Positions 1 through 64,000 of a stretch of DNA of 64,000 nt are shown piece after piece. Each line of letters starts with the position of its first letter. The stretch's first letter is position 1. The DNA is from Struthio camelus (taxonomy: Eukaryota; Chordata; Aves; Struthioniformes; Struthionidae). The stretch covers positions 3,426,001 to 3,490,000 of the forward strand of contig NC_090952.1 in the NCBI RefSeq assembly GCF_040807025.1, written 5' to 3'. A program made the position numbers and the translations under genes. The notes beneath the pieces were generated by a model. That model saw only the letters and a list, made by a program, of their open reading frames with translations. It had not been told where the DNA came from and did not search any database.

Positions 1-1575
1 CGAAGCAGAAAAGAAATAGAAAGAAGGCATATGTCTGGGAAGTTAAGCAGTGCCTGTGATGCCAAGGGCAAGTTGCTCACTCCCTTGCTTGTCAGTCTTC
101 TCTGATGGGAAACTGGCTGCAGGGAAGGACCCTGCATCTTAGCTGGAGCTTCTGGCTGCTCCGGACTTCCCCTGAGCTGCTATTTCTCTCATTACCCCAT
201 ATGAAATAACGTTCACTGTTCTGCTCACTTTCTTTCCTGAAGACAGTGATGCAAGTTTGTCTAGGCCCTGAGGGCACTAATAGGCCTTGCTGTCCCTGAC
301 CAGCCTTACGTGGGACCCCCACTCCCACCCCCTGCCAATTTCAGCTCAGCCCTGGGCCTTTTGTCCCTGCCTGAGCTTCCTGATAGGTGTATGTGCCCAC
401 AGCCCTTTCTCCGGTCCTGTCCCCTTTTCCTCCTGATCAGGCTCCCTGGTTGTCCCCTGGATGTGGTTCATCACCTGCCTTGTCTGGGGTTGTCAATGGA
501 CCCTGTTATCAGCACCTGACTCTGTGCGCCATGTTCAGAGTCTGCACGCTTGCGCTTGGTGTGGGCATGGCCTGCGCTGGGGTCACCCTCAGCTCCCCGC
601 TGGCCTTCCCCTATGGAGTAGCCAGCCCTCAGTGCTCTCTGAGAGTGTTTTGCTTTCCCACCTAGCAAGATTTGAGCACTGGCACTGGCCTGGGGGTACC
701 TGGGGCATATGCTGTGGACATACAAACACTATTTTCTTGCTATGCACCTGGGGGTGCTCACAACCCCTGTTAGCTGGGAAAACAAGCTTGCGGGGAAAGT
801 TCTCTTCTGAAAATCTTGCTGACGCTTTCCAAGTCTTAAGCAGCAGCACATTCAAGTAGGATTAGGAAAGCAACTGTGAGATTACCTCTGTACATCCATG
901 GAGAAAAATAGCTGGGAGGGACTGGCTTCATTCCTAGAAAAATCCAATTCATCCTGCAAATGGCCAAGTTGGTGCATTCATGCTCTATGAGCAGGTTGTA
1001 GGCACCTCCTTCTGGGCTGATGCCCTGGCTGGTCTAGTTAGTCTTAAAGATGAGGCAAGTTTATGGTAAGGCTTTATACTCTTCCTCTAATTATTTGGGT
1101 TTAAGGCATGGTTGTGAGCAGTTCACATGCTCTTACAGTTAGGGAAGTAATTGGTGAAAGGATGTGGAAACTGTGATCTCTTGGGGCAGCCCAGTCTCTG
1201 TTCAAACGTGGAAGAAATATCACCTTTGTAGCAGTATCCACCGAGGGTATAGCACTGTGGATGCTGGAGAGCTACCTGGGTTCAGGGACTTGATTTGGCC
1301 ATGAAATTCCAAGCTTTTCTTATGCAGCGACTGGGCATATGGACTTAGCCATGGACAGACTGATGAATATTTTGCAATTCTTTTTAATTTAAACTCCCTC
1401 CCAGTCTGTCTAAGTGTAATTCTACAGCAAACCTTTCCTCTTTTAGGTCATAGTGTTTCTTCTAGAAGTCATGCCTTGAAGAACTGTCTTATTTGTCAGT
1501 GTACTGACTGATGTTTGTCTTTGGGCACAACAGTCTGCTGCTCCTTATGATGGTACCCTCTCCTTTTCTCTCAAG
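1..1575. other. Presumed intron or upstream part of the EXOC1-like gene
   Basis: No exon matching the N-terminal half of EXOC1 could be found here. The open frames between about 300 and 860 do not resemble any EXOC1 segment. The first recognisable exon begins after an AG at 1574-1575 with two bases of a split codon, so at least one more coding exon must lie upstream. Confidence 0.5.
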
Positions 1576-4500
1576 GTTACCGGAAGCTACAGTCTGTAGC
1601 TGAGCAGTTGATCATGTTTGAAACACTGAAGCAGAACTTCGAAAACAATTTCATCAGTCATATTACAAACATCTTTGAGCTGCAGGTAGGTTTCACTTTT
1701 CACATGCCAAGCCAAAACTCTGAACGATTTGAATATTCTGGTAAGATAATACCAGTGGTATTGGAAACGCTAACATGAAAGTGATCCCCCAAAAAGCCAA
1801 AGAGACTTTTTCACATACCTTCACTCTGCAATCCCCCTCAGCCTTCTGGGTAGTTTTGCAGGCATGCGGAAGAAAAACCTATTTCAGAGCGGTTCTTTCT
1901 CTTAAGCGTCCTTCTGCATATAGCAGGCTAATCTGAAAGGCTTCCCTCCCATGGCAGTTATTACTCCTGTGGTCATGTTGAGAAGAAAAATGTTTAGGCT
2001 TAAAGATTTTTCGGTTAGATTTTCTTGTTTTGCTTTGGGAGTGGTGGTCTTTTTTTCTCCAATTGTAACATAAAACACCAGGCTGAACATCAGTCCCTTG
2101 AACCTTTGATTAAAATTTTCAAGTCTTCACCTTGCAATTAAAAAAAATATGGTGGATGGTATCGCTATGGAGGATAATTTGAAAGGAAAATGTGACCTTT
2201 CTAGATTTCATTTCATAAAGTGAAAAGGACACCCTCCCAAATGCTTAGTATTATATGCTTACATCTTTAGCTTTCACTTTCAAACATTATATCCGGGAGG
2301 GGATGTGACTGGCAGGGAACTGCCAAGCACTTGTCTTTGTGAAAAGAGGGGGACATCTTACAGGGCAGCATAGAAAACAATTCTTTTTTTTTTTTTTGTG
2401 ATACAGTTCTTGTTTTCTCCAGTCCCATTGCTGAAAAACTGAAAGCAGCTTTGACATGCCTGCATCTGCTTTAGTGGGTGCTGTTTGTCTACAAAACACA
2501 TAACTTAAGTTCTTCTCTCATATGGGTTTTATGTGGCTTGCCTCTGTTAACTTTAATGGAGTTACTCCTGATGGGATTGAGCAGCAATCAGATGCCAGAT
2601 GGATATGAGTGTCTGCTATGAGCAGGTTTGTGTACTCTTGCAGACTGTTGGAAAGAGCTGTCTTGCAGCTCATTTCTTAATGCCAGTACCTGGTGTCCTC
2701 ACTTCGTGTTGCAGCTGGTCTCATGTGTAACATAGGAACTTCAGTCTGAATGCAGCAGTAGAGTTTGCTATTAAATGAGTTCTTGGTTTGCCACCCAGTG
2801 GTTCTACCACCATCTCTCTCTAACGTACCTAATAGATCACAGGAAAATGCCTCCCAAGAAACCTCACCATAGTATCCTGGGCTATGATTCTCTGATTTCA
2901 GATAAGTAGCCTGTGACAACAGCACAGAGTTGATTGCTTGACCTGGGTCCCCTTATGAGCCTTGTACTCATGGGCTGAATTTCTGCCTCTCCTTCAGCAA
3001 TCCCTTCTAAGATGAGATGACTGACTTTGCGGATAAGGTGAAGGCAGTGGACGCTGTGTACTTTGAATTTAGCAAGGCCTTTGACACGGTCTCCCACTAT
3101 ATCCTTATAGCCGAACCAGTGAGACAATGACGTCTACCTAAGTGGACAATAAGGTGGAAGGAAAATTAGCTGAACTGCTGAGCTCAGAGGATTGTGATAC
3201 AAAGTCCAACTGGTGCCTGAGTACTAGGGGCATTCTGCAAGGATTAATACTGGGGACAGTACTGTCCAATGTCTTATTAAGCGCCTCAATAACAGGAGAG
3301 TTCTGCATTCACCAGTGAGTTTACAGGTGATGCTGTACTCGGCGGGGCGGGGGGGTGCTCAATATGCTGGGAATTAGATAGACTGGAAAAATGGACTGAC
3401 AGGAACCACAGGCAGTTCCATAAAGGCAAGTGCAAAGGACGGAGTATGAGGAGAAGCCAAAGATACTTGGTCTGTTCAGCCTAGAGAAAAGAAAGCGCTC
3501 GCTGCTCCCTGCAACTGCCTAATGGAAGGCTGGAGACAAGATGGAGCCAGAGCTTTCCCAGAGATGCCTGGGGACAGGATAAAGGGCAATGGCACTAGTT
3601 GGAAGACAGGAAATTCTGACCTAATATAAGAGCAAAAAACCTCCTACTATAATGGTGGTCAAGTATTGAAACAGGGGTCAGAGAGACTGCAGGATCTCCA
3701 GCCTCAGCTGGATTTGGCCCTGGGCAGCTTGCTGTAACTGGGCCTGATCTGAACAGATGGTTGGACTCCAACCTGCAGAGCTCCCTTCCCACCTCCCTGA
3801 CTCTGTTTCTGTGAATGCTATGTCCCAGCACAGCCAGGCCCTGACAGATGCACTGCATCTGGCTGTTTCTTCTGTGACTGCTCAGCATCCTTCCCTCACT
3901 CCATTGCATCCTCATCCAGAAGCCCCTTCACCTCCCAGTGCTTGGAGGGACAGTTTTCCAACACAATCCTGAACAATGATTTTGTTCTCCTGTGTCTTCC
4001 CCTAACCACTCTAGTTAGCCAGGGCATGCCACATATTATCAGGGAGCCAGTTTATTCCTTTGGGCTCCAAAATGTTCCCACAAAGTGGGATTAAAATTGG
4101 AGTTCAAAATGATCAAGGGTGTTCCTCTTTGCCCTTTAAATTTGCTTCTCAAATATATTCAGAACGGGAACTACAAAGGTGATTATAAGGCAAATATTTT
4201 TCAGAGCTTTTCACGGCTGCAGTGTATTTAAGTCTTTCCCTTGCTTCTGTTCCTTTAGGGAAATACTCAAGTCCCTGCTCTCGTGCAGCATGTTGACAAG
4301 CTAGTTGCACCAAGCCATGGACTCCACCATGAGGAACTGGTGCACTACACCCCGCTCATGGCCTGGCTGAGGAGTGCCAACCCGATTCTGTTCTGTGATC
4401 TCCCCAAGGTATGGCTGAAACCCTTCAGCGAACCACCCATCAGAAAGAGATTAGTCAAATTGGTGTTGAGTGCTTGACTTCATGAAACCCAAACTGCCTG

Positions 4501-7500
4501 CAAACTTCCAACATTGGGAACTTCTAGGAGAGAGTCAGGCCAGCTTGGCCACCTGATGCTGGGACTCTGTGCTTGGTAGAAAGCACTAAGGGACCCTGTG
4601 GCAGACATTGTTTTGAATAAAACATCCTAAAATTCTAAAGTTTGGTTTTTTTAGTGCAGAAATATTCAGGTGAAAACAAAATGAGAGAGGCGTAAATATG
4701 AAATGAACGTGGTTAATCTTGTATTTTATTCAGCACTGCTTTATTTAAATGGTGCTGGGGAAGGGATATCTTAATGTTTTTATCCTCTGTTAATAGGGAC
4801 TTGTTAAGTAATTGAAACTGTTCTTCGTATTTCACTGAAGTTTGGTTTCTATTTTCCTGCTGGTTTTTGCCTTTCCAAAGGTCTCACACACAAAGACCAG
4901 CAGGTCTGTTTCAGTTGCCTTCTGCTAACTTCTGTTGTAAGTGGGAGGGTGAAGAAAACGTTATGAAAGGAGTTGAGGTGGGAGCTGTTCACAGAGAGAT
5001 GATGATGTCTTCCTTGTCCTTCCAGGTCTATGCCCAGAACCTCGGCAGACTCTATGACAGGGAAATCAAAGCCTTTTTTGAACAAGCCAAAACCCTCTTG
5101 CTAGGAAGAAGAAAGGCCAGTAAGTGATTCTGCAAATATGACCTTTGTGCTGCTGAGGAGTGATTTATTTTTAAGTAGGGAACACAGCACTAGTCCCCCA
5201 TCACACCTATTTTCCCCAGATTTTGTGCCATGAATTTACTTTCTTCTCTATGGATTGGGTCTCCAGCTGGCAGCAAGTGACAAAGTGATTCTGATTTACA
5301 CCAGGCTCTGTGTGTGTGTGTGTGTGTGTGTGTGCGTGCGCGCGTGTGAACCTTGGCCTGTGTATTATTCAGCATTGTTTATGTGCTTCTCAGAACTGTA
5401 GCTTCTGTGTGACTTCCTCTTTTCGGACTCACAAAATATGCATAGGTAGCTGCGATCATATCTTGAGGAGCCGTAAGAGAGGGGGGCATGGGACTGCCAG
5501 TTTAATATCTGGTCCTTATTTCATGCAAGCAGAGCTGGTCACAGCCTCCTTAGACACTCTTTTTCCTTGCAAGGAGATTGCACCAAGCCTGTCCCTGAAG
5601 ACACAAGTGTATTCATAGCAGTATTGTGAGAGCAGAATGATTTCATAGTGATTTGACTGTGAAACCATGTTGTCCCAAGCTGATCATTTCAACAGCAATC
5701 TCTGCATCTGACTCAAAATATTCCGGTCAGGTTTTTCTGAAGATAAAAAGAGAAACTGATCTGTTCTCTCTAGAAGTCTTTGATTTTGCAAAAATCACAT
5801 TTTCCTTTAGTAAAACAAAGTACTGGAATGGAAAATTCCCTCCCCACTTGGCCCAAGTTGAATGTCAAAAACCACTTTGCATCATGTGTTTAGTCTAATG
5901 AAGTGCTATCAATCATTGCTTCCTCCAGCTCTTCATCTATTTTATCACTGTGTCTATATCCTAGGAGACACTGTGTGTGCTGGCTGGAGCTGGAGGACTA
6001 AGCCTAGGAAAGGAAACAGGAGTCATGCCTAACAGCTGAAGGATCCAAGCAAAAGGCTCTGCTTGACAGTAGTTGCTGGACTGGTCACATAGCAGTGATT
6101 TTACCAGTGGCCCCTGTCTAGCTGACACACAGCTGTCATGTTATTTGCCCATCTTTTGTCTTCTGGGGTGAAGGACATGCCATTCCTGTTGGGTATAAAG
6201 GATGGTTGGTGAGCCTGGATCAAGGGCAGCTGGACCAAGCTAGCCTGAAGCCCACCTGGCTGCGGGATCAGATCCCTGTAGATGACTTCCACTTCTGTAG
6301 CCCTCCCAGGGCCGATTTCCTCAGTTTCTGAACTGACCTTGCTGTAATTTCCTCTCTGCTCTGTGGACCTGTGAGAAACTTGGTGAGCCCCAAGCAGGGA
6401 CAGAGAGAGCCTGTGCTAGAAGCAATTTGCACAAAAAAGGTTACAAAACAGAGTTTCTACCTGCAGCTTTTCCCACTTTGAGGACTACAGCAGGAGGCTT
6501 CCGTTGTGCCCCAAGTTGTGCTGCTGTTGACTGGTGCTGTGTTCCTCCAGGTGGGAGCACTCAGCAGCATTTTATTCCGAATCATGGCTGCAGCAACTCA
6601 CCCTCACAGTGATGAAGGGACAGAGCACTGAAAAGCATGAATGAGACTGGGTGCTGTGTCTGCTCAGCCCCCTTGCTACATTCCCAGTCCTTCCCTGTGG
6701 GTCCCAGTCCAAGGGTGGGCCCACAGTTTCAGGCTGCAAACCTGAGATGCTAGGCAGCGATGGTCCAGAGAGAGACCTGGAAAGTCCAGTTTAAATTCCC
6801 TAGAGCTTCCTGAGGCCTCTCCCGTCTTTGGAGCAGAGGTGATTTAGCTCATCTCTAATGGCTGGATTCACTGTTCCGTCCCCAGGATTAGCAGTCCTGT
6901 CTGGTGTCTTTCTGCAGAGCAGCACAGACCTGTCAACCCAGCTGGGAGAGGCTGTGTGTGAAGTGAGGGACACAGGCGCACTTCTCAGTTCCCATCCTTG
7001 GGTGTGCATCATAGCCATACCTCAAATCTGTGCCAGAATGACCAATATACCCATGACCCTTTCAAGCTCCCCCTATTCCCTGCCCATTGCCCAGTTCCCC
7101 AGGAAAGAAACACAACCACACATGCCAGAGAAGCAGGCAACTTCAAGACCACGGGACCAAATGATGATGTGCAGTAGTAATTTAGGACTGCAATTTAGCC
7201 ACAGCTTGTAGTTTAACAAGTGATCAGCTGAGACATGAAGAACTTATACCAGCGTAATTGCTTGCTAAGGAGGTATTCTCGCTATAGCTGTCTAAATGCA
7301 TCTTGAGAGGGATTGCATCACTACAGTATGCTTGCTTTAAAATATAATCCCTTTAACAATTCGCTAAACTATAAATTATATGTAAAAAATCTGCTGAAAT
7401 AGTTCTAGTTGGAGCACATAGTCTTGCTGACTACGAAAGGTGGTTTTGTAAAGAAAACTAGCCCAGGCCCTGCCATGGAGCGCACATGGAGCTGTTTTAT

Positions 7501-10500
7501 GTTTGGGCTCAAAGCTGCATTACCATTCACAAGAGTCAGTGCTAGCAACATATGCGTACCTGCAACAGAGCACACATGTCCTGAAGCCTTTTTATGTCAT
7601 TCTGTTATTAAAAAAAAAAAAACAACCTCACTAAAAAACCTTTTTCCACTGGAAAGAGGAGGAGGGGAAAAGGAAGATAAGTTGGACTTTCTCTCCCTTG
7701 TTCTTTTCATTTTCAAAAATTTAACCTCTTTAGGTGGAAAAAAGAGAGAAGTGGAAAAGAAGGGAAACAGTAGAATTTTACCACCTGCTCAGATACTAGT
7801 TCTTAACTACAATTTTTCATTTTGCTAGAAGTAGAGAAAATGAACAACTCCCTGTACTCACCAGAAACGTATTTTTCCAGACTAGAATGATTTGCCAAAC
7901 TGGGGAGACAAACAAGGGAGAATTATCAGCAGACTGTGAAAAATAGGGATCAACAACTCTCTGCTATTTCTAGCAGAAAAGGGGTGATATGATGAAAAGC
8001 ATGAAAAAATGAGTTATACAGGAAAAGTCAATGGGACGTTATGAATCCCCCTTGTAATTAAAAAAAATAGGTTATAAAAGGCAATAATAAGGCAATAGAA
8101 TCAAAGGGACATACTGGAAACTAGTGTTAGGAAGTTCCTTCTGTGTAATGTTGTTAACCTGTTGTACCAATTTACTTGTTGCTACAAGTTGTTACTGAAG
8201 CTGAAGGGCTCAGGAAAGACTATAGTAAGAAGATGACAGAAAAATAAAATCAGGCTATAATGATAATTCTAGGATAATGCTGGGATAATGAACTATCCGA
8301 CAAAGAATAGCATTTCATAAGAACTGTAAAGGAAGATACTTCTCCAATGGGCCTGTTAAAAATGTAACATCTTCCTGAATACCCTCCTTCCTCCTTGGAA
8401 GTGTTAGGTACCAAGCAGTGTTGGAAGCTGGCTGGAGGATTCAATATACTGCTGGCTACATCTGGGATACCAGGCCTTTTCAATACTTTGGCAGACCATG
8501 TTGCTGCTATCTTGACACCAGAAAGGAGGCCTGTGTTCAAAACAGACAGTGATGGGCTGATGTTGGGTTGCCACACCTCACAAAGATTTATTGGCCAGGA
8601 CTGAGAGCACAGAGGAGAGCCAAGCGCTGTCTGTGTGCTTCCTTTCCAGCTTTTCAAAGATGCAGTGCCCAGCTCTGGGAGGCATGCCCTTCCTCCTCCC
8701 AAGATCTCCTCCGGTTGGTTATGCGAGCTGGCAATAATACATCGAGGCAGAACAGACAGCGGACAATTACCCGGTGTCTAGAATCCACCCCTTTCATGCC
8801 CCAAATGGGAACCTGACCTTCATTCCCTGTGTAGGATCATTCAGTCCCACAGATAACCTGTAGCTGGCAAATTCACGTGGCTCTCCAGTGCTCGCCTGCT
8901 TTTGCCCTGCCTGTGTTGACACTCAGCTGTGGGTACACCGTTGGCATTGATAGCTCCTGTCGAATGAACTCCGCCTTCCCAAGCACTTTAGCGTCCTTTT
9001 TCTTATGGATCCACCCTATGTGGAAGAGGGGATTTGTTTACCAATAGAGCAGTCACTGCAATGAGCAGAAAAAGAGGTAGAGTCATGGACTCACCTTTGC
9101 AGAGTGCTCAAATGAACCCCTGAGATGTATATAAGAACAGACAGATCCTAGTTTCCTGAAGCTTGTGCTCTGACTGTTCTGATATGTACTCCTTTACCTA
9201 GCTAGGCCTTTGGGGAGATAGCTATTTGGGAAAGCTGGGCCCATGGGTGACGCATCTACAATTGTGCTATGGCAAAGCTGGGGTTACAACCAAGGACTCC
9301 AAAGTCCTAGCTTACTTTTATCACTGTAATCACTGCTTTGTCATCCTGCCAGGCTGCACGGCTCCATACCCCATCCGCCTGCAGGATAGTGTTCTCTCAG
9401 TGTCCCCCAGAAAGCGTCAAGGAGATATTCTAGTCAGATCCAATTTGCTTCCAGCAGGTTGCATAACTCGATGCGAGCTGTTTTGTGCCTCACCAGTGAG
9501 GAGACAGACTCTCAACGCGGACTCTGCACTCAGGCCAGCAGAGATGGGCATCTGGTTTGGGTCACCTGTCACATTGTGTAAACCAAGTGGATAAAAAAGG
9601 CAACGTTCCTCTCAGGACCCCCTGATGCCTGGACATAGCACTTCCTGGGGAAATGTGCTCTTTCTTGCTTAAAAATAGGAATTCCTGATAAGCACTAATA
9701 ACCATACTGGTAGCAAGCAAGCCCTGGGAATTAGCAACAGGGAAGCAAACTGTGATCCGTGGTTTATAAAATAATGTGATCAGGTTCCACTTCCTGAGGA
9801 AGGGTACATGCTTTTATTTAAATAAAAGGAAATAACAAAGACTGTATATAGGATAAAGAGGCCCTCGTTCCTAGTTGGCAAAATAATTGATGGGCTCTGA
9901 GCAAAGGACTTTAATTCTGTTGGGTAATAGAAAAAAAAAAACAACAACATTTATCTCTCCGCCAAAGCACAGCTGGGTTCGCTCAGAAAGCTATTAAAAT
10001 GGAGGAACATTGCAGGTGCAGAGATGGCTTGGCTATTAAAGAGTCCCTTTATGAAAACAGACTTGTTAAAAATAAAAAAGGGCAGTGAAAGACATGTGTT
10101 GCAGCAAGTCTGCCTAATCCTCTTTCGGTAAATGTTAAACCAGTGATTTCCTTTTAGTGTTTTGTCTATTTTTCTTTCATGTCTATGTGGGTCCCATAAA
10201 AAAGGGAGTAATTAAAACCCTGGGAGAAAATTCAGCCTCTGTGAAACCACCTGCAGTGATGGAAGGCCATTTTGGCCATTTTGATGGCTCCGAACCTGTT
10301 ATTACACAGTTATAAATTACCCAAAAGTCGGAAGCCACTTCTCTGTTCCAGTCTTTCCCCACTTGTGCTTTGTGGGCTGACCAAAGGTATAAGTCTTTAA
10401 GTTCAACTGCTGACCTAGCTGATGCAGGGTGCCTGCTGCAGCACCTCGGAGTATTGCTCTGTTTCCCCGTCCTCGAAGCACTGCACTAAATTTGCTGCAG

Positions 10501-13500
10501 GCATTAACAAAAGGACTAACTGGAGTGGTGCTGGAGCATGTGGGGCTTACTGGCTGAGGGAGCTTAATGCTGAAGTGGAAGCCTGGAAAGTCTCCTGCGA
10601 TAGGGATGGAGTTGGGCTTTTGGGGTTAGGTCCGGTGTCAATGGGTCTTTCTGGGCTACACTCGGGCTCACAGATCTTCTTGACTGGGGTGCTCACTGGA
10701 GCTTACATGGCCTCTTGAGCAGGTATGAAAGCTGGGACCTGCTACCTGTGCTAGAAATCACTCAGGGACCCTTCGGTCTTTTCAGGCTAGCGTTAGGGCT
10801 TGGGGCTTCAGGGTTCACACTACAAGGTCTAAGATTGAAGTTGGTGTTGTTTCCACAGCCAGGATGAGCGAGCAGTAGGACTCCCTTCATTAGCGTCAGG
10901 GTGGGCAGGTAGGGCTGGTGGCAGCCTGGGCTTGTATGGGGCCCTCGGGTAGGACTACCGTTAATTAGTGGGTATGTGGGCAGCATCCTTTGCTCCCTGG
11001 TGTACGAAGAGGTCTGAGACAGGTAGGAAGTTCACCCAAATGCTGAATTTTTGTCGAGCTAATGACATTTTCCTGCAAATGAACTGCTCCCCCGAGCAAT
11101 GCAGTTAGCTCTGCTCAGATGAGTTTTTCTGTGTGTTCCAGGTGCTGGAGTCTGGTCTCGGTGTACAGTGGTTTGCCTTGCTCATCAGTAAAGCTATCAA
11201 AGATTAGCTCCTTGCTAGTCTCCGTTAGGATCTATCTTAGGTTTATTTTTGCAGAAAAAGACAATTTACCCACCTAAAAGTGCTCTCTTTCACTTGTCCC
11301 TCTCCAGGGTGAACTGCTCAATGAACAAAAATCCAAGCCACAAGCATGCATGCCTCATGTGACAGGCTAATAACATTTCTCATCCTTGTTTTAAAAACAC
11401 AGGCTCATTCTAGTTCTCAATGCCTGTTTCTTTCTACTCATTACTGTGGCTGTGAATTTTTTAGGGTTACTTCTGGGCCTTATAAAATATTGTTAATGTT
11501 GATCAGTTCTAAATATACTGCCTGCAGATTTGAGAGTTTCCTTGTTTATTTACTATGGGAGAGTTCAGAATGCAAACTCCAAACCATTTACAATTATTTG
11601 CAAGTCAACAATTTTTTCTCCTCATTTTCCCATTCCCTTTTCCAAGCTTAAATTTACCGCCTTGAAAAATTCATTCCGGTTTGCTGCAGGAAGATAATTT
11701 TTCCCGTTTTTTCCACTTTCCGACAAGAAAAATATCATTTATTCATCATATCCCATTGCAAAGGGTGCGAAGAAGATTATGAAGTTGGTCATTATTTTTC
11801 TTGGGTTTTTTTGCAAGACTGAGGTGATGAGCAGAGTTGTCTGTCATTTCTCATCCCTGCTCACCATGTACAATATCCCCCAAAACCTTTCCAAAGGTAA
11901 AACCCCTGAAGGTAGTAACTCTAATAAGGATGTTTCAGATATTACAGGAAATGGAAAGCTGGCTTGAGTCACCAAGGCAAGGACCTCTGAGGTTAGTGGA
12001 ATGATTTTTAGAATTAATCCGTATATGATAGGGATATTTCCCCACGGAACTTTTCAGTGATATAATGGTACTTTTTGATGCAAATTTCAAAGAATATTTT
12101 CAACTTTTCAGCTGAAGCCAGCCAGCTGGTGAAAATGCTATAGTTAAAATTCCCAGTGTTTGAAAAGTGTATTAATTTCCAAATGAGCATTTATGAGTTA
12201 AAAAAGTAAGTTTTTGAGAGAAGCCAACCCTCCCTTTCAGAGATTTTGTTTAATAGCAATTTACCAAAAAAAACCCAAAGCAACAAACATTTTTTCCTGA
12301 AACGCACTTACGCTCTTATCATCATATATTTTTTACATTCTCTTGTTCTGAAGAGTTTGTACTAAGCACTAAATAGGAAAGAGGTAAGTGTCACAGACAG
12401 GGAAAATAATTAAAAAGGTAACAAGAGAAAGAGTGAAAACCAGATGAGAAGGTAGATTTGAAAACGAGAACAAAGCCTCTATCCCCTGCATATCTGAATC
12501 TGATGGAAATCTGACACAAAAAGGCTGATTCACACTTAAGATCGGGAATAAAAAAAACCTGTAAAGCCATTAACATTATGAGAGGATCTGGAGAGGCCAA
12601 GAAGGAGAGAGATGTGCAAATGCCTACCAAAGTACTGTGCCTGTTCCAGGTCTACAGGAAGTCTTAGACAAGCCTCTGATGACTGGGAGCAGGCAGCTAT
12701 CTCGATTGAACCTCCTTGAGAGCAGAGACGGCCAGGAGGACATACCGAACAGAGGCAATGTCGTCAAAGTAAGGAGCTGAGACTTACTAAATGGTTCACA
12801 TGTCCCACAGAGGCTGTGCCCAGTGCTGCAAGTTGCTCCACAGTCCTTTCTTTAGTGCTTCATATCTGGAGCAGAAGCATGTGTGTTTTGTACTGCTGGC
12901 ACCTTTCCTCACAGTGGCTTAGACTTCACTTCAGGAGGACACAGACATCTACTCCAGTGTCCTCAATGTATGCTTGAAGGGGTTTCTAATGTGTCCAATG
13001 GTTTCTGACCAGATGTTGGAGCAGGTGCTGAAAGAGCTGCAACCCCTGTGCACTGCAGAGCAGCGGTTCATTGAGAAATTCTTCCTACTAAGCCAGGATG
13101 CTGCAGACCTGGAGGTGCTAGAGGTAAGTATGAGGATTGCGTCCTCTCCATTCCCATTAGCCAGTCCCCCCACCTGCTTGATACAAAACTCGGCAGGCAC
13201 AACGGGAGGGCTGCTTACCAGTATCAGATATCTGAGATGTTCTGGGCTCTTTTCTTCAAGCAACAGTTGGTGTTAAGTGTCAGGAGTCAGTAAGGGGGGA
13301 AGGATAAGACACCACAGCTTCTTAATGGTAAAGGAAAATTGCACTGGACATAATCGATGGCTCCAGCAAAATCACAGGCTCTCTATCAGCATGTACCCAA
13401 GCATTGAACATGGGCTTGCAGTATGAGGCAGCATTACTTTTGCTGAAATAAAATCTAGAGCTAAAGTTCTTCTTTCTGCGGGAGGGCACAAATGAGATCT

Positions 13501-16500
13501 TGACAAATAAATCATACTTTCCATCCCATTCTTTCTTTCAGGCATCAGCCACTAAGGGAGGAGAAAGCATGGCATCCTCAGAGGATCCTTCTTGCACCAA
13601 GCCTCGGAGCCAGTATGTGGGGAATCAGGGATAGCTTGCTGCTCTAACAAGGGCATAGCCTGGAAAGTCCTATAGGGACTGGCTGAGGAACTGATGGAGG
13701 GACTTTTTTTTCCCCACTCTCCACCATCCGGATTTCTGTTATATGGTCCCGGGTTTTGCACCCTGGACAGCAATAACCAGGAGACATCTTAGCTGGGCAT
13801 GCAGAGACACTGAGCAGAGCCTCCTGGTTTTGCCTCTTCCCCGTACAGTGCCTCTGCTTCAGAGTGGATCAGCAAGTGAGATTTACATTTCATGGGAAAG
13901 TCTTATGTTTGATCAGTTTTAGTTCCTTATTAGCAATGTTATAAAGTGAAAATATTTTATGGAGCAGAACCTTAAAAAAAAGTCAGCATAAAAACACTTA
14001 AATGTCCTTCGGATGGCAAAATAGGAAAAGTTTGATAATAATAACTAAGTATAGAATAGTATAGACAGTATAGCATATATACTACACATTTCATATACAC
14101 AGTAATACTCTATGATATATATTCCATTATGTATACTCTCTTTATAATTGTATATGATATGTACTGTTATAGTTGGAATCATAATATTGACTGTTCACAG
14201 AAAATCAAAGCAAAACATTTGAACTGTATTGAAACGAAAAATTTCACCAGTTCTGAAGCGAAACAAGGACTTTTATTTGTATTTTACTTTTGTCTTGGTG
14301 AAAATTTCACCAAAACCAGTTCAACGCTGTGAAACGTTCCAGTGTTAGTGAAACAGGCTACTCTTCCACCAAAAAAGTAGCTCAAGCAAACTTACGTTAG
14401 AGGGAGCGGAGCAGCTTGACTCCATAGTTAACCTGCCCTCCTGCTGGAGGTTGACCTCGTAATCACCCAAGCAGAGACAGTGAGGAGCAGAAAGATGACC
14501 CAAGCGTAAACAGGTTGTACTGTGATATTTAAGGCTTTGATTCTCTCTTTTCTAACTTCATCCATGCCCTCTCCAGCTGGTCATGTTGCCAGTGCTCCTC
14601 CTCCTTTAACTGCTTACTCTTTTTTAGACTAGAAGAACATACAACTCGACTGCTAAGTGAGATCTTCAGTTCCCTGGAACCAGAGCTGAGAGGCTTTCTA
14701 GATGCTTGTAATAAAGTCCACCCGTTCAGCTGCTTGCAGGTCCTGGTTACCTTGAATGACTCCATTTTTAAGATGTGGGGCTCTTCCTCAGCTCTCCCCT
14801 CATCTTTCCTCAGCACTGTCCTGGGCAACATGCTACTCCTGGCCAAGAGCAGCTTCAACAAATGCATTGTGAGTGTCACGTTGTCAGTAGGAATAAGCGC
14901 AAGTAGTCCTGAGTAATGTTTGTCTTCCTCTAAAATCTTCTGAACTCCTATTCTAACATAGCTCTACTGAAGGCAACGCTGGCTTATGTCAGGCAGGGGT
15001 CTGGCTCTCTGATTTGGGGAGGGCTAGAACCTCACTGAATCAATGTTTACATCTACGTGAGGGAGGCAGGGCACAATAAACCGAAGTACCTTGTGCTCTT
15101 TCCCTCATCATTCCTGACTCATCAGGCTGGTCAAACTAACTGAAGAGTTTTTTGTTTTTTTTTTTTATTCACAGTGCTGGGAGGCTGTGAGAGCTGTGAC
15201 AGGAAGGTCAAATGGTCAGAGCCAAGGTCTTCTGTTCTCGTGTGGTGCAGCAGGGAATACTTGAGGGCTGAGCTGCAGGGAGGGGAGTGTGTGAGGACTG
15301 AGATCCTGCCAGAACTGGCAGGGGACCCCGGCCCCAAGTCGACTGAGGACAAGGGAAGTCACGTATTGACAGCAAGGGCAGCTGTGCCAAAACTTGGAGC
15401 AGCAAGTCTGTTCATGAAGCTGTCTGAGGAGTGCTGGAAGTGGCAGTAGTGAATACCTCTGGCCTAGGAGCTGTGGGTGTACGTGTGGGGAGACTGCAGC
15501 GCTGTGTCTGAACCAAGAACCAAACAGCCTGGGAGATCAGGTGTGCTAAATCCAGGAGAGCAGCTAGTGTTGCCTCATGTCCAGCCTCAAGCAAGGACGT
15601 TCACATATCTTCCTGTAGACGTGCCTGAAAAGAGAAGTAGTACTCAACTGATTATTTCAACTTGCGATGCCAATTTGTCCCTGAGTGCCAAAAAACACTG
15701 TCTTTTTGAAGATCAGAGGTTAGGGTTCAGCAATGCTGTTATACAAGGTCTAATTGCTTTCTGGCACGTGTCTTACCATGCTGCAAAATGAGGCTGGGGC
15801 TGCGCTGGGCCTGAGAGTGTTGTTTTTGTGTATCACTGCCAGGGGGCCTTGTGCAAAGAGATCGAGGAGGCGAAGGTGACCAGCAAGATGAAAGGAGGGA
15901 TTCTGCCGTTCGTGAGCCGCTTTGAGGAGTTTGTGAATTTCTCGGAGGAAGTGTTCAGGTCAGCTCAACGGAGAGGAGAACTGGACAAAGCACATGTCAG
16001 ACTAGCCAGCAGCGTCTTCAGCAGCAGTGAGTACCAAAACTGAAGTCTGGGCGTGTAAGTCCAGACAGGCAACAGCGTTGCTGCAACTTAAGGAGTTACC
16101 ACTAATCAACTGAGCCACAGGAGCAGGCTATGTGCAGGCTCTATCTCCTGATCACTGCCTGAAGCTTAAATTGCCTTCAGTGAGTAGAGGCCTAAGAATA
16201 TCAGACAAGAACCACAGCATGCGGGGTGCGTGGTGTCTGCCTACACCGGGATGATTCCAGTCGTAATGGAGGGCTGAGACACATGTGCCTTGCTTTGAAT
16301 CTAATTTCAGTCTCTCCTTTCCCAGATGGGCTGCGCGTATCAGGGATTTGTCTTTTTCTATTACACATACACACTGAAAGACAGGTCTAGATCTGAACTG
16401 AGTTGTTGCAAAGAGAGTCACATGAAATACAGAATTTTGTTTTGCCAAGAAAATTCTGCTATTTTAAAACTGTGATATAACACCGCTTCCCAGGTATTCA

Positions 16501-19500
16501 TTCATGTTCACATCTGTCTGAGCACCTGTGTACAGAAACACTCATAGACAAGAGCTCTTGTTCCCAGGCAGCTCAGGACCTACAGAGTAGAGCAGGTGGT
16601 GCAGAAAGCCAACTCCTGTCTGCAGATGAGCCTGGGGTGACTCACTGAGCAGCAGCTCAAAAACTAATACATACAGGCCCTTCCAGGCTGCAGTAATATT
16701 TACAGCAAAGCAAATGAGATAGGAAATCAAGATAATTAATGGGGATTAGTATTTGTGTAATGAATAGTTACTCCCTCTGGTACTGGAAGAACTCAGACAG
16801 TTCAAATAAGACAGTCTAATGGCATGTTTACAGTGATGGAGGAGAACGGCCGTCTCCGTTCTGCATGCACAATGAGCTACTCAAGCTCTAGCCCTCTCCA
16901 GACCAGCTGGCATGTAGCTGCAGCACAGTGAGCTGTGTGTGCGCTAGTAAGGCTGCGTGAGCACCACACTGGACATGCTTCTCTGGCTTTCAGTTTAGAA
17001 GCAGGTTTGGACAGGGCTGGAGTGAGCTTGGATGCCTCTGCACTCTTTTGTGTAAACAGGCGTTACGTGTCATGAATTCAAAACCTGTATCTTCCTCTGC
17101 AAGGCAAGGTGGTTGGAGAGCTAAACAATGTGTGATGAGGTTCACTTGAACTCTTGATAAAGGTGTCTACCGTTAGCCAATGCATGACAGTCTCTTCACC
17201 TCATGTCTCTCCTGATCCAGCTTGGAGTTTCTTCTCTCTATGTTTGATTTATTCTTCTTTTTTAAGTCAATAGTCTGTCCTCGGCAAACCTCAAGGCCAA
17301 TACAGATATGATCATGATGGAAAATTTCCACCACATTCACTGCTTCCTATGCCAAAAGAAAATACACTGCCTGGAGGGCAAAAAAAGAGAAGCCAAGCAA
17401 AGGTACAGTCAGCACCTGGAGAAATATGTCGTCAAGTACCTGGGCCAGCCACTGGAGAAACTCAATGTGAGTATGGTATAAAATGACCTTGTCCAGCACC
17501 TTTTCTTGGTCTCAAAGGGAATGCACTTCAAGAAATTATGAACCCCCTGGACAAAGTCCAGAGTAGAGAAATTATGATCTAAAGGTTCCTGCAAAAGAAT
17601 GTAAGAAGCAGTGGAGGTGGTCTCCAACAGAGTTAAGCAAGAGATGATGTGATAATTTTAAAATACATAAAAGACTGTGGCAAGATTAAGAGAATAAATC
17701 CTTTTCTATGACCATGATGGATAGGACAAGAAATCACATGATTAAGTAATGCCAAGGGAGATTTTGTTAGACATCAAGAAAAACCTCTTCATGGTAAGCC
17801 TGCCCAAGGACAGACTACCTGGAGAACTGTGGAACTGTGGAATATCCGTTGTTGCAGGCTTTTAGGAACAAGATAGCCACGTATCTGCCAGGAGTATTTA
17901 AGGTAGAGTTTGTCCTGCCCTGGGGTCCCCTCAAACACTCTTTCAGCCCTGCAGACTACAATCAGCAGCCCTGCTGCATACAGTGGCTCGCTCCATCATT
18001 GCTTTAAATGCTCAAAGTTTTTCACAAACTCTGGCTGAATAAAACAGTCTCTTCCCATGCAGAATCACTGCTCTTCAGCCTGAGGATACGAGAGCTTCTG
18101 GCCTTTAGCAATGAAAACAACACTCCAGAATGAAGATGGGACAGACTGCAAATAACCCTGTTGTACTAAATTCAGACACCTCACAGAAGAGTAGTGATGC
18201 CAGACAAGTTTTAGCTGTTTTCTCCAGCACCCTTGGTTACTTAAGGCTGAATGCTTTCATGGAGTAAAACTCCTGTCTGACTGTCACACTGTTACTCGCA
18301 CTAGGATAGTTTCTGCAGTTCAGAAGGGGAATGGAAGTGGAATGATTTCTGGTTCCATTCTGATCTGGATTCAGATGTCGTTAAACCTGCTTCAGTTTGG
18401 TTTTGATTCATCCATGACATTTTACCACTGTTTCTTGTTCCAGTTTGTGGACAAAATAAGAATTTGAATGGATTTCCAGTTAGAGTGTGGGTTCGCTTTC
18501 AAGCCATAATACACTTCTCAGCGCAAATAAGGGTGTTGGACTCTAACTGGTGTCACCCATCCCCATACTGCCCCTCCCTCACCCATCCCCAATTCCAACT
18601 TGAGATTATTTTATTAGTGCACTGTCACTTCCCAAATGTTTCCACACCTCCAATCACTTACTACTGTGTTTTTTGCTTTTTGTTTTTTTTCCGGTGCAGC
18701 ACAGACCCAGCTCCCCCTGTAAGAACATGGTTATGCTGTCTTAGATGTTGTTATATGCTCAGATCTACCTCTGTGACTCATAGCCTCAGCATGGAGTTGT
18801 GAGGACTTGTTCAGACACCTGCTTCCTTTCTGGTTGCATGTCTGTGTCTGTCAGATGCTAGTTCTTTTTGTGTGGCTGCTTGGCCTAATAAATTTAATAT
18901 AGCTTCAGGCTTTCCAAGTGGCTGCTTTGTTAACAGAGCTAAAAGCATCCGGCTTTGTCAGCTCAAACAGGCATTCACGTTCTTCCCAGGTTGATAGCTG
19001 CTCTGGAGACCCCTCCTAGTTCTGCTCCTTGCTTACGTGCTCAACTGGCTAAAAAAGGTCTAATAAAATCTGAGTTCAGCATGAATCCTTTATAGGGCCT
19101 ACTACTTTTGATTTATTTCCAGTCTTTGCTGTCAAATGTCTTGCAGGTTTGACTGGAAGATCAATTCAGTGTCTTATGCTACTTTCAGCCCTGTCTATAT
19201 TAATAGCTTCAAATCCTTCCTATACCGGAAAGATTAGTTTTATTGCTGACAACAAAACAAAGTGACTAACATAGGAGGGCACTTTCATTGTGCTCTGCTC
19301 AAAGATTTCCACAGTCTTAACCTTGGCTTCTTATGTATCCCATGTAGCTTTTCAAGTTTGAGCTCAATTTGCTAATGTGAAGAAAAATTGCAAAAGTGCC
19401 TAAGCGATGTAGGAGCCCATTTCTAATTTTAAAAAGAGCTAATACATTTAGGGATCCCTTTTTCCCTGAAAAATCCTTGGGATTTAGGGTATTTTTCCAT

Positions 19501-21869
19501 TGCAAATTGCAGTACAGATATGCAGGACAGCACACAGTTTACAGTGCTGTATGAACAGGAAAGTAGCCAGGAGGTCCTCCTTTATACAGCCTGTATCACA
19601 GCACATCTGTAATATTGTGCTCAGCCGTGGGCCTCCTGTGGCAAGAGAGTCGTTGATAAGCTGGAGCAAATTCAGCGGAGGTCCACTGAATGGTCTGAGA
19701 GCACTTGTCCTGTGAGGAGAGGCTCAGGGAGCTGGGCTTCTTCAGCCTGGAGAAGAAACAGCTATGAGGGGACCTAACATCAGCCCTTCCCATATCTAGG
19801 AAGAGGTTAGCAGGAGGACAGACCCAGGCCCATTACTAAGGTACATGGCAGGATGATGGGATACAACAGTCATAAATTGAAACAAGGAAGGTTCCAACTA
19901 GGTATAAGGAAAAAAAAAATACTATGAGGATAACAAAGCGTTAGAACAGGCTGCTGCTTGGAGGTTTTTCAAGACCTACCTGAATAGAAGCCCTGAGCAG
20001 CCTGATCTGAATCCAGTACTGATTCTGCTTTGAGCAGGAGGTTGGACTAGAGACCTCCCAAGGTCCCTTCCAGCCTGACAGATTCCGTGATTCTGGGCCT
20101 GGAAGAGCTTGTGCAGAAAAAAACTGTATCATGTCAGCACTGAGCTTTTTGTGGAGCTTCACTGCTGCTGACACTTTCCTGAAAAGCTGAGACACATTTA
20201 TCCTGGCCTGTTTCTCTTTGAGGTTTGGCACACCCCTGGGCTCTAAGATGTGGCAGCCATGCTTGAGGTGGGATATATGTTCCTTTTGAAATTCCTCCCT
20301 ACGGATCGGCCTTTTCTGCTTTCTTACAATATCTTGGAAGAACTGAGAAAACTTGGGTTCTGCTTTGCATTTTTGCAGATTCTGGGATTCCCCTGGCACT
20401 TGCTCCGAACCCTCTCTAGTGAGTGACGCTATATGCAGCAACAAGAAACGAGTGGTTTTTCAGCAGTCACACTGCTCGATGATGTTGCAGCCCTTTGAGA
20501 TCCTCCTTGCCAAGCAGGGAGGGAAAAGAACTGAGGAAGTTCTCTACAGCATGCTATGCCTGTACAGTGTCCCTGGTTTCCTAGAGGATAATAAAAAGTC
20601 CCAAATACCTGATTTCTGCTCAATTAGACTTAGGAAGAGAACTGAGTAAAGGAGTTGGGTTTCAGCCCTTACACAGGAGTCCATTTTAGGGCAGCTCACT
20701 GGTGAGTGTCTCTTTGCCTTTTTAGCACTTCTTTGAAGGTGTGAAAGCCCGTGTGGCTCAGGGGGTGAAAGAAGAGGAAGTCAGCTTTCATCTGGCCTAC
20801 AGCAAGCAAGAGCTGAGGAAGGTCATTGAAAAATACCCTGGCAAGGAAGTAAAACGAGCCCTTGAGACCCTCTACAGGAAAATCCACAAGTATCTCTCCC
20901 CAGAGGAAAATCTTTTGCCGGTAATTGCAATGTGGGCCTCACATCTGGGTGCAATGGTATGAAGTTTTGGGGGGGCTTAGGACTTGCAAAGGAACAAATT
21001 TGGAAGAGGTCTCCAACCCACTGTTTCTCTTCACCCTTCCAGATGTTTCATCTTCTCCTTCCTTTCAATATTCTCTCATCCTGTTCCTCAGTGACTTCTC
21101 TGCTGCCTTCCCAAAGACTTGAACTGCTTTCCCTTCAGGCAGCAGAAACTGAGATTAGCACCGAAGCACGGTCTAATCCTGCTCTCAGGATCCAATTATT
21201 ACTTTTTGTAGTGATGGAGTTCAAAGTGCCTGAAAGAACATAGATCTTCTTTGTGGCCCACCAGGGTGAGCGAGAAACAGAGTATGTGTTAGTGTACAGG
21301 TGGATGGCATGTGGGAGGTTCTTGTCACACTCAGGCCCAGTCGAATAGTCCTGGAGGCAACAAATGTAGCTTGGCCTTATCTGCTGTCTCAGACAACCTA
21401 CAGAAACAGTCCCTAGAACAGCCCAGACCTCAGGCAGGATGTCACCTCAAGAAGAACTGGTTGGTCCATCCCAAAAAAGAGGCCGAGAATGAACTAACAT
21501 CCATGCAGTGTGGATTAGCATGGAGCCATTGAGGGAGTTAAGCTATTTCACAGTATATTTTCTCCAGATGATGCCCAAAGGTGGTTCCTTCTGGCCTGAC
21601 TTACTTTAGTGTGGCAGTGTAAACTTGGCTTGCTTTTGTCTGCAATAAGCATCTGCATATAGTTGTCACAGACTGATGAGGAGAGCGCTAACAGTCTGTG
21701 TGTTTTTCTCCAGGTGGTGTGGCATGCTATGGAACAGGAGTTCATACGACAGTACCAGGAGTTTGAGGATCTCATCCAGCGTTGCTATGCAGGGTCAGGG
21801 ATCACCATGGAATTCACCATGGAAAACCTGCTGAGCTACTTCAACTCCATCACTCCGTCCAGCATGTAA
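1576..21869 (+). CDS. EXOC1 (SEC3)-like exocyst subunit, 3' part of gene
   Basis: This is a divergent paralog of exocyst component 1, the Sec3 subunit that helps tether secretory vesicles at the plasma membrane. Exons read: 1576-1685, 4259-4408, 5026-5119, about 12935-13123, 13542-13612, 14628-14868, 15843-16026, 17267-17466, 20726-20920 and 21714-21869 (TAA stop). All junctions are GT/AG. Phases chain from 12935 to the stop. The junction from 5119 (phase 1) to 12935 (phase 0) does not fit, so a linker exon is probably missing. Family blocks seen include [85 protein letters not shown] and FIRQY-FE-LI-RCY-GSG-TMEFT. About 500 residues are visible, against about 890 for human EXOC1. The sequence matches EXOC1 rather than EXOC3/TNFAIP2. 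It differs at many positions in otherwise conserved EXOC1 stretches, so I call it a paralog rather than EXOC1 itself. Confidence 0.88.
3020..3800 (+). mobile_element. CR1-like LINE fragment, degraded
   Basis: Around 3045-3105 the plus strand encodes a reverse-transcriptase-like block with the core [10 protein letters not shown], typical of CR1 ORF2. The downstream part carries CR1 3' wording such as the GTTCAGCCTAGAGAAAAG stretch near 3474 and a GGTTGGACTCCAACCTG stretch near 3760. It lies in an EXOC1-like intron, is full of stops and is not functional. The edges are approximate. Confidence 0.7.
5120..12934. other. Long intron of the EXOC1-like gene, no convincing exon
   Basis: In EXOC1 a poorly conserved serine-rich linker sits between the REIKDFFE block and the FEQVLSEL block. 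The matching exon or exons should lie here but could not be identified. One weak candidate begins after a pyrimidine-rich AG near 7092, but its frame and donor do not fit cleanly. The rest shows only short poly-A runs (for example 7609-7622) and unstructured sequence. Confidence 0.5.
5309..5348. repeat. (TG)n microsatellite grading into (CG)/(TG)
   Basis: This is an uninterrupted run of TG dinucleotides followed by CGTGCGCGCGTGTG. It lies about 190 bases into the intron after the exon ending at 5119. Confidence 0.95.
14030..14150. repeat. AT-rich, TATA-repeat-like low complexity tract
   Basis: Dense TATAG/TATAT words lie in an intron of the EXOC1-like gene. No coding content is seen. Confidence 0.5.
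17650..17905 (+). mobile_element. Probable CR1 3' end fragment, old
   Basis: The wording around 17760-17870 (TTAGACATCAAGAAAAACCTCTTC, then a GAGAACTGTGGAACTGTGG-like motif and GCAGGCTTTTAGGAACAAG) resembles the conserved 3' tail of CR1 LINEs. It lies in the intron after the exon ending at 17466. The 5' edge is uncertain. Confidence 0.5.
19600..20095 (+). mobile_element. CR1 LINE 3' end
   Basis: The order of motifs is that of a CR1 tail: CTGGAGCAAATTCAGCGGAG, GAGGAGAGGCTCAGGGAGCTGGG, TTCAGCCTGGAGAAGA, GAGGGGACCTAACATC, GGAAGGTTCCAACTAGGTATAAGGAAAA, then GAGCAGGAGGTTGGACTAGAGACCTCCCAAGGTCCCTTCCAGCC. It ends near a short ATTC-type tail (GATTCCGTGATTCTG). This tail form is typical of bird and other archosaur CR1 copies and is the best taxonomic clue in the window. 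Confidence 0.85.
20110..20444 (-). other. Unidentified lysine- and glutamate-rich open frame
   Basis: The minus strand stays open for about 110 codons before running into antisense CR1. The translation is rich in K, E, R and Q (segments such as [16 protein letters not shown] and [13 protein letters not shown]), unlike most chance frames here. It has no ATG at its upstream edge and is bounded there by a TGA. I do not recognise it. It could be a fragment of an old gene or pseudogene inside the last long intron of the EXOC1-like gene, or chance. Confidence 0.15.
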
Positions 21870-24800
21870 AAGCAGCCCTGTCTGGATATGTATCTGTTGA
21901 GAGTAGTTCAGAACCCCCTGCAGCTACACCTTTAAGGAGCTAAACTCAAATGTAAACCCCTTCCCAGGATAATATTTGATATGTAGGGTCTCATCCTGAA
22001 CTTAATGCCAAATTACCTTTGCCTTGTCAGTCTTAGAGTAGGTCAGCATTTCCAGACCCAAGGCAGAGCTTTCTCCTTCCAAGGAACCTTTATGCAACTA
22101 GTAACAAACTCCCAAACCTTGAATTTCTGCCAAAGTGAGTGCCAATACTGTACATCTTCAGAAAACCACTCCCCAGTGTCCTGTGCAGCTGAACAGTGAA
22201 AGCTATCTTCCCTGCAAGAATCCTCTCCCTTTTTAACTGTTCTCAGATTTTACAGTGAATCTGTGCTAAGACAAGAAGGTGCTTTGCACTGAGTCACCTA
22301 GATGTGTTTCTAGTGTTGCTGTATCTTGGTATCAGAACATACATGGCTACTCTACCAGCACTCCAGTACAAAGAGCTGAAAGTTCAGTTACTTTATGTCA
22401 CAATGTTTATTCCTTTTAGCTGAGGAAAGTTTTACCTGAATGAAAACTGGAGTAGAACAAACTCTTCTGTTCTAGGGATTCAAAATAGTTTCTCAAGAAA
22501 TTTCCTGTTCTTACATTATTTTCTCAAGAAGCATGCTGTAGCAATGTCACAAGTTCTTAATGTCTTTTTGTTGTTGAAAATACAGCCTTTGTGTAATTCT
22601 TGTGTCCTATGATGATGACCTGGGGCAGATTTACTACCCAGTATAGCCATGCCTTAAAACAATGAAGACCCTGAACTCCTTATTTCAATACAAATAACAA
22701 TTAATGCAAATGAAAGCATCAAATTTTTGGCAGATTTGACATTTTGGAACCCCCTAAAACCTCAAAGCAGGCCAGGGGCCAGTCTCTAGACTGGAGGCCA
22801 ATCCCCTCTTCTGAGTGGCTAGTTCTCATGAGGCTAATCTCTCTTCCCCTCAGAATAGAGTAGCCTTGCTCATACTGCTGCTTGGAAATAATCCTTGGAA
22901 CGTGCTGCCTACCAAACGGTGCTAGTTTACATGGGCCTAGCAGGGCCAGAAAGAATAACAAGCATTAAGCCAAGGCCTAAGCCCAGGTCCAACTTCCTTT
23001 ACTAGTATAGCTGTAGTGGGAAAGAAGAGGCAGAAAGCCTGTGAAGGTCAGATGTAAAACCTGGGATGCTGGAAACAGACTGTCTTTCAACATAGCTCTT
23101 TCAGAACATCTCCACCATGTCAGGCCTTGTTAGGGAGCAGTGAGGGCCAGCTGCTCCCCAAGGGGTAGGGAGCTGTGAGGTGAGCACAATAACACAGCCA
23201 GCTGGTCAGAGGTCTCACTAGCCATGATCCTGTCCCACAGTACCTGCACAGGGCAAGCAGTGCAGGCCCAAGGATGGTGGTCCAAGAGTCCAGATCATCA
23301 GACAAGTTCATAGTGATGAACCAAGTCCAAGATCAAGCTGAGAACTGAACCTGCAGACCATGGTCAGGAACAGGCCTGGTGAAGGTAACACAATCCAGTG
23401 ACCACTGAGTAAGTCCTTAGTGATGAGATAGGTCTGAAGTCCAGGAAGTCAGCCTGCAGGTCAGGGTGCAGATCAGTGGGGTTCATAGCCAGAGAGGGGA
23501 ATGGCTGTGACTGAGCACTCCTCCAACATAGTTCAGGCCCAGGGGTGAGCTGAAGTGGAGCTCCTGAGCCTGTGGGTGGGGCAGGTAGGGTGGATGCCCC
23601 AGGTGAGCCTAGTCAGGGCTATTAAGGCCTGTCAGTGCCCTCAGGGCTGTGATAGGCCTCAATGACCTTGTTCTTTTACCCAGAGCTTTGGCTGAAGTTT
23701 GATTTCGACCTCAGATGAGCACTGAAGTGGAATCAATCTTTGCAGCGGACCCTCAATGCAAATTAACACAAGACGTTCAGCTATTGCTCAGCCTCAATGC
23801 AGCAAGGCATAGACTTCTTATCTTTCAGTGCATGCAATCTGGATAATCAGTTTTCTGTTGAAGATCAATTTTCTCTAGTTGTAGGTGCATAAATGGGCTG
23901 AAGGAAGACACTTTTCTGTTGAGAGGAATGAAGTTCATTCTGGATATTGGTCCAAGGTGATGCTCTGCTTATGTGTCAAAAATAGGCAAATCAAAAATAC
24001 AGATGCTGTTAAGGGAGAAAGGGCTAGCAAACTTTCCCTCACCATACCCCTTTTTTTGAAGTTGGCTGTATACATGCTGCTTTGTCCCTGTGCTCAGCGC
24101 ACAGGTAGATCAAATAGAGAACAAGGTCTGTGTAGTTCCCAGTTTTAATATATTTATCTCTTTACAGGCAGAGTTGAAAGTCTAAGCAAACACATTTTCA
24201 TCCTTTTATAATCACACAGCAAACTGGCGCATTCTCTGCCCCTGAGTTTATAAACCAACCTTCTTAGATACCAGATGCTGAAAAACCAAGGCACATAAAA
24301 AATTGGCTAATATAGGAGTTGCCAGGAGAAAATGCAGTCTTTTGAGTGTGACCTTTACAAATAAAGGTGAAGGGTGTACCACCAGCTTGCATGCAGACAG
24401 AGGAGAAGCCAGAGAATTGATGGACTGCTGATGCCCTCGGACAAGAACGTGCCTTTCCGTTTGACAAGATGGGTTATTCTCCTGAAATCCTTTTCCTGTC
24501 CGTGAGTACAGGATTGGATTTGATTTGCTCAGAGAGATGCTGAATATCATGGTGGAATATTTGCTTGGATCCAATTTCAGAGCTCAGGAGAGCCAGGCAG
24601 GGTCTGGAGTGATCTGGAGTCCTGTTGAGAAATCCTCCAAAGATGATCTTGAGCTGAAAAGATAGTCATCCTGAATGCCTGGCTGGGAAGAAAAGGCTAA
24701 AAGAGCAGGGTAAAAGCTACCACTCCTCACAGATTTATTCCACAGCAGTACTTGCACAGGTTGTGTTAAAGCCATAAAAACTGTGCAGAAGTCCTGCTGT

Positions 24801-27800
24801 CTGGCTATAGTCCTGTGACTGACATCTGTGAAAAGAACCTTGAGAGTTTCAGTAAAAAAAAGATATCAGGATTTTTCACAAGAGAATGAAGTTTCAGCTA
24901 CTCATCTGCTTGTTTGGCCATATGTCTGCCAGCCCTGCTATGCAGCTATTGAATCTCTTGATCATGTCATCTAGACTGAACAGAAGAGCAGAAATCATGG
25001 AGACAGGCAGTTCCTACAAGTCTCGTGAAAACCAGAGTCTGACAGAAGGAAGAAACACCAACAGACTCCTTCAAATGAGGCTGCAGCATGAGCCGAGCAG
25101 CCCTCTGCCCTGTTTGCCCTGTGTTGGGCCAGCTGGCACAAAGAAACTGCAAGAGTGGGCTGTCTGTTACCCAGGGTTCAAAAATAAATGTGGTCTGTTT
25201 TCTCTAATTGCCCTCAGGGCAGATTTATATGTTTCTCTATCCATCCAGAGAGCTGACATCCTCTTTTTTCTGTTGTTTCGCGTATGGAAACTGGTATAAA
25301 CCCCTCAGTGGAGGAGCAGGGACTCTAAGGGACACCACCAAGTGCTGCGATACCTGTGATTAAAAACTGGGAGTTGGGCAGCTCTGCTGGTCTGTGCTGC
25401 GGCCTCTGTAAGAGCCAGTCAGTAAATGCCAGAGGGAGACTGGATAACTGCAATGTCAGTGTGGAGAGGGGAGAGCAAAGGATGCAGGCTGGGTCCTTGG
25501 AGCAGAAGGCTGCAAACGTTTGAGGAAGGGGATGGAGTGCCACAGAGCCTGGAGGAGATCTGGATCTCTTCACAGAGGTGCAGAAGTCTGACATTGTGCA
25601 TGTGCGGCCTGGAGCCAAGGCAAGGAAGAATCGCTTCATCCCCCTGTGCCCGTCAAGCCAGCGCGTGTCCTGCCAGCTGGCTCTCCAGGTAGGCAGCCTG
25701 TTGGAGGAGAAGCTCAGAGATGTGAGGTGTCCTCAGCACAGGGGCACTGGAGAAGAAGTGGGCTTTAGTTGCACTAATGTTGCAAGAAAGGCAGTAGGAC
25801 AAGAAGTCAAATGTTAACGGCCTGGGCAGGCGTATTAGCGCTACACAGCTGCTCTGGGAGGTGAATCTAACTAAGCTGTGACCTAAAAGTGTGATATCAT
25901 CCTGCCCTATTCCTGGTATTTGGGAAGGGCTAGAACGGGAGCAACAGTCTTTAACTCATCTCTGCCTATGCACTGTACACCTACCAGCCAGCTCCGTACT
26001 TCCTGGGGATTTCCCCCTCAACTCTGCCTTGTCCAGTGTAGACAAACCCATGGTGATCTTGAAGCACAAGGGACCTATTGCATGTCCCAGGATTAGTTTA
26101 TCTAACCTATTTGCTCTAACCATCACTAGCTGACAGCAGATGGTTAGAGACAGGAAATAACCCAGCAAGTTGGGCTGGGAGAAACTGGGATTCTGTGGGT
26201 CAACCTGGAAAATTAGGTGAGAGAAATCAATTTGTACAACACCACAAAGAAATGAAACAGGCTTTTGGACAATTCCTACCCACAACAATCCGCAGATGTC
26301 CTTTTGGGGTACTGCAAATAGGACCTTGATCTGAGGCAGAACACTGTATTTTCAGATATTTCCACACATTGGAAATGTTCTTTGTATTTGATGTATTCCT
26401 ATACAATGTAAAGTGTGGGTGGTTTGGGTGGAGAAAATTTATGCAGAATGTTTTTAACACAGCATATCCTGGACTTTGAACCACTTCCTCCAGCAGATTT
26501 TGCTCAGCTTGAACTACTTACTCATTGCCTTGGAGCCAAATGCCCGGAGAGCTTCAGAGCTTTCAAAACTCCATTTTACTTTTTTCGGATTTACTTTTTG
26601 TAGAAGAAGAAAAAGAAGATCTCTAACTCTGCCCCAGGTCACAGAGATCCTCCTTGGATGTGCCTGCTTGTCCCTCCACTTCCTTTCTGATGCCCAGAAA
26701 TGTGAACACCACTCTGAGGCTCTTTTGCTGTTGCTCCTTGCAATATGCTAGGTTTGTTAGCGTGATGCCTGCAGCTCATTCATTTTTTGCAGAATGGGAG
26801 CGCTGGCTTACTGTGCTCCCAGGGACATCGAGTGTCTTGTGGTGCAATAAGGCACTGGCATGTTGCATGGTAGAAAATGGTCCTGGAGGCAATGAGAACT
26901 GGCTCACTTGCCCACTGCTGGGGGAGGGAACTGTTGCAGCTGGCTGCCTCAGGTCCTCTTCTCCAGAGACATCCTTGCTGCCTTCTTACCAGTAAGTCAC
27001 CCTAGTATAAGCAGCAACCTTAGTAGTGTGCTTTAATATAGCGCATTAATAACAGCTTTCCCTTGTGAGGAAAAGATACATGGCTAAAGCATCGCTGGTC
27101 TTTATCTTGGATGTTTCAAGCAACTCAGTGTGGCTGGACTTTCAGGTCCTTCCACAGTCCAAAGTACACCTCTGCAGGGAGCAGCACTCAGAGCTCCTGT
27201 TTCTAATTTCTCTCTTTCCCCCCTCCTCCCCCCCCTTTATTTCTGTGACTCTGCCCCCAGCACAGCTCACCTCTGGGCAGCAGGAAGTGGATTGTCATAG
27301 GTCCTGGCACACTCTTTCCGACAGCAGGTTTCCCAGCTGCTCTGTCTCTCCTGCTTGCAGGTACTCAGCTTACTTTGGAAAATGATTTCCCTGTGGTTGT
27401 TTGCTAAGGGCTCGCGAAGCTTACACGTTCACATAGCAAACGAGGGTTGGGCTAGGAGGTTTATTAGGCAGGAGGTGGGAGCTGCAGGCTGTGAAATGAG
27501 TGCCCTACAACTACAGAGCACTCAGGAAAACTTCCTGGATGACTGTTTCCTTGTCATTCTGATGGGACAAACATCTACAGAAGAGCAGTAGGGTTTTGCA
27601 GAGGGACTGAGGCTCAGGTTGCACAGAGCTGATGTCATTAAACACCAAAAATCATCTGTGACCAGGAGGAGGGGTGCCTTTTTTGTGGCCGTTTCTTTGC
27701 CTCTGTTAACAGCTTCTCTCCCTAAATGGTGCAAACAATAACAGGGCGTATTCGGGGCCATGCCGCATGTCAGCTATGGCTTGGTGGCGGTGGGGTCCTG

Positions 27801-28544
27801 CTCCAAGCAAGTGCCTCTGTTTGCAAGGAAGAGGTGAATGTTTTGCCCTGGTGAAACTGTGCCTGCTTTTACACTGATCTCACTCTTGTGCCAGCAGAGC
27901 TTTGAAATCTCTCTTTGTCAGCCATTTCCCATGCACTCTTGCATCAGAGCAATGCCAGAGGCTAAGAACCCAAATGTGAGAGAACACTAGGCAATGCACT
28001 GTAAATCCAGGCTAGTGAGTGCCACATACCCTGGTGCTGGATACAAGCTCCATGAATCGCTGGCATCAGCCTCACCATCTTGTTATTGAGAGATAGAAGT
28101 CTGAAGGTGAGTGGCAAGGGCAAAAAGGGGTCGGTTCTGAGGGGTATGTTTTCTGATTGGTGTGACTTTATGCTGGATTAAGAGGTTTACTTTCCCTCTG
28201 GTTATTCTCCCTGAGAGGCAGCAGGACTTTTGTGTGTCTCTTACATGGGAGTGTCGTTGGAGAACTTGTTGAGGGTCTCAGAATAGTGATACGTCATTTA
28301 CCCCAGAACGTGGGTCTTTTTAACAGAGAAATAAATATATGTAAGTACAGAGCAGTTAGTGATTTCAAGAAAACTTGACTCCATTTGTGAGGGGCTTGTC
28401 ACAGCCTTCCTGGTTAGAGGCCCACAGTTTCCAGAGTCTGGTTTTCTAAAGGTAAAATAAACCAAAACAAAAATAAAATGAAGACTTCTCAGTCTACCAG
28501 CAAACTAACCGGGCCGCCAGGGCCATATCCATTTCCTTTTCACA
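21870..28544. other. Intergenic region between the EXOC1-like gene and GLOD5
   Basis: I could not find a clear AATAAA for the EXOC1-like transcript here. Many short open frames occur on both strands, but none shows a recognisable family. One stretch near 25576-25688 reads through in one frame between an AG and a GTAGGC donor, but I cannot tie it to any protein. Confidence 0.5.
23100..23650. repeat. Possible dispersed repeat (LTR- or SINE-like), unclassified
   Basis: The stretch is rich in recurring words such as CCAAGTCCAAGATCA, AGGTCTGAAGTCCAGG and CAGGTCAGGGTGCAGATCA. It reads like an old interspersed repeat rather than unique DNA. No terminal repeats or target duplications could be fixed by eye. 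Confidence 0.25.
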
Positions 28545-28617
28545 GCCTGATGCAAAGGAGCTCCCAGACTCTGAAGAGCGAGAGGAGGGCCTGCTGCCGC
28601 TGAATGAAGTAATCTGA
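28545..28617 (+). other. Candidate terminal coding exon of an unidentified gene
   Basis: After a CTTTTCACAG acceptor-like sequence, the frame reads about 23 residues, acidic and ending LLPLNEVI before TGA. It contains an acidic dileucine-like motif (EREEGLL) of the kind used in endosomal sorting tails. A candidate AATAAA follows at 29086-29091. No upstream exons could be joined to it, so it may be chance. Confidence 0.2.
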
Positions 28618-29954
28618 ACCTATTGTAAATGTGTGTTGATGGGTGCATAAATGATCCTGATCCGGTGTTGATGGGGCCTAGGAGCTTTAATGTTGTTGAT
28701 GTGTGGACTTTTTCCTGCAGATTCAGTGCCGTGAGAGCTGGCAGCACCCTGGGGATTAAGAAGCCTGTCCCCAGGGCTGGTCCTTCTTCCAGCAGCAGGT
28801 CCTGGCACAGCAGTCCCCCAGCCCAGCTCCTAGTGCTGCCTACAGCAGCAGCAGGCATCTCTGACAGCCCACTGGGGCAGTGAGCACTGGAGAAAAGGGC
28901 TCCTCTCTGCTGCGTCTCAGCATTTTATGTTTTCCATGTGCTGGGACCAATCCTGTAGCAAGGCCAGGAGAGTTGTCCCTCTATGGCGGCTCTGCTGCCT
29001 CCCTCCCTCTCTCCCAAGCAAATCTGCCCACCAATCCCTGCCCTCCTGCTAATGTTGTGTTTGCCCCCAAAAGGGAAAGACAGGGAATAAAAGAATGAGT
29101 CATCTGGGGGATTTTTCATCCTCCCTCTCCCTGCATCCCCAGTGAAGCTGAGATATTACAGTTACACCATTAAAATATTTGCAGCACTCTTAATTTTCCT
29201 AAAACTGACTGTGCCTGGGCCTGAGAACTGACAAAACAAATCTGAAAAATCAGCTCTGTCTTGCAGCATCCTCAGGCTGTTCTCACACTGCTGTTGCCCT
29301 GCCCCCTGCCCCGAGTTACCACATCACGGTCCCAGAGCCAGAACCCTTGGTCGTTCGCCCCATGCAGAGCTTGGGCTCAGTCCCACAGTACAGTCACATC
29401 AGAGACAAGATTCCTGTCGTCTTGATCAGGGTCATAGTCCTTATCTTACCATCTATATTTTACAGCTATGTTATATCGGCGCAAGCAGGGATTCTGTTCC
29501 CTGTCTGTAAGATCAAGATGCAGCCCTTTTCCAAGGGGATGCCAAACTGCTGCTTCAGCCCTGATGCCCTCTTCTGGCCCTTCACTTGGAGATGAAGGAG
29601 GATAGGAGGAGGCCAAAGACGGCTGGAGGGATGAGTCAGATACACTGTCCATCCTTAGTGCACATAGATTTTTATTCTTTGCGAGCTCTGTATCTCAGCA
29701 ACATCAGATCTCGGCCCAGTGACCCAGCTGGTCCTCCAGGGCCTGCCCTAGCCCCTGGGCTGTAGCATGCTCAGGTCCCACCAGAGCTGAGCTGGGGTCT
29801 GAGGCTCTTTCAGGGAGGAGAATTTATTGATTCTGTACTTGTGCCACCTGCAGGCCAGAGGAAAATCCATTTGATCTCCATTCACAGTTCAGTTCACAGC
29901 TGCCTGGACTGGCTTCCTAAAGGGCTGGTAGCTCTTAAATTTCATCTTCTGTAG

Positions 29955-32485
<2,531 letters not shown>

Positions 32486-32608
32486 CCACAGACTACACTT
32501 TGCCTGAGTTCCAGCAGGAGACAGGACACAGAGGCCAGGATTTTAATGGCCAGTTTACGTTCTACATTGCAAACCTAGAACAAGATTCAGCTTTCATACC
32601 CACAGAGC

Positions 32609-32614
32609 AATAAA
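32609..32614 (+). terminator. Polyadenylation signal of GLOD5
   Basis: An AATAAA lies about 125 bases after the GLOD5 stop codon. That would give a very short 3' UTR and is the first consensus signal downstream. Confidence 0.65.
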
Positions 32615-35600
32615 AAGTAGATCTGCATGAACTTTTGAGAGCTATCCCTCAATCCTGCTTTTATAAATCTCCACTGATGGAGACTTCATGACCGTCCTGG
32701 AAGATCTGTCCTGCTGCCACACATTTTCCTAATGTCTGACGCCTCTTTTGCTGCATTTGAAGCCTATGATTTCTGCCCTGTTCACCATGAACACAAGGAA
32801 CTTGTCATTCCTTTTCTCTTAATAGCCACTTTTTTGCACGCTTGAAGATTTCTGCATCTCCCTTTTTCTCTGCCTGCTTAGCATGACCCAGCCTAACTGG
32901 CACTGCTGGCTCTAACACTAAGTCACTGATTTAAATCCAGCTGTGGCTATTGAAAGCCACCTCCTGTCTGGGATTGGGGAACTGGACCTCAGCATTTGAC
33001 ACACACAGCACTCGTGAGGCTCTGTGCCTCATATTCAGCACTGCATAAATACTTGAATAGTTATGGTGCATCTGTCACCCAGGCATGGGGCAAAGTAGAG
33101 ACACAGTGGCTGTATGCCTGGAAGTCAGGGAGTTCACCTAGATTCTTTCAGGGAGGAGGGGGAAATAGGGTGCCAAAAAGGCCCTGGCATCAGGCATGAA
33201 ACCTCCACTTTGGCTCCCCCCTGACAGCCCTTTGTTGCCCAGTCACATTCACTTGTTTTACTGGTGCAGTAACAGGGCTTGCCTCTGGCCCTGAGGCCCC
33301 TGCATCAGCTGCATCTGTCTGGCCTGTGCATTGCAGGTACCAAGGGAAAGGTGCAACCTTGTACTGCAGCTGGGAAGCGTTTGCTCCTCCTTTCTTTCCC
33401 CATGGATGACACATTCCCATGGGCTGTGGGTCTTGGTCATTCCTTCTCAAAGGAGCAGCCTCCCTGCAAACCCTGGATCCCCGTGGCAACGTGTTTGGTC
33501 CTGGGAGAACCTCTGGGCCAAGGAGAGGAAGGCCGATGCTCTTGCCTCGGGTCCAGAATAGCTCCAGTGCTTGAAGAAGTGTTAACATGGAGCTACCTGC
33601 GCAGCACGTGGGAGGCATGGCACATCTGCTGAGAGGAGGAAGGTGTGTTGGCAGAGCTGGGCTGGGGGTGGGAGGGCGTATCACAGCAGAGCGCGCTGTA
33701 CCTCTGACTGACTGCACACAGTTACTCAGGGGATTGCCAAGTCCTGAGTTTCCTCCTTTCTTTAATACTCCAATTATTAAAAAAAAAAAAAAAAAGAAGA
33801 AGAAAGAGTGACCTGGGTCTTTTTCAAGGAGAGCAGTTCCCCAGCTGGCCACACTGGGGTAGCAATGTTATCATCAAAGAAACCGTGCTAGAAGGTAGAG
33901 AGAACTCTTCTGACCTCTACAGTTACAATTTTATCTCTAAAAAGGAAATAATCAGTGAACTGTACTCCCTCCCCACCCCGATGATATTTCCTGGGAAAGC
34001 TAGAATTCTTCACAGTGAAAAAAAAAGCAAATCCTTAATAAATTCAGTGCTGCAGCTTTCCAGTCAGTGCTGGTAGTAGGGATGAAACTGTTTTCAGTTT
34101 GGGTTGAGCCATTCATGGAAACTAATGACAAGAACTGTCTTGGGAGACAAGCCAGAGGCAGCTCACAATCTCTACCTTGTAAATGTGGTGTGAGTCCATT
34201 AAATTCTTGTAGGACTGCAGACACGTCTGCAGGGCTTAGTGCAGATTGCAGGGCATAATGTTGCAGCATTTTAGCAATGTTGTAGCAAAGCTCTGTGTAA
34301 GGACCTTATAAGAGGGGAGGGTGAGTTTATTTTAGAACAGATTTTGCTTATCCACAATTACATTCTTTCACACCCAAACATCAAGTTGTGTGAGTCCAAG
34401 GAGTCTGTCCACCCATCAGGCACCAGAGTGCATGTATCCAGGTGGTCTGTGCAAGATTCCTTGCAATGACAGAGAGGACAAGGGATGCCAGTTATCAAGG
34501 CCTACTCATATCCCCTGGGTTCCTCATAGGATGGTGAACATGCGCTGGGCTTGGACATGCCCTTTTGTCTCATGTAGAAGATGGAGATCAGGGTCTCCAT
34601 CCTGTCTCAGCTGTGAATGAGTAAAATTCACTCGATGTCCCTTGCCACCTAACCTGGGTGTCCAGAGAAGCTGCAGGTAGGTATATTCTGGGATTGTTGA
34701 AGAACTCCTTCTCCAGGTGTGTTCAGCACCTGCACTTCACGGAGCCCTTCTTCCTTCTAATGCTTTCACATGCAGCAATTTGCACTCATTCAGCATTCAG
34801 ATCAGCCTTAACATTTCTATTGCTTTTGCAAGAAGATCAGAGCACGATGCATTGATACTGTGAGCATTAGACCCTTCTTAGTAGGTATTCCAACAGGGTC
34901 AGAGCTGTCTTGGATTCCTCTGCCTAGCTCTGCATATCAAGCCTGGATATACATGCGAGAGATCTTGTCTGCAAGCCCTAACTTGACCTTCCCAAAGGCA
35001 TAAGCAGGATGGAGTCATGAGCAAGATTAGCGCTAGTGTTTGGCATTCTTGCTTTGTATGCCTATGGGTGAAAGTTGAAAGTCAGTCCTGCAACTACTAG
35101 TCCCAGCACTGAAAGAAACCAACAGGCCATTTCATGAAAAATGAAAATGCAGAAAGAGCCATGCAGGCCAGCAGTGACACCAGAGAGGTCCATGCACAGG
35201 CTACTCATATCCAGGTAGTGAGGAGTACTAGCTTTCTTACTTGGTCACTTTTCTGGGATAAAATAGATGGATATCACCTGTAGTGGTTCCTCCACACGGT
35301 GTTCGATTAGCTCCGATTTCCCCCTCCTCTGGTGTCTAGTACCATATAGCTTTTCCCACCACACACGTGCCCTTATAGGGCTGGGCCATGGAGACCTTCC
35401 CTTGGGAAGGTACACTCTCCAGGAGCTGAACGCAGAGGAGCCCAGTGTTTTGTGTCGCCACCTTACTTGCAAAATAATTCATTTTGAATATTTTGAGACA
35501 GCAGTGTGAGCATCAGACAGGACCATCGAGGTCATGAAGTCCACTAAAGTCTTCCTAAACTAAAAAAAAAATTAGTTTTCCTAAATTTATTTCTTGATTA

Positions 35601-35974
35601 ATTAAAGGGACCTAATTTTTGGAAATCGTTTTGAGTTAAATAGGCCTGAATTTTACCCATCAGACCTATTGCATGTGGGTGCTCCAAATAGGGTGCAAGA
35701 ATCGCATAGAGAAAACAAACGATTCAGTCCCCTAACACCACAGGGAACAGTCCATTCAATGGGTGAATGAACTTCCATAATGACCTGGGAAGAAGCAGCA
35801 GAAGAAATAAGAGAGAAGAGCGCAGCTGTGCGTTTGAAATAACTGCCTTCCCACCACCCTGGCTGCTGTATGATACAAGGGAGAGTCACAAAGATGGAGG
35901 TGGAGAGGGGGAGCTTAGGTCACACACTGAGGTGTGCAGTCCCACACAGCCGCAGGGCTTGGAGGACAGACCCT

Positions 35975-36200
35975 GGGGAGGGGGGCGCTCCTGGAGCCCT
36001 CTGGGCCCCCCGTTTGACGGCCGCTGTCCAGGGTGCTGAAGGTCCGAGTGCGTGGGGAGCCCCTGGGGACGGGAGCGCTCCCAGAGGCCGTGGGCCTGGG
36101 AGCCGATCTTGTGCTCTCCAGGGTGCTGAAGGCCCTAGCCGCGGGCGGGTCGGCGCCGTGTCCGCAGGGACAGAAGGGAGGGCGCTGCCCGTGGGAGAAG
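35975..36200. repeat. GC- and CpG-rich block with a roughly 90-base repeated unit
   Basis: The word CCAGGGTGCTGAAGG occurs at 36028-36042 and again at 36118-36132, a spacing of 90 bases. The flanking segments are also alike (GCGCTC, GGGCC, GGAGCC). The block is far richer in G+C and CpG than its surroundings. It could be a decayed minisatellite or a small CpG island. No gene start is evident beside it. Confidence 0.55.
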
Positions 36201-36282
36201 GCTGATCACAGCCTCCTGCTCCTACCAGCCCGGCCCAGGCTCCCCGGCCTGGGCAGACTCTGGCTCCTCCTGGAATTCTCTT

Positions 36283-36327
36283 CTGGCCAGGGCTTCTCCC
36301 TGGCCAGGGCTTCTCCCTGGCTTCTCC
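36283..36327. repeat. 17-base tandem repeat, two and a half copies
   Basis: The unit CTGGCCAGGGCTTCTCC occurs twice back to back, followed by a partial copy. It lies just downstream of the GC-rich block. Confidence 0.9.
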
Positions 36328-39300
36328 AGCAGAGCCCTGTTCGTTTCTGGACTGGGACTGCAGTTACTGATTAATTGCTAACACACATCCTGCCTAGTTC
36401 TGCACTAAATGTTCTTTCATTCAGTGAACTTGCTACCATAAACATTTTCTTGAAGAAAGGTTTCCCTTTCTTAATTTTATTTTAAGTGTCATTTATCTTG
36501 GAACAGCAGCAGAGAAAAGGACAAGGGCTCTTTTCTTATTCAGCCTGAGAGAAGTTAAGGACTTGGTGGCACCACATTAATGACTGAATTACCCTCAGTG
36601 TCGCACAAGGCGGCCTGTGGTTTTCACAGGCCATTTTTTTTCCTTCACTCTCAGAAGGTCTCACTTCACTTGCCAAGTGTTTGGCCCTCCTATTTTGCTA
36701 GGGACATTGAACATTCACTATTTGAAGCTAGAAATAACAGGTGAGACCTTTTTTCTGGGCTGGGAGACTGAAGACAGTGTCAAGGTCCCAGATTTTTAGA
36801 GAAAAATATCATGAACGGAAAACTGTCATGTATACTTTAAGCTCCTGGGTGCTTGGGGAAAGCCACTTATTGCTTCAACTGATGAAGGGAAAATGAAAGT
36901 TGTACACCCCTAGCCTTCCTGTGCCTTCTGTCACTTATTTTACACATTGTATGCTGAAAGGTGTCAGGATCACATTTGATGGGTGAGCCAAGACAACAGG
37001 CTGAGAGAGAGGGACTAGTTTGCTATTGTGATCTTGGCAGCAACATCAGATCATCAGGCCCTTGTTTTGAACAACACATGTCACTCTCAGAATGGAGACT
37101 AATGACAATGAATGTCAAACACTACAAGCTGGCAGCAGCTTGCTCCCTTTTTGAGGGGAGATGGTGCCTAGGAGAGCAACACTCAGTGAAATCTATGAAG
37201 TCTGTTTTCTTGTAGCTCTCCCCTGAGGCTTATCTGGCATCAAATAACCATAAGAAGCACACAGTGCACTTTTTTTCTCAGTGGGCCATGAATCTGGGCT
37301 TATCTTATCCATTTGCTACTTAATTTTCCCCAAATATACAAGAAATTTAGTATCTTTCAAACTTCTATCTCTCCTGCTGAGAAGACATTAATCACACAGA
37401 AAAGACATGCACAACAGTCTATACTTGCCTAGTATCATGGACACACTGAAAACAGCTTTAGGCTGAGGTGCGTAGTCCTTTAGCCATGAATGAGGAATGA
37501 GGTCAGCCCAGGCTATGTGATTTACCCAAGAATCTAAGCACATACTCAGGCAATTTGGTTGGGCTGCGTTCTCAGTCTCTCCACTCTGAATCTGAACTAG
37601 TCAGTGTGATGCTCCCTTGGGCACAGCAAGCTATACTATAGAGCCAGGATTTACCCTTAGCTTTCACTGATACCAACACACATAGGGCCCTGTTCATAGA
37701 CTATGCTACAATCAATCAGACCCATCTACCAGCTATGTATTATCTACATCCCCTGCCATCCTTCTCACTAACTTAAGGCTGATTCCCCTAGTCACTGTAT
37801 ATTTGATGTGGTCTATAACTCAGTGTATGAGGGACTTCCAAAGACTTTCAAAGATAATACTTATTTGATGGAGTAAATATGTAGCTGGGGTGGGTTTGAC
37901 CATGCATATATTTTCCTCCTTGTGTCCTAGACTAGTAAGCATAACATTCTCCCTTTTCCAAAGAATGACTTTGTAGCAGGTGCTGTTAAAGACCTTGGCA
38001 CAAACTGGCACTGTTAGGAGGCACACAGGGTGTATCAGGTTTGGAAGGGTTTCTGGATCTCAGGCACAAAATGTAGCCTGAAACCTAATGGGAGAATTCT
38101 CTTCTTTCTGCTCTAGCATCAACAGATAAAAGGTTTTTGCTCTTTCCTCACCTGTTTATCTTCATTGTTACATGGCCTTAGCATGTCATGGTGCAGAAAG
38201 CATGGAAATGAGAACATTGGCATGAATTTCAGGATGCTGAAACTGCTGATAATCTTCCAAGATACGTTGTTCCCTCCACTGAAGTCCATGTCAGTTCTGG
38301 CACATATATTGATCCCCTTGGATAAATGGTAAGTTAACGGCTGACTCGGAAGGCACTGGCCCTGTGGGCTTCCAGCTCACTGAGCTGTAAAACATGTAAT
38401 AACCTTCTTGGTGATTCTACACCTGACAAAGAACTAAATGAAAATGGAAGCTTGCCATGGAAAGTTAACAAGTATTTAAAATCTATTGATTAATGGGAAG
38501 CACTGAGTAACTTGTCATTCTTTGTTGAGAAACTATTTAACCACAGTTAGGCTTCGCTGCCTAATAGCTAGTTGTTCTCACCAGTAAAATCATCCCGCAG
38601 CGGCTCAGTGCAAATATATGATTCTGGAGAAATCCCTGGCCACAGGTGCACAGGTGCTTCTGTTTGGATTAAAGCCGCAAAACTAGTGGTCTACATAGTG
38701 TAGCATTGAAACTTTATGCAGAAATGAATTTATTTCATTTGTTTATTCAGAAAGTTTCAGTGTAATTATATTAGACATTATGACAGGGTGGATTAACAGG
38801 TGAGCAAATATTTTTGCTCTGGCTAGGAAGTTCTTTGCACAGACCACTACCAGCAAGCTAAAAAGGAACTGCCAACATTCCTTCTTGCCTGTTTAGTTCC
38901 ATCTTGGTCCCCCCAAAAGAAGGCTTCCCTGGATTTCTCTAGAAGTTCTATACCTATATCAAAATCACATGGGAAATAGAGCCTTTGGATCAGCTATCAC
39001 AGGTATTTGTTTATCATGCAGAGGAACGTTGCATAGTTCTCCATTTTGCTGTTCAGAGACGACTCAGGGAAAGAAAGCTTTTCGGTGCAAAGACGGTCAC
39101 TTAGGAGCCCAGGTACTGATTTCATCCCAGATAGGTAGAAGAGTTAAGGGCTACATTTCATTAAGCTTTCCCTCCTGTGAGGGGAACGTCCCAATGTGAG
39201 TCACAGCATTTATGTGCCCAAATCACCATCCAGAGGGCCCATCTCTTCACTGACAATAGACACTACCTCTGGCCAGCCAGCTCTAAATAGGTGCCTGGGC

Positions 39301-40090
39301 TACCTGCCCAAAGCCAGGAGAGATGATATGTCGCAACCCTAGGACTGGCAGGGATGATCTTGCAGATGGTGTATGATGTAGGTGTATAACTAATGTTGGA
39401 TCCCTCACAACAGCCTCTCATTCAGAAAACACATATGGGTTCCAAGGGTCCTTGAACCATCCACTGTACACAGAGAGGTGACAAACCTTCCCAAATGCTA
39501 GGACAAATGGGGAGTTTTACTGAAAGGAAAAAAAAAAAAAAGAAAAAGAAAAATCCTTCCATGCTTGAGAGTTTCGCAGACAGGGTTGTTTACAGCAACT
39601 CAGATTTTTTTTCATCTGGTCAGCACAACTAACTAAATGTGATCTAAACAGTGCCCAGAACAGCATTAGGAAAAGCATATAGTTTTGTGGTTGAACTTTC
39701 TCTTCTTTCCAGACTTTGAGTTTAGGTATTCTCTACAGAAATACATTTCAATGCAACTGTAAAAATATCTAGACCCTCCCTTGTGAGGGACTGGTTTCCA
39801 GATGATACCCCAGAATTCTCACAGATTTCCATGGGATTTTTTTTGTTTTTGTGATGGCCTTTCAGCTACTCAGATAGTGCCAACCGTGAGCTGAAAGTTA
39901 ATCTTTGTACTAAGTACTCACACAGGCACACCTCCTGCCTCATAGGCTCCTTAAGTATTAAAGCATCTACTTTGACTTCAAGGGGTAGAAACTTTTCTGC
40001 CATTGGAAATGAATAGTAAAGCACCAGTGAAGAAAGGAAACAGATTTTCACTCAGGTATGTCCCTTATCCAAAACCCACTTTCCCTACTC

Positions 40091-43011
40091 TCACAGGGTG
40101 GAGGCCAGCTGGGAACTATCTGACAGATTCTCCAGGTTGTCCACTGTAGTGATGATGGCTTCTATTTTTCCTTCTGGAAGCACATGAGAGGCATTGGATC
40201 GAAATTTCTTCAGGAGCGATTCTCTGCTCAGAGGCTTCCTCCAGTGCCCATAGAAAGTGTCACATTTGCCCGTCAGGACATCCCCACTGTGGAGGAGCAG
40301 TGCTACCTCTCCATACATTTTGTCAAAGTTGGCTACGTTATCTTCAGGGTGCTCTACCACCACTTTGTCCAACAGCTCCCTCAGTTCCTGCCGGTGGATG
40401 CTGTTTTCCGTGAAGGAGCTAAGGCCCACTTCACCATCCAGCAAAGCAGTACAAGCATTGAACTGGAAGGAGTGTCTGGCCTGGTGTTCAGAGCTTGGGA
40501 AAGGCCTATTAATGTACTTTGATACTGGGATCTTCAGCACAATGGTGCGGATCAAAGAAGGAGAGAAGGACCCTGCATAGTTGATGAACAGGTTCCGGAC
40601 AGACAAGGCAGCGTCAACCACCCAGTGCATCCCCAAGTGGGCTGGGAATCGCTTGAAAGCAATATCCTGCTTCTCCAAGAGGAATTCATGATGGTCACTT
40701 GGTACAGAAAGTGGTTTGGGTTGATAGACACTGTAGAAAGCACCAAATCCAGAGCAACCAGGGATATCATCCAGAATGAAAGGGTTAGCCTCCATCCCTC
40801 GGGCAGCCAGCAGTGCTGCTTCAAAGCCCAGGCGAGCAGCATTTCCCATATGCAGTGGCTTGGCTTGCGTGGCAGCATTTGCCATAGGTGCCCCTGCAAG
40901 CGAAGCAGCGATGCCCAAGGCGTGTGTGCACTGGGCTATATTCAGAGACAGCAGTTTTGCTGTGGCAGCTGCACTGCCCATGGTACCAACCACAGAAGGA
41001 GGATGGAACCTAAAGGGGAAATTGTAGGTATGAGCACCCCTACCTGCTTGGCAGAACATAGCACAGGGAGTACCAAAGCACCTCACCTAACACACCTTCC
41101 CATTGGACTGGAAATGAACTGCCAAGCCAGCTAGTGAAAAATCCACCATGGGTCCATTGCAGATAGGATTCATCCGACTCAAAATTTAGCCACCTAAAAA
41201 CTAAGCATCTGCTTAAAACCTCTGAGTCAACAGGGTGAAATCAGATCTCCAGAAAGAAATTTTTAATTTTTCCTGAGAGCAGGTGGCATGGCACAGCTTG
41301 TGTCCATATAGCTAACCTTTCCCCCTCCCAGACAAAAAAGGTGGACTCATCCTGCCTGTATAATGGTCATAGTCCATGCTACGGACCATGCTATGGTCCA
41401 TGCTATCCCTTAGACCATGCCAGAGCACTGCCTGGTGAGTAGTAGTTGGTGCAGGCAGAAATTGTGCCAACAATTAGAAGTGCCTACAATTAAACTGTCT
41501 GCGTGGTTGTGGTCACTGTCTGATCTGTGCCTTTGCTCAGGTTAGTTTAGATGAATACACTGCAGTCTCCAGTGTTAGTCCTCCTGATGCTTATTTTTGA
41601 AGCAAGAGGAGGATGTCTTCAAGATGAAAATGAGATAAGTGGTGCCTCATCAGCTGACGGCAGAACTGGCCTTTGGCTCTCAGCAGGGCTTTCCCCTGAT
41701 TCTGAGTTCAGCTGGGCTTAGGCTGTCATTTTAAAATCCTGAGGAGGCCTGTTAACAGACTTACCAACCCTCTCCCATTCTTGCTCTTTTTAGACATGAT
41801 GAACCTTCAGTAAAATATGATTGGCTTCTAATTTTGTGTAATCTGAGACCTGCACAGTTGCCTAAAGGGCTTGGTTCAGTGGCCATGAGCCTGCAGAGCT
41901 ATGTGAGTTACCAACAGGGGATATATTGCATTCTTATGCTTGTTTTTCTTATGAAAATTGCTGCATCATGCTCTAGCCCTGCTTACTCAGGCCCACTTGG
42001 TGAAGAAAAGGGGATTTACCTTTTGGGAATGTCGTGAGCCTCACTGGAGAAATGCATGAGCCGTCCTTGCACTTCTAGACCCACATTAAAGGCCAGCAGG
42101 AAATCCAGGCCATTGGGTTTGGTGCTTGGAGGTAGCATCTGGGAAGCTGCCAGAAGAGCTGGCAGAACAGCTCCTGAGGGGTGAGTAGCAGGATGCCAGG
42201 TATCATCAAAGTCCATGGAGTGAGTCTGCCAGGGAAATGGAGATAAGGACATGCTAGTGCAAGGTCAGTAACAACATCCACCCACCCATCCGGTGGCACT
42301 CATGTTACTGCTCTAAAAGGACTATGTGCAACATTGCACAGCAGCCCATGGCTTTTGGTCACCATTACCCTCCCAGGCCCCTGACTGCTTCCTGTAACAT
42401 TAACCTTTGTCTTGAAAGGACCACAGAGCTCCTTCTGGAAGAGCCTGCCTTACCGCAACTCCATTGGTGAATGCAGCCAGCGTTGGGGAGAGCTTTATGC
42501 CTGGCTTCCCATAGACAGAGCTCACGGCAGCTGAAGAATACAGTTCCTGCCAAAGAGAGGGAAATCCAAGTGAGGACCTTCAGGGAAGTAGCAATTGTGT
42601 GAAGCCAGAAAGCCCCCTCGTGCAAGGCAAAAGTCCTACTTCAGCCACAAAATAAGGCTTTGTTTGTGGTGATGGTGTCAGAAAGGGGACCACATAAATG
42701 CACGCTATTATGAGGGTTGTACCTACCCGGCAGTACTGCAGAGCAATACTGAACACGTGCGTCGTGCTGCCTACAAGGCCAACCCCAATGCTGTCGAGGA
42801 TCATCCTCTTGCTTCTGTGACAGACTGTCTCGGACAAATGCTCAGGTCGAACTGCCTGAATGAAGGAGGCAAAGCTGCTGGTCACGGTCTCTTCCGGAGC
42901 TCTCCTGGCCACCACTGCAGCACCAAGGGAGAGGGGAGGGGTGAGACTTGTGTGGGCCATGTGCACATTCCTGGAGAGGGAGATTGCCATCTTGTCTGAC
43001 TGAGGTGCCAT
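40091..43011 (-). CDS. ACOD1: ACOD1/IRG1-type cis-aconitate decarboxylase
   Basis: The enzyme decarboxylates cis-aconitate to itaconate and CO2. In mammals it is mitochondrial and induced in activated macrophages. Coding exons in transcript order are 43011-42727, 42546-42454, 42225-42020 and 41009-40091. All have GT/AG junctions and phases that fit, giving about 500 residues (human 481). It belongs to the MmgE/PrpD fold. The blocks HSMDFDDTWHPATHPSG, HPPSVVGT, AGAPMANAATQAKPLH, KRFPAHL, INRPFPSSEH and DTFYGHWRKPLS are seen. Equivalents of the human active-site residues D93, T97, H103, H159, K207 and Y318 are D131, T135, H141, H197, K245 and Y360, all present. The N terminus is uncertain: the ATG at 43011 gives about 38 residues more than the human start, and an upstream first exon is possible. 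The C terminus is shorter than in human. The neighbours differ from those of human ACOD1, so it may be a paralog. Confidence 0.93.
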
Positions 43012-44095
43012 TTCTCCCTCTACGCCAGCAGAGGAAGCCCCAAGATGAGCAGGCTGGTGTGACTCCTGCCCCTCTCCACAAGCTTCTCAGAGCCACAGGG
43101 GTAACAGCACGCCTTCACTCTTTATGTCCTGTAAGGACTGTGCTGTGCTATGGTCTTCTGCTAAGAACAATCACAGAAAGACCTTGAAAAACTGTAGTGG
43201 GGAAGGACCAAGGGAACATGAAACAAATCAAACAGTACCCCAAATTTACCTCCTCAGAAGGTTTCACCAGGTCTTAAGTGAAGCAGTTTCAGGGCTCAGC
43301 CACATACCCCCACCTTGGGTTTCAAGCAACCACATTTTGGGGAGGTCAATACAAACTCTGTTCCTGTATCTGGAGAAAAGTCAGAGCAAGTGTCCTGCTA
43401 CATTGCCTGTGATGCCTGTGGGGAGTGAATTATACAAAAACAAAACTAGACTTAATCCCAGTTAGGTCAGGTGAAACTTCCATTATTTTAGGCAAGCTGG
43501 ACTAAACCCAACACCTGGATTTATCTATAAGTTTGGTCGTACAACCTGCCAAAGTGTCTAGACTCAGCTGGCAAAACTCTAAGCCCTATACACTCAAAAG
43601 TATGTTAGCGCTAAAAAAAAAGACCTTTCTGGGTTCTTTCATAGTTTAGCTTGGCATATCAGAGGATCTAGCCTGTGCTTCAGAAACAGATAAAACTAGA
43701 TCTGCTGTGCTCAGTGTTTGAAGGAAGGTGGTTTCCTGTTGGAAACAGGAGGAAGGAAGGTGCTTCACCTTTGCTGTTAGACAAGAAGCAACATATCCAC
43801 CTTCCCAAGGCAAAGTCAGTGTCTGTATTCATGTCATGTCAGGTAGAGCTGGACAGATAGCAGAAAATACTAGCATTTTTGTGTCTGGGAGTCACTGCTT
43901 CCAAATTTTTGGAGATGTTAGAATTCTGTGGAAAATATATAATTTGGGACGGCTGAACTGTTTTAATTCAATAACAGATTACTTTGATGAATTACAAACA
44001 TGGCATTTTGAGAAGGCACATAGTAAAACTAGGGAAACTGTAAAATTCAATATAGTTAATATGTACATGACTGCAAATCTTTCTCCTCATGGATA

Positions 44096-44138
44096 CTCAC
44101 ACGCACATACTCACACATGCACACACACACACACACAA
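44096..44138. repeat. (CA)n microsatellite, imperfect
   Basis: CACA-type dinucleotides begin with interrupted CACGCACATACTCACACATG and become a pure (AC) run at about 44120-44137. Confidence 0.9.
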
Positions 44139-46318
44139 ATAAGAGCCAGCATTTGTGCCCACATAAAACTAATCCCATGAAAAAGATAAGATGAATCAAG
44201 TAAGCAAGTAAAAATATTTTGTTTCCACATCTTACAGGAAACCTCATCAACATCAGCAGGTACGCATGAGGCTATTTTTTATATTAGAAAATGTTCCAAC
44301 TAAAAAATGACCATCCCTAATTTCACTAGGAAGTATTCATTTTCAAATGTCATGGCTACTGACTCACAGTTTGCTTGAAACTGTATTTGGACTCACCTAA
44401 AGTCTAGGAGTCTGAAAACCACTTGTAAACACAGCTGAGAATCTCATCATTGCTGTGACTCACTGAAGTGAAATTCACAGCTTGCAGCAGCACTATGAAA
44501 TGTATTGCTATAGGAATCTGTAACACTCAGCATTTTGGAAACCTTCTGCCGACAAAATCTGTGTCCTCTCTGTGTACTCTGAGAATATCTTCTGTATACC
44601 AGAAAGGAAAGCACCAACGCCCTCAACAAGAGGGAAACAGTGAAGTCAAACTAGATTGGAGGGATGGAAAGAAAATCAGTCTGAATCACACTGCACCCAT
44701 AAGATTCTGACTGCTTCCTTCCCAACATAAATTGCCCGGTGTCACTTCAGTGGACATAGCTATTTTTAACCCTTCTGTTAAAGGGTTCATCCTGGTACGA
44801 CAGCTGTGCAATAGGACTAACTAAATTAATAAAAATGACCTGGTATAATACGCTTGTCCAAGAGCTAATAGACTTGCATGGATTATTATTATTTCTGTTG
44901 TTCTCTGTTGTTCATTAGGTTCTCTGAATTGCATTAGTTTTATTAAGAACACACATAAAATAAGTTAATTTACAAATTTATAAAAGATCAAGTGGCTACA
45001 CAGCAAAATTCTACTTAGTTTGATTGAAGAAGAGAAACTTCACATGCAATATTGCAGAATACAGTACACTGGCTGTGAGATATTACAAGAAGAATCATTA
45101 ATGAATTACTCTAAGAAACAGTCATAACAATACTAAATGTAATAAAGAAGCAAAGACAAATAGAGGAGTTAAGAATTGTGTTTGAGCAATCCAGTAACAG
45201 CTACAATTGAAATATTTTAAGGTTGTGGTCAAAATGTAAGAGTTTGGAAAATCTGGTTCTAAATCAGGTAAATATCCTATTTTGGCACAGGAGTAGTAAT
45301 CAATGTTTTTACCCCATGTTACTTTTTCCCTTGTTCTTTGGCAACCAAGGACAATAATTAACATAAGAAGACCCTCAGGTATGCTTTCTCTTCCAAGAAT
45401 TTGAGAAGTTTTTCTCAGTATGCTTAGCCCAGCTCCTGATTTTTATAAGAAATGACACAATTATTTTGAGATGTTCTTTAAAAAAAGGAGAGAGAATGCT
45501 TTTCTGCCGAGAGATACAAACCATGAGCAGCAGTTTTATGTAGCTGTTGGGAGCTTGCCAAGATCTTCTGGGATTTCTAGAGTAAAGACAGAGAAAGATC
45601 ATTTGTCATCTAAGCTGCCTGAGCTTTCTCAGAGCTGTTTTACCATTTGTGCCTCTAACGTGGCATAGTAAGATACTCACGGACCAAATGGATAAATGGA
45701 TAAAACTAAATTTCAGAGCCTACATGCTTAAGGAGGAAAAATGTTTTCCAAATCCCAGTCCAGCAGGGGTGCCAAGAATAGCCGGAAGAGAAAGCAATAC
45801 AGTAGAAGGGGCAGCACAGTCTTTTAAGATCTACCAGGTAGTCCTCTTACAGCTGTGAGGAGGAAGCAGCTCAGAGTGGACACGAGGAGTAAGAAACATG
45901 CAATATTTCCCAGCAACAACAAAACCCCCATATGGCATTGTAGAAAACACATTTGGGGATGCATAAAAGGGGTAGGCATGGAAGGAATAGGTTAGTAATC
46001 AGGAAAAGTGTCTGTGAAAAACCATCTGATTTTGCTAGTATTGGGGCAGTTTCCCATTTAATGTCATGACAATTTTGACTACTTGAGGAACTGCTGCAAC
46101 AGTGAAGCTATCTCCTTAAAGCAAAAAGGAAAAGATCAGATATGGACAGATTTTGTACATGAAGTAGTATTTACCTGCAAAGTTAAGTAGACCATTCTGA
46201 TGGCTGTTAACACTGCTTAATCTCCAGCTCTGAACTGCTCTATTTGAGTGATGGGAGAGGTGTCTGTCTGAAAGGTGCTTTGGTGTCAGGGTTTATATAT
46301 GCTTCTGAAAGGCAATTT

Positions 46319-46351
46319 GCTTTTTGTTTTTTTTTTGTTTTTTTTTTTTTG
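46319..46351. repeat. Poly-T tract with single G interruptions
   Basis: Three runs of T are separated by single G bases. There is no evidence that this is the tail of a minus-strand retrogene. Confidence 0.85.
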
Positions 46352-46445
46352 CAACTGAATTTCAAGTGTGATGTCATCAGCCTCTGGGGACTGAGAGGGT
46401 GGGGGGAATAGATGAGAGGGGTTGGTTTTTCTGTGCTGAACAGAA

Positions 46446-46455
46446 GGGAAACCCC
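46446..46455. promoter_or_regulatory. NF-kappaB-like site
   Basis: GGGAAACCCC fits the GGGRNWYYCC consensus exactly. It lies about 150 bases inside the proposed first intron of the ACOD1-like gene. Mammalian ACOD1 is induced by NF-kappaB and interferon signalling, which makes the site plausible, but a ten-base match is expected by chance at this scale. Confidence 0.2.
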
Positions 46456-46602
46456 TTTGGTTTCAGGAAATAAAAAAGATTTAGGACAATAACTGACAAA
46501 GTTCAAGGAACTTCTTGTTTCCAAAATGCCACAGGTGCCAATGTGTGAAGCAACTGACCGTAGGCTCCTCCTACAGAGGAGGACTATAAAAATGGTACTT
46601 AC

Positions 46603-46635
46603 CAGGAAATGAGAGGGACAAGACCATCCTCCCAT
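46603..46635 (-). other. Possible first exon of the ACOD1-like gene
   Basis: On the minus strand an ATG opens 11 codons (starting MGGWSCPSHF) that end exactly at a perfect CTG|GTAAGT donor. The exon would lie about 3.6 kb upstream of the first certain ACOD1-like exon. Joining in frame would need an acceptor a few bases before the ATG at 43011, for which a GCGTAGAG sequence is a candidate. It may equally be a non-coding leader exon or chance. Confidence 0.25.
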
Positions 46636-46731
46636 TGAGCTGAAGTGTCACCAAAACAGGTAATCTGAGCTGCAGGGATAGGAATGTGGCAATGGTGTTT
46701 TTTCTTTGATGCTTATTTAAAATACATCCAG

Positions 46732-46739
46732 CCTTTTAT
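46732..46739 (-). promoter_or_regulatory. TATA-like element upstream of the candidate ACOD1-like first exon
   Basis: The minus strand reads GATAAAAGG here, about 100 bases upstream of the ATG of the candidate first exon. This fits a TATA box placed about 30 bases before a start site near 46705. It is supported by position and word only. Confidence 0.2.
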
Positions 46740-49700
46740 CATTTGGTTGAATCTTTTCATAACTCTCCTTCTTCTAAGCAGTCAGTTCTGCAATGTTGCC
46801 TTCCATGTGCTGCAGGTTCATTGAAATGTTAATACAGAAGTGAAATCTGTGGTGTAGGGTCCAGGAGACACTGGGACCCTTCCTTCACCCCTAGGTGAAT
46901 GCCTGGACTTTGGGGAAATGCTTGGGGTCATTTAATACTATGTTTATTGTGTACAAAATATCCATTTAAAGTGATATATTTTGCAGCCAGCCATATAAAA
47001 ATAGCTTGAATTTTCTACTAAATATTAGCCAGACCCTTGATCACTGTGAATGCAGCAATGCATCTGAGGCAGCTTTGTGTGGGTTTTCACAAGATGAGAT
47101 TCAGGGTTGTGTTCCAGCTGCATAAAGTTGTTGTGTACTGTTAATCCTGCAGTGTGCTTATCCCAAAGGGATTACATTTCATTCTTCTACATGTTTATCT
47201 TGTGAGACACATTATTTTCTGAGAGCTGTGTAAACATTTGTTATCATGAAGATGGGGTGGAAAACTATTAGTAAAATGGCACTGGGGAATAAATGTCTGA
47301 AAACTTAGATTTTCTGGTATTTATATATATATGTTCAATGGCATTCTAAGCCTTGCTCCAGCCTCCGGTGGAGACAATGCCCGTACACCAGCATATTCCC
47401 ATTTTCTTCATTGATGCTAGTGAACAAGGTAAAGAAACACAGGCAGCAGATGCTCGTGCTGAGTAGTTGCACATGGTGATGTCTGCAATGTTGTGTCATA
47501 GTTTTCATTGAGTCCACTGGAGCTGCCAAGATATAACAGTGAGATGTATGTGGGAAGGGGACTTCCCTGGAAAGGGTGAAGGGAAGTTATTGTGAGCAGG
47601 GTGGCACGTAAAGTATAAGGGGCTTAGGCACTCCAGCCGGGCTGCCATGATGACCATGTGGGTCTTGCGCAAAGGCCACGCTATGCGGAGAAGAGCCAGA
47701 ACAGAGGGAGGATCAGTGTGCTCTGAAGCTATTTCTGCAAACCTCAAGCTGTCAGAGGCAAGTGGGAAAGGGAAAGAAGACAGAGGAGGCTACCTATGCA
47801 AGGGAATGGCTTTTGTTCTGTCCTCACTGTCTGAGTGGTTCACATGTGGGAAGGATCACCCTGGGCTGCCCCATCTCTTTTGTAGAACCAGCTCTCTCTT
47901 GTGGCTGTAAGGCCTGGCAGTGCCCCAGGGCACCGGGTGCCTCTCCACCTTGGGAAGGCCTCCTTCCTTGCGGTTTCCTGGACAGTGCCTGTGCTAGCTG
48001 GTCACCTGGGTGTATAGAGAGCTGTTAGCCCCCACACAGTGGAAAGGAAGTCCTCGTTTGCTCCTCTGCCTCTGTGCCATTCGGCGTTGCCTGCAGAATC
48101 TCCACCTAAAAACCTACTTTGCATCGGTCCCAGCTGAGAACACATAGCATGCAGACTTCAGTGCAAAGGAAAGACTTGGTGGGAGCTCCTTCTTTGCTGT
48201 TTTGCATTGAATAGGGAGCAGAGGTGTTGTGAGTCTTCTACAGTGCATGCAGAGAAACAGGTCCTTACAAAGTGCCAGAGGCAGCAGCTGTCCTAAATGG
48301 ATAGTGACAGCAGTGATGAGTGATTTTATCCTAGGGACAAACAAGACCTAGGCATACTTTGAACAGAAAATGTCTCTAAATGCTTCCATGCAGACCCTTG
48401 TTTCACTGTCTCCTGGAACAACCCAGGGCATCCCTGGTGCTGTTTTCCCCGAGGGAACAACAGGTGGGAAATAATTATCTGAAGTGTCCTTATGTTGCAT
48501 GAAATAGAGTGGGGAGGCAATGGACTCCACCTCTCAAATGCTGAAATGGCCTTAGGAGAGTGAGCATGACTCTCTGATCACAATATGAGAGGTGGATGCT
48601 GCAAGTATGTGTGCAGCAGAGAACAGTTTGCAGCTGTGCAGAAACTATTCCATTTTGTGCGGCCCAAAACCCTCTTCCTCGCAAGGGAAGCTCCTTCCTC
48701 TTCCTCCTTTCACATATCTTAGCCTAAATCCTCTCACTTCCTTTCCCTTTACACATGTATAGTCTGATACGGTACCTTCTGGTGCTTTTTCCCCTCCTTC
48801 TCAGATGGCCCTACAAAAGAGTCTCCAAGCCTGCACTGCAAGCAGAGGGAAACGGTCCTGTTAATTATGTCGTTAAATCCTTTACAAAACTAAGCTGGCT
48901 ATTGCAGGATCTGAAACAGTTAGCATGGCTAATTATGCAGGAACTGCAAACAAAGTATGTCTTGGCAAATATAAAGCACTTCTGCAAGCACTCCCTTGGC
49001 CAGCCTATCTTCCACCAGAAAACCCATCTCATCCTTCTCCAGAGAAAGACTCAAAACAGGTGCTTGCTGCAGCATGCCTAGAAAGTCACTGTCGGAGCAT
49101 TTCAGAGCAAAACATCTGGAGGAACTTAATGTTGTGGCCCTACTCCAAGTACAACCATTTTAAATAAGCTGCTTATTTATATCTGGATGTCATAAAAAAT
49201 GCCAACATCATAGACTCCACAGGTGGCTGTTCAGCTATTTCTAAGGATGCAATGCATCATTTCTTAGGGCCTAATCCAGCTCAGTACTTCATATACATTA
49301 GAAAGAGTGTTCTTCCTGCGCAACGGCAATTTGGTGAATCTCTTTCTAAACAGAAAAATCTAAACTTTAGTACAATTAAATGAATGAATTAACTGATCCC
49401 CATATGAAGGACAGGTTCTGTTTAAAACTGTTACTTGTTCCAAATGTCATGGAATTTTAAGTTGTTGCATCAGTTCAGAGCTATTAGGAGTCAATATTGA
49501 CCATTTATCCCTCATTCTTGATTTCTGTGAAAATTTTGTCCTTTAGAATAAACAAGTATGAGAGAAAGTAGGTATGAGAAAACAGTGAAATAGAAGAATC
49601 CAGAGGCCATCAGTGCTTGCAAAACAAGTATATGTCTGCCCAAGAATACTGTGTGTTTGAAAGTAGGCTCTCGGGCTTAAGTTGGATCTCAGCTAATCAA

Positions 49701-50626
49701 CACTAATAAAACTTTCTTGCCTGGTAGAAGCAGACGCTTTCTTCACTCTCCTTCACTTCCCATATCAGTAGTAGCTCTGCATTCTTTTCTTTCTTTCTGA
49801 GAGCCTTTTTGGAATGGCTAAGAACAGAATACATCACTTTCTCCTTTTCCAGCTCCTTTAGGTCATAAAATATTCTAAAAATAACAAAATAACAAGAATA
49901 TTGCCATTTTATTTTTGTCTTTGTTTCCTCACAAAAACCTCCAGAGAGCAAACTCCAGCTCATGGTACCCAGGAGTGCAGGGGAATGGAAATGTGGGGGC
50001 TGCTTGCAAATAGACTAGTTAATGGTAGAAATATGAAGGGTTTGAAAATAAACTATTAAGTCACTAGGATTTCAAGAAAGGGATGGAGCTGGAAAATTCC
50101 ATCTGGAAGGGAGACTGTGTATGTGAGTGCAATGCCTGCCTGTTTGTCTGTAATAGTGGATAAGAAATGTCCTGGAATGGCTCAAAATACCTTGTGGGTT
50201 TCATCTGAATGTTTGCTCATTTGTGTTAGACTATTCATTCCTCTCCATCTACAGCAGCCTGGAGAAGAGGAGGCAGGAACCATCACCACCACCTGCAGCG
50301 CTTTGGGGCACCTAAACGTGTTTTTGCCAGAAATTCATGTAGCCTAAATAGGTTGTGTGTGTTTTTTCTGGATAAGCCTCTGGAAAGTAGGCACCTAAAG
50401 TCCTGCTTTGAATTGGGCCTTTGTTTAGAGCTAAGAGCAGGGAGGCACTATGGAAATACCTGAGTCTGTCACCAATTTCTCCCCCTTGGAGCAGGGGCAA
50501 GGCTTTGAGCGCTGGCTAAGTGCCTAAGCCAAAGCAGCACCGGTCTAGACACAGACACAAGGGGAGAGACTGAGGTTGTGGGGGGTGACCACTGACGCTG
50601 TTGTTTTGTCTGGAAGGGAGAGGGCC

Positions 50627-53600
50627 ATGGTGAGCACAGCGGGCTTTGCAGCCGTATTTTACAGCGAGCCATCGGTGCTGGGGCTCCTCGCTAACGTCGT
50701 GAGTGCCTTCCTCCTCTGCCTGCAGAACTTTGCCACAGCTCACACCGGCATCAGGCCCACAGGAGCAGAGGACATCCTCGCAGGTGGGTGAGGGTGAGGC
50801 ACCACCTTCCGTGGAAGGCATCTTGGCTGTTGGTTGGAGGTTCTAGATGAACTCTTCCTTGAGAGCACTAGTCAGGATAAAGTCCTTACGGAGTCATCTC
50901 TGTGGGCCAGTACGCAGAAGTGGTGGGACAGGGGAAGAAATGTGAACATTTTTCAATGTACGGAAGCTATGTGTGATGCCTAGGACAGCTGCTCCTCCTT
51001 CTCTAGCAACTCTGCCATGAATCTGATTCAAATCCCTCATGTGCTTTTCCCCTTCCACTTACTTTCATAGATCTAAACCAGATTGGAGCTCTGGCAGATT
51101 CGCTTGCTATACTGAGCAAACCAAGGGCTCATCTGCCCTGCACCAAGGCTCAGCATAGAAATTTGTCATAAAGGTAGGAAGAGAGGGGAAGACAGAGGGC
51201 ATAGAGCCAGTCACAAGAAGGCTGTAGGTCCTGCAGTGGGATGTCCCCCAGCATTTGGAGACACAGCACTGCTTCCTGCAACTCAGGCCTCTCTGTGGCT
51301 TGCTTCCCTCACGGCACTGTATTCCTGTGTCTCTCAGGTGTCCACCTCGTCTTGATCGGAGGCTTTGTCCAGCTCCTGGCAGGATTCCTTGCCTTCCGGA
51401 AGTATGATCACCTTGGAGGCACAGCCTTTCTGACCTTTTCTGCTCTATGGAGTAGCTATGGAGCTACACGCATCATTTCAGCTGCATATTCCCCCTGGCA
51501 GAACTTAACTCTGGCCTCAGAGAATGCCAGTCACCTCCTACCTGCTGCCCTGGCCCACCCCTCTGCCAGTCAAAGTGCTGTGGCTGGGCTGGTGGCCTAC
51601 ATTTCCATTTCCTTTATCCTCTCCTTCTGCTCAGCCACGGTGAACTACATCATGCCTTTCATATTTGGGGCCATCGCGCTTGCCCTGGTGTTTGAAGCAG
51701 TTGCACTGTTTGGCCAGTGGGCTCTGGTAGTGTCAGGTGTTATTGAGCTTGTCATTGTCATATGTGGGTTGTACGGGGCAGTGGCTCTCCTGCTCAAGGG
51801 TGTCACTCAGCGGTACATCCTTCCAGGCTTTGGGCATCCACTCTTCAATGTCCTGCTACTGGGATCAGCACAGAAGAGTTCTTCCAAGGCCATTGGGGAA
51901 GAGAAGAAAAAGAATACAAAGTATGCTGAACCAATGGCTCTAGGCAATATCTGTGATACCGTCTCTCCATTTATATTTACTTTCTACTTCTTTGGGTACA
52001 TGAAGACCTTCTGTGTTGGAGCAGCATGGATATCCATCATCTCCAGCTGTCAGTTGCTGTCCAGTTTCTATGGCTATCTGAGAGATGATGCCTATTACAC
52101 TACCAAGTTTGGCGTCCACAGCCTGTACTGGCTGGTGATGTCTTGGGAAGAGTTTATACTAACCACCTTCATTGGGCCAGAGAAGACTCAGGAAAGTAGG
52201 CTGGGAATGTTTGGAGGCTGGTTCTTCCTGGCCGTTGCCTGCCTACTGTTTTTGATGTCCTTCCACAAAGATACCCTGGAGATGCTGCAAAATGCCTCTT
52301 TCATTGTCCTCACCATTGCCACCATCCATCAGATCCCAACCCCAAGTGCTTACCTGTTCCTTGGGGCCGCCTGCAGCCTTTGCACTGCCCTTTCAATGTA
52401 TGCCACTTTTGCCAGCCTTATCAACTCCATCGGGGAGAAGGTTTTGATACCAGTTGGTGTCCAGGCTATGTCCAGCTCAACTCTTCAAACCACACTCATG
52501 GCTGCCAAAACCTGCTTCACAGGCTCCAAGAGCTTCCAAAGCAGCACCAGTGTTGAAGTGCCAGATGCCCTATTTTACATCTATAATGGCCTAGCTGCAG
52601 TCTCTGCCATCCAGGGTACTGTGAATGATCCAACCAGACAGCAACTCTCTATACCCTCCGTGCTCATCCCAGGAGCTATAATGCAGCTGTATGTGTGCAG
52701 GATCCAGATTCAACGAGGGAGAAGGTTTGGTTGCATTCTTCCATTCAGTTATGCTGCCTTTTGGGGAGCATGGACCTGGCTTCGATTTGCGGGTAATGCA
52801 AGAGTGTACTTAACTGTTTCACTTATTCAAAACAAATGGATGTTATTAGGGAATTTCAGACTGCTTTCTCCAACAGAATTCATTCTCCCTGGAGATGCAG
52901 TGATATTGGGTTTATCAACATTTCTCTTTGTAAAAAGATGCAAAAAGTGATAAAGACCAAACATCATGGTTTGTGCTCATGTAATGGAGTGCCATTGGTG
53001 CAGTCACTTGGTTATCTGACAGCTACAGGAGTCTAGCCTGTCTCTCTGTGACACAGTCTTGTGACTTGTAACTCTAATGGAAGTCGAGATTTCACTCCTA
53101 AACTGTTGTGAAACAGCACTCGGACTGTCTCAGGGTGGTTATTTCAGAATGATAGCTTAGGAGACACTTCCCAGGTGGCAGAAGTCTCCAAGTGCTGTAT
53201 TTATGCTTCAGAAGCTTGTTGCTATTGTCCTAGTTGGCTGTAGCCATGAAAGGAGATCTCAGAATGGTGATGGTGGGCAGTAAGATGCTTTATTTAGTTC
53301 CAAGTTAGCAGCATGCCCGTGTTACCTCCATGCTAATTCCGATTAGAATCTGTACCTTCTGGGAAAGTTAGAGCTGTTAGCTAAGAGGTATGGCAGAAAG
53401 CTATTAGCTTTTCAACCAAGCCCTGAAAGATACCCTGATGTCTATTACAAGCTGAAGGCAAAATCAAATGACATACTCGGCTTTTTTGGATAGTCATCAT
53501 AGATCCTTCAGCATATACCTCATGTATTTTGCACTGCAGATATGTTTCATTGCAATGGATTTCTTTGTAGTGGTTACCATCAATTAATTTGAACTGCAGT

Positions 53601-55232
53601 CTTTCCAACTGCAGATATGTCATTCTTTTATTACACTGCACCTAATGATCTACTGGTTCTATTTCAGGCCACTTGATGAACATTGGGGCAGGGAACAGTG
53701 AAGGATTCACTGCTGGTTCTGTTGCCTTTTTGATACTCAATACCTTTTTAATTATTCTAGGTGAGTCTCAGTACCATATGTAATTGATTATTGAGGGGCA
53801 TTTGGGGCCATATCCTTAATCTAATTGGCAGCCACTCTGTAGTGGAGACACACAAGCTCACAATGAGAGTCACAGCTTTTTCTCTGTCCCTCCAGTTAGG
53901 CCAGAATTGAAGTGTTTTGCCCTCAGCCAATAACAGAAGCTGAGCAGGGCTTAGAAGAAACAGTCATAAGGGAGTGGAAGAACATTTCAAAGAAAATAAA
54001 AGGTTCAAATAAGGTGAAAGTGTTAGATGGATTGGGCCACTGGCATATATCCACAGCTATTCTCCAGCTCAGCTGCTGTAAATCAGAAAGTTCTTGGCTG
54101 CTCTAGAAGTGTTTTCCATGTGAGCACAGCATGCTGGCAGATTAAGGGTTTGGCAGCTTTTCTCTTGAAAGCTGAGGGGTAACTAAACAGCAGCCATACC
54201 TATGTGCCCCCCCCTCCATGAACAGGGAAGTCGGATCATATACTGCTCAGTTTAATCAAGTTAGATTAATTTGATTTCGGAACTCCTGTTTCACAAACAT
54301 TTTAACCACATATACCCCATTCTCTGATGTCAATCCCTTTTGTTTCTATTTCTTTCCACAGCCGCTTCTTTTAGCGTGGTTCTTCTCTGCATGACCCTTG
54401 CAATGGAGCTCTTGATCATTTGTTTTCTGCTCTTTACGATGGACAACCTCCCTTGGCCATTTGAAAGTGAGTTGTAGGTGAACTTGGTCCTCCAACCTTC
54501 ACTCAGGGTGCAGTGAATGGGTCCCTGGCTGAGGAACAATGTTCTGCACAAGCTCAGTACAAAAAAAAAAAAAGCACAATAGTGTGTCTTCTGTTCCTAG
54601 AAGACTGTGTGCAAGCTACAGATGCTGAGCATTTTCAGCTACATAAATGGATAAGGAAACTTTCCCTCATATCATCCCCAGCTCCTTGAGCTTCCTAATA
54701 CACTATAGGTATGGCTGATATTTATGGATCAAGAGAACTTCCTGAGGTTCTGTGTGGTCTTGCTTTTTATTAGTCATTCAGAGACCACAATTTGTGGTGA
54801 ACCAGGATTTGGGGTGAACTAGACGTGCCACTGGTGTAAACATCTGTCGTTCTGTTATAGTCATGACTTGACAGCAATTGAGAATTTGCTTTGTTATTAT
54901 ATAGCGTGCTCTAACAAGAGGCTTTGTAGAAGCTGTTGCACCAGAATAACATAGTAAAACATGCACCAATGCCTTGAACTTTCAGTCCCACAAACATGCT
55001 TAATGTCAAGTTTTGCATAAGAGGAAAGACTGAAGTGAGTCTGTAATGCTGGGAAGTCATAAGATACAACGAAAACAAATCTTGTTATCACTCTTCTTTT
55101 GCCCCTTTGGGGTTTTTTCCAGTTGTGATGCTAAGCACCTTCAGCATCATCTGTTTCTATGGAGCAACAGCATCACTTGCAAACAACATGTTTGGGAAGG
55201 ATCTTATAATGATGGGACCCCCTTTGTTCATG
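50627..55232 (+). other. AceTr array, exons 1-5 (three tandem membrane domains)
   Basis: Domain 1 opens with EPSVLGLLAN, a worn form of the family NPAPLGL signature. It is followed by LIGGFVQLLAGFLAFRK and HLGGTAFLTFSALW, matching the family pattern GG..Q...G..EF..G..FGGTAF.SYG.FW. Domain 2 starts EPMALGN and keeps the Q (SSCQLLSSFYGYL) and the W-rich third span. Domain 3 starts VPDALFYIYNGL and keeps IPGAIMQLY and FGCILPFSYAAFWGAW. N-glycosylation sequons N108 and N115 lie in the loop after span 3 of domain 1, suggesting that side is extracellular or luminal. One 1455-base exon carries most of domain 1, all of domain 2 and the start of domain 3. Bacterial SatP is a hexamer of single units, so this chain would be half a pseudo-hexamer. 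Confidence 0.8.
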
Positions 55233-58200
55233 GTAAGAGATTCCTTTCATGATGGTGTAGATTTGCTGTTTAGGGGGGGAAATCCTAGGATCTCCAGCCT
55301 CGCCTAGGGGAGTTCAAAGTTCCATTGAATTTCCCCTCTTTTGACTCCCTTAGTGCTATTTGAAATCCAGACCATCCCATTGCTATAGGGAGCTATGAGC
55401 TGAAAACAAGCTCCTTTCCATTATAAATAAGGTGTCTGGAAACTTGGAGAAAGAACAAGGACATTTACAAAATTCCTACCTCACTCTAAAATGCAAATCA
55501 CCATGGTCCTGTGAAATTAGCTGTCTCCCATCCATGAACTACTGACAGGCTGAAGTATTAAAGGTCATAATCCTGGGGACAGGAGAAAAAGGGAGTCAAA
55601 AGTTTCCCAAACTTGACAGCAATAGCTCCCCACTATATTGGTTAACGTTAAACGTTTTTCTACAGTTTTGTATGTCTGACGAAGGCAGTTTCTCCTAACT
55701 AGGTCGATTGATCTGACAGCTCCGACTCTTCCTACAGAGAAATATTTTTATTAAATCAGAGCTTCTAAACCCTGGGACTCATGAGAAAGCATTTGAAACT
55801 TGGTCTTACCCCAAGTACCTCTGGATTTAGGATTTTCTAACTGTTTGTCTAGGTCATTTTGGAGGATAGTTATTTCGCCAGGAAGGAGTCTCTGTGCTGG
55901 GATTCATCTCCTGTAATTTTAGACATCAGCAGTTCAAATGTCTGAATCTGAGCTAGTTTCTTTGACTCTTACTGGGACAGAAATAAGCACTTCTGTAGTG
56001 TAATTAATTTGATCTACTTTAGATGCAATGTACCTAGAAGGGCTGCTTCTGCCTTTTGCCTGGCACAATGAGATACCTGCATTTGGGCAGACTAAATCCT
56101 GGCCTGTGTTTCATATGTTTGCTTATTCCAACTGCATTCCAAGTAATGGATATGTTTCCTCCTGATTACTACTAGGCTGAGAGCTCTAAGAAGGACCCTG
56201 AAGATCCTCCACCCTGCCTCTGCCCCAAGTCCCACTGTACGAGTGGCTTGAGGATGATTGCTGACTTGCTGAATACAGGGGCAGTGTGTGGGGTCCCGAC
56301 AGATACTGTGTATGCTTTGGCAGCCTCCTGCAAACACCCTCAAGCCATCGAGAAGGTCTACAGAATCAAGGTGTGGATACAAGGCTGAAGTATTGTTAGC
56401 TGGATCGATCTTATGTTCTATAGATGAGCTACTTACACAGGTAGCAGTGAGATTCGCTTGTTTTGAGTCTTCCAAAGACTCAGAATTTGACTGTGGGTAA
56501 AATTTATGAGCAGTCACAACAAAATGTCATGGACCATTTTCTGATCTGAGCTGCCTGGGGATAAAGCACTCGCTGCTCTTGGTGTGTGACGTTGGAATCA
56601 AACCAACTTCTTCCTCACTGTTGGGGGCAAACCACACTGGAATAGCCCTGCCATTTGTGCAAAATGGATACAAACCTATATTTTTGTCTGTCTTAAGAAG
56701 TGCTGAATTAGAATCCCAGGTCTAAACTTCCCCAGACTTTTGGAGACGTTCACTGTTGGAATCAGACCCAAATTTTGCACCTTAAATACATCTTTTTCAG
56801 CCTGGCCCTGTCTGTTCTCCATGAGGCAATTTCCTGGCTAGCCTAGAGAAATAAGCATAACAGACTATCTCAGCTGGCACTTAGTGTGAACATCAGTAAC
56901 AAAGGCAGTCTTTTCTTTCCTGCCTTGGTGCCAGTGCTAACCTTCCCTGTGGATGAGATAATATAAACAGAATGTAAATACATGCCCAGTTCTTTAGTCA
57001 CCTGGCTCTGCTGAAACTGATGTCACTCAAGAACTGAAATGACACCACTTTGTGAGCTCTTTTTATTTTTCCTCCATGCCACTGTTAATTTCATTGCAAG
57101 GGTATTTCAAAGCATCAAGGAGCTGAAGAAGTGGTCATGTAGATATTTGTTTCAGGGCAGCTAAACTCTCCATCCATTATTCTACTGTTAATTAGTGAAG
57201 TTACCCGTGATTTATACCAGAATAAGTTAGAAGAACATCAGACCCCTGGACACAAGATGCTAAAAGTACTGATAATGAGCAGAGCATCATCTTCCCTCAT
57301 TCCACTGTGTCTAAAGCAGGAGATTTAGATGCTTCCTACCAACATCCCAAGAGCAGACTAATGCTCCCTCCTTTCTTCAATTTGCACACGCAGAACTGAG
57401 GTGTGGCACAAATCACAGCATGCAGTTCTCCCTTTGCTCAGTATTTTGTGCAGAGATAGCATCCCGCTTGCTTGCAGCTCATGGCCCCTGGGAAGTATAT
57501 GCAATGGCTTAGATCTTCTGAACACACAGATTTTCTCCTTACCTATTTTTCTTCTTCCCCTCTTCCTGATTTGTGCAGGACAGGCCTCAAGAAAAGCCCA
57601 TCTGCATCTTTATTTCAAACCTGGAGCAGCTGCGAGCAGCTGCTCCCCCCATCAGCCCGCTGCTCTGGGATTTCATGGAAAATGTTTACCCTGGTGGGAT
57701 CGGCTGCATTATCAAGAAAGGAGAGTGGCTGAAGAAGTTAGGTGGGATGAATAAGACAGCCCTTCCTCTCATCTTGGCCCTCTTTTGGGTTTTCAGCACA
57801 GCAGCTCTGTGCAATCCACACATGCTTTTGGATGTCAATAGGGAGAGTTTTGGTTCACTTTATTCTGAGAAAACGCATTTCAAACTATTACCTGTCTTGG
57901 TAAAATGTTTAGCAGAGGGTATTAATGAGCTGGAACAGCTCATTAGCAGTGTGAGCCAGCATGATAACCTTATTAACCCAGTCAGACTCAAAGCAAGGGA
58001 GGCTCATCAGCTTGGGAGGGTCACCTCTTAGAAGTCCACAGCTGCTAGCTAGTAATGAACAACTCCTGAGTGGAGGGTCAAAGAAACACGAGAGCCCAGG
58101 AAGGGAGGGAGTTCCTGTGGGCACTCCCTCTTCACTTCTTCCTTCCTATCCACATGAACAAAGACAAAGCAGTGCAAGCAGCAGTATGATTCACTCTCAA

Positions 58201-59748
58201 GCCTGGCTTCTGGATATCAATGGATATATTAAAGGCTAAAAACCAGTAGGAGTTATGCATACTTAACTGGTAGAGATATGTAGTGGAGGGTGGAGAGGGC
58301 GGGAAACAGTCACAAGGAGTTAGACTCTGTGATCTAGGAGGATCCTGTGTCCTACAGTTCCATGAAATCTGCCATGTTGATCTCCAGTCACTAAGGTTTT
58401 GATCGTTTCCCTTCTACTTCTTCCAGTCCAGTTAGTCCTGAAATTTTAGGGCTGCTTTCGTGCCTTTCTGATCTAGGGTGCTGCTTATGTGAAAGTGTAC
58501 CGAGAGAATTGTAATTCTGTTTGGGGATATGGCGCAGAGTCACTTGCAAGCTTTAGTCTCTCATCTGCCAACACCCTCTGCCTATCTGTCAAGGGGTTGG
58601 AGCAGGCTACAACAGAGTGGGAACTCAAGACAGTATTATGATCAGAGTGCCTGACCTAACTGTCCTGGTGCACCTCATTGACATGACGGGACCCTTGGCA
58701 ATCACATCTGCTAATCCTAGTGGAGAGGTTGACAGCACACACCATGACATGGTCATCTCGTAAGTACCCTGTTCACTAACCAGAGCTGACATTTATATCA
58801 CAGCTCCAAAACAGCTGTGATTTGGGTGGCCAGAAAGTTTAAGTGGTAGATCATGAGCTGATGGCCTATACTGGGGGGGGGATCTGGCTCAATGGAATAT
58901 GAAGTGCTGTGCAGTTTTGTTCCTTCTTTTCCCTACAGGCGTCTTGGCCATAAACTGGAGGGTGTTCTCTGCGATGGAGAGTCTGATGAGGTGGTGGCAT
59001 CAACTGTGGTCAACTGCACAAAGATTGATGAAAGTGAGTTTGAGAACCACCCTTTCTATGTGAGCAACAGGATTTTCCTGGAATGTTTCCATTCCTTTCA
59101 CTAATATCAATCTGGCACTGTAATGTGCTCCAAGAGTAACATTTCCTGAGTGCCTGGACATTCGCAAACACGTTGATGGAGAGGAACAAACAAAAGATGT
59201 CCTTGGAGTACCTCTGTGTTGACAGAGAGTGAGGCAGTAAGGAGAAACAGGGTAGTGTGTGCAAAATCAACCTTATAAGAGCAAAAATGTTTCAAGTGTG
59301 GGGGTGGATGCTTCTGAAAGGTAGGGAGTATATTCCTTGTAGACTAAGGATAGAGTTATAGGAGTTTATCTGCAATAATGTAACATCACAAGCTGAGATC
59401 TTTTTGGCTGGATTAGGGTTGTCATTTGAGTGGGATCCTCTAGCAGAGGACTAAACTGTTGAACAAAGTGCTGGGTCAGCAGACATTTTGCTTTCTGACA
59501 AAGCTTCTGGTCAACTTGCTACGGAACTTTACAGTTTGGAGGCCTGGAACATTTGATAGCTTTACCAGTCCAAAATGTTTCTTTATGTCTTCTTCCTTTT
59601 TTTTTTCCCTCCGGGCTGTGATGCGGGGATTATCCTGACTTTCTTGTTCTTGCTCTGGGAAGGTGGCATTTCCATTGTGAGAGAAGGCTGCGTACCAGCA
59701 GGCAAGGTGATGCAGATATTTGAGAGGGTGAAGAATGGAACAGTCTGA
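50627..59748 (+). CDS. Triple AceTr (SatP/YaaH-like) transporter fused to a YrdC domain
   Basis: Ten exons form one 2625-base frame (874 residues): 50627-50783, 51338-52792, 53668-53760, 54362-54466, 55123-55232, 56176-56370, 57579-57741, 58594-58759, 58939-59033 and 59663-59748 (TGA). Every junction is GT/AG and every phase fits. Residues 1-640 hold three successive GPR1/FUN34/YaaH-like membrane units (about 14-230, 250-430 and 457-640), which would give around 18 membrane spans. Residues 641-874 are a YrdC/Sua5 fold after a Pro-, Cys- and acid-rich linker. AceTr proteins move acetate, succinate or similar acids, and YrdC makes threonylcarbamoyl-AMP. The function of the fusion is unknown. 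The start is the first ATG in frame with the family block. The YrdC part could instead be a separate gene, but the frame crosses the 55232/56176 junction in phase and I see no clear 3' end or new start there. Confidence 0.85.
56176..59748 (+). other. YrdC/Sua5 (TsaC-like) domain, exons 6-10
   Basis: YrdC enzymes make threonylcarbamoyl-AMP from threonine, bicarbonate and ATP for tRNA t6A synthesis. Motifs seen are VPTDTVYAL (residues 680-688), K705/R707/K711 in IKDRPQEKP (the KxR motif), VPD (778-780) and S798/N800 in TSANPSG (the SxN motif). A typical closing segment follows (IVREGC). The usual WPGPLT-type segment reads YPGGIGC here, so that conserved Pro is gone. The domain is about as long as human YRDC without its leader. 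ATP- and threonine-site motifs are mostly kept, so it may still bind or catalyse, but the altered segment leaves activity open. Confidence 0.85.
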
Positions 59749-60130
59749 AGCCAAAAGAAACTTTCCCTAAGCAAAGGAACAGGGTCTGCTCCAGCAAAAA
59801 CACCTGAAGCACCCCGTGCCTTGCTGGACCAGTTGGCCTGGTGAAAGCCATACCTTCTCTAATCAAGCACTTACCTTCTTGGGAAAGAGCAGCACTTCCC
59901 CACCCAGCATCTCTCATGGGAGTTTTCTGCGGTTATTCATTGTTTATCTCCAGTAAGTGCCTGAAACCGCCGGGAAACCTGCCCACAGAGAGCCAGCAGG
60001 ATCAGGAGCTAATGCTTTATTGCAGGAATTCCCCAAGCACCTGTATTTCCTAAATGCCTTGAACTGTGAATGTCATGCCTCTCTTCCACAACACTCAGAT
60101 CTGTGTATTTTAAACAGCTAAATTCCACTA

Positions 60131-60136
60131 AATAAA
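60131..60136 (+). terminator. Polyadenylation signal of the AceTr-YrdC gene
   Basis: An AATAAA occurs about 380 bases after the TGA stop at 59748 and is the first consensus signal downstream. Confidence 0.6.
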
Positions 60137-60149
60137 AACTTTTTGGAAC

Positions 60150-63100
60150 ACAAGGACTTTGAATCTCACTTGGTCTCCACTGAGATACTATTTCTCTTTT
60201 CTTAGAGGAAGGAATAAACATTGGAAAACACAATTCAGACAGAAGGCTTATAGCACATAATTCACCCCCTTTCCTTCTGTGAGATTTTACCAATCGTTCC
60301 CTGCTTGGCCCACATGAGTACCCAGCTGGTTTCAGGGCATGCAGCCTGAGAAGCCTCCTCATAGCACAGAGAGGCTAATGTAGGTCCGTGGCCAAACTGT
60401 GAGCAACACTGCCAGGTAGCCCAAGGCTGTGACTCTCTTGAGAGCTCCAGGTAACAAAGACCCACAGCACGCAGTGTGGAGGAGATGGAGCCAGGAGCAG
60501 AAGACTGCAATTTCCTTTGCCCTAAAGCAAACAACAATCATGGAAGAGTCAGAGAGTGAGGAAGTTCACTCACAGAAAAGACAAACCCCAAATAAGGAAA
60601 CAATGAGTTAGAGCCCAAGGTCTGGTTTAAAAACACTGAGATGTGCAATACAGATTTGGAGTTTGTCTGCACTGTTTTTTCTCCTGTTGCAGAGACAGTG
60701 TCCAAGTGGCAGTTCCCTGCCAGTTCCCTTCAGTCACTCCTTCTCCTCCCTCCTGCTCCATTCAGGGATCCCTGCGCCGCTTTCTCAGCACGGCCACAAT
60801 ACCACCTCCTACCGATCCCAAGAGACAAGCCCCTTATCAGCTTTTCTTTTTATTATCTTCTTGAAGCTTCTTTCTCTCCTGCTCATGGACGTCTCCCTAG
60901 ACTCACATTCCCCTTGCCTGTCTGGTCAGGAGTTCCCTCCTTCCTGATTCCTCCAGCACTGCTCTGGGCTCTGAGCAGCCAAAGCCGGGAGCTTTTTGGG
61001 ATGAATTCCTCCCTCGTTTCATTATTGACATGTAAACAGCAACTCCAGCTTTGTCTGTACTCAGCTTGCTTTGGCGTTGGGTTGTTGTCTATCTGATCCT
61101 CCTTGAGCTGCAGGCTGCCGTTTATAGTTTGCACTCAGAAGTCACCATAAACAGAAGCTTTTACTTTGGCTCCAGGTGACAGAGATTGTTTCATTCAAGC
61201 AATTCTCCAAAGTCCTTATTAAAAATCCTTAGCCTCTGTTTCTCTGGTCTGAGCACAGACTTCCCTTGACCCTGTAGCCTGAGGCCTTTTGACCCCGTAA
61301 ACGCACCTGTGTCCTTTGCTCCCAGGCTGAGGGCTGTCACTGTGCCTCATTACACGCAAGCACGGTAGGATATTCCCAGCCTCCTGTGGTTTTTCAGCTC
61401 GCCTCAGCTTCTGTAAGAGGAATTAATTCGTACTCTCCTCCCTGCAAATGCCCTAAGACAATTTAGCAAGCCTCCACACGCATCGTGTGCTTCCCTTTCA
61501 CACAAGCATGCATTCTGCCTTGGTGAGCTGTCTATCAGGGCAGCACCTATACGACCAGTGTATGTGGCTGGAGCCCCTCTTTCTCACTGGAGATTAAAAT
61601 CTGCTCCTTCCTCTTTGTGCAAGTGGACGGTACATCTCTCGTAATCTCAGCAAACTGCTGTCCCTCCTCCCCTGTGCTGACTGAGCTGTGCTGGCTGGGC
61701 AAGGCAAGGGTGCGAGCAGAACAAACATCTGCTCATTCCTTGCTTGCCTCTTCTGGCAGGGACATAACTACCTTGGTATGTCCTGCTCTGTGGATCTGCA
61801 CGTCTTTTCCAACTCCAGAGGCTCCCCAGGGCCCTCACAAGATAAAAAGAGAGCCAGGAGGGCTTTGGCCTGCTGCTCTTACACTCAACCTCAAGTAATA
61901 AGGTTCTCTGTGCCATCGCTTCTCCCCAACGCACAGAGTCCTCTCTCATTTTCAGACCAAGCTTCCTCCGTCTCTTCATATGCTGAATCACAGCCCCTTG
62001 TTCTTTCCAGGACTGTGTGCCCTTCCCAAAACAGATCAGACTAATCAACTGTGCCTGGCTAAAGGGAATGCAGACCCTGGCAATGTCAGCAGCACCACAT
62101 TGCCAGGGCAAGAGAGGCAGGGAAGGACCAACTGGGAGGGGAGAAGAAACCACAGGAGGTTTGACAAGCTCAGCTAACTGTGAGGAGTTCTGGGGAAGCT
62201 GTGACATCATCTCCCTCTCTGGCCTATACCCGGAAAAGGACACAACAAATTCATCAGTAAATCAGTGCAATAAAACCATACTGCCTTATTGGAACGGAGT
62301 TCTCCGTGGTTCTTGTGCTCCCAGTATGCATCAGCTGCTCTCCTTACTGCAACATGAGGTTTGCAAAAGTTGCTGTTATTCAGTTTAAATGTACAGATAA
62401 ATATATTAGACAAATAGGAAGCCTAGGCCACTAACAATTGGTCGTTAGTGTAGTGCCAGGAGTTGTTAAATTTCTGCAAGTCCCGGTGCTATAAAGCATG
62501 TATTGAATAAATGTGTTTAAGTGCCAGTTGTGGGCCACCGTCGTCCAGCAGAGGCTTAACTTGAAGCGTGTGGTAAAGTCCCACAACATGGGATTCCTCT
62601 CCTCTTTTAATACGTGAAAAACAGCTTGACCTCTACAAGCAAAAGAGGTTTTTGTTATTGGTCATAAGTTGATGGAACAAAAAGAGCAAAGGATCTCTTT
62701 CTTGGCCTTTCACCTCTGTGATGTGGGTCCATGTGAGACCATTATCCATGCCAGTGGCACAGATGCTGAGACAGCATCTGTGGCATTTCAGTTTGAGAGA
62801 ATGATGCAGAGTTCCCCTTCTGACATGAACAGTGCACACACCAAACTGCACAGAATCTCGTAAATTAAGCCAAGCTCAGCAGGAGATTTTGCCCTGTACA
62901 GCAGCTGGAAAGGTTACCTGTCTGGCCCATGGCTTTCGGGGATGCTCCACAGTGAGAATTTTTTTGGTAAGAGTAGCAGCTATTGCCTTACACTGTTGCT
63001 ATCAAGCAGATAAATCAAGAATGGAATGTCTCAGCCCTTAAGGAAAACACTTGAGCACATTGGGATGATGGGAAAATTAGGGGTTAGACTAGAAACTGTT

Positions 63101-64000
63101 TTGCAACTTTAGAGTTATGGACAAAGCTATAATTTAGGTTATAAAAGGGGCAAGATAACACAGGAGCATGCTTTCTTCTAACGGCACAGAAAGATGGCAA
63201 GACTGTTTTAAAGATTCATGATGAAAGGGTTTTTAAAAATATTCCTTGTTTTGAGCCTTTTTTTTTTTCTTTTTTTCCAAATCAGCTTAGTCCTTCAGGG
63301 TCCACTAAGGAGGAGTTAAGTTTGGATTCAGCTCGCTCTTCTGAGACAAACTGCCTGGGCAGGAGGCAGTGACTTGAGGCAGGAGTAGATTGTAGAGTGC
63401 ATTCAGATATATAAATATATGATCTGGCCCTGGAGCCCACGTGCCAAATAGTGAGTTTGGAAAAGAGCTTGTTTCAATGTCTCAGACTAGCTAGCCATCT
63501 CTTTCCAACTTAAAGGGCATAAACCCACTGAAGACGCTAACGTTTCCTCTCTGTGTATAACAGGGCTCTGACTGCAAAATAGTATCACACCTACTTTCTG
63601 CCACCCTGTCTGTCTCCCTGAAGAGCTTGCAGGCGAACTAGAGAGCAGAAATTGGTGTTAGTCTACACTGAATATGTGACCAAATGCAACAGGGCCCTGA
63701 CATCAGGGCCTGAACTTCACACAACAGTCCTGATACCTTTGGAAATCCCACTGGGTCCCTTATTTTCTCCAAATCACTCTTTGGAGATAGGTGTCTCAGA
63801 ACTAGCTATAGAAGGATCCTAATGTACCTATCCTCTTAAATAATACCTCGATTATGTGCCTGCATTGGAGAACCTTGCTTTGACTCTCTTGTACCAGCCA
63901 ATGTGAGGTAGCACAAGGTAGCTCAGCCCCAGGAGAACTACAGAGATTATTGCTATGCGTTGTATATGATTCCTTCATAAAGCTTCAGACAACTGCTTAG
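60150..64000. other. Downstream intergenic sequence, no gene seen
   Basis: The longest frames are on overlapping strands at about 60641-61096 and 61647-62243. They have no recognisable motifs and lie in pyrimidine-rich sequence. A small hairpin lies at 62431-62452, an AT-rich patch near 63405-63422 and a T-rich run near 63259-63278. Confidence 0.55.
62431..62452. repeat. Short inverted repeat
   Basis: CACTAAC and GTTAGTG face each other across an 8-base loop (AATTGGTC). No function is implied. Confidence 0.7.

Follow-up and report, generated by a model that had tools for sequence, protein, structure and literature searches.

Gene structure at the locus

The window analysed here is a 64,000-nt stretch of Struthio camelus contig NC_090952.1 (positions 3,426,001 to 3,490,000), and two of its genes lie head-to-head, 7.6 kb apart: a predicted fusion gene on the forward strand, which joins AceTr-type membrane units to a YrdC domain, and an IRG1-like cis-aconitate decarboxylase gene (here called IRG1L-type) on the reverse strand. 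Their features are collected in Table 1.

The fusion gene, as rebuilt from the sequence, occupies 50627-59748 (+) and consists of ten exons that form one frame of 874 amino acids. All nine introns have GT-AG boundaries and matching phases, and the sole stop codon is the terminal one, which bears out the ten in-phase exons and 874-residue frame of the preliminary description. Exon 2 sits within an open frame of 581 amino acids. When the region is divided into 500-bp bins (n = 22), the CpG observed/expected ratio peaks in the bin of exon 1, at 0.42.

The IRG1L-type gene is intact and encodes 500 amino acids. Nine open frames of the window were compared with Pfam, and the two that matched both belong to this gene. 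The parts of PMC7347537 consulted name H103, H159, H277 and Y318 as residues of IRG1/ACOD1, and the neighbour is identical at all four aligned positions (His103, His159, His277 and Tyr318).

Table 1. Positions, strand and content of the features discussed (window coordinates)
Feature	Positions	Strand	Content and basis
Fusion gene, exon 1	50627..50783	+	Start codon and aa 1-52, with the initial portion of AceTr unit 1; exon model
Fusion gene, exon 2	51338..52792	+	aa 53-537, covering the remainder of AceTr unit 1, unit 2 and the beginning of unit 3; exon model
Fusion gene, exon 3	53668..53760	+	AceTr unit 3; exon model
Fusion gene, exon 4	54362..54466	+	AceTr unit 3; exon model
Fusion gene, exon 5	55123..55232	+	End of AceTr unit 3; phase-0 donor toward the YrdC exons; exon model
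Fusion gene, exon 6	56176..56370	+	Linker, then the beginning of YrdC; ends with the codon for the KxR Lys; exon model
Fusion gene, exon 7	57579..57741	+	YrdC; starts at the Arg-bearing end of KxR (split as K/DR); exon model, alignment
Fusion gene, exon 8	58594..58759	+	YrdC with TSAN (SxN motif, preceding Thr as in TsaC)
Fusion gene, exon 9	58939..59033	+	YrdC; carries the Ser aligned to S181
Fusion gene, exon 10	59663..59748	+	End of YrdC; Arg aligned to R195; stop codon
AATAAA polyadenylation-type signal	60131..60136	+	3' of the fusion gene stop; a second at 60213
IRG1L-type exon 1	42727..43011	-	PF03972 in its frame
IRG1L-type exon 2	42454..42546	-	Gene model
IRG1L-type exon 3	42020..42225	-	Residue aligned to His103
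IRG1L-type exon 4, to stop	40091..41009	-	PDB 7br9, E 6.1e-103

The AceTr units and the YrdC domain

Searching the whole 874-aa protein against Pfam finds PF01184 (Gpr1_Fun34_YaaH) at aa 13-206 (34.4 bits, above the cut-off of 25) and PF01300 (Sua5_yciO_yrdC) at aa 671-855 (118.9 bits against a cut-off of 25.1), so that both families anticipated in the preliminary description are present above cut-off. The three AceTr domains that it also proposed fare unequally when searched singly. Unit 1 matches PF01184 at 38.2 bits and stands, while unit 3 (16.9 bits) falls below the cut-off of 25 and unit 2 alone has no Pfam match. With NCBIfam AceTr_1, unit 1 scores 25.5 and does not reach the equivalog cut-off of 50, which is stricter than that of Pfam, and unit 2 scores 12.5 bits (E 0.11). 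Single-sequence HHalign gives a probability of 56% for unit 1 against E. coli SatP and 95.8% for unit 3 against the last unit of the paralogue described below, and at most 5.5% for unit 2 in all six of its pairings. Units 1 and 2 are linked by a permissive blastp run without composition correction or masking (E 1.6e-5, 18.6% identity), which we count as weak, and no chain among the PDB sequences matched unit 1 at E up to 10.

Hydropathy analysis identifies 14 segments within aa 1-640, as against the 18 expected for three six-helix units. The NPAPLGL signature, which marks the start of TM1, is degenerate throughout, reading EPSVLGL in unit 1 (four of seven positions kept), EPMALGN in unit 2 (three of seven) and VPDALFY in unit 3 (two of seven); the accepted AceTr members CaAto7 and CaAto8 deviate from it at four and three of the seven positions, respectively. 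At the sequence level, then, unit 1 is clear, unit 3 is weak and unit 2 is near noise, and the tandem units most likely number three.

The YrdC domain scores 119 with NCBIfam TIGR00057, slightly below the cut-off of 123.2. It is 48% identical to the YrdC domain of the paralogue, with identities of 0.60, 0.71 and 0.35 at the three codon positions over 197 codons, and these values rule out chance as the source of the YrdC part. As the residue reference we used the chain of 6f87, which we take to be P. abyssi Sua5. The positions of this chain are offset by one relative to the numbering of PMC10321239, in which T33, K56, R58, S143, N145, S181 and R195 of P. abyssi Sua5 are the residues that bind ATP and threonine; in the alignment, the fused domain keeps all seven. 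The residue before SxN is Thr in the TsaC type and Pro in the Sua5 type (PMC10321239), and the fused domain reads TSAN where the aligned Sua5 chains read PSAN. At another site it has PGG where the aligned chains show PGP. The seven retained residues would fit the suggestion in the preliminary description that the domain senses or uses ATP, bicarbonate or an amino acid.

Related genes and a proposed function

A paralogue lies tail-to-tail with the fusion gene, about 13.6 kb downstream, and has its parts in the same order, AceTr-like and then YrdC. It was located through its YrdC exons (119.6 bits) followed by local tblastn, and its AceTr match (last unit, 28.3 bits) falls in an open exon of 613 amino acids. 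Six of the seven pocket residues are kept, and Gln replaces the Arg of KxR. Between the large exon and the first YrdC exon there is a strong-looking phase-1 donor, for which the phase-matching acceptors precede stops; weak phase-0 pairs remain. When the 640-aa AceTr part was searched against the whole genome, its five matches all fell in the window gene and the paralogue was missed. A genome search with the PF01184 family had a single match, the paralogue exon, and the window gene escaped it, so that further AceTr genes may exist. Exons of canonical YRDC are present on another contig, so basic t6A synthesis need not depend on the fusion.

We consider the ostrich protein to be a member of the ATO-Sua5 family, and with about evenly balanced confidence we read it as a carboxylate transporter coupled to a TsaC-type domain, acting likeliest in an inducible itaconate-type or acetate response. 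It would be one membrane protein, in which tandem AceTr (SatP/Ato) units precede a C-terminal TsaC-type domain. The AceTr part most likely moves a small carboxylate across the membrane, and the YrdC domain would make or sense an adenylate at the cytosolic mouth, a step that would couple transport to the energy or CO2 state. An itaconate-type or acetate setting outside mammals, and with it a functional tie to IRG1L, is suggested because the intact IRG1-like gene lies head-to-head with the fusion gene and because zebrafish irg1l appears in four RNA-seq papers alongside genes from a single clone, among which one bears a YrdC-domain-like label. Of the clone genes, which include si:ch211-153b23.3,.4 and.5, only.4 carries the YrdC label, and genes active in a common cell type can come to be listed jointly in bulk RNA-seq. 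A word search of the main text of PMC13316224, the paper on the family, finds no mention of Irg1 or itaconate.

A more ambitious version, which we offer as speculation, is that the fusion and IRG1L are parts of an ancient unit under common regulation in non-mammalian vertebrates. IRG1L would make itaconate or a related dicarboxylate together with CO2, the fusion would move the acid, and its YrdC domain would use or sense CO2/bicarbonate and ATP, with mammals having lost both genes together. If the link to IRG1L is true, non-mammalian vertebrates own a dedicated immunometabolite transporter-enzyme and mammals are without one. With the retained YrdC residues, the one lost in the paralogue and the divergent itaconate-type neighbour as starting points, the function can be put to the test in chicken or zebrafish.

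Two other readings accept the fusion and divide its labour differently. The AceTr part might no longer transport and might serve as a membrane anchor or scaffold, so that YrdC would be a membrane-tethered threonylcarbamoyl-AMP synthase working beside canonical YRDC. The complete pocket, the degenerate AceTr motif and the near-noise unit 2 speak for this, but the paralogue has retained its AceTr-like sequence and yet lost the Arg of KxR, which suggests that selection there maintains the membrane part, and the genome has canonical YRDC exons elsewhere; we think the anchor role unlikely. The same Arg loss points the other way for a YrdC domain that gates the AceTr pore as a regulatory sensor of ATP, bicarbonate or threonine, without catalysis, since it implies that catalysis may not be needed in all members. 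The binding residues are kept in the window gene, and the CO2 that IRG1 releases (PMC7347537, consulted in part) is a possible signal; however, the seven residues suit catalysis equally, and a purely sensory role also seems to us rather improbable.

The fusion itself might be questioned. Two adjacent genes, one with AceTr only (exons 1-5) and one with YrdC only (exons 6-10), could have been misjoined: intron 5 has two ATTAAA hexamers, the single in-frame ATG of exon 6, at 56254 (M667), comes shortly before the start of PF01300 at aa 671, and no exact AceTr-to-YrdC splice was pinned down in the paralogue. Against this, exon 6 begins with a splice acceptor immediately after an in-frame TAG codon and joins exon 5 in phase 0, no AATAAA was found in intron 5, no CpG rise was seen at exon 6 in the same 500-bp bins, the part order is identical in the paralogue, and almost all vertebrate sequences of the family paper carry the fusion (PMC13316224, consulted in part). 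A misjoin is thus quite improbable, although the hexamers and M667 leave room for separate products. Recent transfer from bacteria, or a chimera of the assembly, is more improbable still, to the point that we give it hardly any weight. Both domains do have bacterial homologues, but the gene is split into ten exons by GT-AG introns and has a comparable gene close by. Contigs of GTDB were also scanned with the alignment of the fused YrdC, by means of two peptide patterns; there were 61 pattern matches, and two relatives were confirmed, each 26% identical. The predicted fusion is backed by the exon model, by a second locus with the same part order and by a published family.

Comparison with known systems

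The preliminary description was aware of no described protein that couples a carboxylate transporter to a YrdC fold. This does not hold, as the architecture is already known and in print: Ghasemi et al. (2026, iScience, June 2026, PMC13316224, consulted in part) report ATO-Sua5/YciO/YrdC proteins from all major lineages of vertebrates apart from mammals. As described there, vertebrate ATO-Sua5 proteins are about 900 aa long, have AceTr/Ato in triplicate and a C-terminal Sua5/YciO/YrdC domain, and form two vertebrate clades. The window protein (874 aa, PF01184 and then a C-terminal PF01300) is likened to them by this described architecture. What is added here is the paralogue, the canonical YRDC elsewhere in the genome, the IRG1L-type neighbour and an analysis of the pocket residues, of which there is none in the consulted parts of that paper.

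With SatP/Ato proteins (AceTr, PF01184) the fusion shares an above-cut-off Pfam score, both for the whole protein and for unit 1, and it differs from them in its several units per chain, its degenerate signature motif and its fused enzyme domain. It resembles TsaC/Sua5/YRDC proteins (PF01300) in the whole-domain match, the seven retained residues and the Thr before SxN, but unlike them its YrdC domain is attached to a membrane protein, has PGG in place of PGP and scores below the TIGR00057 cut-off. HypF and TobZ likewise carry YrdC within a multidomain protein that has a role outside tRNA modification; according to the parts of PMC9654439 consulted, the partner of YrdC in these proteins is a Kae1-like carbamoyltransferase domain, and not a transporter as in the fusion.

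Gene model and a second locus

The preliminary description held that ten exons chain in phase into one 874-residue frame, and rebuilding the exons from sequence bears this out: each of the nine introns starts with GT and ends with AG, their phases are compatible, and the 874-residue product has a single, terminal stop. The start codon lies within the 500-bp bin of highest CpG observed/expected ratio (0.42, versus 0 to 0.29 in the other bins; 22 bins). Past the stop codon, AATAAA occurs at 60131 and again at 60213. On the question of one gene or two, the exon 6 acceptor lies directly 3' of an in-frame TAG, and the exon 6 frame is therefore unreachable from upstream without splicing. The exon 5/exon 6 join is phase 0; a scan of the intron 5 sequence found no AATAAA, and ATTAAA occurs there twice. 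A shorter, YrdC-only product is possible, since a single in-frame ATG (M667) lies shortly N-terminal to the Pfam YrdC domain. The single-gene reading gains independent support from a second AceTr-like and YrdC locus in the same genome.

This paralogue lies approximately 13.6 kb past the 3' end of the window gene, on the opposite strand. A genome search returned ten matches, of which five fell in the window gene, four in the paralogue's YrdC exons and one on contig C23. Directly upstream of the paralogue's YrdC exons (PF01300, 119.6 bits when joined) is a 613-aa open frame that matches PF01184 on its last unit (28.3 bits). The arrangement suggests a candidate second AceTr-YrdC fusion, in which a putative splice would join the 613-aa exon to the YrdC exons. 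Compared across the loci, the YrdC domains are 48% identical, and their identities at the three codon positions (0.60, 0.71 and 0.35; 197 codons) argue for selection at the protein level.

Two further features were seen by eye upstream in the paralogue's region: an exon near C11:3507400-3507540 resembling a portion of its unit 1, and centrin-like EF-hand open frames at about G000:C11:3518400-3522300 (-) (sub-loci L011 and L012).

Locations of the features discussed (G000, host genome; C, contigs; L, sub-loci)
Feature	Location	Strand	Description
Paralogue	G000:C11:3499385-3505644 (L010, outside window)	-	613-aa AceTr exon and YrdC exons, tail-to-tail
IRG1L-type cis-aconitate decarboxylase gene	window 43011-40091	-	four exons, GT-AG introns, 500 residues, intact
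Second IRG1 homologue	G000:C1:176951742-176952644 (L020)	-	56% identical to the window's
Canonical YRDC exons	G000:C23:11103000-11111000 (L013)		tblastn, translation by eye

Transporter units and the YrdC pocket

The window protein had been described as three SatP/YaaH-like units joined to a YrdC domain. Pfam confirms the first unit and the YrdC domain, both above curated cut-offs (PF01184, Gpr1_Fun34_YaaH, residues 13-206, 34.4 bits; PF01300, Sua5_yciO_yrdC, residues 671-855, 118.9 bits), but not the other two: searched alone, unit 1 scores 38.2 bits against PF01184, whereas unit 3 scores 16.9 (cut-off 25) and unit 2 has no Pfam match. NCBIfam AceTr_1 (cut-off 50) gives 25.5 bits for unit 1, 12.5 (E 0.11) for unit 2 and no match on unit 3. 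Single-sequence HHalign places E. coli SatP at 56% with unit 1, 14% with unit 3 and 55% with the paralogue's last unit; the third units of the two loci reach 95.8%, and unit 2 stays at or below 5.5% in all six pairings. Permissive blastp, unmasked and uncorrected for composition, relates unit 1 to unit 2 (E 1.6e-5, 18.6% identity) and to unit 3 (E 0.003), which for membrane proteins is weak evidence. By eye, most AceTr units in the HHalign alignment share a Leu/Ile-Pro-x-Gly-like C-terminal ending (ILPGFG, LIPVG and LIMMG in units 1-3; VLPIG in SatP), and a 19-residue hydropathy scan finds 14 hydrophobic segments in residues 1-640. Family members have three six-helix units by structural comparison, even where profile hits number fewer than three, according to the available text of PMC13316224. 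The window protein likely has three AceTr units as well, which its own sequence tests partly support.

The YrdC domain was aligned to the 6f87 chain, which we take to be P. abyssi Sua5. Its numbering runs one below that of PMC10321239, where the part available names K56xR58, S143xN145, T33, S181 and R195 as binding residues, backed by mutations in yeast Sua5. The window domain is identical at all seven, and the paralogue keeps six, the Arg of KxR being Gln. The window domain also has Thr immediately before SxN, a TsaC signature, and Lys at position 62, found in several TsaC variants (same source, PMC10321239); Phe replaces the Sua5-type His67, and the Sua5-type Pro59 is retained. Canonical YRDC exons with KxR and SAN are present on contig C23, so the first t6A step has a candidate other than the fusion.

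The IRG1L-type neighbour and a proposed function

The IRG1L-type gene is head-to-head with the fusion, the start codons facing away from each other 7616 bp apart. Against the PDB, its last exon hits cis-aconitate decarboxylase 7br9 (E 6.1e-103), and the gene is identical at the positions aligned to H103, H159, H277 and Y318 (Y319 in mouse), the IRG1 residues stressed in the accessible part of PMC7347537. Since the genome carries a second homologue on contig C1, at the identity shown in the table, the window copy is probably IRG1L and the C1 copy ACOD1 proper; a chicken gene called IRG1L appears in the portion seen of PMC11171086.

Most likely, the AceTr units would form a multi-unit carboxylate path within one chain, and the cytosolic TsaC-type domain would make or sense an adenylate built from ATP, bicarbonate and an amino acid. 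With IRG1L next to the fusion, the cargo may be itaconate or a related acid. SatP carries the annotation acetate/succinate symporter, and itaconate is methylene-succinate. Transport and catalysis by the fusion, and its functional tie to IRG1L, are likewise putative. A word search of the main text of the family paper (PMC13316224) found neither Irg1 nor itaconate.

Four zebrafish RNA-seq studies name irg1l together with genes of the clone si:ch211-153b23 (.3,.4 and.5);.4 is labelled YrdC-domain-like, and.3 and.5 are putative members of the fusion family. A nanoparticle study has one module with five hub genes, among them irg1l,.3 and.5; in a PFAS study, the top five upregulated genes at one PFOS dose include irg1l,.4 and.5; and irg1l and all three clone genes are in the affected-gene table of a 4-nonylphenol/triclosan/triclocarban study. 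Among the matches listed, irg1l is mostly mentioned without the clone genes, and is absent from the two papers listed with the clone name alone.

Comparison with the published family

The claim that no described protein couples a transporter to YrdC is contradicted by PMC13316224, the only paper found in a full-text literature search for FUN34 together with YrdC. The available text reports vertebrate ATOs of approximately 900 residues in which the Gpr1/Fun34/YaaH unit is triplicated; nearly all of them carry a Sua5/YciO/YrdC domain at the C terminus. The AceTr-YrdC architecture is thus already known and not new. The same text places vertebrate ATOs in all major vertebrate lineages but mammals and divides them into two clades, to which the window gene and its paralogue would correspond.
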